Notes under the pieces: model-generated | What the model saw: the letters and a program-made list of their open reading frames with translations, nothing else | Databases searched by the model: none | What the model was told of the DNA's origin: nothing | Shown here: positions 1 through 41,431 of the stretch, piece by piece | Numbering within the stretch: position 1 is the stretch's first letter | How the letters are laid out: each line of letters begins with the position of its first letter | Program-made: the position numbers and the translations under genes | Source: a virus | Strand: one strand, 5' to 3' | Length of the DNA stretch: 41,431 nt | IMG/VR virus record: IMGVR_UViG_3300048597_000283 | Coordinates: 1-41,431 of that record

Positions 1-29
1 CCCCCTGCGCATAATCACCGGCCCCGGAT

Positions 30-105
30 GGGCCGTTAGCTCAGGTGGTAGAGCAACTGACTTTTAATCAGTGGGTCGCTGGTTCGAGTCCAGCACGGCT
101 CACCA
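30..105 (+). tRNA. tRNA-Lys (anticodon TTT), CCA encoded
   Basis: The 76-nt sequence folds as a cloverleaf. The acceptor strands GGGCCGT and ACGGCTC pair with one G-T pair, the anticodon stem ACTGA/TCAGT encloses the loop CTTTTAA with TTT at 63-65, the T-arm carries GGTTCGAGTCC, and CCA is encoded at 103-105. The gene is intact on the attL side: its 3' half, from the anticodon stem onward, lies inside the duplicated att core and so comes from the phage. This is the host tRNA gene used as attB and restored by the integrating element. Confidence 0.97.
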
Positions 106-108
106 TCC
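59..108 (+). other. attL core (50-bp direct repeat with attR)
   Basis: This segment runs from the anticodon stem of tRNA-Lys to three bases past CCA and is identical over 50 bp to 41305-41354. The repeat ends sharply: the preceding bases differ (t versus c) and the following bases differ (aac versus gga). The integrase gene lies just inside. This is the usual arrangement for a tyrosine recombinase that uses a tRNA anticodon region as crossover site. Confidence 0.97.
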
Positions 109-156
109 AACCCCCCGATCTTCTTAAGGAATTCCGCCTCAGGCTGATCGGGGTCC

Positions 157-189
157 GTCCGACCGTCCGACGCGTCCGACGTCGGACGG
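157..189 (+). repeat. GTCCGAC repeat cluster in left att arm
   Basis: Three direct copies of GTCCGAC lie at 157-163, 165-171 and 174-180, followed by an inverted copy GTCGGAC at 181-187. The 9-bp arms CCGTCCGAC (163-171) and GTCGGACGG (181-189) can also form a hairpin at the end of the leftward integration operon. The words could be arm-type integrase or excisionase sites, a terminator for the leftward transcript without a T-tract, or both. The same words recur at 12180-12200 and 41200-41224. Confidence 0.5.
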
Positions 190-192
190 GCG

Positions 193-444
193 CTAACCCC
201 CGCGGCGGCAGGTCGGACAAAGGCGATTGTGGAACCCTTCCGACGTGAATCGGCTGCCGCAGCTGAGGCACTCGCGCTGCGTCGCGCGCTGCCGGCGGAG
301 CAGTCGGTCGATCTGATCGAGGGCGCGATCGTGGTGCGCGGTGATGCGGACCAGCTCGTCGCCCCTGAAGATTGCCCATGAGCTGCCCGAGCCTTCGACG
401 CGGTACGCGGGGGCGTTCAGCCGAGGAGCCATGCCACCACCCAT
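193..444 (-). CDS. Small zinc-ribbon protein next to integrase
   Basis: This 83-residue basic protein ends in a four-cysteine zinc-ribbon pattern, CLSCGSRF followed about ten residues later by CPTC, which resembles short zinc-ribbon proteins common near integrases in alphaproteobacterial prophages. It is the last gene of the leftward operon. Its start overlaps the end of the 417-557 gene by 28 bp, or by 16 bp if the second Met (432) is used. The upstream half has a small beta/alpha segment with no recognised domain. It probably binds DNA or assists integration or excision, but that is inference from location and the zinc ribbon. Confidence 0.65.
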   Translation of the reverse strand: MGGGMAPRLNAPAYRVEGSGSSWAIFRGDELVRITAHHDRALDQIDRLLRRQRATQRECLSCGSRFTSEGFHNRLCPTCRRGG

Positions 445-557
445 GTCGCGGCGTCAGACGCCCAGAGGGCGACCGCGCTCCAGAAAATGACCAGGAAGAC
501 GCCGCCAGCCACGGCAACGGTGCCGACGAGGATCTGACGCAGAAGGCGGGGGATCAC
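417..557 (-). CDS. 46-residue membrane protein coupled to integrase
   Basis: A GTG at 557 overlaps the integrase stop as GTGA, giving a 46-residue product with a basic N-terminus (IPRLLRQ), one long hydrophobic stretch (about residues 9-32) and a second short aromatic-rich hydrophobic tail. It looks like a single-pass or hairpin inner-membrane peptide. The tight coupling on both sides supports translation. No family is recognised. Small membrane proteins in lysogeny operons often act in superinfection exclusion, but nothing here shows that function. Confidence 0.6.
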   Translation of the reverse strand: MIPRLLRQILVGTVAVAGGVFLVIFWSAVALWASDAATWVVAWLLG

Positions 558-1717
558 GCGCGCTTCCTCCCGTCCTCGGCCGGGCGCTCGATCGCCAGCA
601 CGGCGCGGCGGGCCGTGGCGAATTGCGTGGCCATGTAGACCTCGCGCAGGCGGGGATCGACGGCGGCCGAGTTGCCAAGGACGTCGCCCGTGTCCTCTGT
701 CGAGGCGCCGCCCGCGCGGGCCCAGTGGCCAAAGGTGCGGCGGAGATCCCGGAACTGGAGCGGCGGGCGGCCGAGCGAGGGGCAGGTGCGCGCGGCGACG
801 GCGCGGATCTCGGCCCACCGCTTGCGGAACAGGTCGGCCGAGTAGGCGCGCCCCGTCCGGCCGTCGAGCAGGAGGGGCGCGTCGGGATCGTTGCGCCCGG
901 CGATCGCCGCCTCGAGCGCGGGCACGGCGTAGGGGTGGACCTCGAGCACGGCGTAGGTGTCGCGCTTCGTGCGGGTGCGCGCCCAGGCCCAGACGTCGGC
1001 GCCGTCGATCGTCACCTTCTGGAATTCGCCGACGGTGGCGGTGACCAGCATCGTCTCGGTCGCGCCGCTGAGGGCCGCCAGCTGCACCGCCAGCGCCATC
1101 GCGGGCAGGCGGAGCTCGTCGGCCGCCGTGAGGAGGGCGTCGTACTCGGGCCAGCCCGCGGTGCGCGTGCGGCCCTTCGGCACCTCGGCCCCGAGGCGGG
1201 TGCAGGGATTGGTGTTCTCCGGCCGCCAGCCGATCCGCTCCGCGTGGGAGAAGAGGATCGACATCATGCGGATCAGCGCGAGCGCCTGGTGCTTGCCCGA
1301 GGCCTCGGTCAACGTCTCGTACCAGGTGAACATGACCGGCTTCGTGAAGTCGACCACGAGGCGGTGGCCCCATTTCCGCGAGATCAGGCGAAGGTTGCCT
1401 TCGTAGCTCTGCACCGTCTTCGGCCGGAGCTTCTTCCAGGCCGAGCTCTTGCGGTACTCGTCGATCAGGTTGTCGATCGTGCGGCCGCGGGAGGGCGTGC
1501 GGCGCGCGCCGCCCTTCCGCACGCGTTCGACCTCGGCATTCAGCCGGCGCGCCTCGCGCGCCGACCAAGTGGCGCGGCGGGCGTCGAGCTCGACCACGTC
1601 GAACCCGAGCGCCTTGACCTCGTCCGTCGGCTCCCACCACACCCGCCAGGAGCCGTCGGCCCGCCGGCGCTGCCGCAGGCGGGGGATCGTGTCGGGGATC
1701 GGCGGGCGGGTGGTCAT
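554..1717 (-). CDS. int: Tyrosine-type integrase
   Basis: This 387-residue protein has a SAM-like core-binding N-terminal half and a C-terminal catalytic domain. It should integrate and excise the phage at tRNA-Lys. Visible catalytic elements are FRDLRRT (Arg about 325), LGN (usually LGH) about residue 346, REVYMAT with nucleophile Tyr about 360, and a TRTKRDT beta-hairpin lysine. The usual first arginine box (TG-x-R) reads SGATET around 216-221, so that arginine seems displaced or replaced. ATG 1717 was chosen because it overlaps the upstream stop as ATGA; a longer in-frame extension to 1768 has no such support. The gene is adjacent to attL and transcribed towards it. Confidence 0.93.
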   Translation of the reverse strand: MTTRPPIPDTIPRLRQRRRADGSWRVWWEPTDEVKALGFDVVELDARRATWSAREARRLNAEVERVRKGGARRTPSRGRTIDNLIDEYRKSSAWKKLRPKTVQSYEGNLRLISRKWGHRLVVDFTKPVMFTWYETLTEASGKHQALALIRMMSILFSHAERIGWRPENTNPCTRLGAEVPKGRTRTAGWPEYDALLTAADELRLPAMALAVQLAALSGATETMLVTATVGEFQKVTIDGADVWAWARTRTKRDTYAVLEVHPYAVPALEAAIAGRNDPDAPLLLDGRTGRAYSADLFRKRWAEIRAVAARTCPSLGRPPLQFRDLRRTFGHWARAGGASTEDTGDVLGNSAAVDPRLREVYMATQFATARRAVLAIERPAEDGRKRA

Positions 1718-1968
1718 GCGCCGTGCTCCTTCAGATGGGCGTCGAGCTTGGCGAGGACTGCCGCCCACGCGTCGATCGCGGCCATCAGCCCCTCGTCGCG
1801 ACCTGCCGTGCCGCCTGTCGTTTGTGCGGCAAAGGACAGACGGTTGCCTGCGGCCACCGTCTCTTTCAGCTTGGCGTGCAAGTCGCCGATGTGGTCGCCG
1901 AGATTGATCGGCTGACCGTCAACGTAGATGAAGTACACGCGCGCCCGCTCGAGCAGTTCAGCGCTCAT
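1714..1968 (-). CDS. Hypothetical protein upstream of integrase
   Basis: This is an 84-residue acidic, helix-rich protein with no recognised domain. Its ATG at 1968 overlaps the previous gene's stop and its own stop overlaps the integrase start, both as ATGA, which places it firmly inside the leftward lysogeny operon. Residues about 10-25 (FIYVDGQPINLGD) look like a short beta hairpin, followed by two amphipathic helices. A partner or recombination-directionality role is possible by position only. Confidence 0.7.
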   Translation of the reverse strand: MSAELLERARVYFIYVDGQPINLGDHIGDLHAKLKETVAAGNRLSFAAQTTGGTAGRDEGLMAAIDAWAAVLAKLDAHLKEHGA

Positions 1969-2225
1969 GCGACGCGCGCCTCCCGCAGGAGGATCACGTT
2001 CGCGCCGGCCGGGATCTCGACCTCGGCCTCCTTCGGCAGGCCCTGCGCGTCGAGCCATGCCCGCACCTGATCGGCGCGCCAGAGCATGGGGCGCAGCGCG
2101 TGGGGCAGCGGCAGGGGGAAGCCGTGCAGATCCTCGAGCTCGGCGCGGCGGCGGAGGAAGGTCTCGGTCGTGATGCCGAGCTCGCGGGCGACAAGGCCCG
2201 AGGTCCAGAAGAGCTTACCGGACAA
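1965..2225 (-). CDS. AlpA/excisionase-like winged-helix DNA-binding protein
   Basis: This 86-residue protein begins with a helix-turn-helix of the MerR/AlpA/excisionase type (LVARELGITTETFLRRRAEL, residues about 11-30), then a wing (HGFPLPLP) and the signature region ending in WRADQVRAWLDAQ. AlpA/Xis-type proteins bind phage att or promoter DNA and set recombination direction. Its place two genes upstream of int in the same operon fits an excisionase. A transcriptional regulator is the alternative. Confidence 0.75.
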   Translation of the reverse strand: MSGKLFWTSGLVARELGITTETFLRRRAELEDLHGFPLPLPHALRPMLWRADQVRAWLDAQGLPKEAEVEIPAGANVILLREARVA

Positions 2226-2427
2226 GGCGCATCCCCCATTCGTTGACCGACCGGGTGAAGTCGTCTTCGACGATCGGGTCGATGTCGTCGGCCGCGTCCT
2301 CGATCGGTTCGGCGGCTTCCTTCTGCACGACGGGCGGCCGCATGGGCCGCCCGAAGGTGAGACGCGCCGCCTGCCAGCCGAGGGCGAAAGAGCCCAGGGC
2401 GGCCGCGGCGAGGTAGAGGTATTCCAT
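2215..2427 (-). CDS. Small membrane-anchored protein
   Basis: This 70-residue protein starts with one hydrophobic helix (YLYLAAAALGSFALGWQAA, residues about 3-21) and continues with a strongly acidic soluble tail. A good ribosome site (agagga) lies 6 bp upstream of ATG 2427. The 3' end overlaps the AlpA-like gene by 11 bp. The topology suggests a single N-terminal anchor. No family is recognised. Confidence 0.65.
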   Translation of the reverse strand: MEYLYLAAAALGSFALGWQAARLTFGRPMRPPVVQKEAAEPIEDAADDIDPIVEDDFTRSVNEWGMRLVR

Positions 2428-2541
2428 GCTCGTTCCTCTTTGGGGAAATCGCCGCCGCGCTGCCCTCGCGGGGGCGTGTGAGTGGGGCCGAGCCGGCGCG
2501 GGAACTCTGGGGAAGAGACGCCGGAGGCAGCCCGGGGGTAA

Positions 2542-2784
2542 TCAGGCCTCGGGCAGCGGGAGGCGGATGACGTTGTCGGGGACGAGCTCGAGGCTCGCGG
2601 CCGTCCGCTTGCGGTAGGCCATGAGCTCCTCGAGGCACGGACGGGCGCACATGAGGATCAGCGTCGCGCCTTCCTCGGTGCAGCGGTTGTTCTCGAGGTC
2701 GTGCATGTGCCCGATCAGGCGGGCGAGGACCTCGTCAGAGATCGGGCCAACCTCGGCGGGCGGGACTTTTGCGGTTTGTGTCAC
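2542..2784 (-). CDS. Hypothetical protein, first gene of leftward lysogeny operon
   Basis: This is an 80-residue helical protein with two cysteines in a short motif (MCARPCLEEL). GTG 2784 is preferred because gaggag sits 8 bp upstream; an in-frame GTG at 2793 would overlap that ribosome site. Directly upstream lies the operator-like region 2826-2876, so this is probably the first gene of the integration transcript and under repressor control. The 114 bp between it and the next gene (2428-2541) contain no clear feature. Function unknown. Confidence 0.65.
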   Translation of the reverse strand: MTQTAKVPPAEVGPISDEVLARLIGHMHDLENNRCTEEGATLILMCARPCLEELMAYRKRTAASLELVPDNVIRLPLPEA

Positions 2785-2825
2785 GTGAAACACTCCTCGT
2801 GCGGGTTACGCACCAGGAGTTAGGG

Positions 2826-2876
2826 GTAGTTACTCGCGAGTGTCAACACAAAATGTGTAGTAACTACCTTTTGTGT
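2826..2876. promoter_or_regulatory. Left operator region of the integration operon
   Basis: The AT-rich stretch contains nested symmetric words: GTAGTTAC (2826-2833) with GTAACTAC (2860-2867), and the palindrome ACACAAAATGTGT (2846-2858). The 18-mer CAACACAAAATGTGTAGT (2844-2861) matches, in 16 of 18 positions, the minus strand of 3774-3791 in the repressor/Cro intergenic region. A further related half-site is the minus-strand reading of 2867-2878. It lies between the repressor operon end and the first gene of the leftward integration operon, consistent with a second repressor operator. Confidence 0.6.
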
Positions 2877-3121
2877 GCCGCACGGTCGGCCATGAATGCG
2901 GCAACGCGATCGGGGATCAGCATCACGCATGCGATCTGCGATATCATCGTAACGCCCGCGGCGCCCTCGTACCCGAGGTTCTCGATCATCCAGTCCCAAG
3001 CCGGGTAAAGGAACGGGGCGGGGATGAATATGCACGCGACCCGCATCCACGTTGCCCACCACCCGTAGGCCTCGTCCCACGCCTTCTGTTGTTCGGGTGT
3101 GCGGCCGAGCCAGTTCCTCAT
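2864..3121 (-). CDS. Small two-helix membrane protein coupled to repressor
   Basis: The 85-residue protein begins at ATG 3121, which overlaps the repressor stop as ATGA, so it is made only when repressor mRNA is translated and hence in the lysogen. It has two hydrophobic segments, about residues 26-45 (MRVACIFIPAPFLYPAW) and 55-74 (AAGVTMISQIACVMLIP), with charged ends. Membrane proteins co-expressed with repressors are classic candidates for superinfection exclusion or lysogenic conversion. That role is inference; no family is recognised. Confidence 0.7.
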   Translation of the reverse strand: MRNWLGRTPEQQKAWDEAYGWWATWMRVACIFIPAPFLYPAWDWMIENLGYEGAAGVTMISQIACVMLIPDRVAAFMADRAAHKR

Positions 3122-3747
3122 ATCCGCCAGCTCGCGACGACCTTTCCCTTCACGACGACGTTGTTGCCGTCGACCACGTAGACGCCCTGGTTCTCTGGCT
3201 CGAGGCTGGCGGCCACCAGCACCGGCGGCTCTAGGCGGCGCAGCACTGTGGTCGCGGTGCCCGAATTCCAGTTGTAGATCTGAGCGATAACGGTGTCGTG
3301 CGCGCGCACCCGCTCTGACGCGAGGGTGTCGACCAGGAGGAAATCTCCTGGCAGGAACCCGGCCAGCGCCATCGCCGCGTTCTTCACGCGCCAGATATCG
3401 ACGCCCGGCTTCTGGCCCAAGCACTTGCCGATCTCGGCCACCCGGCGCTGTTCCTCCTCCTGCCCCGCGAAAGGCGTCGCATCGCTTTCGGAGAAGCCCG
3501 GCGACAGGGGCTGCGCCTCGGCCTGATCTAGCAGGCCCGCGCGGTCAAGGATCTCGTTCAGCGGCACCCCGAGGACGCGCGAGAAGACCTTGGCCTCGTC
3601 GAGCTTCATCTTCTGGCGGCCGATGTAGATCCGGGAAACGAGCGAGCGGTCCTTGCCCAGCTCGCGCGCGATATCGTCGGCCGTTACGCCGGCGATTTTC
3701 TGTCGCTGTTTGAACCACTTGTCATCCACCGCGACAGAGGTAATCAC
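3118..3747 (-). CDS. CI-type prophage repressor, S24-like but apparently non-cleavable
   Basis: This 209-residue protein has an N-terminal Xre-type helix-turn-helix (VTADDIARELGKDRSLVSRI, residues 21-40) and a C-terminal LexA/CI-like beta domain (GFLPGDFLLVD, GKVVASWR). It should hold the lysogenic state by binding the flanking operators. Where S24 peptidases have the catalytic Ser before Met, this protein has Ala125-Met126, and the catalytic Lys position in the following strand reads Arg170. RecA-stimulated self-cleavage therefore seems unlikely. The start is GTG 3747, with no strong ribosome site, so a leaderless message is possible. Confidence 0.88.
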   Translation of the reverse strand: MITSVAVDDKWFKQRQKIAGVTADDIARELGKDRSLVSRIYIGRQKMKLDEAKVFSRVLGVPLNEILDRAGLLDQAEAQPLSPGFSESDATPFAGQEEEQRRVAEIGKCLGQKPGVDIWRVKNAAMALAGFLPGDFLLVDTLASERVRAHDTVIAQIYNWNSGTATTVLRRLEPPVLVAASLEPENQGVYVVDGNNVVVKGKVVASWRI

Positions 3748-3752
3748 CCGTG

Positions 3753-3791
3753 ACTACAAAAAAACGTGTGCAAACTACAAAATTTGTGTTG
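3753..3791. promoter_or_regulatory. Repressor/Cro divergent operator region
   Basis: The 78-bp gap between the divergent repressor (start 3747) and Cro-like gene (start 3826) carries ACTACAAAAAAACGTGTG (3753-3770) and ACTACAAAATTTGTGTTG (3774-3791), two imperfect direct copies 21 bp apart. Both share ACTACAAAA, and the second is nearly identical to the left operator on the opposite strand. A weak rightward promoter could be TTGCGA (3789-3794) with TAGATG (3813-3818), which would give a leaderless Cro message. Confidence 0.65.
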
Positions 3792-3825
3792 CGAGTGAGT
3801 ATCCGCCGACGCTAGATGTAGCGTT

Positions 3826-4113
3826 ATGACTAAGAACCTGACACCACTTGAGGTATGTGAGCGGCTGATCGGCCCCCTTGAGCAGCTGGGCCGCATCGTC
3901 GGGTACACGGACAAGGCGCTCTACATCTGGCGGCGCCAGTCCAAGTTCCACGAGCAAGGCGACATCCGCTCTGCGCGCCACATGCGTGCCCTCCTCGCGC
4001 ATTCCGACCGGCTCGGCCTCGGGCTCACGCCGCTGCACCTGATCGAGGGCGCGGCCGAGGCGGAGGTCGAGGCGATCCTCGCCGAGCGCCACCAGCTGAG
4101 GCCCACCGGATGA
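3826..4113 (+). CDS. Cro-like regulator
   Basis: This 95-residue protein is divergent from the repressor and first in the rightward early operon. Residues about 16-45 (GPLEQLGRIVGYTDKALYIW and following) look like a Cro/CI helix-turn-helix, followed by a helical tail (HMRALLAHSDRLGLGLTPLH). By position it should compete with the repressor at the shared operators and favour lytic development. The gene lacks a clear ribosome site, matching a leaderless start. Assignment rests on location and a plausible HTH rather than a strong family signature. Confidence 0.7.
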   Translation: MTKNLTPLEVCERLIGPLEQLGRIVGYTDKALYIWRRQSKFHEQGDIRSARHMRALLAHSDRLGLGLTPLHLIEGAAEAEVEAILAERHQLRPTG

Positions 4114-4346
4114 CGCGGGCCCGCACCCTTTCCCTGCCGATCTCCGCCACTGTCCCGTCGCTATTGCCTGGCGACCGGCGGAGCCGGTCTACTCCCGGGC
4201 GGCGATCCGCCCGGGCTTTCTATGCGAACGGCCGCGGTTCAACAGCCCGCGGCCCAGAGCGGGGCGGTCCCTCGTCTCCGCTCCACGGCGGCCGGGGCGG
4301 TATGAGCGCACCCGCCGCCGCGTCCTTCGGGGAGGCCTGCGCATGA
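4110..4346 (+). CDS. Uncertain ORF between cro-like gene and early operon
   Basis: The frame is 78 residues and overlaps both neighbours as ATGA (4110-4113 and 4343-4346), which favours a translated coupling ORF. Against this, the product is low-complexity Arg/Gly/Ser/Pro-rich with no fold signal, and the DNA contains two strong hairpins (4173-4215) that look like a terminator. It may be a short relay ORF, or only its last 14 codons (from ATG 4302) may act as a leader for the next gene. Confidence 0.3.
   Translation: MTRARTLSLPISATVPSLLPGDRRSRSTPGRRSARAFYANGRGSTARGPERGGPSSPLHGGRGGMSAPAAASFGEACA
4173..4219 (+). terminator. Double hairpin after cro-like gene (terminator or attenuator)
   Basis: Two perfect stems follow one another: GACCGGC/GCCGGTC (4173-4179 and 4183-4189, loop GGA) and CCCGGGCGG/CCGCCCGGG (4194-4202 and 4207-4215, loop CGAT), followed by CTTTC. 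The T-tract is weak. The position just after the first early gene is like lambda tR1, so it may limit early transcription. Confidence 0.5.
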
Positions 4347-4636
4347 GCCCGGCCTCTCGCTTCGGGGTGATGACGGACGCCACGAGCGTGGCCATGCGAG
4401 CGATGGTCGGGGATCTCGACCCGCTCGACGTGGATCACCTGGTGACGCGGGCGACGCAGCTCCTCGAGACGGACGACCCGGTGTTCCGGGCGGTCACCGG
4501 CTTCGCCACGCAGCACGAGCTCTACCGCCGGCAGCCCGACCAGCTTCGCGAGCTCGGCACCGCGCTCCGCGACCAGATGCTGCGGCTCATGCAGCCCGAT
4601 CCCCCGGACCTTCACAGGAGCGACATCCATGGGTGA
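4343..4636 (+). CDS. Hypothetical early protein
   Basis: This 97-residue, mostly helical and acidic protein has no recognised motif. It is coupled to the preceding frame by ATGA and overlaps the next gene by 8 bp. The middle segment (DVDHLVTRATQLLETDDPVF) predicts an amphipathic helix. It belongs to the early rightward operon ahead of the replication genes. Confidence 0.6.
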   Translation: MSPASRFGVMTDATSVAMRAMVGDLDPLDVDHLVTRATQLLETDDPVFRAVTGFATQHELYRRQPDQLRELGTALRDQMLRLMQPDPPDLHRSDIHG

Positions 4637-4976
4637 CGCGCGCGCCAAGCTTTCCCCGCAGGACCTCGTCTTCGTGAACAGCATGGCGGCCGCCGTCATG
4701 ACCTGGTCGGTCGACGCCGACTGGCTCGAGCTGATGATCCACGAGGCGAAGGACGCGCTGCCCCATGTGAACCGGGAGCACGTGCACCTCGGCCCGATCG
4801 CGGACGCGGCGGACATCATGCTGGTCCGGGCAGGCGAGGCGGCGACGCGCGAGGAGCGGCAGGCGCTCTACCGCGCGGGCATGAACCGGGCGCGCGAGGC
4901 GCTGGTGCGCTACTTCCGCTGGCGCGCGGCCGAGGCGCTCGAGCTGGTGCGGGCCAAGGCGGGAGCGGCGGCATGA
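4629..4976 (+). CDS. Hypothetical early helical protein
   Basis: This is a 115-residue protein of mainly alpha-helical character, ending in a charged helix (ALVRYFRWRAAEALELVRAK). ATG 4629 has aggag 8 bp upstream and overlaps the previous stop. Its own stop overlaps the next start as ATGA. No domain is recognised. It may bind nucleic acid or another early protein through the basic C-terminal helix, but there is no direct evidence. Confidence 0.65.
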   Translation: MGDARAKLSPQDLVFVNSMAAAVMTWSVDADWLELMIHEAKDALPHVNREHVHLGPIADAADIMLVRAGEAATREERQALYRAGMNRAREALVRYFRWRAAEALELVRAKAGAAA

Positions 4977-6121
4977 GCGCGGCCGGGTCCTTCCAGGAGG
5001 CGCGGGACGGGCTGCGCGAGCTGCGCAAGAAGCTCGACGTGATGGACCACATCCTCGGGCTGATGGCCACCGTGGCCGACAGCATCCGGAACCAAGGTCA
5101 GGTGCCCGAGCTCGAGTACAACCGCGAGACCGAAGAGGTCGCGCTGCGGGTGCGCCTGGGTCTCGTGCCGCCGAAGGTGTCGGTCACGATGGAGACGGCC
5201 GAGCCGGTGACGAAGCCGAGCCTCGGCGACCTGTCGGACCGGATACAGGGGCTCGACAGCTCGGGCGCCGCGGAGATTGCGGAGGTCGCGCCGAGCCAGG
5301 TTCCGCTCGAGGCGCTGCGCGTGCAGCCGCCGGAAGCAGAGGGCGCCCGGCCCGCAGCGGGTGAGAGCCCCGCACACTCCTCTCGGACGAGGGTGCCGTG
5401 CCCGTGCATGGGGCATGACGAGATGTGCACGTGCCAGAACCGAATACCAGACGAAACCGATGGCGCTATCACCGCCGACCCAGACACTGTGGGCGACGGG
5501 AGCTGCGGGAGTAGGCAGCCACGGGCGGACGTGGACGCGACGCGCGCCGGCGAACAGGCGTCAGAGGCGGAGGAGAAGGCACCTGCCGCAGCGGGTGAGA
5601 GCCCCGCACCCGTCTACAAGACCGGCGAATGGAGCGTCGACGAGGAGCGGCACCTCCTCATGCTGCATGACCGCGGCACGCTCCTGCCCGACATGGCCGA
5701 GGCCCTCAACCGGCGGGGCCAGGGCGTCGCCGCGAAGCTCCGCTCGCTCCTCGCCCGGCGTTCGATCCCAAAGGCCAGCGCCGTCGCGGCGCGGGTCACC
5801 GCTGCGCCTCCGCCTCGCCGGCCTGCCGCACCTCCTCCCGCGGCGGGGCCGGTCCTTCAGGCTCGTCCCCGGCACGAGCGGGAGGCGGAGGCGCGCCTCG
5901 ACGCGGCGCAGGATCCCGACTGGCCGGTGGCGCGCGACCTCGACCTGGTCGAGCGGATGACGCGCGGCGACGGAGCGGGCAACACGGCCGCCGCCATGGG
6001 TTTCGTGAAGGACGCCGTGCTGGCCCGCTGGCGGCAGCTGTTCCCCAACCCCCCAACGATCGAGGAGCAGGCGGCCATGCTGGCCGTGCTCCGCACCCGT
6101 GTTCACAGCCAAGGAGAGTGA
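4973..6121 (+). CDS. Putative regulator with two Myb/SANT-like domains
   Basis: The 382-residue protein starts with a helical region, followed by a long acidic Pro/Ala-rich linker that contains a cysteine cluster (CPCMGHDEMCTC, about residues 142-153). Next is a Myb/GcrA-like unit, GEWSVDEERHLLMLHDRG and following (about 220-262), then a Pro/Arg-rich hinge and a second Myb-like unit near the C-terminus (LVERMTRGDGAGNTAAAMGF, then LARWRQLFP). GcrA and SANT domains bind DNA, so this may be an early or middle regulator. Two in-frame copies of a 24-bp repeat bracket the cysteine segment. Confidence 0.65.
   Translation: MSAAGSFQEARDGLRELRKKLDVMDHILGLMATVADSIRNQGQVPELEYNRETEEVALRVRLGLVPPKVSVTMETAEPVTKPSLGDLSDRIQGLDSSGAAEIAEVAPSQVPLEALRVQPPEAEGARPAAGESPAHSSRTRVPCPCMGHDEMCTCQNRIPDETDGAITADPDTVGDGSCGSRQPRADVDATRAGEQASEAEEKAPAAAGESPAPVYKTGEWSVDEERHLLMLHDRGTLLPDMAEALNRRGQGVAAKLRSLLARRSIPKASAVAARVTAAPPPRRPAAPPPAAGPVLQARPRHEREAEARLDAAQDPDWPVARDLDLVERMTRGDGAGNTAAAMGFVKDAVLARWRQLFPNPPTIEEQAAMLAVLRTRVHSQGE
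5352..5609 (+). repeat. In-frame 24-bp direct repeat pair within the Myb-domain gene
   Basis: The 24-bp word beginning CCGCAGCGGGTGAGAG occurs at 5352-5375 and again at 5586-5609. The copies are 234 bp apart (78 codons), in the same reading frame, and flanked by further similarity (peptides EAEGARPAAGESPA and EAEEKAPAAAGESPA). Recombination between copies would remove the cysteine-rich segment without a frameshift. Confidence 0.85.
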
Positions 6122-6123
6122 CG

Positions 6124-6387
6124 ATGCACGTGAAAATCCACACCGGCGCCGTGCCGGACGGCGAGACGACCATCACCCAGAGCGCGGCGCAGATCGTGCG
6201 GATGGGCTTCAACCCGTCGAAGCTCGAGCGCGTCGACCGCATCAAGGCGCTCGCCGCCGCGCTCGTCTCGGAATGCGAGGCGATCCAGAACGGCGTCAAG
6301 CCCGGCGGGCGCGAGGCGGCCATCGCCATCACCCAGATCCAGGGCGCCACCATGTTCGCCGTGGCGGCCGCGACGGCGGAGCTCTGA
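6124..6387 (+). CDS. Acb2/Tad1-like small protein (candidate anti-CBASS)
   Basis: This is an 87-residue protein. The C-terminal half is a helical hairpin, VDRIKALAAALVSECEAI then GREAAIAITQIQGATMFAVA, which resembles the hairpin domain of the Acb2/Tad1 family (helix, short loop, then a helix with Arg, Ala-Ile-x-x-Thr/x and Met-Phe/Trp-Ala). Family members are phage oligomers that bind cyclic nucleotide signals and block CBASS or Thoeris defence. ATG 6124 is chosen because aaggag lies 7 bp upstream; a GTG at 6118 is in frame. The family assignment comes from pattern memory and is unproven. A neutral early protein is the alternative. Confidence 0.55.
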   Translation: MHVKIHTGAVPDGETTITQSAAQIVRMGFNPSKLERVDRIKALAAALVSECEAIQNGVKPGGREAAIAITQIQGATMFAVAAATAEL

Positions 6388-6388
6388 C

Positions 6389-6637
6389 GTGCCCCGCTTC
6401 CGCAAGAAGCCAGTCGAGATCGAGGCGGTCCAAGTCCGTGCGGGAGAAATCCCGCACGAGCTGGACGGCTTCATCATGGCAGGGCGGATCCGGCACACGG
6501 AGCAGGACACGTTCCTGATCGAGACACTCGAGGGCACCATGGAGGCGCGCCCCGGGGACTGGATTATTCAAGGCGTCGCTGGCGAGCTCTACCCCTGCAA
6601 GCCCGACATTTTCGCCAAGACCTACGAGCCGGTCTGA
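6389..6637 (+). CDS. Conserved phage protein with PGDWIIQGV...YPCKPDIF motif
   Basis: This 82-residue protein matches a small, widespread phage family whose members share PGDWII-x-GV-x-GE-x-YPCKPDIF and end with x-TYEP. All these elements are visible (PGDWIIQGVAGELYPCKPDI and AKTYEPV). The family is found in many tailed phages and has no established function. It reads as a compact beta barrel. The GTG start at 6389 is one base after the previous stop. Confidence 0.85.
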   Translation: MPRFRKKPVEIEAVQVRAGEIPHELDGFIMAGRIRHTEQDTFLIETLEGTMEARPGDWIIQGVAGELYPCKPDIFAKTYEPV

Positions 6638-6641
6638 CGCC

Positions 6642-7796
6642 ATGTCCCACCCGACCCTCGACGAGATCGTCTCCGAGCTTCGCAGCCGCTGCGAGGACGT
6701 GGCGCGCGAGTATGCGCCCGGGGGCTACGTCGACGGCGGGCGGTACTGGGCGCTCGACCCGGGCCGGGACGACCGGAAGATCGGGTCCTTCTACGTGAAC
6801 CTGCGCGGCGCCTACCGGGGCCGGTTCCGCGACGAGAGCACGGGCACCGGCGGCGACATGCTCGACCTGATCCAGCGCGCCACGGGCAAGACAAAGCACG
6901 AGGCGATCGAGGAGGCGAAGCGGTTCCTCGGCATGGTGTCCGAGACGCAGGAGATGCGGGCCCGGCGGATCGAACGGCAGCGCAAGGCCGAGAAGGCCCG
7001 CGCGACGGAGGAGCAGGAGGACGCCGAGAAGCGCGCCCGTCGGCAGCGGCAGGCCCATGCCACCTGGCTCGAGGCGGAGCCCATGCTCCTCGACACGCCG
7101 GTCGACCGCTACCTCGCCGGCCGGGCGATCGACCTGCGCAAGCTGCCGCGCCTGCCCGGGGCGATCCGCTACCACCCGAAGCTCCGCTACTACGCCGTCG
7201 ACGACGAGACGGGCGAGGTGGTGGAGGGCGAATACCCCGCCATGGTCGCCGCGATCTACGGAGGCTGGACGCCCGACGGGGCGCGGCCGGACTTCATCGG
7301 GATCCACAAGACCTATCTCGCCCGGCGGCCCGACGGCAGCTGGGGCAAGGCGCCGGTGCCGAAGCCCAAGCTCCTCTGGGGATCGAAGAAGGGCGGCTAC
7401 ATCCGCGTCTGGCCCGGCATGGGACCGAAGGGCGGCAAGGGCCTGCCGATCAGCCGCGCGCCGCGCGGGAGCTGGCTCTACATCGCCGAGGGGATCGAGG
7501 ATGCGCTGTCGGCGGTGATGCTGCCCGGCGGGCTCGAGCGCCGCGTCGCGGCCGCGATCGACCTGGGCAACATCCGCGAAATGCGCCTGCCCCCGGCGAT
7601 TTCGGAGGTGTTCCTCATCGCCGACAACGACCCCAAGCCCGAGCAGCGCGAAGCGCTCGACCGCGCCGTCCGCGTCTTCGCGGAGGAGGGCCGGCACGTG
7701 CGCGTCTGGCGCAACGAATACGGGGGCAAGGACCTCAACGACGCGCTCGTGCTCGCCATGCGGGCGGAGCTGGAACGGGAGAAGGAGAAGGCATGA
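6642..7796 (+). CDS. Phage DNA primase with Toprim domain
   Basis: This 384-residue protein has an N-terminal primase-like region (RGAYRGRFRDESTGTGGDML, residues about 55-75) without the CHC2 zinc cysteines. A coiled, charged segment (about 100-145) follows, then a Toprim domain with the catalytic Glu in YIAEGIEDAL (about 281) and the acidic pair in FLIADNDPK (about 325). It should lay RNA primers for phage DNA replication with the helicase encoded downstream. The arrangement resembles DUF7146/Toprim primases of phages and plasmids. The stop overlaps the next ATG. Confidence 0.9.
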   Translation: MSHPTLDEIVSELRSRCEDVAREYAPGGYVDGGRYWALDPGRDDRKIGSFYVNLRGAYRGRFRDESTGTGGDMLDLIQRATGKTKHEAIEEAKRFLGMVSETQEMRARRIERQRKAEKARATEEQEDAEKRARRQRQAHATWLEAEPMLLDTPVDRYLAGRAIDLRKLPRLPGAIRYHPKLRYYAVDDETGEVVEGEYPAMVAAIYGGWTPDGARPDFIGIHKTYLARRPDGSWGKAPVPKPKLLWGSKKGGYIRVWPGMGPKGGKGLPISRAPRGSWLYIAEGIEDALSAVMLPGGLERRVAAAIDLGNIREMRLPPAISEVFLIADNDPKPEQREALDRAVRVFAEEGRHVRVWRNEYGGKDLNDALVLAMRAELEREKEKA

Positions 7797-8170
7797 ACGC
7801 CGTCCGCGCCATGACACCCGACGAGCGCCAGCGCGGCCGCCGCGCGGCGCTGAAGCTCGCCGCCGACGAGCTCGAGCGGCTGGTGGCCGAGATCCCGCCG
7901 GCGCCCGAGTACAAGCCCAGCACCTGCGCCGACGCGGGCGAGAGGACCAGCCACTACGAAGCGTGGCGCGCCGCGGTGAACGTCCGCAGCGCGCGCTTCG
8001 ACCGCGTGGCCAACCATCTTCGAGACACCCACGGCGCCCGGATCACCGATACCGGAAACGCCTCCCGCATGACGCTGCGCGGGGTCACGTGCAGCTGCAC
8101 CGGCGGGCTGCCGCAGCTCTTCACCAACTGGGTCCGCAAGGCGCGGGCGGAAGTGGAGCGGCTGGCATGA
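7793..8170 (+). CDS. Hypothetical early protein
   Basis: This 125-residue protein is coupled to the primase by ATGA. The N-terminal part is a basic/acidic helix (ERQRGRRAALKLAADELERL) and the C-terminal part has a short cysteine motif (TCSCTGG) before a basic helix. No family is recognised. It sits between primase and a small membrane protein in the early operon. Confidence 0.65.
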   Translation: MNAVRAMTPDERQRGRRAALKLAADELERLVAEIPPAPEYKPSTCADAGERTSHYEAWRAAVNVRSARFDRVANHLRDTHGARITDTGNASRMTLRGVTCSCTGGLPQLFTNWVRKARAEVERLA

Positions 8171-8325
8171 GCGTCTGGTATCCCATTCTCGCGAGCCTCG
8201 TCACCGGCGCGATCTGGGCCAGCGCCATCTTCGGCCCGACCGACCGCGCGATCGAGCGCATTATGCTCGCCCTCCTCTGCGCAGCGTTCGCCGCCGGGGT
8301 CTGGATGTCGTGGGTGCTGACGTGA
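8167..8325 (+). CDS. Small two-helix membrane protein
   Basis: This is a 52-residue product from ATG 8167, which overlaps the previous stop as ATGA. Two hydrophobic helices are visible (YPILASLVTGAIWASAIF and MLALLCAAFAAGVWMSWVL), joined by a short charged loop (DRAIERI). The next gene starts at the overlapping GTG 8322. A holin-like fold is possible, but the location is among replication genes, so an early membrane role is more likely. Confidence 0.6.
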   Translation: MSVWYPILASLVTGAIWASAIFGPTDRAIERIMLALLCAAFAAGVWMSWVLT

Positions 8326-8639
8326 GCGACATCCCGTTCTACTTCGACGCCCGCATCGAGTATCTGCCCGGCATCGGCTGGCGCCTCGTCATGGGCGAGA
8401 AGATCACCGCGCAGGCCGACCAGTGGGGCCATTTCCGCAGCTGGGCCGCGCCCGCCGGCGAGTACGCAAACCTGCCCGCGCCGCTCATCTGGGCCGCGCT
8501 TCGCTGGGCTTCCGGCGAGGTCCGCCAAGTCATGGTCCCAAACCGCTACGGGACGGTTCATTCGGATCGCCGCCGCGATTTCCTTCAGTCGGTGGCCGAT
8601 CGGATCAACTCCCGCACCTTCCCGGAGAACTGGCCGTGA
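8322..8639 (+). CDS. Hypothetical protein A of a tandem paralogous pair
   Basis: This 105-residue protein starts at GTG 8322, which overlaps the previous stop as GTGA. Residues about 11-42 carry the pattern R-I-E-Y, G-W-R, M-G-E, D-x-x-G and S-W (for example GIGWRLVMGE and GHFRSW). The same spaced pattern occurs in the next gene, so the two seem to be tandem paralogues that have diverged outside this region. No known family is recognised. The shape of the shared part suggests a three- or four-stranded beta sheet. Confidence 0.65.
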   Translation: MSDIPFYFDARIEYLPGIGWRLVMGEKITAQADQWGHFRSWAAPAGEYANLPAPLIWAALRWASGEVRQVMVPNRYGTVHSDRRRDFLQSVADRINSRTFPENWP

Positions 8640-8998
8640 CCGCCCCGCACCCCGCACCCGTTCTCCTGCTTTCGGACCTGCCGGTCCGCTTCCGCCTCGA
8701 GCACGACGAGCTCGGCTGGCGCATCGGCATCGGTGAGGTCGCCTACGTCCGCCCCGACGAGCGCGGGCGGATCACGAGCTGGACGCATGACCCGGCGATC
8801 AGCCCCGAGGAGGTGCGCCGGGACGTCGAGCTCCTGAAGGCGATCGTCCGCGAACTCGGCACGATGCTCGAGCGGAAGCTCCTCTTCCAGGACATGCACG
8901 GCGCCCGCCGCGAGGCGGCGCTGACCGAGGTGATCGAGATCGCGAACGAGGCGGTGCTCGAGGGGAAGGTTTCCGACTGGATCGGGAGGGACGCGTGA
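8636..8998 (+). CDS. Hypothetical protein B of a tandem paralogous pair
   Basis: This 120-residue protein starts at GTG 8636, overlapping the previous stop. Residues about 15-45 repeat the neighbour's pattern: R-L-E-H, LGWRIGIGE, D-x-x-G and ITSW. The C-terminal half is different, with long charged helices (EEVRRDVELLKAIVRELGTM). The shared N-terminal sheet with variable C-termini suggests duplication followed by specialisation. Function unknown. Confidence 0.65.
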   Translation: MTAPHPAPVLLLSDLPVRFRLEHDELGWRIGIGEVAYVRPDERGRITSWTHDPAISPEEVRRDVELLKAIVRELGTMLERKLLFQDMHGARREAALTEVIEIANEAVLEGKVSDWIGRDA

Positions 8999-9201
8999 GC
9001 AGCCGCACAGAGGTCTTCTATTCGCCGGCGCACGGTGCCGGCGCGCTCGCCGCCGCGATCGACGACATGCTCATAGACCGCGCGGTCTCGGCCAACGTGC
9101 GGGCCAAGGCCCTCGAGGAGGAGCTGCGCCACGAGCGGGCCACCATCGCCCGCCTCGAGCGACGGGAATTGCTCACGCGGCAGCGCCGCAAGCGAAAGTA
9201 G
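8995..9201 (+). CDS. Small basic coiled-coil protein
   Basis: This is a 68-residue product with a C-terminal charged helix (AKALEEELRHERATIARLER) that ends in a run of Arg/Lys (RQRRKRK), so it probably binds nucleic acid or oligomerises. GTG 8995 overlaps the previous stop as GTGA. It lies immediately upstream of the helicase gene. No family is recognised. Confidence 0.6.
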   Translation: MSSRTEVFYSPAHGAGALAAAIDDMLIDRAVSANVRAKALEEELRHERATIARLERRELLTRQRRKRK

Positions 9202-9213
9202 AAGGCAGGGACA

Positions 9214-11073
9214 GTGACAGAAGGCTCCGAGCAGGGAGCCCCGCGCAAGCCGGACCTGAAGATCCTGGGCGCGGAGCTCGAGAACACAGACCGGGCGGCC
9301 GAGGCGAAGAAGCCCGAGCCCGAGGCGAAGCAGAGGGTCGCGACCGGCGTGAAGACGGCCGCGGACCTCGCACGGCGTGAAGTCGGCGAGATCTTCCCCG
9401 GCTGCCCCGTGACGGCGCTCGGCGTCCACGGGAAGACGTTCTTCTACCTCGACTGGCTCGGCCAGCTGCAGGACGAGAAGCAGCACACGAAGGACCGGAT
9501 GCGCGCGCTCTTCGGCGGGCGGTCCGACATCCTTCAGGGCTGGTTCCCGCAGTACAACAAGAGCGGCATGGTGTCGGGCTGGTCGCAGGAAGACCTGGCC
9601 ACGATGATGATGACCGCCTGCACCGAGAAGGGCGTGTGGAACGCCTTCGAGAAGGTGCGCGGGCTGGGCGCCTGGCCCGACGACGAGGGCGGGATCGTGC
9701 TCCATTGCGGGGACGCGATCCTCTACAAGGGCAGCTGGCGGCAGCCGGGCGAGATCGACGGCTACGTCTACCCGTCGTCGCCGCGGATCCCCCGACCCCT
9801 CGAGGAGTTCATCGGACCCTCGCCGGGGCAGGTTCTCCTCGACCTCCTGAAGACGTGGAGCTGGCTGCGCGAGGACGTGGACGCCTACCTCCTCCTCGGC
9901 TGGATCTGCGGGGCGATGTTCGGCGGCGCGCTCGACTGGCGGCCGCTCGTCTGGGTGACGGGCGATGCCGGCACCGGCAAGTCGACGCTCCAGAAGCTCC
10001 TGCGGCACGTCATGGGCGGCGAGGGCGCCATCCTCCAGTCCACCGACGCCACCGAGGCGTCGGTCCGGCAGTTCCTCATGCAGTCGACGATCCCCGTCAG
10101 CCTCGACGAGATCGAGGCGGAGGCGAACGGGCAGAAGGTGCAGGCCGTGGTGAAGCTCGCCCGGCAGGCGGCCTCCGGCGGCGTCATCCTGCGCGGCGGG
10201 GCCGACCACAAGGGGCAGGAGTTCAAGGCGCGCAGCGCGTTCATCTTCAGCTCGATCAACGTGCCGCCGCTCCTCGACCAGGACATCAGCCGGATCGCGC
10301 TCCTCGAGCTCATGCCGTTGCGCCGGGGCGAGACGCCGCCGGCGATCGAACCGCGCCACTGGACGCGCGTCGGGCGGGGCCTGAGGACGCGCGTGATCGA
10401 CGGCTGGGGACGGCTCCACGACACGCTCGAGCGCTACCGGCAGGCCCTTGCGCGGGCCGGGCACAGCGCGCGCGGGTGCGACCAGTTCGGGACGCTCCTC
10501 GCCATGGCGGACCTCGCGCTCTACGACGAGGTGCCCTCGGCCGAGCGGTGCGATCTCTGGGCCACGAAGCTCAGCGCGAGCGCGATCGAGGAGCAGACGG
10601 ACCAGTCGGCCGACTGGCAGCGGTGCCTTAACTACCTCTTCGCGCAGCAGCTCGACCTCTACCGCTCGGGCGAGCGCTACACCGTCGGCCGCTGGGTGCT
10701 GATCGCGTCGGGCTACGACCAGTCCGAGGAGCCGCACAAGGCGCAGCGGGCGCTGCAAAGCGTGGGCTTGCGCGTCTACGGTGAGCGGCAGGCGGCCCAG
10801 CTGGCGGTGGCCAACGGGCACGACGGGCTCGCGCGGCTCTTCGAGGGAACGCACTGGCATGCCCAGGGCGCGCAGAAGGGCGTGTGGGCGCAGGCGATGA
10901 AGCGCGTGCCCACCTCGCAGGCCACACCCACGATCAAGTTCGACGGCGTTGTCTCCCGGGCAAGGCGCTTCTCGCTCCGCGCAATCCCCAACTTCTCGGA
11001 AGATGATGAAATGTCGCAGCCGCCGCAGGCGGGTGCGACGCCGCATTTACCCAGCGATATCAACGATTACTGA
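9214..11073 (+). CDS. Replicative helicase/ATPase (SF3/D5-like)
   Basis: This 619-residue protein has a Walker A, GDAGTGKST (residues about 250-258), a Walker B-like VSLDEIEAE (about 294-302) and a sensor-type strand FIFSSINVPP (about 345). It has the size and layout of D5/SF3-like phage helicases that pair with Toprim or primpol primases. It should unwind DNA at the phage origin. The GTG start at 9214 is preceded by a weak ribosome site. The long non-coding iteron-like region directly downstream is the natural candidate for its loading site. Confidence 0.85.
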   Translation: MTEGSEQGAPRKPDLKILGAELENTDRAAEAKKPEPEAKQRVATGVKTAADLARREVGEIFPGCPVTALGVHGKTFFYLDWLGQLQDEKQHTKDRMRALFGGRSDILQGWFPQYNKSGMVSGWSQEDLATMMMTACTEKGVWNAFEKVRGLGAWPDDEGGIVLHCGDAILYKGSWRQPGEIDGYVYPSSPRIPRPLEEFIGPSPGQVLLDLLKTWSWLREDVDAYLLLGWICGAMFGGALDWRPLVWVTGDAGTGKSTLQKLLRHVMGGEGAILQSTDATEASVRQFLMQSTIPVSLDEIEAEANGQKVQAVVKLARQAASGGVILRGGADHKGQEFKARSAFIFSSINVPPLLDQDISRIALLELMPLRRGETPPAIEPRHWTRVGRGLRTRVIDGWGRLHDTLERYRQALARAGHSARGCDQFGTLLAMADLALYDEVPSAERCDLWATKLSASAIEEQTDQSADWQRCLNYLFAQQLDLYRSGERYTVGRWVLIASGYDQSEEPHKAQRALQSVGLRVYGERQAAQLAVANGHDGLARLFEGTHWHAQGAQKGVWAQAMKRVPTSQATPTIKFDGVVSRARRFSLRAIPNFSEDDEMSQPPQAGATPHLPSDINDY

Positions 11074-11541
11074 GGCGCGCGACCGTGATCCCCGCACCCC
11101 GCACCCACGTGCCCGAGCCCGCACCCGCACCCGTTGCAGGATGGTCCCAAACGCGCTACGCTGACGGTCATCGGCGCGCGCGACTGGTGCGCTCCGCCTC
11201 CGGGTTCGGGGGTAACAAAATCGGGGCAGGGGAAAAACGTTACCCCATTTGTTACCTCGATTGTTACCGGAATGTGCCGGTAAATCAGCGACTTAGCGGA
11301 AAGGTAACGCGGGTAACAAGATTCACCCCCCCCTCTCATACGGGTGCGCATGCGCGCGCGTGCACGGCGAAGTGTGTGTTACCTTGTTACCCTGTTACCA
11401 GAGATAGCTATCTATCTGATCTCGCAAGGGAAAATCGGGTAACGCTCGCGGTAACGTCTTTCCGGAAGGTCACCGAAAGCGTTACCTCGATCCGCCGCGC
11501 TTCGCCTAAGCCTCTGAATTCCTTCGGAAAGGGGGTGTTTA
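11074..11541. other. Gene-free region between helicase and terS; candidate origin
   Basis: This 468-bp stretch has lower GC than its neighbours. Besides the hexamer array (11211-11486) it contains a 22-bp alternating purine-pyrimidine tract (11344-11365, with the palindrome GCGCATGCGC) that is prone to Z-DNA, and the 12-bp palindrome AGATAGCTATCT (11402-11413). A 154-codon GTG frame spans it but looks spurious. The position after primase and helicase genes and before late genes suits a replication origin, or a control region for late transcription. Confidence 0.55.
11211..11486. repeat. Array of twelve GGTAAC/GTTACC hexamers in alternating orientation
   Basis: Copies start at 11211 (+); 11239, 11251, 11263 (-); 11303, 11312 (+); 11378, 11386, 11394 (-); 11438, 11450 (+); and 11481 (-), where + is GGTAAC and - is GTTACC. 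Orientation switches group by group, and within groups spacing is 12, 12; 9; 8, 8; and 12 bp. A perfect hexamer is expected far less often by chance in 276 bp. The pattern suggests multiple protein-binding sites as in iteron origins, or nested hairpins. Confidence 0.85.
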
Positions 11542-12207
11542 GTGGCTAAGCCCCGCAACCAGTGGGAGGTCGACGCGCGCGCCATGGCCGAGCGGATCGA
11601 GCGCGCGGCCGAGCTTGGCCAGCAGCTCACCTTCCTCCCGGACGAGCTCCCGGCCGAGGCCGACCAGGGCGAGGGCGCGGCGATCGGGCGCCCGGCCGGC
11701 GCGCGGAACAAGGCCTCGAGCCAGATGCGCGACTGGCTCGCGGCGCGCGGGTTCCGCCTGCCCGAGGAGGTGCTGGTGCAGATGGCGGGCCTCGACGCGC
11801 AGGAGGACGCCGTCCTGGTGGCCATGGCGCGGACGGAGCGGATCCTCGCCTGGGCGTTCGACGTGGGCGCGGACGTGCCGCTGCCGAAGGGCACGGCGCG
11901 GGTGGCGACACCGGCCAAGCGGCTCGAGGTCTTCATGCAGGTGTTCACGATCCAGCTGCGCGCGGCCGAGGCGATGCTGCCCTACGGCGCGGCGAAGGCC
12001 TCGCCTGACGTGAACGTGGTCCAGCGCACGACGATCGTCATGCCTGGCGCGGCTGCACCGGCCGATCCTGCCGCCTCGGCACGGGACGTGACGCCCCGTT
12101 CGGACGGTCGGATGCGGCCGCCGCCGCTGCCGGGCGAAGTGCAGCGAAATCAAGGGGTTGCAGGCGCGCCGGATCGCGCGTCGGACGGGCGAGGTCGGAC
12201 GGAATGA
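11542..12207 (+). CDS. terS: Terminase small subunit
   Basis: This 221-residue protein has features of small terminases that start with a GRPAGARNK motif (residues about 51-59). A helical DNA-binding and oligomerisation region follows (about 60-150), and then AEAMLPYGAAKASPDVNVVQ, typical before the disordered tail. It should recognise the packaging site and bring DNA to the large subunit. GTG 11542 is used, with a purine-rich stretch upstream. The C-terminal 60 residues are low complexity and overlap DNA with IHF-like and repeated sites. Confidence 0.8.
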   Translation: MAKPRNQWEVDARAMAERIERAAELGQQLTFLPDELPAEADQGEGAAIGRPAGARNKASSQMRDWLAARGFRLPEEVLVQMAGLDAQEDAVLVAMARTERILAWAFDVGADVPLPKGTARVATPAKRLEVFMQVFTIQLRAAEAMLPYGAAKASPDVNVVQRTTIVMPGAAAPADPAASARDVTPRSDGRMRPPPLPGEVQRNQGVAGAPDRASDGRGRTE

Positions 12208-12221
12208 GCAAGCCATTGATA
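12148..12221. promoter_or_regulatory. Two IHF-consensus sites and GTCGGAC copies at terS/terL junction (candidate packaging site)
   Basis: AATCAAGGGGTTG (12148-12160) and CAAGCCATTGATA (12209-12221, read on the minus strand) both fit the IHF consensus WATCAA-N4-TTR exactly, in opposite orientation 61 bp apart. GTCGGAC occurs between them at 12180 and 12194. The 175-bp gap to terL has no gene. IHF binding next to terminase genes is known for lambda cos, so a cos or pac function is plausible here. Confidence 0.45.
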
Positions 12222-12385
12222 TCGCAGGGGGTTTTCGGGTCCGTCCAACTGATCGGAAATCAGGTGCCCCCCCTCGATCGCGCGGCCGGCCTGCGCGCGG
12301 GCGCGACCCCCGGGGGGGCCACCCCGCGCGCTCACTCCCTGCCCCTGGCTGTGAGGCCAGTTCACCTTTCGGAGGTCCTTTCGTG

Positions 12386-14191
12386 ATGGGTTTCGGCGCG
12401 ACAGGGGAGGCGTCCCGATGGGGTCGGGGGTGTGCCTGGGCTCCGTCTGACGAGGGTCGGGGGGCTAGGCTTGCTCCGGAGGCTGATCGCCTCGCCGAGC
12501 AGGACTTCCGCGCGTGGAGCGCCGCGGAAGGTCTGGCCAACCTGCGCGGGGAATTCGCGGAGGTCAAGCCGGAAGTTCCCACGACCTTTCCGGGGCCGAT
12601 CGCCGAGGCGATGTTCTGGGACGACAGTTCGATCGTCGGCATCCAAGGCCCCGTGGGGTCGGGCAAGACCACGACCGTCCTGCACTCCCGCCTCCGCCGG
12701 GCACGGATGATGCCGCGGTCCACGATCGACGCCATCCGGCACTACAAGCTCCTCGTGATCCGGGCGACCTACCGGCAGCTCTGGTCGACGACGATCCCCG
12801 ACTTCCTCGGCGTCTTCCCGAAGGACCTGGGCGAGTGGTCCGGCGGCCGCGGCGGGCCGGTGACCTACGTCATGCCCTTCGAGGACGAGGACGGGCCGAT
12901 CGACTTCACGGCCGAGTTCATGGCCTTCGGCGACGACATCGTGGGCTCGATGCGCGGCTACCAAGCGACCGACATCTGGCTCCACGAGATGGACACGAAC
13001 CCGTCAGACGTCCTCATCAACGGCATCACCCGGATCAACCGCTACCCGGCCAAGCGCCACTTCGACGGCTACCCGCCCGAGTTCCGGGACTATGGGCAGA
13101 TCGTCGGCGACATGAACGCCATGGACAAGGACAACTTCGCCTACAAGCTGTTCCACGACGAGAAGGAGCGCACCCGGATTGCGGCGGAGCTCAACCGGAG
13201 CCTGCCAGAAGGCACGAAGCAGATCCGCATCTCCTTCCATCGGCAGCCCGGCTACGGCGAGCCCGGAACCGAGAACCTGCACAACCTCTCGACGGCCTAC
13301 TACCCCACCCAAATCGCGACCATGAAGCTCCTCGGGCGCGGGGACATGATCGAGCGGATGGTCTACAACCGCGTGACCTATCTCCGCGTGGGCCAGCCGG
13401 TCTTCCAGCGCGAATTCAACCGCGACATCCACGTCTCCCGCCAGCCGCTCGAGCTGATAGAGGGCGTGCCGCTGCGCATCGGGCTCGACCAGGGCTTCAA
13501 GGGCGCCGCCGTGATTGCCCAGTTCGTGCCGCCGTTCCAGTGGCGCATCTACGGGGTCGTGTTCTTCCCGGAAGAGCGCCTCTTTGCCCGCGAATTCGGG
13601 CGCCGGCTGCGCGAGTACCTACAGGAGCGCTTCCCCAACTGGCCCATCGAGGGCGGCTGGGGCGATATGGCGGGCGAACACGGCGCTTCGCAGTCGGCCG
13701 ACGAGAACGCGACCTGGAATTCGGTCGTCAGCCAGACTGCGGGCTTCCCGATCCTGCCCCAGCGCGTCGGTACGAACCGCATACAGCCCCGCCTCGAGGC
13801 GGTCCGCGCTGCGCTCGAGCACATCCGGGGCGGCAAGCCGGGCCTCATCATCGACCGCCACGACGATTGCGACCCGCTGATCGCGGCCTTCGAGGCCCGC
13901 TACGTCTGGACCGAAGACGGCACCGACAATCCCAAGAAGGTCGGGCACGGTGACCATTCCGGCGAGAAGCGGAAGATCCCCGACAAGCGCTTGCCCGAGG
14001 CGAACGTCATGGACGCGCTTCAGTACCTCTGCCTGAGCGAGGTCCTGGGCGACGGCCTGACCGACACCCGGCTTCACGACATCCCCGGCACCGGCCGCAG
14101 CGATGCGATCGGCCACAACGGAGGCCCGCCGCTGGGCGACGAGGGCGGCCTCCTCTCAACCTACGACGTTCTCAACCCCTACGGAGGCTGA
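12386..14191 (+). CDS. terL: Terminase large subunit
   Basis: This 601-residue packaging motor has an N-terminal ATPase with Walker A GPVGSGKTT (residues about 88-96) and a Walker B-like DIWLHEMDT (about 196), and a C-terminal RNaseH-like nuclease with the acidic residue in GLDQGFKG (about 368) and a last acidic element DALQYLCL (about 542). It cuts and translocates DNA into the prohead through the portal. ATG 12386 is chosen because ggaggt (12371-12376) lies 9 bp upstream; GTG 12383 is also possible. A longer frame from 12158 lacks support and overlaps the candidate packaging site. Confidence 0.93.
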   Translation: MGFGATGEASRWGRGCAWAPSDEGRGARLAPEADRLAEQDFRAWSAAEGLANLRGEFAEVKPEVPTTFPGPIAEAMFWDDSSIVGIQGPVGSGKTTTVLHSRLRRARMMPRSTIDAIRHYKLLVIRATYRQLWSTTIPDFLGVFPKDLGEWSGGRGGPVTYVMPFEDEDGPIDFTAEFMAFGDDIVGSMRGYQATDIWLHEMDTNPSDVLINGITRINRYPAKRHFDGYPPEFRDYGQIVGDMNAMDKDNFAYKLFHDEKERTRIAAELNRSLPEGTKQIRISFHRQPGYGEPGTENLHNLSTAYYPTQIATMKLLGRGDMIERMVYNRVTYLRVGQPVFQREFNRDIHVSRQPLELIEGVPLRIGLDQGFKGAAVIAQFVPPFQWRIYGVVFFPEERLFAREFGRRLREYLQERFPNWPIEGGWGDMAGEHGASQSADENATWNSVVSQTAGFPILPQRVGTNRIQPRLEAVRAALEHIRGGKPGLIIDRHDDCDPLIAAFEARYVWTEDGTDNPKKVGHGDHSGEKRKIPDKRLPEANVMDALQYLCLSEVLGDGLTDTRLHDIPGTGRSDAIGHNGGPPLGDEGGLLSTYDVLNPYGG

Positions 14192-14192
14192 C

Positions 14193-14465
14193 ATGGCAAG
14201 GAAGAACATCACGCTGAAGGCGTCGGAGCGCGCCAAGCTCGAGGAATGCGAGAAGATCGCAACCGAGTTCGAGTACGAGGGCTACGACGGCGTCATCGAG
14301 CGCTTCAACGCAGTCGAGGGCGTCGAGCCGCCGGTCTTCAGCGAAGACGAAGGCTGGAAGGTGATGACCTTCTGCGGCGTGGAAACCCGCTCGGCCGTCT
14401 CGGGCAAGCCGCTCCTCGACAACTGGGCCGCTGCGGCGCGCCGCAAGCTCCTCGAGGTCGCGTAA
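14193..14465 (+). CDS. Hypothetical protein between terL and portal
   Basis: This 90-residue protein has acggaggctgac immediately before ATG 14193. Residues about 15-30 (EECEKIATEFEYEGYDGVIE) are acidic, and it ends in a helix (LDNWAAAARRKLLEVA). It is one base from terL and two from the next gene, so it belongs to the late operon. No family is recognised. Confidence 0.7.
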   Translation: MARKNITLKASERAKLEECEKIATEFEYEGYDGVIERFNAVEGVEPPVFSEDEGWKVMTFCGVETRSAVSGKPLLDNWAAAARRKLLEVA

Positions 14466-14467
14466 GC

Positions 14468-14977
14468 ATGGCTCTCGAGCTCCGCCCCTGGGACGATCAC
14501 GACGCGCTGATCGTCTTTCGGACCCTCGACCACCACGACCAGGCGGAGGCCGAGGCCGTGCGGGGGCGGAGCGCGACGGGCGTGCAGCTCTGGGCCGACT
14601 GGCGTGCCGTGGAGCAGGTGCGGATCGTCTCGATCCTCGCCTGCACCAGCGGGACGCCCTTCGCCGTGCTGGGGCTGAGCCACAGCGGACAGGCCGGCGT
14701 CGCCGAGGCGGCGCTCCTCGCCCGCAATCACAGCCGGTTCCGCGTGCCGCTGGGGCGGCTCGCGGTGCTGATCCGCCGCCGGCTGCCGATCGTGGCGGCC
14801 GAGACGGGCATCCACCGCGTCGAGGCGCGCGCCTGGGCCGCGCATCCGTCCGCCTCGCTCCTCCTTCAGGGGTGCGGCTTCCACCTCGAGGCGACCATGC
14901 GGGGCTTCGGCTCCGATGGCCTTCACACCTTCCGCCAGTATGCGTGGGTCGCCCCGCGCGCCAACCAGGAGAGTTGA
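14468..14977 (+). CDS. GNAT-like protein (T7 gp13/DUF2833-type)
   Basis: The 169-residue protein opens with MALELRPWDDHDALIVFRTL and has an acetyltransferase-like alpha/beta layout (VQLWADWRAVEQVR, LGLSHSGQAGVAEAALLARN, VEARAWAAHPSASLLLQGCG). Similar proteins lie beside portal genes in T7-like and related podoviruses and are annotated as internal virion protein A or GNAT-like. The usual acetyl-CoA loop is not obvious, so the role may be structural. Confidence 0.65.
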   Translation: MALELRPWDDHDALIVFRTLDHHDQAEAEAVRGRSATGVQLWADWRAVEQVRIVSILACTSGTPFAVLGLSHSGQAGVAEAALLARNHSRFRVPLGRLAVLIRRRLPIVAAETGIHRVEARAWAAHPSASLLLQGCGFHLEATMRGFGSDGLHTFRQYAWVAPRANQES

Positions 14978-14980
14978 TCC

Positions 14981-15181
14981 ATGTGCATCGCACGGGCCTT
15001 CAGGGGGCCGAAGATCCCTGATCCGAAGCCGGCCATCTTCGCGGCGCCGGACAACACCGAAGCCACCCGCGCCGCCTCGCTCGAGGCCGCGCTGCGCCGC
15101 CGCCGCGCAGGTGCCGCGGCCGACATCCTCACCAGCCCGACCGGGATCCCGGCCACGGCCACCATGGGCGGGGTCGCGTGA
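14981..15181 (+). CDS. Small conserved-type virion-region protein
   Basis: This 66-residue protein begins MCIARAFRGPKIPDPKP and is followed by a helical Arg/Ala-rich part. Short proteins with a similar MC-x-Pro-rich start precede portal genes in related short-tailed phages. The ribosome site aggaga lies upstream and its stop shares a base with the portal ATG. The Cys2 position echoes the start of the gp14-like protein at 23525. Function unknown. Confidence 0.65.
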   Translation: MCIARAFRGPKIPDPKPAIFAAPDNTEATRAASLEAALRRRRAGAAADILTSPTGIPATATMGGVA

Positions 15182-16836
15182 TGAAACACGACCGCACACT
15201 GGCCGAGCTCGGCCTCGCCCCCGAAGACGAGGGCGAGGAGGCAATCCGCCGCTGGGACGAGCTGAAGGGCACCCGGGCGCATTACGAGGGCGACTGGGAA
15301 AGCATCGCCCGGCTGATCCGCCCGCAGCGCGGCGGCTTCGCCAGCGCCGACCCCGCGCGCGTCCGGGACGAAAAACCCCTGTCATCGGCCCCGATCGTCG
15401 CGCAGTCCAACTTCGCGTCGGGCCTCTACGGCACGCTCACGAACCCCGCGAACAAGTGGTTCTCGCTCGCATCGCAGGATCCCGAGCTCAACCGCTACCA
15501 GCCGATGAAGCTCTGGCTCGACACGTGCAGCCACCGCATCCTCGCGAGCTTCATGCCCTCGACCTCGCCCTTCTACTCGGCCGCGGTGCAGCTCTTCGCC
15601 GACATCTCGTCCTTCGGGAACGCGGCCCAGTACGACGAGGTCCGCCTCGAGGAGCGAAAGATCCTCGACGTCACCCTCTCGCTCGCCGAGGTCGTCTTCG
15701 ACATCGACGCCTGGGGCCGCGTCATTGAGGCGGTGCGGAAGTTCAAGCTCAAGCCCCGCGCAGCCGTCATCATGTTCGCGGGTCAGGTGCCCGCGAAAAT
15801 CGTCGAACTGGCGCAGAAGGGCAGCCAGGAGGAGCACTGGTACTACCACCACGTCAAGCTCAACGCCGACTACCGGCGCGGCCGCCTCGGCCCCGCGGGC
15901 AAGCGCTGGTTGTCCATCTACGTCTGCGAAGTCCAGAAGATGGTCTGCCGGCGGGCGGGCTACGAGGAGATGCCCTTCCACGCCCCCCGCTGGGAGGTGG
16001 AGAGCGGGCAGGTCTACGGCACCGGCCCGGGCTTCATCGCCCTCGCCTCGGCCCGCGTGTCGCACCGTATGCAGGAAGCGAACCTGCGCGCCGCGCAGAA
16101 GGCCGCGGACCCCACGCTCCTCGCTCCCGATCGCCGGACATGGAAGCTCAACGGCGTCGTGCGGCCCGGCCACACGGTCTATGGCGGCGTCGACATGCAG
16201 GGGCGGCCGACGGTCCGTCCGCTCGACAACTTCGGGGCCACCAACCTCTCCCTCGAAATGCAGCAGGAGGTGAAGGACGAGATCCGTGACGCCTTCCACT
16301 ACAGCCTGATGACGCTGGCGGGCCGCACGGGCATGACCGCGACCGAGGTGATGGAGATCCAGGAGGAGAAGATGCGCCTCATGGCTCCGCACATGGGCCG
16401 GATCCAGGAGGAGTACCTCGCGCCCAAGATCGCGCGGCGGTTCCAGATCCTGTTCCGCGCGGGCCAGCTGCCCCCGCCGCCGGACGGCATCCCTGAAGGC
16501 GCGGGGCTCGAGGTCGTTTACACCTCGGCCGCGGCGATGGCGCAGAAGTCGGCCGAGGGCGCCGCCGTGGTCCGCATCCTTCAGGACATCGCGCCGCTTG
16601 CCGGGGTCGATCCGCGGTACATGGACCGGATCAACCCCGACGACGTGCTCGAGGTGCTCCAAGAGGCCCGCGGCGCGCCCGCGCGGATCCTCCGCTCCCG
16701 CGACGAGGCCGACCAGCTGGCCGAGGCGCGGGCGCAGGCGGCGCAACAGCAGCAGCTCCTCGAGCAGGGGCCGGCGGCGGTGCGCGATCTGGCGCAGGCC
16801 GGGGCCACGATGCAGGGCGGGGAGGGGATGGCGTGA
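15181..16836 (+). CDS. Portal (head-to-tail connector) protein
   Basis: This 551-residue protein belongs to the T7-like head-tail connecting protein family. Visible features are GTRAHYEGDWESIARLIRPQ (about residues 29-48), SNFASGLYGTLTNPANKWF (about 78-96), and a long C-terminal helical region ending in a Gln/Ala-rich tail. It forms the dodecameric ring at the packaging vertex through which DNA enters and exits. ATG 15181 overlaps the previous stop; GTG 15178 is one codon earlier. It is followed by a non-structural-looking gene, which is unusual. Confidence 0.92.
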   Translation: MKHDRTLAELGLAPEDEGEEAIRRWDELKGTRAHYEGDWESIARLIRPQRGGFASADPARVRDEKPLSSAPIVAQSNFASGLYGTLTNPANKWFSLASQDPELNRYQPMKLWLDTCSHRILASFMPSTSPFYSAAVQLFADISSFGNAAQYDEVRLEERKILDVTLSLAEVVFDIDAWGRVIEAVRKFKLKPRAAVIMFAGQVPAKIVELAQKGSQEEHWYYHHVKLNADYRRGRLGPAGKRWLSIYVCEVQKMVCRRAGYEEMPFHAPRWEVESGQVYGTGPGFIALASARVSHRMQEANLRAAQKAADPTLLAPDRRTWKLNGVVRPGHTVYGGVDMQGRPTVRPLDNFGATNLSLEMQQEVKDEIRDAFHYSLMTLAGRTGMTATEVMEIQEEKMRLMAPHMGRIQEEYLAPKIARRFQILFRAGQLPPPPDGIPEGAGLEVVYTSAAAMAQKSAEGAAVVRILQDIAPLAGVDPRYMDRINPDDVLEVLQEARGAPARILRSRDEADQLAEARAQAAQQQQLLEQGPAAVRDLAQAGATMQGGEGMA

Positions 16837-17162
16837 CACAGCGCGTGCAGCTGTCCCGCAAGGCCGGATGGCGGATGCCTGACAACACCGTCAAGGTCGA
16901 TCGCTCGACCAAGTGGGGCAATCCGTTCACGGCCGACGCCGCTCTGGAGGCAGGATACGGGCAACCGCACAGGATCGCCGTCGTCGCTTTCCGTGCGTGG
17001 CTGTCGGGTGATTTCTCGTACTGCGGAGCAGATCAATACCGCGACCGGCGGGCTGCCATCCTCGCCGGTCTGCCGGAGCTGCGCGGCAAAAACCTCGCGT
17101 GCTGGTGCCGTCCTGACCGGCCCTGTCACGCTGACGTGCTTCTGGAGCTCGCAAACGCATGA
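16833..17162 (+). CDS. DUF4326-family protein inserted in head module
   Basis: This 109-residue protein shows the DUF4326 hallmarks: VDRSTKWGNPF (about residues 22-32), an Arg-rich middle, and LRGKNLACWCRPDRPCHADV (about 83-102) with the conserved Cys-x-Cys...Cys-His. The family occurs in phages and bacteria and has no proven function; the Cys/His pattern suggests metal binding. GTG 16833 overlaps the portal stop. It is not a known structural gene, so it may be a cargo gene. Confidence 0.85.
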   Translation: MTQRVQLSRKAGWRMPDNTVKVDRSTKWGNPFTADAALEAGYGQPHRIAVVAFRAWLSGDFSYCGADQYRDRRAAILAGLPELRGKNLACWCRPDRPCHADVLLELANA

Positions 17163-17476
17163 TCCTCGACCGCCTCACCATCCTTCAGCGGATGTTCCCG
17201 TCCGCGCGCGCGGCGCAGAAGGTCGCGCAGCGGTGGCACCGCGCGGCGACCAAGGATCCCGAGCTCGTCCAGGACATCATCCGCATGGGCGGGATCCTCG
17301 CCCAGCGGACCCGGACCTTCGACGCCGACGGTGTCGAGGTCCTCGCCCCGATCGACCCATACCGGCTCGCCGAAGAGAACGGCCGCCGCGAGTTCGCGAT
17401 CGAGCTCATGACCATGATGCAGATCGACCCCTACCAGCTTTCCCAACTCACGGAGGACAACAGTGAGACTGATTGA
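17159..17476 (+). CDS. Bbp19-like phage protein
   Basis: This 105-residue protein begins MILDRLTILQRMF and ends in DPYQLSQLTEDNSETD. It resembles the Bbp19 family named after Bordetella phage BPP-1, which sits between portal and scaffold genes. The central PELVQDIIRMGGILAQR segment is typical of the family. The role is unknown but linked to head assembly by constant position. It overlaps the scaffold start by 14 bp. Confidence 0.75.
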   Translation: MILDRLTILQRMFPSARAAQKVAQRWHRAATKDPELVQDIIRMGGILAQRTRTFDADGVEVLAPIDPYRLAEENGRREFAIELMTMMQIDPYQLSQLTEDNSETD

Positions 17477-18449
17477 GCAGTTCACCCGGCGGCCCGTCTG
17501 GGCGCCGAACGATGGCGGCGCAGGCGGAGATCCCGGCGCGGGTGGAGCCGATGCGGCGGCAGCAGCCGCTGCCGCAGCTGCGGCTGCCGCCGCGGCCGGC
17601 GCAGGCGGCGGCTCCGCCCCGAAGTGGTGGGAGAACGACAAGTCCTTCTCGGCCGAGGAGCGCGACTGGCTCACCGCGAAGGGCCTCGCCACCGACGATC
17701 CGGGCGAGGCACTCGCCAAGGCGCTGAAAGGCTACCGCTCGGCCGAGCAGAAGCTCGGCAAGCCCGCCGACAGCGTCATGGACCGACCCGCGAAGGACCA
17801 GAAGCTCGCCGACTGGATGAAGGCCAACGCGCAGCTCTTCGGCATCCCCGAGAAGGCCGAGGCCTACGAGCTCGAGGTGAAGGACCTGCCCGAGGGCGTG
17901 CAGTGGGACAAGGGGCTCGAGGACAAGTTCCGCACCTTCGCCCACGACAACGGCGTCCCGGCCGACCTTGCGAAGGGCATGGTGCAGCTCTTCGCCGGGC
18001 ACATGGGCGAGACGGTCAAGGGCCTAGAGACCGAGCTCCAGACGACGCGCCAGCAGCTCGAGCTCGAGCTGAAGAAGGACTGGGGCGACCAGTACGGGGC
18101 GAAGGTCGTGCTTGCCAAGCAGGCGGTCGACGCCCTCGCCGAGAAGGCGGGCTTCGATCAGAAGGCGCTGACGAACCTCAACATGGCACTGTCCGAGAAG
18201 GTCGGGGATCCCGCCGTGATGCGGCTCTTCGCGGCGATCGGCGAGATGATGGGCGAGGACACCATGAAGGGCATGGGCAAGGGCGCGAGCTCGCTCGCCA
18301 CCACGCCCGCCGAGGCCCGCGCCGAGATCGCAAAGCTCCGCGCGTCGGATGGCGAGTACACGAAAGCGCTTCAGGCGAGCAACCGGCCAGAGATCGCGCG
18401 GCTCCAGGCGCGGATCGAGACGCTCACACGGATCGCGGCGGGCACTTGA
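17463..18449 (+). CDS. Capsid scaffolding protein
   Basis: This 328-residue protein has a short basic N-terminus, a low-complexity poly-alanine tract (about residues 30-46), WWENDKSFSAEERDWLTAKG, and then helical regions with DKGLEDKFRTFAHDNGVPAD and a coiled-coil tail. This layout is typical of scaffold proteins found before the capsid gene in T7-like and BPP-1-like phages. It should guide prohead assembly and then leave. GTG 17463 has acggaggac upstream. A hairpin follows the stop at 18455-18480. Confidence 0.85.
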   Translation: MRLIEQFTRRPVWAPNDGGAGGDPGAGGADAAAAAAAAAAAAAAAGAGGGSAPKWWENDKSFSAEERDWLTAKGLATDDPGEALAKALKGYRSAEQKLGKPADSVMDRPAKDQKLADWMKANAQLFGIPEKAEAYELEVKDLPEGVQWDKGLEDKFRTFAHDNGVPADLAKGMVQLFAGHMGETVKGLETELQTTRQQLELELKKDWGDQYGAKVVLAKQAVDALAEKAGFDQKALTNLNMALSEKVGDPAVMRLFAAIGEMMGEDTMKGMGKGASSLATTPAEARAEIAKLRASDGEYTKALQASNRPEIARLQARIETLTRIAAGT

Positions 18450-18454
18450 CGCGA

Positions 18455-18480
18455 TGCGCCCCGACTTCGGTCGGGGCGCA
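18455..18480 (+). terminator. UUCG-loop hairpin after scaffold gene
   Basis: TGCGCCCCGAC (18455-18465) pairs perfectly with GTCGGGGCGCA (18470-18480) around a TTCG tetraloop, 5 bp past the scaffold stop. There is no T-tract on either strand. It lies between the scaffold gene and the convergent 18488-18787 gene, so it could act in both directions as a terminator, RNA stabiliser or processing barrier. Confidence 0.6.
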
Positions 18481-18487
18481 CCTGAGC

Positions 18488-18787
18488 CTAGTGCATGGTG
18501 GAGACGCGGTAAGAGCCCGTTGCCGGTCCCAGAACGAGGGCTTGGGTTTGGTTCCTGACCTCGATCTTCAACATGCGCGACAGCGGCACCAAACGCCTCG
18601 TGCCGCAGGCTCCGCAAGAGCAGTCGAACATGGGCTCGCCGTCGCTAGGCGAGCCATAGGCATCGAACACTGCTTCTACCATCTCCGGAGAGATTTCCCC
18701 GCAAGGCACGAGGGCCTCGCAGGGGCACAAGGTCGCCAGATGGAAAGTCCGCTGGCGATAGGTCTTCGGGGGCCTGTTTTTCCCCAT
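18488..18787 (-). CDS. Cysteine-rich moron on the opposite strand of the late operon
   Basis: This 99-residue protein has two cysteine clusters, CPCEALVPCGE (about residues 21-31) and CSCGACG (about 56-62), suggesting a zinc site. The N-terminus is basic (GKNRPPKTYRQRTF). It is the only minus-strand gene inside the late operon, sits between scaffold and capsid, has its own ribosome site (gaggtgaag before ATG 18787) and visibly lower GC. These are marks of a moron, expressed from its own promoter in the lysogen. Function unknown. Defence, regulation or host fitness are possible. Confidence 0.75.
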   Translation of the reverse strand: MGKNRPPKTYRQRTFHLATLCPCEALVPCGEISPEMVEAVFDAYGSPSDGEPMFDCSCGACGTRRLVPLSRMLKIEVRNQTQALVLGPATGSYRVSTMH

Positions 18788-18895
18788 TTCTTCACCTCAA
18801 AGGGTTACCGAATTGGGGCTTGACCGTGCCTCATGCCTCTGTCATGGACAGGGCGTGAATTCACAAATCTCCGCCCCTTCTCGGCGGTTGCAATA

Positions 18896-18934
18896 GGAGC
18901 GGCGGGTCTAGCCACCCGACCGCTCCAATTTTTT
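18896..18934 (+). terminator. Rho-independent terminator before the capsid gene
   Basis: GGAGCGGCGGGT (18896-18907) pairs with ACCCGACCGCTCC (18914-18926, one bulged A) around CTAGCC, followed by AATTTTTT. It is the best canonical terminator of the window. It would stop rightward transcription from the terminase/portal/scaffold part of the late operon, so the capsid gene needs antitermination or its own promoter. Confidence 0.75.
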
Positions 18935-19032
18935 GATCTAATGGGAATCGTGCGCCGAGTCCAGACGTTGATGTTCACGTCGCGTTCTCCGCAACCCGAC
19001 GCGTTGCCTACGAGGGGTTGTGCCGACGGGGC

Positions 19033-19061
19033 TTGACAGCACAACCGCCTTTCGGCCAGAT
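19033..19061 (+). promoter_or_regulatory. Possible promoter for capsid operon
   Basis: TTGACA at 19033-19038 is a perfect -35 hexamer. At 17 bp spacing the -10 reads CCAGAT, which is weak. It lies about 150 bp upstream of the capsid start and downstream of the terminator at 18896-18934, the place where a new promoter is needed. Confidence 0.3.
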
Positions 19062-19213
19062 CAGTCGCGACGGGCACCCGGAGCCTTAGTTCCGGTCCAG
19101 ACGACAGCGGGAAAGACCGCCGGGTAGCGCACGAGACGCGCAGGACGGGTCCGGCGTTCCGGGCACCCCTTCCGAAAAACCTCAGACCATCGTCGTTTTT
19201 CCGGAGGGGACAC

Positions 19214-20128
19214 ATGTCCTTCGACCAAAGGGTCGAGCAGCACCACAAGCTGCTGTTCCGCGACACCTTCATGCAGGTCACCCAGTACAAGGGCTCGAAG
19301 CTCCGCCCTTACGTGACCGAGCAGGCCTGCCAGGGCGAAGGTGCCACGGCCGCCGATCTCATCGGCATCATCACCTACCGCCGCGGCACGGGCCGCCGGC
19401 GCACGAACATCGAGAACGTGCCGCAGCGGACCCGCCGCTGGCTCGTCTACCGCGACCCGATCGAGACGGGCCAGTACCTCGACAACGAGGACAAGTTCCG
19501 CCAGGCGGGCCAGCCGGACAGCATGCTCATCGACGCGCACGTCATGGCCATGCGCCGCGGCGTCGACGACACGATCCTCGGCATCGACGAGAACGGCGCG
19601 GTCGGCGAAGGCGGCATCCTCGGCGTCATCACCGAGGGCAAGACCCCCGGCGGCGCGGGCGTTGCCCTTCCGTCGGCCCAGCGGACGGTTGTGGGCGGCA
19701 CCGGCCTCACGATCGCCAAGCTCCGCGCGGCGCGGCTGCGTCTCGGGCTTGACGACAACGACCTCGAGAGCATGACCCCGGTCATGGCGATCACGTCGCG
19801 GCAGCACGACAACCTTCTCGGCATCGTCGAGACGGCGAGCGCGAACCTCAACATGCTCGAGCAGCCGCATATCGTCGAAGGCAAGGTGAAGCGGCTCCTC
19901 GGCTTCAACTTCATCGAGGTCAACCGCCTGCCCCGCGCCGGCACCGTCCGCTCCTGCCCCGTGTGGGTGAAGCAGCAGGTGAAGCTCGGCGTCTGGCAGG
20001 ACATCAAGCCGGACATGTGGAACGACACGGCCGCCCGGAACACCCCGTACATCCACGTCGACGCCTACATGGACGCGACGCGGATCGAGGACATCGGCGT
20101 CCACGTCGTCGAATGCAACGAGCCGTAA
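19214..20128 (+). CDS. Major capsid protein
   Basis: This 304-residue protein is preceded by a strong ribosome site (cggagggg). It reads as a capsid subunit of the BPP-1/Bbp17-like family: MSFDQRVEQHHKLLFRDTFM start, NVPQRTRRWLVYRDPIETGQ (about 58-77), and ITSRQHDNLLGIVETAS (about 194-210). Capsid subunits of this group have an HK97-type fold. The following gene resembles the cement protein of BPP-1, which supports the assignment. Confidence 0.88.
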   Translation: MSFDQRVEQHHKLLFRDTFMQVTQYKGSKLRPYVTEQACQGEGATAADLIGIITYRRGTGRRRTNIENVPQRTRRWLVYRDPIETGQYLDNEDKFRQAGQPDSMLIDAHVMAMRRGVDDTILGIDENGAVGEGGILGVITEGKTPGGAGVALPSAQRTVVGGTGLTIAKLRAARLRLGLDDNDLESMTPVMAITSRQHDNLLGIVETASANLNMLEQPHIVEGKVKRLLGFNFIEVNRLPRAGTVRSCPVWVKQQVKLGVWQDIKPDMWNDTAARNTPYIHVDAYMDATRIEDIGVHVVECNEP

Positions 20129-20135
20129 GCTCGGT

Positions 20136-20156
20136 GCGGCGGGGCTGACCCGCCGC
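20136..20156 (+). other. GC hairpin between capsid and cement genes
   Basis: GCGGCGGG (20136-20143) pairs with CCCGCCGC (20149-20156) around GCTGA. No T-tract follows. It may be a partial terminator or RNA stabiliser that raises capsid mRNA over distal genes. Confidence 0.5.
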
Positions 20157-20190
20157 GCATCCCCCTTGATCTGAGCAACAGGAGGGCATC

Positions 20191-20643
20191 ATGCCCATTC
20201 GTGACAAGAAGGCGGACGTGTTCCGCGACCAGCGCGCGGGCGGCGCCGTCCTCGACGCTCCCCGCACCAATGGCCGGCTGCGCCACATCTACGGCACCGT
20301 CACCAACCTCGCCGACGACGACAGCGGCTCGCTCTTCCATCTGGGCGACCTGCCGTCTGCCTGCATCCTGCACGAGGAGACGTTCTTCGACGTCACCAAC
20401 GACGGGTATGCGGCCATTCGCATCGGTACCCGCACGGATCCCGCCGCGCTGGTGTCGGTGCTGAAGTCCGCCGGCAACGAGGTGCTGCCCGTGGTCCGCG
20501 GAGGCGCCAACCATGCGCTTCCGCTCTGGCAGCGGATCGGCCTTCCCCGCAACCCCGGGGGCGTGATCGGCATCTACAAGCACGCGATCGCGAACGCCGT
20601 CGCCGCCGGTTCCACCCGGTACCGCCTCAGCTTCGTCGAGTGA
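20191..20643 (+). CDS. Capsid cement/decoration protein (Bbp16-like)
   Basis: This 150-residue beta-rich protein lies directly after the capsid gene with ribosome site aggagg. It has the size and place of the BPP-1 cement protein, which has a jelly-roll fold and forms dimers on the shell. Strand-rich segments RHIYGTVTNL, HEETFFDVTN and GNEVLPVVRGG fit. The sequence match is recalled rather than computed. Confidence 0.7.
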   Translation: MPIRDKKADVFRDQRAGGAVLDAPRTNGRLRHIYGTVTNLADDDSGSLFHLGDLPSACILHEETFFDVTNDGYAAIRIGTRTDPAALVSVLKSAGNEVLPVVRGGANHALPLWQRIGLPRNPGGVIGIYKHAIANAVAAGSTRYRLSFVE

Positions 20644-20656
20644 CGATCGTCCCGGC

Positions 20657-20680
20657 CCGGCGCGGCACCGCCCGCGCCGG
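20657..20680 (+). other. GC hairpin between cement and tail tube A genes
   Basis: CCGGCGCGG (20657-20665) pairs perfectly with CCGCGCCGG (20672-20680) around CACCGC, 13 bp past the cement stop. No T-tract follows. With the hairpin at 20136 it brackets the cement gene, which suggests stepped transcript levels for head versus tail proteins. Confidence 0.5.
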
Positions 20681-20708
20681 CGCCACCCCCTGACGCTTCC
20701 GGAGCATC

Positions 20709-21308
20709 ATGGCCGACCCGCTCGCCACAGACGGCATCGTCGCCACCGCCTTCGACCTGGTCGAGCTGCGCGCGCCGTCGAGCCTTTCGGACGACAGCGA
20801 CGAGGCGGAGCTCGCCAACCGGCACTACCGCAAGGCGCTCGACAGCGTGCTCGAGAAGTCGGACTGGTCCTTCGCCCGCGCGATCGTGCCGCTCAACCAA
20901 GTCGACGTGACCGCCTCCGGACTTCAGGCCGATCCCGATCTTCCCTTCGTGTTCGCGCTGCCCGACCAGACGATCAAGGTCTGGCGGATCATGGCGGACC
21001 ACTCTGTCTGGCGGCGTGACGGCCTATTCATCCGCGCCGACCAGGATGCGCCCATCACAGCCCGCGTCACTCTGCGCATCACCGACGAGACGAAGCTCCC
21101 CGCGACCTTCCAGCTCGCCGTCGCCTACGCGCTCGCTCGGCTCATCTCGCCGAAGCTGTCGACGAGCCTGGGCAAGCGGCAGCAGCTGCGGGCCGAGGCG
21201 GCCGAGGCGCTCCAGGACGCGCTCGAGGCCGACGCCCGGCAGGGGACCGAGGAGCGTTACGACGGGCTGCCCGATCAGCCCGACTGGGTCGACGAGGCGC
21301 TGATATGA
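20709..21308 (+). CDS. Tail tubular protein A / head-tail adaptor (T7 gp11-like)
   Basis: This 199-residue mostly helical protein has the signature of T7-like tail tubular A proteins: HYRKALDSVLEKSDWSFARA (about 38-57), LPFVFALPDQTIKVWRI (about 78-94), and a long C-terminal helix before a disordered acidic end. It should bind the portal and dock the nozzle. Its stop overlaps the next start (ATGA). Confidence 0.85.
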   Translation: MADPLATDGIVATAFDLVELRAPSSLSDDSDEAELANRHYRKALDSVLEKSDWSFARAIVPLNQVDVTASGLQADPDLPFVFALPDQTIKVWRIMADHSVWRRDGLFIRADQDAPITARVTLRITDETKLPATFQLAVAYALARLISPKLSTSLGKRQQLRAEAAEALQDALEADARQGTEERYDGLPDQPDWVDEALI

Positions 21309-23524
21309 CCCGCGTCTCGACGCCGCAGTATGCCTTCTCATCGGGCGAGATCTCGCCGCTCCTCTGGGGCCGGCCCGACTACCAGCGACACCAGACCGGG
21401 CTGCGCACCTGCCGCGGGTTCATCCCACTGAAGGAGGGCGGGTTCACTCGCGCGCCCGGCTCGCTCCGCCGCGGCAACACGCTGGGTGATGCCCCCGCGC
21501 GGCTCATCGGCTTCATCTTCGCCACGAACGACGCCGTCGTGCTCGAGTTCACCGCCTTCCGCATGCGCGTCTGGCGCTACGGCCAGCTCGTCCTCTCCGG
21601 GCCCACGCCCTACGAGCTGGTCACGCCCTACGACGCCGCCGCGGTTGCGCGGCTCACCTTCGAGCAGTCGGCGGACGTCATCTACCTCGCCGACGGTGTC
21701 CTGCCCCAGCGCCGCCTCGCGCGGCTCGCCCTCAACAACTGGACGATCACCGAGTGGCAGCCGTCCGACGGGCCGTTCCGGCCGACGAACGCAAACACCG
21801 GGATCACGGTGCAGGCCTCAGCGCAGGTCGGCACCGTCACCCTCACGGCCTCGAGCGCGATCTTCTCGGCCTCGATGATTGGCAGCCTCTTCCAGCTCCA
21901 GCCCGACGGATACCCGACGATCCCGCTCTGGACCGGCAATACGACCGTCGCCGTGAACGACCTCATGCGCGCCGGCGGGCGGATCTACCGCGTCGACGGC
22001 GGAACCAACACGGGCGTCGTGGCGCCGTCGCATGTCGAGGGGATCGAGCTCACCGACCGGAACACGAACATCCGCTGGGAGCATATCTCGGACGGCGTCG
22101 GCATCGTCCGCATTACGGCCGTGGCCAGCGGCACCAGCGCGACCGCGACGGTCCTGCGCCGCATCCCGCCCAACTGCGTGACCGCCCCAACGTATCGCTG
22201 GGCGGAGGGCGCGTGGTCGACCAAGAACGGGTTCCCCGCGGCCGTCACCTCGGCCGACCAGCGGCTGATCTTCGGCGGTACGCCGACCGATCCGCGCACA
22301 ATCTGGCATTCGGCGGCCGGAGCGTTCGGTGAGTTCCTGCCGGGCGTCGACGCCGACAGCGCCTTCGCCTTCGGGATCGCGGGCTCGGTCAGCCTCAACG
22401 CGATCCTCTGGCTTCAGGAGACCGACCGCGGGCTCGCCGTCGGCGCGCTCGGCCAGATCCTGTCGGCGCGCTCGACGGACGCCAGCGTCGGCCTCTCCCC
22501 GCTCACGACGCGCTACCGCCCCGACGCCAACATCGGCGTGAGCGGCGCGCGGCCGATCGCGCCCGACGGCAACCCGATCTTCATCAGCCGCGACCGGACG
22601 CGCGTGTTCGAGGTCCGCTACCAGTTCGAGAGCGACGCCAACCAGCCGGTCGAGCTCAGCGCGCCGTCGGCGCACCTCGGTGCCATCGGCTTCGACGAGA
22701 TCGTCTGGCAGCAGGCGCAGCAGCGGGCGGCCTGGCTCCGCCGCAGCGACGGCACGCTGGCGATGATGCTCTACGACCCGCAGGAGGACGTCCTCGGCTG
22801 GGCGCTCGTGCCGGTGGCCGGTGGCTTCGTCGAAAGCCTCTGCACCACGCCCGACGCCGGAACCGGGCAGGACGTCGTCACGATGGTGGTGCGGCGTACC
22901 GTGAACGGCCAAACCGTGCGCTTCGTCGAGGAGCTCGTGTTCCCCTACGGCGTCGTCGCCGGGGCGCAGCCGATCGCGGAGGCGGTGCACTACTACGCCG
23001 CCACGGTCTTCACGTCGGGCACGCCGCAGAACACCTTCGTGCTGCCCTGGCTCGCGGGCGAGCAGGTGCGCGCCTGGACCGACAAAGGCGACTATGGCCC
23101 CCTCACCGTCGCGCCCGACGGCACGGTCACTCTTCCGGACACGGTGACCCGCGCCACGATCGGTCTCTTTGATGCGACGCACGAAGCGGAGACGCTCGAC
23201 ATCCGGGGCGCGGCGCCCGACGGATCCACGCTCGGCCGGCGCAAGAGGCTTCTGCCCGGGGGCGGGATCCGTCTGCACCGCACCGCGCAGCTCGAGATCG
23301 CGGCCCGGACGCGCAGCCTCGCGCGTCCCGCGCAGACCGGCAAGTTCAAGACACTCATCGACCGGCCGGTGGCGTCGGACCTTTCGGACGCCTTCTCGGG
23401 CGTGACCGAGATCCAGACCTTCTCCGGCGAACGCGAGGAGCAGTCGTACGTCATGCGCCCCGTCGGCGGCGCACCCGCCACCGTGCTCGAGCTCGTGCCG
23501 ATGATCCAGCAGGAGGGCGGCTAG
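21305..23524 (+). CDS. Tail nozzle / tail tubular protein B-like
   Basis: This 739-residue protein is beta-rich. It starts MTRVSTPQYAFSSGEISP, a typical start of tail tubular B or nozzle/stabilisation proteins, followed by LRTCRGFIPLKEGGFTRAPG and repeated beta-propeller-like segments (GFPAAVTSADQRLIFGGTP, about 312-330). It would form the stubby tail tube below the adaptor. It is one of the largest beta proteins of the virion module and is immediately followed by internal core genes. Confidence 0.88.
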   Translation: MTRVSTPQYAFSSGEISPLLWGRPDYQRHQTGLRTCRGFIPLKEGGFTRAPGSLRRGNTLGDAPARLIGFIFATNDAVVLEFTAFRMRVWRYGQLVLSGPTPYELVTPYDAAAVARLTFEQSADVIYLADGVLPQRRLARLALNNWTITEWQPSDGPFRPTNANTGITVQASAQVGTVTLTASSAIFSASMIGSLFQLQPDGYPTIPLWTGNTTVAVNDLMRAGGRIYRVDGGTNTGVVAPSHVEGIELTDRNTNIRWEHISDGVGIVRITAVASGTSATATVLRRIPPNCVTAPTYRWAEGAWSTKNGFPAAVTSADQRLIFGGTPTDPRTIWHSAAGAFGEFLPGVDADSAFAFGIAGSVSLNAILWLQETDRGLAVGALGQILSARSTDASVGLSPLTTRYRPDANIGVSGARPIAPDGNPIFISRDRTRVFEVRYQFESDANQPVELSAPSAHLGAIGFDEIVWQQAQQRAAWLRRSDGTLAMMLYDPQEDVLGWALVPVAGGFVESLCTTPDAGTGQDVVTMVVRRTVNGQTVRFVEELVFPYGVVAGAQPIAEAVHYYAATVFTSGTPQNTFVLPWLAGEQVRAWTDKGDYGPLTVAPDGTVTLPDTVTRATIGLFDATHEAETLDIRGAAPDGSTLGRRKRLLPGGGIRLHRTAQLEIAARTRSLARPAQTGKFKTLIDRPVASDLSDAFSGVTEIQTFSGEREEQSYVMRPVGGAPATVLELVPMIQQEGG

Positions 23525-24088
23525 ATGTGCATTCCCGCACTTGGCGCCCTTGCCCCTGCGCTGGTCGGAGGTGGCGCCGCGACGGCTGCCGGCGCAACCG
23601 CTGCCGCGACGACGGCCGCCGCGGGCATAGGCCAGACCCTTGCCACGGCGGGCACGCTCGCGTCGATCGGCGGGTCGATCTATCAAGGGATCGCCGGCGC
23701 CCGCGCGGCGCGGCAGCAGGCCGATCTCCTCGAGCAGCAGCGGCAGGACGAGCTGAAGCTCAGCGCCATCGAGGATGACCGCATCCGCGAGAAGTTCCGC
23801 ACGGAGCTCGGCCGCCAGCGGGCGGAGCTCGTGGCGCGCGGCATCTCGCTCGACAGCCCGACGGCCGTCCTCCTGGGCGAGAGCGCGGCGCGCGAGGCCT
23901 CCTTCGAGAGCCAGTCGCGCCGCTCGACCGGACAGGCCCGGGCGACTGAGCTCAGCGCCACGGAACGGCAGGTCCGCGCGCGCGGGCGGCTCAGCCTGCT
24001 TCAGGGCGGGCTGTCCGCCGTCAGCACCTTCCTTGAGCGCGCGCCCGAGACCTGGCCCGGCCTCCTCAATGGAGGGTCCGCGGCATGA
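23525..24088 (+). CDS. Internal virion protein B-like (gp14-like)
   Basis: The 187-residue protein begins MCIPALGALAPAL and has a Gly/Ala-rich hydrophobic N-terminus (about residues 5-60), then a long helix (ARQQADLLEQQRQDELKL), and LVARGISLDSPTAVLLGESA. This matches the pattern of T7 gp14-like ejection proteins, which insert in the outer membrane during infection. ATG 23525 is adjacent to the previous stop. Its stop overlaps the next gene (ATGA). Confidence 0.75.
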   Translation: MCIPALGALAPALVGGGAATAAGATAAATTAAAGIGQTLATAGTLASIGGSIYQGIAGARAARQQADLLEQQRQDELKLSAIEDDRIREKFRTELGRQRAELVARGISLDSPTAVLLGESAAREASFESQSRRSTGQARATELSATERQVRARGRLSLLQGGLSAVSTFLERAPETWPGLLNGGSAA

Positions 24089-26277
24089 CGCTGACCGTCC
24101 CCCGCGCGGGTGTCACCGCAGGCCGCGCGCCAGGCATCCAGGTCGAGCCCGACGAGACGGGCGCCGTCGTCGCGCAGTTCGGCCAGCGCATCGCGCAGGC
24201 GGGCGACGCCATCCTCAACGACGCGCTCGACCGGCAGGCGACGCGGCTCCAGATCGACATGACCAAGGCGCTCGGGGAGGCGCGGCTCGAGTTCGAGCAG
24301 ATGAACGACCCCGACGCGATCGACGCGGGCTGGACACAGCGCGCGGCCGAGCTGCGCCAGCGCTTCGTGACCGGCGACGAGCGCAACCCGATCAACCCGC
24401 GTCTTCGGGAGCGCGTCGGTCTCGCCTTCGACGAGCTGGCCAACCGGCACGCGCTGGCGCTCGGCGCCCGGGCGGTAGAGGCGCGCCAGAACCAGCGGGC
24501 GGCGCAGCTGGTCGAATACACCCAGGCGGTCACGACGCAGGCGGCCTCGGCCGACCCGGAGACGCGGCAGGTTCTCCTCCGCCAGTTCCGCGACGACCTC
24601 GACCGCCGGGTCGCGGCCAACGAGCTCACGCCGCTCGAGGCGACCCAGCTCTACATCACGGAGAGCGAGCGCGTGTACAACGCGGCCGCCATCGAGATGA
24701 TCGACAGCAATCCGCAGGGCTACCTCGACGCAGATGCCGCGGGGGCCTTCAGCGAGCTGTCGCCTGAGACGGCGGCGGCCAACCGCGTCCGCGCCCAGGG
24801 CAAGCTCGAGGCCATGGACGAGGCGAACCGGCGCGAGGCCGAGCGGGTAGCGCGCGAGCGGACGGCCGAGATCGGCGGCGAGCTCGACGCAATCCTGACA
24901 CTCGCCAAGGGCGGCGAGGCGCGCCCCGGCGCGGCGCAGTTTCTCGCGGATCCCGAGGTTCAGGCGCATCCGCGGTACCGCGAGGTTCAGGCGCAGGTCC
25001 TGCTCCTCGAGGCGAAGCCCGACATCATGCGGATGACGCCGGCCGAGATCGACGCGATCATCGCCGATGAGGATCAGCGCCCAAAGATCGAGGGCTGGGA
25101 GCTCGACATCGGCAATGCGCTCGAGGCGGCGCGCGAACAGATCACGCAAGGTTGGCAGCAAGACGGGATCGCCTTCGCCCGCCAGCAGGGGTTCCGCGTT
25201 CCGGAGCTCGACCTTACCGACGTGGGCAGCGACGTCTTTGCGGACGGCCTCCGCGCCCGCGTGGAGTTCGCCAACCGCGCGGTCGCGGAAGGTTACACCG
25301 ACCTGCCCCCGATCTTTTCGGATGCGGAGCTCGAGCAGCTGAAGACGGCCGCCGGCGTCGGCGCAGATCCGGCCGCGCGCGCGGCGCTGGCCGCGTCGAT
25401 CCAGAAGGCGACGCAGGGCAACGCGGACGACGTCCTCGCCGCCATCGAGGCCGACACGGTCTTCCAGTTCGCCACGGGCCTGATCGGGTCCACCGGCTCG
25501 AAATCCCTCGCGGCGTCCATGTTCCGCGGGCAGCAGAAGATCGACGGCAAGACCGTCAACATGCCATCCCCGCGCGACCAGGTGCTTCTCTTCGACGACG
25601 TGACCGGGGGCCTCTTCGACGATCAGCCGCGGATCAAGGCGGAGATCATGGCGGCCGCCGCCGCGCTTTATGCCGACACGGCCGCCGGCATCGCACCCGA
25701 GGATGTCGAGACGGGATACTTCCGCGACGGCGAGGGTCGCGAGGCCTACAGCCGCGCCGTGCAGCGCGCCCTGGGCGCCGTCCAGCTGTCGGGCGGCGAG
25801 TACGTGGGCGGCGTGCAGGATGTGCCCGGCAACGGGCGGATGATCCTGCCCCACGGCATCAGGGCGTCGGAGGTCGCGGACGCGCGCGACCGGATCGCCA
25901 ACGGGTTCATGATGCAGCCCGTCGACGTCAACGGCGTTCCGCTTCCGCCGGAGCCCGGAACGTCTGGTCCGCAGGTCGACCCCGACATCCTGTTCGGCGC
26001 GCTCCGCCGCTCGAGCGTGTCGCCCGATCCCGCACGCCGCGGGCAGACCCGGCAGGTCAACCCGGACTTCCTCGTGCCCGCCGATCGGCCGCTCGGCCCC
26101 CGCGAGCGCGAGGCGCTCTACCAGCTCTGGCAGCAGACACGCTTCGTCCGCGTCGGCGAGGACGAGTATGCGCTGATCTACACCGACCAGAACGGCGTCG
26201 AGGTGGAGCTTCCCGCTGCCGACGGCGGCCCGTTCCGCGTGTCGCTCCGTCGGCTCGTCCGGGAGGTGAAGCGATGA
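24085..26277 (+). CDS. Internal virion protein C-like (gp15-like)
   Basis: This 730-residue protein is long, helical and charged, with repeated heptad-type segments in the first half (ILNDALDRQATRLQIDMTKA and ELRQRFVTGDERNPINPRL). T7 gp15-like proteins are long helical core proteins released into the periplasm on infection. Assignment is by position between gp14-like and gp16-like genes and by architecture rather than clear motifs. The N-terminal part resembles helical tail-associated proteins of other phages. Confidence 0.7.
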   Translation: MTLTVPRAGVTAGRAPGIQVEPDETGAVVAQFGQRIAQAGDAILNDALDRQATRLQIDMTKALGEARLEFEQMNDPDAIDAGWTQRAAELRQRFVTGDERNPINPRLRERVGLAFDELANRHALALGARAVEARQNQRAAQLVEYTQAVTTQAASADPETRQVLLRQFRDDLDRRVAANELTPLEATQLYITESERVYNAAAIEMIDSNPQGYLDADAAGAFSELSPETAAANRVRAQGKLEAMDEANRREAERVARERTAEIGGELDAILTLAKGGEARPGAAQFLADPEVQAHPRYREVQAQVLLLEAKPDIMRMTPAEIDAIIADEDQRPKIEGWELDIGNALEAAREQITQGWQQDGIAFARQQGFRVPELDLTDVGSDVFADGLRARVEFANRAVAEGYTDLPPIFSDAELEQLKTAAGVGADPAARAALAASIQKATQGNADDVLAAIEADTVFQFATGLIGSTGSKSLAASMFRGQQKIDGKTVNMPSPRDQVLLFDDVTGGLFDDQPRIKAEIMAAAAALYADTAAGIAPEDVETGYFRDGEGREAYSRAVQRALGAVQLSGGEYVGGVQDVPGNGRMILPHGIRASEVADARDRIANGFMMQPVDVNGVPLPPEPGTSGPQVDPDILFGALRRSSVSPDPARRGQTRQVNPDFLVPADRPLGPREREALYQLWQQTRFVRVGEDEYALIYTDQNGVEVELPAADGGPFRVSLRRLVREVKR

Positions 26278-29111
26278 GCTTCTTCTCCAGAGAGCGTAAC
26301 CCCGCCGCGCCTCCGCCTGTCCCCGACGAGGTGCGGCAAGGCGTGCTCGAGGAGCCCGCAGCCACGACGGACGTGATCGGCGCGGGCTGGCGTGCCGCCA
26401 CGGTCGAGGACAACGTCTTCGGCTACAGCGACCGCAAGCGGCGGCAGCTGACGACGGAGCTCTACGACGCGCTGCCGGCGCCCGCGCGGGACAGGATCCT
26501 CGAGCGCCAGCGGGACAAGTCAATCGGCTGGCAGCCGCTCGAGGCGCTCGTCCTAGAGGAGGCCGGGCGCGCGGCCAAGGAAGATCCCGTTGCCTGGGGC
26601 GCCCGGCCGCTCGACGGTCTTCAGTTCGAGGACGAGCTCGTCCGGCGGGAGCAGGCCGATCTCCAGGAGGCGCTCGACATCCTGCGGCTCCCCGGCGGCG
26701 CGGTGCCCGAGTTCATCGGCCGCGGCGGCCGGGCCATCGTCGACCCGATCAACATCGCCCTTGCGCCCCTGGGACTGGGCGGCACCGCGCTCCGCGTAAT
26801 CGGCAGCCAAGCCGCCTTGGGCGGCCTCGCTGAGGCAGCAGCCATCCCCCGGGCGCAGGAGCAGGCGGAGCGGCTTGGCATCACCCCGCCCGACCCGCTG
26901 ACCCGTATTCTCTTTGGCGCGGCCGCGGGCGGCGGACTTGCGGCCGGTGTGATCGGCGTCAGCCGCGTGGCGCGCTATGTCGGCCGCGCGGGAGGCTGGC
27001 TCGACGCCGGGCGCCCGGAGGGTGTCAGCCAGCTCGACCACGTCGCCCAGCTCGGCGCCGCGGAGGCGCGGCTCCGCGACGAGATCCCGGCGCGCGAGGT
27101 GCTGTTCCCGCCGCAGGACCAAGCGAGCGCGCCGTCCGACATCGTCGACCGGATCATCGGCGCCGAGAGCAGTGGCAACGCCAACGCCAGAAACCGCGAC
27201 AGCTCCGCCGCAGGCCTCGGCCAGTTCATCGACAGCACCTGGCTCGCCATGCTGCGCAAGTACCGCCCCGACATCGTGCAGGGCCGAACGAACCGCGAGC
27301 TCCTCGACCTGAAGTTCGACCCGGCGTTGTCCCGCGAGATGACCGCCGCCTACGTCGCCGAGAACACCGCCTATCTTCAGGAGCGCGGCTTGCCCACGAC
27401 GCCCGGGGCGATCTACCTCGCGCACTTCGCGGGCCCGGAAGGCGCGGCGCGGATCCTCGCCGCCGCGCCCAACACGCCGATCGGCGCGGTCATGTCACGA
27501 CGCGAGATCGCGGCCAACCGCGGCATTCGGTACAACGGCAAGTACTTCGCGCAGTTCACCGTCGGCGACGTTCAGGCCTGGGCAACGCGGAAGATGGGCA
27601 GCACGACCCCGATCCCGCCGGGCAGCGAGGTTCCGAGCTTCAGCACGTCCCGCGGCTTCACCGGCGAGGGGCAGGTCCGCGTCAACGACAACCTCCGGAT
27701 CGACGTGCAGTACGAGGTGGTCGACGCCTCGATCCTCCGGCAGGCCTCGGGCGATCTTCAGCCGCGCGACCGCAGCCGGATCAACTCGGACGCCTGGGTG
27801 GCGGAGACGGCCGCAGGCCTCGATCCCGCGCTCCTCCGCCCTGCGCCCACGGCCGACCGTGGCACGCCCATCGTGGGCCCCGACAATGTCGTGGAAAGCG
27901 GCAACGGCCGCGTGCGCGCCATCGAGCGGGCCTATGAGCGGTTTCCCGATCGTGCCGCCGCCTACCGCCAGATGATCGAGGCCGAGACCGGCCAGCCGAT
28001 CCCGGAGGGCATCGAGCGCCCCGTGCTCGTCGCACGCCGCCGCACCGAGCTCGACGATGCGCAGCGCCAGCAGCTCGTCCGCGATGCGCAGGACAGCGGC
28101 GTCGCACGCATGACGCCGACGGAGATCTCCGAGGTCACCGGCCGGGCCATGACGTCGGACACCCTCGCGCTTCTGCGCCCGGACGTGCCGCTCGCCGCCG
28201 GCGAGAATGCGGGTTTCGTGCGCCGCGCCCTCGGCCGCCTTCCGGCCTCCGAACGCAACGCGCTCTTCGACGCCACGGGCGCGCTCAACGCCGAAGGCTC
28301 GCGCCGCCTGCGGCAGGCGCTCTTCGCGCGCGCCTGGCCGGACCGCCAGCTCATCGGCCGCTATGCCGAGCTTGAGGATGCCGGGCCGCTGAAGTCGCTC
28401 CTCACGGCGCTCGAGCGGGCCGCGCCGGAATGGGCGGCGCTCCGGTCCGACATCGAGGCCGGGCTCGTGCGGCCCGAGTTCGACATCTCGCCCTTCGTGG
28501 TCGACGCCATGCGGCTGATCGGCGAGGCGCGCGAGGCGGCCGCGCGCGGTGAAGGGCCGATCGCCAACGTGCTCGAGGAGCTCCTCGCCGAGATCGACCT
28601 CCTCGAGGGGGCGCTGCCCGACGTGACCGTCTCGCTGGTGCGGAAGTTCTACCCGGACGGCAAGCCCGCCTCGGCCGAGGACGTGGCCGCCTTCCTTTCG
28701 GACTATGCCCGGCGCGCCCGCGATGTGGGCCAGCCAACGATGCTGGGGGACGATGTCGGCCCGGTCGACCTTCTGAAGTCGATCGACGGCAAGACCTTCG
28801 ACGGGGTGACGGAGATCCCGGCGCGGACGGTGGAGCTCGAGCTCGACGCCGCTGCGCTGCCCGAGCCCTACGAGCTGGGCGCACTGTCGCCCGAGGCGGA
28901 GGCGGCGGACCTCGAGGCGATGACGTCACTGCGCGAGACGGCCGCGCTGCGCGAGGGCGCGGAGCCGCTGCGCGCCCTGCCGGACGACATCGAGATCGAA
29001 CTCGGCGACGGGTCCAAGGCCAAGGCGTCGGAGATCCTCGACGCGGCCGAGGCGGACCTCGCGCTCGCCGACGTGATCGACCTCTGCAAGGTGGGAGGTC
29101 CCGGTGCCTAA
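26274..29111 (+). CDS. Internal virion protein with lytic transglycosylase and DdrB/ParB-like domain
   Basis: This 945-residue protein starts at ATG 26274 after gggaggtgaa. An N-terminal region holds a Gly/Ala-rich hydrophobic segment (about 170-245). A soluble lytic transglycosylase domain follows (IIGAESSGNANARNRDSSAA, catalytic Glu about 297; YLAHFAGPEGAARIL). Next is a DdrB/ParB-type domain (about 460-640) with GTPIVGPDNVVESGNGRVRA (about 529). A long helical tail ends it. The transglycosylase would open peptidoglycan during DNA entry. DdrB/ParB domains are known from P1 and polyvalent proteins linked to protection of entering DNA. Confidence 0.82.
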   Translation: MSFFSRERNPAAPPPVPDEVRQGVLEEPAATTDVIGAGWRAATVEDNVFGYSDRKRRQLTTELYDALPAPARDRILERQRDKSIGWQPLEALVLEEAGRAAKEDPVAWGARPLDGLQFEDELVRREQADLQEALDILRLPGGAVPEFIGRGGRAIVDPINIALAPLGLGGTALRVIGSQAALGGLAEAAAIPRAQEQAERLGITPPDPLTRILFGAAAGGGLAAGVIGVSRVARYVGRAGGWLDAGRPEGVSQLDHVAQLGAAEARLRDEIPAREVLFPPQDQASAPSDIVDRIIGAESSGNANARNRDSSAAGLGQFIDSTWLAMLRKYRPDIVQGRTNRELLDLKFDPALSREMTAAYVAENTAYLQERGLPTTPGAIYLAHFAGPEGAARILAAAPNTPIGAVMSRREIAANRGIRYNGKYFAQFTVGDVQAWATRKMGSTTPIPPGSEVPSFSTSRGFTGEGQVRVNDNLRIDVQYEVVDASILRQASGDLQPRDRSRINSDAWVAETAAGLDPALLRPAPTADRGTPIVGPDNVVESGNGRVRAIERAYERFPDRAAAYRQMIEAETGQPIPEGIERPVLVARRRTELDDAQRQQLVRDAQDSGVARMTPTEISEVTGRAMTSDTLALLRPDVPLAAGENAGFVRRALGRLPASERNALFDATGALNAEGSRRLRQALFARAWPDRQLIGRYAELEDAGPLKSLLTALERAAPEWAALRSDIEAGLVRPEFDISPFVVDAMRLIGEAREAAARGEGPIANVLEELLAEIDLLEGALPDVTVSLVRKFYPDGKPASAEDVAAFLSDYARRARDVGQPTMLGDDVGPVDLLKSIDGKTFDGVTEIPARTVELELDAAALPEPYELGALSPEAEAADLEAMTSLRETAALREGAEPLRALPDDIEIELGDGSKAKASEILDAAEADLALADVIDLCKVGGPGA

Positions 29112-31593
29112 CATCGCCGACTGCATCGTGAACGCGCGCGACGGCGGGGAGATCGACCCGATCCGCGCGAGCCAGGCGCTCGATAACTTCAACGAGCTCG
29201 TGGCCCGCTACGAAACCAAGATGCCGCGGGCGGCCGCTGAGGCCGCGGCGGCCAAGGACCTGAAGGAGGCCACGCGCAAGGCCGCGCGGTCGCGGTTCCA
29301 CGCGGTGGTGAACCAGCTCCAGGCGGCGCGCCGCATCCGGGAAGTGGTCGAAACCGCCGACGATCCGTTCGAGGCCGTCATGGGGCTTCTCGAGTGGCGC
29401 GAGGGCCGGTCGACCTCGGCCGAGAGCGTCGTGTCGGTGCGCGACGCCTACGAGCGGTCGATCAACTTCGAGATCCGCGAAGCGCTGAAGGAGATGTCGA
29501 AGAACCTCGTCGGTCAGTCGCGGAACAAGTCCATGCTCCTCGACACGATCCGCGAACTGCACGGGCAGGCCACCGGCAACGCCCGCGCCAAGGGCTACGC
29601 CGACGCGATCCGCGGCCAGCAGGAGCGGCTCCGCCAGTGGTTCAACGCCCATGGCGGCGACATCGGCAAGCTCGACAACTACGGGGTGCGGCACAGCCAC
29701 GACGCGACCCGCATCCTGCAGGCGGGCAAGGACCAGTGGAAGCGGTTCCTTCTCGAGGGCGACCTGATCGACTGGAGCCGGATCGACGACTTCAGCACGG
29801 GCAAGCGTTTCGCCGAGCCGGGCGGCAAGCCCGATCCGCTGGCGGCCGATCGCTTCCTCGACGAGGTGTACGAAAGCATCACGACCGGCGGGTGGAACAA
29901 GCGCGAGCCGTCCTTCACCGCGACCGGCAAGGCGCTCTACAACCGGCGCGCCGAGCATCGCGTCCTGCACTTCAAGGACGGCGACCGGTGGATGGCCTAC
30001 AACGACGCCTTCGGGACGCAGGACCCGTTCGACGCCATGATCGGCGGGCTGCACGTGATGGCGCGGGATATCGCCCTCATGCGCGTGCTCGGACCCAATC
30101 CCAAGGCCGGCCTCGAGTACGCGATCCAGGTGGCGCAAAAGCGGGCGGCCGAGAGCTCAAACCCCAAGCTTATCGCGCGGATGAACAAGCTGGCGGCTCA
30201 GGCAAAGGCCACGCTCGCGCACATCGACGGTAATGCAAACCGCCCGGAGAACGAGGCCATGGCCAACTTCTTCGGAGGCCTGCGGAACGTGCAAACCGCG
30301 GCCTACCTCGGTGGCGCGATCCTGTCGTCCACCACCGACATCGCCACCTCTGCCCTTGCCGCCCGCGCCGTGGGCATGAAGCCGACCGGCGTCCTTGCCC
30401 GGCACGTGGAGCTCATGGCCAGCCAGGCCACCCGCGAGACGGCGGCACGGATGGGGTTCATCGCCGACACGCTCGCCAACACCGGGGCCGGCGCCGCCCG
30501 CTACCTCGGCGACACCTTCGCCCCTGAGATCACCAACACCTTGGCCGACGCCACCCTGCGCCTGTCCGGCCTCAACTTCTGGACCGACATGGGCCGCGCC
30601 GCCTACCAGATGGAGTTCGCCGGTCACCTCGCGGAAAACGCCGCCCGGACCTTCGACCTGATTGATCCCGAGCTTCGCGACATCTTCGTCGCTCGCGGCA
30701 TCACGCCATCCGACTGGGACAAGATCCGCGATCCTTCGGGCTTCTTCACCGCTCCCAACGGCTCCACCTTCATCTCGCCCGCCTACTGGCGGAACGCCGT
30801 CAACCTGCCCGCCGACGAGGCCGAGCAGCTGGCGATCCGGCTGGGCATGGCAATCTCCGAGCAGACCGAGATCGCCTGGCCGACCGGCAGCACTCGCGTG
30901 CGTGCTGCCGTCCTCGGAGAGGCGCGGCCTGGCACCGTGCAGGGTGAGCTGGGTCGGTCAGTCACGCAGTTCCGCAGCTTCACGATGTCGCTCACGATGC
31001 GCCAGTACGACCGGATCATGGCGCAGCAGACGATCCCCGGCCGCGTCGGTTATGCCCTCACGCTGTTCGCGGCGATGACCGCCATGGGCGCGATGGCGGT
31101 GCAGCTGAAGCAGATCGCCAAGGGCCGCGACCCGGTGCCCATGACGACACCGAAGTTCGCCATCGCGGCCGCGCTCCAGGGCGGCGGGCTCGGCATCTTC
31201 GGGGACTTCTTCGCCGCCAACCAGAACCGCTTCGGCGGCACCTTTGGCGAGACCCTCGCCGGACCCACAGCCGCTCTCATCGGCGACGTCGGCAGCCTCA
31301 CGGCGGGCGCCGCCATGCGCGCCTTCCGCGGCGAAGACACCTTCTTCGGCCGCGACCTCGCCAACCTCGTCCGCTACAACACCCCCGTCGCCTCGAGCCT
31401 CTGGTACACCTCGCTCGTGTTCCACCGGCTGGGCTTCGACCAGTTCCAGCGGCTCGTCGACCCCGACGCCCAGCAGTCCTTCCGCGCCTCCGAGCAGCGC
31501 CTTCGCCGCGAAGGCACCCAGTCCTTCTGGGCCCGCGGCAACGCGCTTCCGACCCGCGCCCCCGATCTCTCCAACGCCCTGAGGACACGATGA
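29104..31593 (+). CDS. Large internal/ejection virion protein (gp16 C-terminal-like)
   Basis: This 829-residue, mainly helical protein has an N-terminal charged region (ATRKAARSRFHAVVNQLQAA) and a middle glycine/threonine-rich part with moderately hydrophobic helices (QTAAYLGGAILSSTTDIATS, about 398-417). One clear hydrophobic helix follows about residue 648 (ALTLFAAMTAMGAMAVQLKQ). The GTG start at 29104 overlaps the previous gene by 8 bp. The two genes together match the size of T7 gp16, as if that protein were split. Probably part of the ejected trans-envelope channel. Confidence 0.68.
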   Translation: MPNIADCIVNARDGGEIDPIRASQALDNFNELVARYETKMPRAAAEAAAAKDLKEATRKAARSRFHAVVNQLQAARRIREVVETADDPFEAVMGLLEWREGRSTSAESVVSVRDAYERSINFEIREALKEMSKNLVGQSRNKSMLLDTIRELHGQATGNARAKGYADAIRGQQERLRQWFNAHGGDIGKLDNYGVRHSHDATRILQAGKDQWKRFLLEGDLIDWSRIDDFSTGKRFAEPGGKPDPLAADRFLDEVYESITTGGWNKREPSFTATGKALYNRRAEHRVLHFKDGDRWMAYNDAFGTQDPFDAMIGGLHVMARDIALMRVLGPNPKAGLEYAIQVAQKRAAESSNPKLIARMNKLAAQAKATLAHIDGNANRPENEAMANFFGGLRNVQTAAYLGGAILSSTTDIATSALAARAVGMKPTGVLARHVELMASQATRETAARMGFIADTLANTGAGAARYLGDTFAPEITNTLADATLRLSGLNFWTDMGRAAYQMEFAGHLAENAARTFDLIDPELRDIFVARGITPSDWDKIRDPSGFFTAPNGSTFISPAYWRNAVNLPADEAEQLAIRLGMAISEQTEIAWPTGSTRVRAAVLGEARPGTVQGELGRSVTQFRSFTMSLTMRQYDRIMAQQTIPGRVGYALTLFAAMTAMGAMAVQLKQIAKGRDPVPMTTPKFAIAAALQGGGLGIFGDFFAANQNRFGGTFGETLAGPTAALIGDVGSLTAGAAMRAFRGEDTFFGRDLANLVRYNTPVASSLWYTSLVFHRLGFDQFQRLVDPDAQQSFRASEQRLRREGTQSFWARGNALPTRAPDLSNALRTR

Positions 31594-32831
31594 CCGTCGA
31601 AGCCTTCGTCCCGTCGCCTGTCTACGTGATCGCCGGCACCGGCCCCTACGGCGTGACGCACCCCTACCGGCAGGGCGCGCTGCGCCTGGCCGTGTGGCGG
31701 AACGGGATCCGCACGGAGCTCGGCCCCGCGGACTTCACGGTGAGCCCGGTCGACGCCGAGGACAACGGCACAGTGACGCTCAGCGCGGCGGCCGCGGCGA
31801 CGCACGCGGGCGGCAGCCTGTTCATCACCCGCGACACAAGCCCGGAGCAGGGCTGGGAAGGCGCCACCAGCCGCGAGCGCGGGCTCGAGGCGCAGCTCGA
31901 CTGGCTCACGCAGGGCATCCAAGACATCGACCAGGTGATCGGCCGGTCGCTGCGCGCGCCTCTCGGCGACACCACGAACCTCGAGCTGCCCCCTGCGGTC
32001 GACCGTGCGCTGCGCACGCTGATCTTCGACGCCACCGGGCGGCCGACCGTTGGGACGCCCCAGACGACGGCGCTCCTCGTCAGCGCTTATGTGCAAAGCC
32101 TCCTGGCCTCGGCCGATCCCGCGACGTTTCTCGGCCTGATCGACACGGACCTCGCCGGGATCGCGGCGACGACCTACGCAAACGACGAGGCACCCATCCG
32201 CATCGCGGGGAGCTGGCAGAAATTCCTCGTCTCGGCGTTCATGCGGGGGGTGCTGTCTGCGGCCAACCTCGCCGCGGCGCAGGCGGCCCTGGGCGTAGGT
32301 CTCGTCCCGATCGTCGAGAAGGTCGCGAACAACTCGGCCTCGCTGGACTTCACCGAGTTCAACCCGCTGATCTACCAGGGCTATGAGTTCCGCATCAGCG
32401 GGCTGGTCCCTGTAACGAACAACGTCAACCTCTTCATCCGGACCAGCACGAACGGGGGCGCCACATATGATGCCGGAGCCACCGACTACTCGTACGCCTT
32501 CTGGCAATCTGAGCACGTTAACACCGTTGGGGTTCACACCTCGGGCGGGTCAGCCGGCGAAGTCGCTATTGCGGTGCTGAGTGGGGGGATTGCCAGCGGG
32601 CTTTCCGGGCTGTCCGGCGAAGTCTCGCTTCCCTATCCCCACGAAGCTCGTCCGGCCGCCCTGAGCTTCAGAGGCATGTACGTCGCGGGTGCCGGCGGAA
32701 ACCCAGTGAGGTCGTTCCATGGGACGGGTCGGCGATCGGCTTCTGCCGACGTCGACGCGATCCGCTTCCTTTTCGGTAGCGGCAACATCGCATCGGGGCG
32801 GATCACCATGTACGGGCTGAGACGGCCGTGA
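31590..32831 (+). CDS. Tail fibre with T7 gp17-type N-terminal domain
   Basis: The first ~130 residues match the T7 tail fibre anchor domain: VWRNGIRTELGPADFTVSPV, GGSLFITRDTSPEQGW, TSRERGLEAQLDWLTQGIQD. The remaining 280 residues are beta-rich and differ from T7. It ends with a compact C-terminal domain (RPAALSFRGMYVAGAGGNPV). It should attach to the adaptor/nozzle and carry receptor-binding parts or a later-added spike. ATG 31590 overlaps the previous stop. Confidence 0.87.
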   Translation: MTVEAFVPSPVYVIAGTGPYGVTHPYRQGALRLAVWRNGIRTELGPADFTVSPVDAEDNGTVTLSAAAAATHAGGSLFITRDTSPEQGWEGATSRERGLEAQLDWLTQGIQDIDQVIGRSLRAPLGDTTNLELPPAVDRALRTLIFDATGRPTVGTPQTTALLVSAYVQSLLASADPATFLGLIDTDLAGIAATTYANDEAPIRIAGSWQKFLVSAFMRGVLSAANLAAAQAALGVGLVPIVEKVANNSASLDFTEFNPLIYQGYEFRISGLVPVTNNVNLFIRTSTNGGATYDAGATDYSYAFWQSEHVNTVGVHTSGGSAGEVAIAVLSGGIASGLSGLSGEVSLPYPHEARPAALSFRGMYVAGAGGNPVRSFHGTGRRSASADVDAIRFLFGSGNIASGRITMYGLRRP

Positions 32832-33295
32832 TGACCCGCGCGCTCCCCGCCTTCCTCTTCCTCCTGTTCCTCGCCCCCTGGCCCGCGGACGCCGGGCCCG
32901 ACCGGGTGTCGATCCTCCTCGGGTCGCACCACACGGAGGACTATGCCTGGGAGGAGGCCAACCCGGGCGTCTTCCTCACGTGGGAGGACGGCTCCTTCGG
33001 GCTCGACTACAGCCTCGGCGCCTATCGCAACTCCTTCGGGACAGGCTCGGTCGCGGCGATCGCCGGGCTCGAGCTCATGGCCTGGGAGGAGGGCGCGGCC
33101 AGCGCCTTCTGCGGCGCGGCCTGGTACCCGGGCAACGGCCAGCACTTCCTGATCCACGCCGGCGACGTCGTGCCGCTCTGCGGGCTCCAGCTGCGGCAGG
33201 GGCCCATCTTCGCCCAGCTCATGCCCGGCAAGGTCGAGCCGCCCGAGCTCATCCTCGCCTTCGGGCTCACCTTCGCCATCGGAGACGCACCATGA
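32831..33295 (+). CDS. Exported PagP-like small barrel protein
   Basis: The 154-residue protein (155 if GTG 32828 is used) has a clear signal peptide (ALPAFLFLLFLAPWPADA). The mature part has EEANPGVFLTWEDGSFGLDY and GAYRNSFGTGS, a pattern (NPG, Y-x-NS, x-S) seen in phage and bacterial small outer-membrane barrel proteins, some resembling lipid A palmitoyltransferase PagP. It could alter the cell surface or assist lysis. Enzymatic residues are not verified. Confidence 0.6.
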   Translation: MTRALPAFLFLLFLAPWPADAGPDRVSILLGSHHTEDYAWEEANPGVFLTWEDGSFGLDYSLGAYRNSFGTGSVAAIAGLELMAWEEGAASAFCGAAWYPGNGQHFLIHAGDVVPLCGLQLRQGPIFAQLMPGKVEPPELILAFGLTFAIGDAP

Positions 33296-34272
33296 ACGCG
33301 ATCGCCAGACCCGACACGAACGCCGCGATCCTCGCCGTGGCGGGCAGCTACCTCGGCCTCGAAGAGTGGCCAGGCGCGCGGCACAACCCCGAGATCATGG
33401 CGATGTTCGGCGCCGTCGGGCACGACTGGGTAAAGGACGACGAGACACCCTGGTGCGCCGCTTTCGTGGGCGCGGTGCTCGCACAGTTGGGCCTGCCGCA
33501 CACCGGCAAGCTCAATGCCCGGTCCTACCTCGAATGGGGCGTGCCGGTGCCGATCGCCGAAGGCGGGCCTGGCGATGTCTACGTCTTCTGGCGCGGATCG
33601 CCGGACGCCGCCACGGGGCACGTCGCGATCGGGGTTCGGCGCGATGGCGACCGCGTTCTTGTCCGCGGTGGCAACCAGGGCAATGCCGTCACCGACGCCT
33701 GGTATCCTGTCTCGCGGATCCTCGGCGTCCGGCGCTACTCGGCCGAGCTCGCCCGGCTGGGGCGGCCGACGCTCCGCGAGGGCATTAGCGGCGCGGCGGT
33801 CCGCGATCTCCAGGAGGAGCTCCGCCGCCTCGGCCACTTCGCCGGGCGGATCGACGGGATCTTCGGGCCACGCACGCTCGCGGCCGTGCTCGCGTTCCAG
33901 GCGCAGGAGGGCGTGGCGACCGATGGGATCGTCGGGCCCGTCACCTGGCGGCGCATGGCCGACGCCGAGCCGATGCCCGAGCGGAACATCGACGTCGACG
34001 AGCTGCGCGCCAGCGGATCCCGGACGATCAAGGACGCCGACCTGACCGAGGTCGTGGCCACCGGCACGGCCTTCGTCGCGGTCGCGCGGGAGGCCGCCGG
34101 CGTGCTCGAGGAGGGCAGGGGGGTGCTCGGCACGATCACCGCGCTCGTCACGGAACAGTGGCCCGCGCTCATCGCCATCGCCGTCGCCTTGGGCCTCGTC
34201 CTCTACCTGACCGGACGCATCAAAGCGGCACGTGTCTCAGACGCGCGCAGCGGCGCGAATTTGGGCCGCTGA
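33292..34272 (+). CDS. Endolysin: Cys/His amidase-peptidase, PG-binding domain, C-terminal membrane anchor
   Basis: The 326-residue protein has a TIGR02594/NlpC-P60/CHAP-like catalytic domain with Cys in TPWCAAFVGAVLAQLG (about 61) and His in TGHVAIGVRR (about 106). A peptidoglycan-binding-1 domain follows (REGISGAAVRDLQEELRRLG, about 161-180, DGIVGPVTWRRM about 212). It ends with one hydrophobic helix (PALIAIAVALGLVLYLTGRI) and a short basic tail. Cell-wall lysis at the end of infection is the expected role. The C-terminal helix is unusual and suggests membrane tethering. Confidence 0.88.
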   Translation: MNAIARPDTNAAILAVAGSYLGLEEWPGARHNPEIMAMFGAVGHDWVKDDETPWCAAFVGAVLAQLGLPHTGKLNARSYLEWGVPVPIAEGGPGDVYVFWRGSPDAATGHVAIGVRRDGDRVLVRGGNQGNAVTDAWYPVSRILGVRRYSAELARLGRPTLREGISGAAVRDLQEELRRLGHFAGRIDGIFGPRTLAAVLAFQAQEGVATDGIVGPVTWRRMADAEPMPERNIDVDELRASGSRTIKDADLTEVVATGTAFVAVAREAAGVLEEGRGVLGTITALVTEQWPALIAIAVALGLVLYLTGRIKAARVSDARSGANLGR

Positions 34273-34273
34273 G

Positions 34274-34504
34274 ATGTGGGCGGCTACCCTCCTACCGGCG
34301 AGCGTGAAGCGGGCTCTGGCGGCCCTCCTGGCGCTTCTGGGAGGTGCTGCCCTGTTGTTCCACCTCGGCGCCCGACGCGGCCGCCGCCGACAGAAGGAGA
34401 CCTTCGATGCGCATGACCGCAAGGGGGCTGATCGCCTTCGTGCTCGCGTGGACCGTACTCGCCGCAAGCAGCTGCGTCCGGACGAGCTCCGGTACCGAGA
34501 CTGA
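34274..34504 (+). CDS. Rz-like inner-membrane spanin
   Basis: The 76-residue protein has a hydrophobic N-terminal helix (RALAALLALLGGAALLFHL) followed by a very basic, Arg-rich periplasmic part (ARRGRRRQKETFDAHDRKGA). It sits after the endolysin and overlaps another frame encoding a lipoprotein, the nested arrangement known for Rz/Rz1. It would help disrupt the outer membrane in the last lysis step. Confidence 0.65.
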   Translation: MWAATLLPASVKRALAALLALLGGAALLFHLGARRGRRRQKETFDAHDRKGADRLRARVDRTRRKQLRPDELRYRD

Positions 34505-34640
34505 GCGGGAGAGGTGCATGGCCTGGGCGTCGACGCTGATCCTCCCCTCCCGATCCGACACGGCCGAAACCGCGGTCGCGCTCAACGAGCAGATCGCCAT
34601 CTTCCGGGCCGCGTGCCCGGGCATTGACCCAGGAGTGTGA
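34407..34640 (+). CDS. Rz1-like spanin lipoprotein, overlapping Rz
   Basis: The 77-residue protein starts at ATG 34407 (aaggaga 6 bp upstream), in a different frame inside the 3' part of the Rz-like gene. It has a signal sequence (ARGLIAFVLAWTVLAASSC) with a lipobox-like ASSC, the acylated cysteine at residue 23, and a mature part with two more cysteines. Unlike many Rz1 proteins it is not proline-rich. It is the outer-membrane partner in a spanin pair by arrangement. Confidence 0.62.
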   Translation: MRMTARGLIAFVLAWTVLAASSCVRTSSGTETERERCMAWASTLILPSRSDTAETAVALNEQIAIFRAACPGIDPGV

Positions 34641-34642
34641 CC

Positions 34643-34879
34643 ATGCCCCGCATCACCGACCTCCCCGCCACCTTCGCCTCCGTCGGGCCGCTCGCGGCCG
34701 ACGAGATCTGGCAAGTCCACGAGGGCGCCGCCCGGATCTCGCTCGAGGCCGGCGCCGATGAGGACCGCGGCATCCGTCTGACCCAGTGGCAGACCATCAC
34801 GATCATCGCCGGCAAGACCGTCCGCTACCGCCGCGACGGCGCCTCCGTCGCGATCCTGAGCCGCGAGGTCATCAGCTGA
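34643..34879 (+). CDS. Small hypothetical protein after lysis genes
   Basis: The 78-residue beta-rich protein (PLAADEIWQVHEGAARISLE, TQWQTITIIAGKTVRYRRD) begins at ATG 34643 with aggagtg upstream; a GTG at 34637 is in frame. It is followed by appendage genes. It may be a small tail or fibre accessory, with no family match. Confidence 0.6.
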   Translation: MPRITDLPATFASVGPLAADEIWQVHEGAARISLEAGADEDRGIRLTQWQTITIIAGKTVRYRRDGASVAILSREVIS

Positions 34880-34883
34880 TCCC

Positions 34884-35156
34884 ATGCGGCCGCTTCGCAC
34901 TCCCCGCCACCCGACGCACCCGACGCACCCCGTCGCCTTTCGGCGCGGGACCAGCCTGCCGCCCGTCATCACGGTGGCGTCGCCGGGCGGCACCAACCCG
35001 GCAGGCTCGATCCTGCCGCTCTTCGCCGGGGACGCCGTGTTCGAGGCCTTCCCGGCTTTCGCCCTCAACCCTGCCAACTACCAGTCGTCGGCAGGTCCCA
35101 TCACCTCGGTCACCCGGGTCTGGTCCGTGAACGGCGGCCCCCTGGAAACCTACTGA
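34884..35156 (+). CDS. Hypothetical protein, possible appendage remnant
   Basis: The 90-residue protein has a Pro/His/Thr-rich N-terminus (RHPTHPTHPVAFRRG) followed by a beta/Gly-Pro-rich part (AFALNPANYQSSAGPITSVT) that looks like the start of an Ig-like fibre repeat, then ends abruptly (VNGGPLETY). It may be a cut-down fibre domain. No ribosome site is obvious. It lies 15 bp ahead of the next gene. Confidence 0.5.
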   Translation: MRPLRTPRHPTHPTHPVAFRRGTSLPPVITVASPGGTNPAGSILPLFAGDAVFEAFPAFALNPANYQSSAGPITSVTRVWSVNGGPLETY

Positions 35157-35171
35157 GACAGGAGAACGACC

Positions 35172-36233
35172 ATGCCCGATAACGTGACCATCACCCCCGG
35201 CACCGGCGAGACGATTGCCACGGACGAAATTGCCGGCGTCCAATACCCGCGCACCAAGCTCGGCTTCGGCGCCGACGGATCGTACACGGACGTCAGCGTG
35301 TCAGCGCCTCTTCCGACCAGCGAGCCGGCAATCATTCTCACCGGCGCGGCGGCCCAAACCGCGGTCGTCAACAACATCCTGGAGCCCGTGGCCGGCGCGG
35401 CGGGCACCAACGTGGAGAACATTCGGGCGGTGTCTGTGCAGGTAGTCTCGACCGGCACCGGCGGCACCTTCGTCTTCGAGCAGTCGAACGACAACGTGAA
35501 CTGGAGGCCTCTGCCGGTCTTCAACGCTGAGCTCGTGACGGGCGTACCCATCACAGCCGCAATCACGGCAACGGTCTCGCAGATCATCTACAGCATCCCG
35601 ATCCGCTGTCGGTTCCTGCGTCTTCGGATCGTCTCGGCCATCACGGGCGGCTCCATCCAGGCGTTCTCCCGTCTCGCGACCGAGCCGTGGACGCCCGCGG
35701 TTGCAACCGTGGCCCAGCCCACCGGCGCCAACCTCAACGTCGCGGGCACGGTCACGGCCAACGTCGTGGGGCAAGCGGCGCATGACGCCGTCGTCACCGG
35801 CAACCCGGTGCTCCTCGCGGGCGATGCGCGCAACGCGAACCCGGCCGCCGTCTCGGCCACGGGTGACGTCGCGCGGCTCATCACCACCATGATCGGAGCC
35901 CTCGTCACCAAGCCCCACGCGCTTCAGGAGGCAGCCTGGAACGGCGTCGCCTCGCCCACCGGCGCGAGCGACGTCGCGATCATCGCGGCCGCCGGCGCGG
36001 GCTTGAGGCGGCACACGACGGGCATCGTCATCTCCAACACCGGCGCGGCCGCGGCCACCGTGAACATCCGCGACGGCGCGACGACGCGGCTCACGATCAC
36101 CCTCGGCGCGGGCGCGGTCGTGCCGCTCCCGCTCGACGGGCTTCTCGTGGTCACGCCCAACACCGCGCTTAACGTGAACCTCGCCGCCGCCGGGACCGTG
36201 ACGGTTTCCGCGTGGGGCTACACCGCACCCTGA
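35172..36233 (+). CDS. Phage appendage/tail-associated structural protein
   Basis: The 353-residue protein is Ala/Thr/Val-rich and beta-type. It opens with a conserved virion start (TITPGTGETIATDEI) and has TVFEQS-type strands (GGTFVFEQSNDNVNWRPLP, about 95-113), and a C-terminal domain of regular beta repeats (GAVVPLPLDGLLVVTPNTA). Proteins with this start lie in tail or decoration positions in many phages. Location among late appendage genes agrees. aggagaac precedes ATG 35172. Confidence 0.75.
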   Translation: MPDNVTITPGTGETIATDEIAGVQYPRTKLGFGADGSYTDVSVSAPLPTSEPAIILTGAAAQTAVVNNILEPVAGAAGTNVENIRAVSVQVVSTGTGGTFVFEQSNDNVNWRPLPVFNAELVTGVPITAAITATVSQIIYSIPIRCRFLRLRIVSAITGGSIQAFSRLATEPWTPAVATVAQPTGANLNVAGTVTANVVGQAAHDAVVTGNPVLLAGDARNANPAAVSATGDVARLITTMIGALVTKPHALQEAAWNGVASPTGASDVAIIAAAGAGLRRHTTGIVISNTGAAAATVNIRDGATTRLTITLGAGAVVPLPLDGLLVVTPNTALNVNLAAAGTVTVSAWGYTAP

Positions 36234-36250
36234 TCGAGAGCTGACGCCCC

Positions 36251-37501
36251 ATGCTCCTCACCCTCCTGTCGGGACAGCAAGCGGTCAACCGGCGCCTCTC
36301 GCCGGGCGACACGCTCGAGATCGGCTACCGCGTCCGCGACGCGCTCGGGAACGAGCGCTTCTTCCCGGGCGGGCAGACCGTCGTGCAGGCGATCGCCGCC
36401 GCCTTCACCGGCCTCAGCACCGACAGCATCGGGCAGTACGGGCGGATCGGGAACCACGCGAGCATCGGCTTCACCATCACGCCCGCGATCCCGCCCGACG
36501 AGATCAAGTGGAGCGCCTCGAGCAACCCCGCCGCGGTCGCCACCTTCGGGACAGGCGCCAACCCCAGCGACTTCGCGTCGGCCGACGAGTTTGCCGTCTA
36601 CCTGCACCTGCGCTTCGGCCCGACGTGGGTCTCGGGCTTCTTCCCCGCGCGATATGCGCCCGGCACGCTGCCGGCGATGGCCGACCAAACCTTCTCGCTC
36701 GGCGCCGGCGGCACTTACCAGCATCCCGCCGCCACCGGCACGGGCCTCACCTGGACCTACGCGCAGGTCGGTCCGATCGCGGGCGTGACCTACGATGCGA
36801 ACACCCGCACCTTCACCTTCGCCAGCAGCCTCGCCGCCCAGTCCGGGACCGCCTTCGCGGTGTCGGCCACGGACAAGTACGGCCGCCCGGCCGGCAATAG
36901 TCCGCGATCGGCCACCTTCACGATCGTGGACGTCACCATCACCGAGGAAGTCGACGGCACGGTGACGGTCGATGTCGGCACCGGGCTGATGACCATCACA
37001 ATCACCTCACCAGCGCCATACTCGACCTTCAACGAAGGCAACGGCGCCGGCGTCTACATCCGCGACAGTGCGCTTCTCGCCAGCGGCCCGGTGCTTCTGC
37101 ACCCGGGCGTGGTCGCCGGAGACGGAACCCCGGCGCCTACCGAGACGGTATCGCTCCTGCACAACCCGCTCTGGATTTACGCGGGCACGTCGCCGGTCCA
37201 GACCTACAACTGGCAGGCGGACGTCGCGGCGAACGGCGTCTACAGCAACCTCGGCGACACCGACACGAGCTATGTCCTGACCGTGACGGAGGCGGGCGAC
37301 CAAGTGCGGCTTGCCTACACCTTCACCGACAGCTTCGGCGCGCGGTCTGGCTTCACGAACGCGCTCCTCGTCGAAGGTGGCGTGGTCAGCGACGACATCA
37401 TCGCCGGAGACGCCTCCATCATCATCAACGCGCTCGCGCCGCTAGGCCCTGATCTCGTCGCGACCGCGGGCGACGCCTCCATCATCATCACGGGAGCCTG
37501 A
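36251..37501 (+). CDS. Beta-rich tail appendage protein with Ig-like regions
   Basis: This 416-residue protein is made of beta-sandwich-like segments (SPGDTLEIGYRVRDALGNER; GTGLTWTYAQVGPIAGVTYD; AVSATDKYGRPAGNSPRSAT). The C-terminus has a short tandem repeat, GDASIIINA then GDASIIITG. Such proteins carry or link fibres and are variable between relatives. It is part of the host-range end of the late operon. No enzyme motif is visible. Confidence 0.7.
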   Translation: MLLTLLSGQQAVNRRLSPGDTLEIGYRVRDALGNERFFPGGQTVVQAIAAAFTGLSTDSIGQYGRIGNHASIGFTITPAIPPDEIKWSASSNPAAVATFGTGANPSDFASADEFAVYLHLRFGPTWVSGFFPARYAPGTLPAMADQTFSLGAGGTYQHPAATGTGLTWTYAQVGPIAGVTYDANTRTFTFASSLAAQSGTAFAVSATDKYGRPAGNSPRSATFTIVDVTITEEVDGTVTVDVGTGLMTITITSPAPYSTFNEGNGAGVYIRDSALLASGPVLLHPGVVAGDGTPAPTETVSLLHNPLWIYAGTSPVQTYNWQADVAANGVYSNLGDTDTSYVLTVTEAGDQVRLAYTFTDSFGARSGFTNALLVEGGVVSDDIIAGDASIIINALAPLGPDLVATAGDASIIITGA

Positions 37502-37504
37502 CCC

Positions 37505-38332
37505 ATGCCCCTTCGGACCATTACCTACCGCGTGAAAGCAGGACCGGGACCATGGCAGAGGGCCGTGGTGGACGACGCGGCCTTCCCCGCCACCATCGCG
37601 GGGCTGGTGAACGGCACGACCTACGAGGTGGATACTGGCCGGGGAACGCTGGTGGACCGGACGCCTGCCGCGGCCGGTGTCACATTCACGGAAATCGCCA
37701 GCGGTTCGTCGAACACGGATCTTGGGGAAGGTGCAACGCAAGATTTCACCGTTAACCTTTCGGGGGTCCCGGCTGGAGGGACGCTTTATCTCGCCTACAG
37801 CGTGCGCTCGGGCATCGGCGACCCGACGACATGGACGCTTGGTGGCGTTTCAATGCCCTCGTTCACGGTCGGCGGCGATACGACGTCCACGCCGGGCCAA
37901 AGTGACAGGTTCAACTCTGTTGGACTTGCGCGCGTTGCCCGGTCTTCGGTCGGTTCCGGTGCGTCGACGACCCTTCGCATGACGGCAAGCCAAGGGCACG
38001 GAGCTGTCTGCTGGAAGCTCTTCAGAGTAGTTGGGGCGGCAGCAGACACCGACGTTTTCAACGCTCCTATCAACACCGCGACGCTAACGCTCGATCTCAC
38101 GACAGTAGCGGGCGGTGCCGGGATCGTTGTTCTCTCTGGCAACGGCCCCCCGAACCCTGCCTTCACAGCGGGCGCGACACTCCTCGGTGCGGTGGTGGCC
38201 GAGACGACCGGGGACACGACCTACCTTGCCGTGGGCACCTTCACCGGGGCCAGCGCAGGCACGCGAACCATTACGGGCACTGCGGGAGGCTCCCGCACCG
38301 CGGGCCTCTCCTTCAGCTTCGCAGCAGCGTGA
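37505..38332 (+). CDS. Beta-rich structural protein, probable fibre component
   Basis: The 275-residue protein has a fibronectin-III-like opening (RTITYRVKAGPGPWQRAVVD, ATIAGLVNGTTYEVDTG) and a second Gly/Thr-rich beta domain (TDLGEGATQDFTVNLSGVPA, SGIGDPTTWTLGGVSMPSF). It is three bases after the previous gene and nine before the tailspike. GC drops here. It is likely a recently exchanged fibre/baseplate part. Confidence 0.65.
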   Translation: MPLRTITYRVKAGPGPWQRAVVDDAAFPATIAGLVNGTTYEVDTGRGTLVDRTPAAAGVTFTEIASGSSNTDLGEGATQDFTVNLSGVPAGGTLYLAYSVRSGIGDPTTWTLGGVSMPSFTVGGDTTSTPGQSDRFNSVGLARVARSSVGSGASTTLRMTASQGHGAVCWKLFRVVGAAADTDVFNAPINTATLTLDLTTVAGGAGIVVLSGNGPPNPAFTAGATLLGAVVAETTGDTTYLAVGTFTGASAGTRTITGTAGGSRTAGLSFSFAAA

Positions 38333-38341
38333 GGTAGCGGG

Positions 38342-40795
38342 ATGCCCAGATTCAAGTTTCTCGGGTTCGCTACCGGCTCCGCTGTCGCTCTGGCCGTCGC
38401 CCAAGGTGCCGCAAGCGCGAACGCCGCTCTGACATGGGGTCAGCCTGGCGGCGGCGGGGCGCCCAACGCCTCGTTCACGATCACGCGGGTGGACGGGCTG
38501 GACAACACGAACCTGATCGCGCCTGCGGGTGTGCATCTAAGGGCTTCGTCGCTCGTGGGGTTCAACGTCTCAGAGCCCCCCGGCGATACCAACGTCTATG
38601 ACCCGACGCAGCACCGGATCACCTTCATCTGGGACTTCGGCGATCCGGGGTATGTCCCCCGGTTCACGCCGAACATCCCGACCGTCCACCGCGACCCGAA
38701 CATCGCTTACGGCAAGTCGGTCAGCCACGTCTTCGCGGCAGCGGGAAACTACACTGTCACGTGCTGGGCGTTCGATGACGCGGGGAATTGGGGCACGGCG
38801 ACCTATACCTTCGGGCCAAGCGGCAACGCAGGGCCGATCCGCTCGCAGAACGAAGCCTTCCCGAACAATCAGACAATCGTGTTTTCGGTCGACGCTGCGA
38901 CTAACCCTGCACTTTGGGCAGGGGAGCCTTCTGGCGCTGTTCGCTGCACCACTCCCACCCAAGTCAACAGCGCGGTCAGTGCGGCAGGTTCTCGAGCTCG
39001 CGTTCTGTTCCGGAGGGGCGAGGTCTACACCTTCGCGCGCAACTTTGGCAGCACCAGCGGCATCGGACGCGACGGCGGGACTTCGATCTATTTCTCGTCA
39101 TACGGACCGAGTTCAACGCCGCCTGTGCTGAACGTCGACGGCTCCGGCCCTATCAAGATGCAAGACGTATTCGGCGGGGCCTGCGCTCTTGACGGCCTCG
39201 ACTTCATCGGGCCGTGGGACGCCGCCACCGAAACCGGCACGATTGGCTCGCCCTTTTCCGAACTCGGCGACAACGCGGAAAACCTCGTCATCCACCGATG
39301 CCTCATCAGCGGGATGAGATGGATCCAGCGCGGGAACAATCCCACTGTCGGAGGTGGGTGCTCCTGGTGGAACGATATGAGGCTCACGAACTGGAAGGAC
39401 TACGGCGTCCTCAGCTTTCGTGGTCGGACAGCCCTCATCGGTTCTGACTTCGCTCAGAACGTCGATGCGCTAATGGGTATCGACCAGCTTGTTTACGGGT
39501 CGCAAAGCCTCACGAATTTTGGGAACACGCACGGTCCTGTCCGGTCTGCCGGTGAACGCCACCTTTACGTGGGTTGCACTTCATTCTTCTCCCGTAACGG
39601 ATGGTCAACGGCCAGTTCGGGGGGGGCACCCACGTCATCGCAGGCGTGCTGGCGCGCAACGCCCGACACGACGGTAACCACATACCGCACGCATATGATG
39701 TTTGATCGGTGTTCGTTCGAGGGTTCCGGCAGTCTGTATTCGGTTCAATCGGTGACCGATCCTGCGAGCACAGGCTACGAGCGCAACCGGGTGTTCGACA
39801 AGTGCCTATTCGTCGGCACGGCCTACGGAGCAGACGGCGCAGGGAACGGTTTCTTTAACACGCGCTGCCCCGGAATGACGATCCGGAATTGCTACTTCTA
39901 TCGTCCCGATGTGGCCAAGAGGCAGAACGACAACCTGTTCCAGAACGGTGCGGTAAATGCAGATTTGACGGCTGGGTCGCCAGCGTCCCTGACGGATACG
40001 CCACTCCGGTTCTACAACAATACCTTCTACATCCCGAGCGTGCAGGCGCGCATCGGCACGCTCGCGCCAGTGTTCTTCAAAACGAACGGCACGGTGGAGA
40101 ACCAAAACAACGTCTTCTTTGCGCCGAACCTGACGACGCCGATAGGCGCATCCTTCGCCCCGCTCGGGACTTCCCCGCTTGCGGGCTTCCAGTGCCGCTT
40201 CAAGGGTGGCCGGTGGAACCCGCCGCCCATCGGTTCGGACAAGGGGCCGACCGGCCTTCTGCCGGTGACCTCACGGCGCGAGAACCCCGGCGTTCCGGGA
40301 ACGCTGCAAGCTGGCTCAGTAGCTGTCGGCGAAAGCATCCTCCTGCCCTATCCGAACTATACCGGGCAGGCCGGATACACCCTAAACGTCACGCAGGCGA
40401 TGATCCTCGGCAACCCGACGCAGCGGCACCAGTTCAGCGTTCATGACGTGGTGATCCGCCGCAGCGATCCGGCCTTGTGGCCCCAAGGCGAGGGCGGGGT
40501 GACGATCTCGTTCCAGCCGACCTTCATCCGTGTGACGAACAACACGGGCGTCGTGTGGTCCACGGGCGATGCATGGCTGCAACTGGACCTCACGCCGCAG
40601 CTCATGGCCTTCGACACACCGTCTCCGCCGGACATTCCCGCACCTGTTCCGGGCGTTGGGTCGGGCGCGCGGGTCGCGCCCAATCCGGCAGCGAAAGCCT
40701 ACGACCACTTCTTCGGCGAGATCCAGAACCTCAACCTGGACAAGTTCGGCAACCCGGTATCGCGGCCGAACGTCATCGGAGCCTTCGCGGCATGA
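38342..40795 (+). CDS. Large tailspike with PKD domain and right-handed beta-helix
   Basis: The 817-residue protein has an N-terminal hydrophobic Ala-rich start that resembles a signal peptide (ATGSAVALAVAQGAASANA). A PKD-like Ig domain follows (ITFIWDFGDPG about 92, HVFAAAGNYTVTCWAFDD about 131-148). A right-handed beta-helix region comes next (about 240-590; e.g. NLVIHRCLISGMRW, RHLYVGCTSFF, MMFDRCSFEGSG, MTIRNCYFYR), and a C-terminal cap. It probably binds and may cut a surface polysaccharide. Composition is more AT-rich than the virion core, typical of swapped host-range genes. Confidence 0.82.
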   Translation: MPRFKFLGFATGSAVALAVAQGAASANAALTWGQPGGGGAPNASFTITRVDGLDNTNLIAPAGVHLRASSLVGFNVSEPPGDTNVYDPTQHRITFIWDFGDPGYVPRFTPNIPTVHRDPNIAYGKSVSHVFAAAGNYTVTCWAFDDAGNWGTATYTFGPSGNAGPIRSQNEAFPNNQTIVFSVDAATNPALWAGEPSGAVRCTTPTQVNSAVSAAGSRARVLFRRGEVYTFARNFGSTSGIGRDGGTSIYFSSYGPSSTPPVLNVDGSGPIKMQDVFGGACALDGLDFIGPWDAATETGTIGSPFSELGDNAENLVIHRCLISGMRWIQRGNNPTVGGGCSWWNDMRLTNWKDYGVLSFRGRTALIGSDFAQNVDALMGIDQLVYGSQSLTNFGNTHGPVRSAGERHLYVGCTSFFSRNGWSTASSGGAPTSSQACWRATPDTTVTTYRTHMMFDRCSFEGSGSLYSVQSVTDPASTGYERNRVFDKCLFVGTAYGADGAGNGFFNTRCPGMTIRNCYFYRPDVAKRQNDNLFQNGAVNADLTAGSPASLTDTPLRFYNNTFYIPSVQARIGTLAPVFFKTNGTVENQNNVFFAPNLTTPIGASFAPLGTSPLAGFQCRFKGGRWNPPPIGSDKGPTGLLPVTSRRENPGVPGTLQAGSVAVGESILLPYPNYTGQAGYTLNVTQAMILGNPTQRHQFSVHDVVIRRSDPALWPQGEGGVTISFQPTFIRVTNNTGVVWSTGDAWLQLDLTPQLMAFDTPSPPDIPAPVPGVGSGARVAPNPAAKAYDHFFGEIQNLNLDKFGNPVSRPNVIGAFAA

Positions 40796-41193
40796 GCGTG
40801 AGGATCCTTTTCACCGAGATCGCCAAGGACTGGCTCGGCCTCGCCCTGGTCGGCCTTGGCGTCACGTTCGCGGCGCATCTCTACATCGGCGGCCTGTTCT
40901 TCGCGCTGGCCGCCGCGAGTTTCGCGCGCGTGGTCCTGCCGGAGGAAAAGCCTCTCGAGCTTTGGTGCACGCTCGGCATCGCGTGGCTCACGAGCACCCT
41001 CGCCGCGATCGCGGCTCACTGGTACTGGCCGGACGTCGGTCCGCCGGTCGTCCCGCAGCTGGTCATGGCCATAACGGGTTTCTTCTCCCGCCACATGACA
41101 CGCGCGGCGCTACGCATGGCCGGCCGCGTCGAGGGCACGTCGGACAACGTCGTCGACCGGATCATGGACTGGCTTCTGCCGCGGCGGAGGTAA
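40792..41193 (+). CDS. Membrane protein, possible holin
   Basis: The 133-residue protein has three hydrophobic helices (LGLALVGLGVTFAAHLYIG, FFALAAASFARVVL, LGIAWLTSTLAAIAAHWYW), a further weakly hydrophobic stretch and a basic C-terminal helix. ATG 40792 overlaps the tailspike stop. It is the last gene before the terminator and attR. Three-helix small membrane proteins at the end of phage late operons are often holins; this one is not near the endolysin, so the call is only moderate. Confidence 0.6.
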   Translation: MSVRILFTEIAKDWLGLALVGLGVTFAAHLYIGGLFFALAAASFARVVLPEEKPLELWCTLGIAWLTSTLAAIAAHWYWPDVGPPVVPQLVMAITGFFSRHMTRAALRMAGRVEGTSDNVVDRIMDWLLPRRR

Positions 41194-41199
41194 CTGATT

Positions 41200-41229
41200 G
41201 CGTCCGACTTCGGCGGTCGGACGCTTCTG
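41200..41229 (+). terminator. Terminator at the end of the late operon
   Basis: GCGTCCGAC (41200-41208) pairs perfectly with GTCGGACGC (41216-41224) around TTCGGCG, followed by TTCTG, just 6 bp past the last gene. The stem words are the same as those of the left att arm (172-188). Confidence 0.7.
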
Positions 41230-41287
41230 TAACCCATTGAAATCGCAGGGTGCCCGAAAGTCATGGTCAAGGGCTAACCCCTTGAAA
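41230..41287. promoter_or_regulatory. Right att arm with two IHF-like repeats
   Basis: TAACCCATTGAAATC (41230-41244) and TAACCCCTTGAAATC (41275-41289) differ at one base and lie 45 bp apart. Each fits the IHF consensus (read on the minus strand) at 12 of 13 positions. They flank the att core as host-factor or arm-type sites would in attP. CCATTGAAATCGCAGGG here also matches 12214-12230 in 16 of 17 positions. Confidence 0.5.
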
Positions 41288-41304
41288 TCTATGGACGGTG
41301 AGCC

Positions 41305-41354
41305 GACTTTTAATCAGTGGGTCGCTGGTTCGAGTCCAGCACGGCTCACCATCC
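41305..41354 (+). other. attR core (50-bp direct repeat with attL)
   Basis: Identical over 50 bp to 59-108. It contains only the 3' part of tRNA-Lys from the anticodon stem to CCA plus three bases, so no second functional tRNA exists here. Host DNA starts at 41355; the last 77 bp contain no gene that can be identified. Confidence 0.97.
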
Positions 41355-41431
41355 GGAACAAGGTCTTGGCCTGAGGCTGGGCCTGGTTTAGACCGGTTGA
41401 CGACTCTGCGGGACATGGATCGTCCGGCCTG

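Follow-up and report, generated by a model that had tools for sequence, protein, structure and literature searches.

The window, one whole IMG/VR virus record of 41,431 bases (IMGVR_UViG_3300048597_000283), encodes an 87-residue protein (P0001; positions 6124..6387, + strand) that belongs to the PF24729 (Acb2/Tad1 hairpin) superfamily and is probably best explained as a hexameric hairpin nucleotide sponge in which the dinucleotide pocket is remodelled and the site on the three-fold axis retained. Family membership, selection, a hairpin model, the residue pattern and a counter-defence neighbourhood are supported here. Sponge function as such is likely, and a preference for cyclic trinucleotides over dinucleotides is suggested tentatively. 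In the proposed mechanism, P0001 would assemble via its two-helix hairpin into a hexamer that soaks up a nucleotide alarm signal from the infected host, and this capture would keep the suicide effector of CBASS or a similar signalling defence from being triggered. The central site on the three-fold axis, which takes up cyclic trinucleotides in Acb2 and Tad1, appears to be retained through R63, T70 and A68, and the edge pocket appears to be remodelled by the loss of K/R81 and of the C-terminal aromatic residue and the addition of an N-terminal beta-hairpin. P0001 and its closest relatives form a small branch that alters both ends of the protein and keeps helix 2, which is why we read it as a sponge whose edge pocket is remodelled and whose central site is retained.

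The P0001 open reading frame comprises 87 codons from an ATG at 6124 to a TGA at 6385-6387 and is tightly packed between the stop codon of the upstream gene (6119-6121) and the GTG of the next gene (6389). A Shine-Dalgarno-like AAGGAG, read by eye at 6111..6116 (+ strand) within the 3' end of the upstream gene, lies 7 nt ahead of the ATG. The N-terminal start MH[VI]xI[HN]T is common to seven distinct homologs of 60-76% identity, one of which (L032) has an extra G after the first M, and this shared N-terminus in the branch relatives supports ATG 6124 as the start. With a pN/pS of 0.25-0.45 against all seven branch relatives, the reading frame is under purifying selection and is a real gene, more than a chance frame. 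The upstream open reading frame (4973..6121, + strand; 382 aa) forms the left edge of a variable slot, has a distant homolog in the sister phage L005 and gave no PHROG or Pfam match. Only 1 bp after the P0001 stop follows a gene matching the PHROG family phrog_419 (6389..6637, + strand), which has relatives in 772 phage records, some of them annotated as nucleotide pyrophosphohydrolase, and could be a further counter-defence part. A primase-like gene (6642..7796, + strand) forms the right edge of the slot. As far as gene order goes, the early operon proposed in the original prediction stands: a repressor-like gene (3118..3747, - strand) diverges from a run of + genes, in which P0001 lies directly ahead of primase-like genes. 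Upstream of P0001, a terminator-like hairpin of nine G-C pairs with a T-rich tail (4194-4215), located between the first + gene and the early genes, is possibly a transcription control point.

Judged from its genes, the window reads as a temperate podovirus-like phage, encoding an integrase (554-1768, - strand), a second primase-like gene also called helicase-like (starting at 9214), a large terminase (starting at 12158), a head-tail adaptor (starting at 15178), a major head protein (starting at 19214) and tail proteins (from 20709 onward). Furthermore, an endolysin-like gene (33292-34269) matches the peptidoglycan-binding family PF01471 with 64 bits, in addition to a sub-threshold CHAP match, and an 817-residue protein (38342-40795) with a PKD domain (PF18911, 27.7 bits, cut-off 27) is maybe a receptor-binding or tail-spike part.

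P0001 matches PF24729 with 43.1 bits (E 4.8e-11; curated cut-off 27) over residues 28-84 (6205..6375, + strand), and all five further branch records tested are also above the cut-off. PHROG 717, the family of T4 Vs.4, which is described as a hexamer binding three cGAMP (Jenson et al., PMC10097602), is matched at E<=1 by 8/8 branch members, with a best value of 3.3e-6. P0001 alone matches PHROGs weakly (E 0.0013 and 0.0064, the latter being PHROG 717). A phmmer search of the PDB with P0001 alone found neither Vs.4 nor the Pseudomonas phage Acb2 p26, and hhalign of the branch profile against the single sequences of Vs.4 or p26 gave a non-significant probability of 1-2%, with the register as expected. 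Because these single-sequence links are weak, the family assignment rests on curated profiles. A profile built from P0001 and ten relatives including Vs.4 recovers Vs.4 (partly by construction), the PDB entry 9ptq at 7e-5 and Tad1 chains at ~0.3; the same search without Vs.4 in the profile gives 0.0045 for Vs.4 and 0.0063 for 9ptq, with one designed protein scoring better (0.0012). Other Pfam matches of P0001 are limited to a sub-threshold CHASE3, and an NCBIfam search returned just one sub-threshold HpaD row. Tad2 identity was rejected, as P0001 has no match to PF11195. The candidate Acb2/Tad1-type assignment is thus upheld at the level of the hairpin family by Pfam, by PHROG 717 and by the BFVD structure search described below, and of the profile comparisons suggested as a check, PF24729 and PHROG 717 agree with it and hhalign against Vs.4 or p26 alone does not. 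As P0001 lacks some of the defining features tested for each of Acb2 and Tad1, it is filed as neither Acb2 nor Tad1 proper. The domain has already been named by Pfam; what merits testing is the consistent loss of one site in the branch and the sponge-cassette pattern.

As a single-sequence query, P0001 found no relative at E<=1 in the phage collection, and none of its 9 candidates in viral contigs or 78 in genome contigs was confirmed. Relatives were recovered with alignment queries instead: an alignment search led by P0001 matched 324 stretches, of which 92 were confirmed and 80 kept. The retrieval pattern fixes I67, A68, T70 and A75 of P0001, which in itself accounts for part of the conservation of those columns; it does not cover R63, K41, F29, A81 or the C-terminus. 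Most of the 47 loci inspected belong to a large family of small open reading frames with the consensus FGEKAVGLxFNPS ... SIAITEAQxAQMWAVKAATW. The window, L030, L031 (=L112), L032, L110 (=L114), L111 (=L115), L113 and L116 form a separate small branch, whose members are 60-76% identical to P0001 and in which about half of the columns are invariant (alignment of 8). Three branch members reside in genomes titled Oceanicola sp. S124, Paracoccus onubensis and Chachezhania sediminis, all of which we take to be Rhodobacterales, and the branch gene is present in 2 of the 394 genomes searched from the family of the Paracoccus relative. The modules that hold branch members are unrelated: L030 follows a Mu-like head gene, L031 is flanked by holin and endolysin, L032 comes behind a capsid gene and P0001 lies, by gene order, in the early operon of the window. 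Such a spread fits an accessory gene. A literature search by title returned no publication on the P0001 branch or on hairpin-Tad2 pairing, which is not proof of absence. Among the wider relatives, one hairpin-family protein (L038:3845-4261), seen by eye, is extended at its N-terminus by a long stretch (ISIDAHAGWPVRVTS...) that is possibly a beta-rich front end on the hairpin, as in Tad1.

AlphaFold2 modelling of P0001 with 26 relatives yielded a mean pLDDT of 92.0 and a pTM of 0.80 and predicts strands at residues 2-5 and 13-16, a helix at 19-24 and two long antiparallel helices at 35-55 and 62-83. Two motifs highlighted in the original prediction, GREAAIAIT and MFAV, are confirmed at residues 62-70 and 77-80, respectively. 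The model of the generic family member L052 (23 sequences, pLDDT 94.3) contains helices at 10-14, 25-47 and 51-76 and no strands, and the beta-hairpin of residues 2-16 (6127..6171, + strand) therefore looks special to the P0001 branch. The unusual N-terminus that had been pointed out is thus confirmed; it is common to a small branch and, by prediction, forms this beta-hairpin. The first two Foldseek hits of P0001 in BFVD are 'Acb2/Tad1 hairpin domain' proteins (probability 1.00, E ~3e-3), and Foldseek against the PDB returned no match at E<=1e-3 for P0001 and none of significance for L052. VIA comparisons with Vs.4 gave Z 5.8 for P0001 and 6.4 for L052, and those with Acb2 gave 4.9 for both, scores that unrelated two-helix chains equal. 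In the VIA row for Acb2 8h2x, P0001 residues 30-87 correspond to 15-91, end points that fit R63=R67 and T70=T74; the Vs.4 row uses another register for P0001, and for L052 its end points fit the sequence register. Tad1 and 9ptq are absent from the VIA rows shown, which re-align Foldseek's own hits and so cannot exclude either. The structural comparison with Acb2/Tad1 is therefore divided, with the hairpin model and BFVD matches in its favour, and against it the lack of a significant PDB Foldseek match and VIA scores not above those of unrelated hairpins.

Hairpin sponges are described as having two separable sites, which bind dinucleotides at the edge and trinucleotides in the central channel (PMC12043709). 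In T4 Vs.4, Y8 and F82 are reported to stack on cGAMP, with polar contacts from Y8, H11, K23 and R79, the hexamer is made by L29, A66, A73 and A77, and the F82A exchange cuts cGAMP binding >25-fold (PMC10097602). In addition, T68M in T4 Acb2 is described as lowering binding (PMC12657230), and the dinucleotide pocket of Acb2 as being built by two protomers through their N- and C-terminal ends (PMC10419184). Residues were counted over the 89 unique sequences that 101 loci yielded, with six duplicate or foreign loci omitted; 85 of the sequences lie outside the branch and 4 inside it. R63 (codon 6310..6312, + strand), which is Arg in 88 of the 89, aligns with R67 of Acb2 p26, a residue that presumably has a role in trinucleotide binding. 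T70 (codon 6331..6333, + strand) is the counterpart of T4 Acb2 T68 and is Thr in 87 sequences, and both A68 and A75 are Ala in 89, counts that are partly fixed by the retrieval pattern. In our reading, the central site would be lined by R63 and T70. The K41 column, which lies outside the retrieval pattern, is Lys in 89/89.

The edge pocket presents a different picture. A81 (codon 6364..6366, + strand) occupies the column of R79 in T4 Acb2, which is Lys in 85/85 sequences outside the branch and Ala in 4/4 inside it (8/8 in the fuller branch alignment). The C-terminal aromatic residue is present in 82/85 sequences outside the branch and 0/4 inside; in the fuller alignment it is missing from 7/8, the exception being L111 with a Tyr at 86. 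The position of T4 F82 is T84 in P0001, with no aromatic residue after it, and p26 has Ala in the same column. This replacement of two residues that contact cGAMP in T4 Acb2 reinforces the earlier suggestion of a divergent subfamily. The hexamer-interface residues A66, A73 and A77 of Vs.4 correspond to A68, A75 and A79 of P0001; A75 is replaced by Thr or Ser in L110, L111 and L116, and the interface is thus not strictly kept. Alignments disagree on the P0001 counterparts of T4 Y8, H11 and K23: F29 aligns with Y8 in one alignment and not in another, and the structure of L052 places the FNPS loop near T12.

P0001 shares the helix-2 motif IAxTxxxAxMxA, the interface alanines, PHROG 717 and a similar size (87 versus 88 aa) with T4 Vs.4/Acb2 (PDB 7uq2), but R79 and F82 of Vs.4 are A81 and T84 in P0001, R63 corresponds to an Asp in Vs.4, and P0001 has the extra N-terminal beta-hairpin. 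The helix-2 GR...T of p26 (8h2x, 8ixz) is in register with that of P0001 (R63/R67, T70/T74), whereas p26 R85 corresponds to A81 and p26 has an N-terminal helix in place of the beta-hairpin and short helix of P0001. Tad1 (PDB 7uav, 8kbb and others) shares the PF24729 hairpin domain by name and strands ahead of the hairpin; its N-terminal sheet is described as four-stranded (PMC12043709), in contrast to the two predicted four-residue strands of P0001, and its profile matches are weak (E 0.3-1.6). The generic FGE-FNPS phage hairpin family (L052, L033; 28-41% identity) has in common with P0001 the FNPS loop, K41, R63, T70 and the hairpin; unlike P0001, it keeps a C-terminal AVKA-x-TW or AVKANF, and its modelled member lacks the beta-hairpin. 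'Acb2 homolog 43' (PDB 9ptq; 76 aa, six chains with the same sequence) contains EGREKSVFKT, which resembles GREAAIAIT, and is matched by family profiles only (E 7e-5 and 0.0063); a literature search found no publication on it.

Two readings of the edge pocket, each possible and neither probable, differ in what it would bind. In the first, P0001 retains an Acb2-like spectrum, with residues of the beta-hairpin compensating for the lost Lys and aromatic residue so that binding of cyclic dinucleotides such as cGAMP persists. The two ends that form the Acb2 pocket are altered together in the branch, and K41 and F29 stay fixed, which is consistent with compensation. On the other hand, R79 and F82 are contacts to cGAMP in Vs.4, where loss of the aromatic residue alone is so costly, and P0001 contains no Trp and no Tyr. 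In the second, about as tentative, the central site is kept, the standard dinucleotide pocket is given up and the beta-hairpin forms a new pocket at the edge for another signal, either with trinucleotides as the only ligands or with a signal new to the family. Panoptes is described as punishing phages for sequestering cyclic dinucleotides (PMC12657218, PMC12657230), so loss of the dinucleotide site could be an escape route, and a sponge re-tooled in this manner might escape Panoptes-like defences. With contacts consistently lost at one site and the other site intact, the branch would serve as a clean natural experiment for studying specificity.

Rather improbably, the hairpin fold could serve a job other than signal capture, for instance as a regulator or assembly partner in an early or late operon. 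Two-helix hairpins are common folds, relatives in lysis or head modules would also suit structural or timing roles, and no structure-function data were found on the FNPS-type family or the branch. Against this stand the near-invariant Arg and Thr of helix 2, the latter at the position where T68M lowers binding in T4, the name of the solved homolog ('Acb2 homolog 43') and the Tad2-like genes that adjoin 12/100 hairpin loci. A decayed sponge that has lost its function in the P0001 branch, as the loss of an otherwise invariant Lys and aromatic residue might imply, is very improbable given the pN/pS values against all seven branch relatives and the invariance of about half of the branch columns.

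The genomic context of P0001 fits counter-defence, in line with the preferred reading of a sponge with a retained central site. Two sister phages, L005 and L006, were found via the helicase-like gene at 9214. In L005, a Tad2-like gene (PF11195, 91.5 bits) occupies the slot, which is flanked there by the primase and a homolog of the 382-residue reading frame. In L006, the slot before the primase is empty by reading, and a hairpin gene (13576-13776) is followed after four bases by a Tad2-like gene (99.6 bits), shortly before the head gene. Each sister has one PF11195 match and the window phage has none; Acb4 (PF13876) was found in 0/3 of these phages, but control genomes likewise gave no match, so this result carries no weight. 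Of 100 hairpin loci (0.69 Mb), 12 carry a same-strand Tad2-like frame in contact with the hairpin gene, in both gene orders, and none carries one further away; as L069, L071, L073 and L084 are near-identical, the independent cases are fewer than 12. All five Tad2-like frames tested pass the Pfam check. That hairpin and Tad2-like genes replace each other in one slot and are directly paired elsewhere points to small sponge cassettes, and new sponges could be found through such neighbourhoods.

SMODS nucleotidyltransferases, the type of enzyme used by CBASS, are encoded in 15/198 genomes of a host family. They occur together with a hairpin gene in 2/198 genomes versus 0.76 expected, which is no real excess, and a hairpin-CBASS link was thus rejected as evidence. 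At one locus (L041:3953-4674), a hairpin gene, a Tad2-like gene and a second hairpin gene are arranged in tandem, and this second hairpin keeps the FNPS, Lys and Trp but lacks the helix-2 R...T, the reverse of the P0001 branch.
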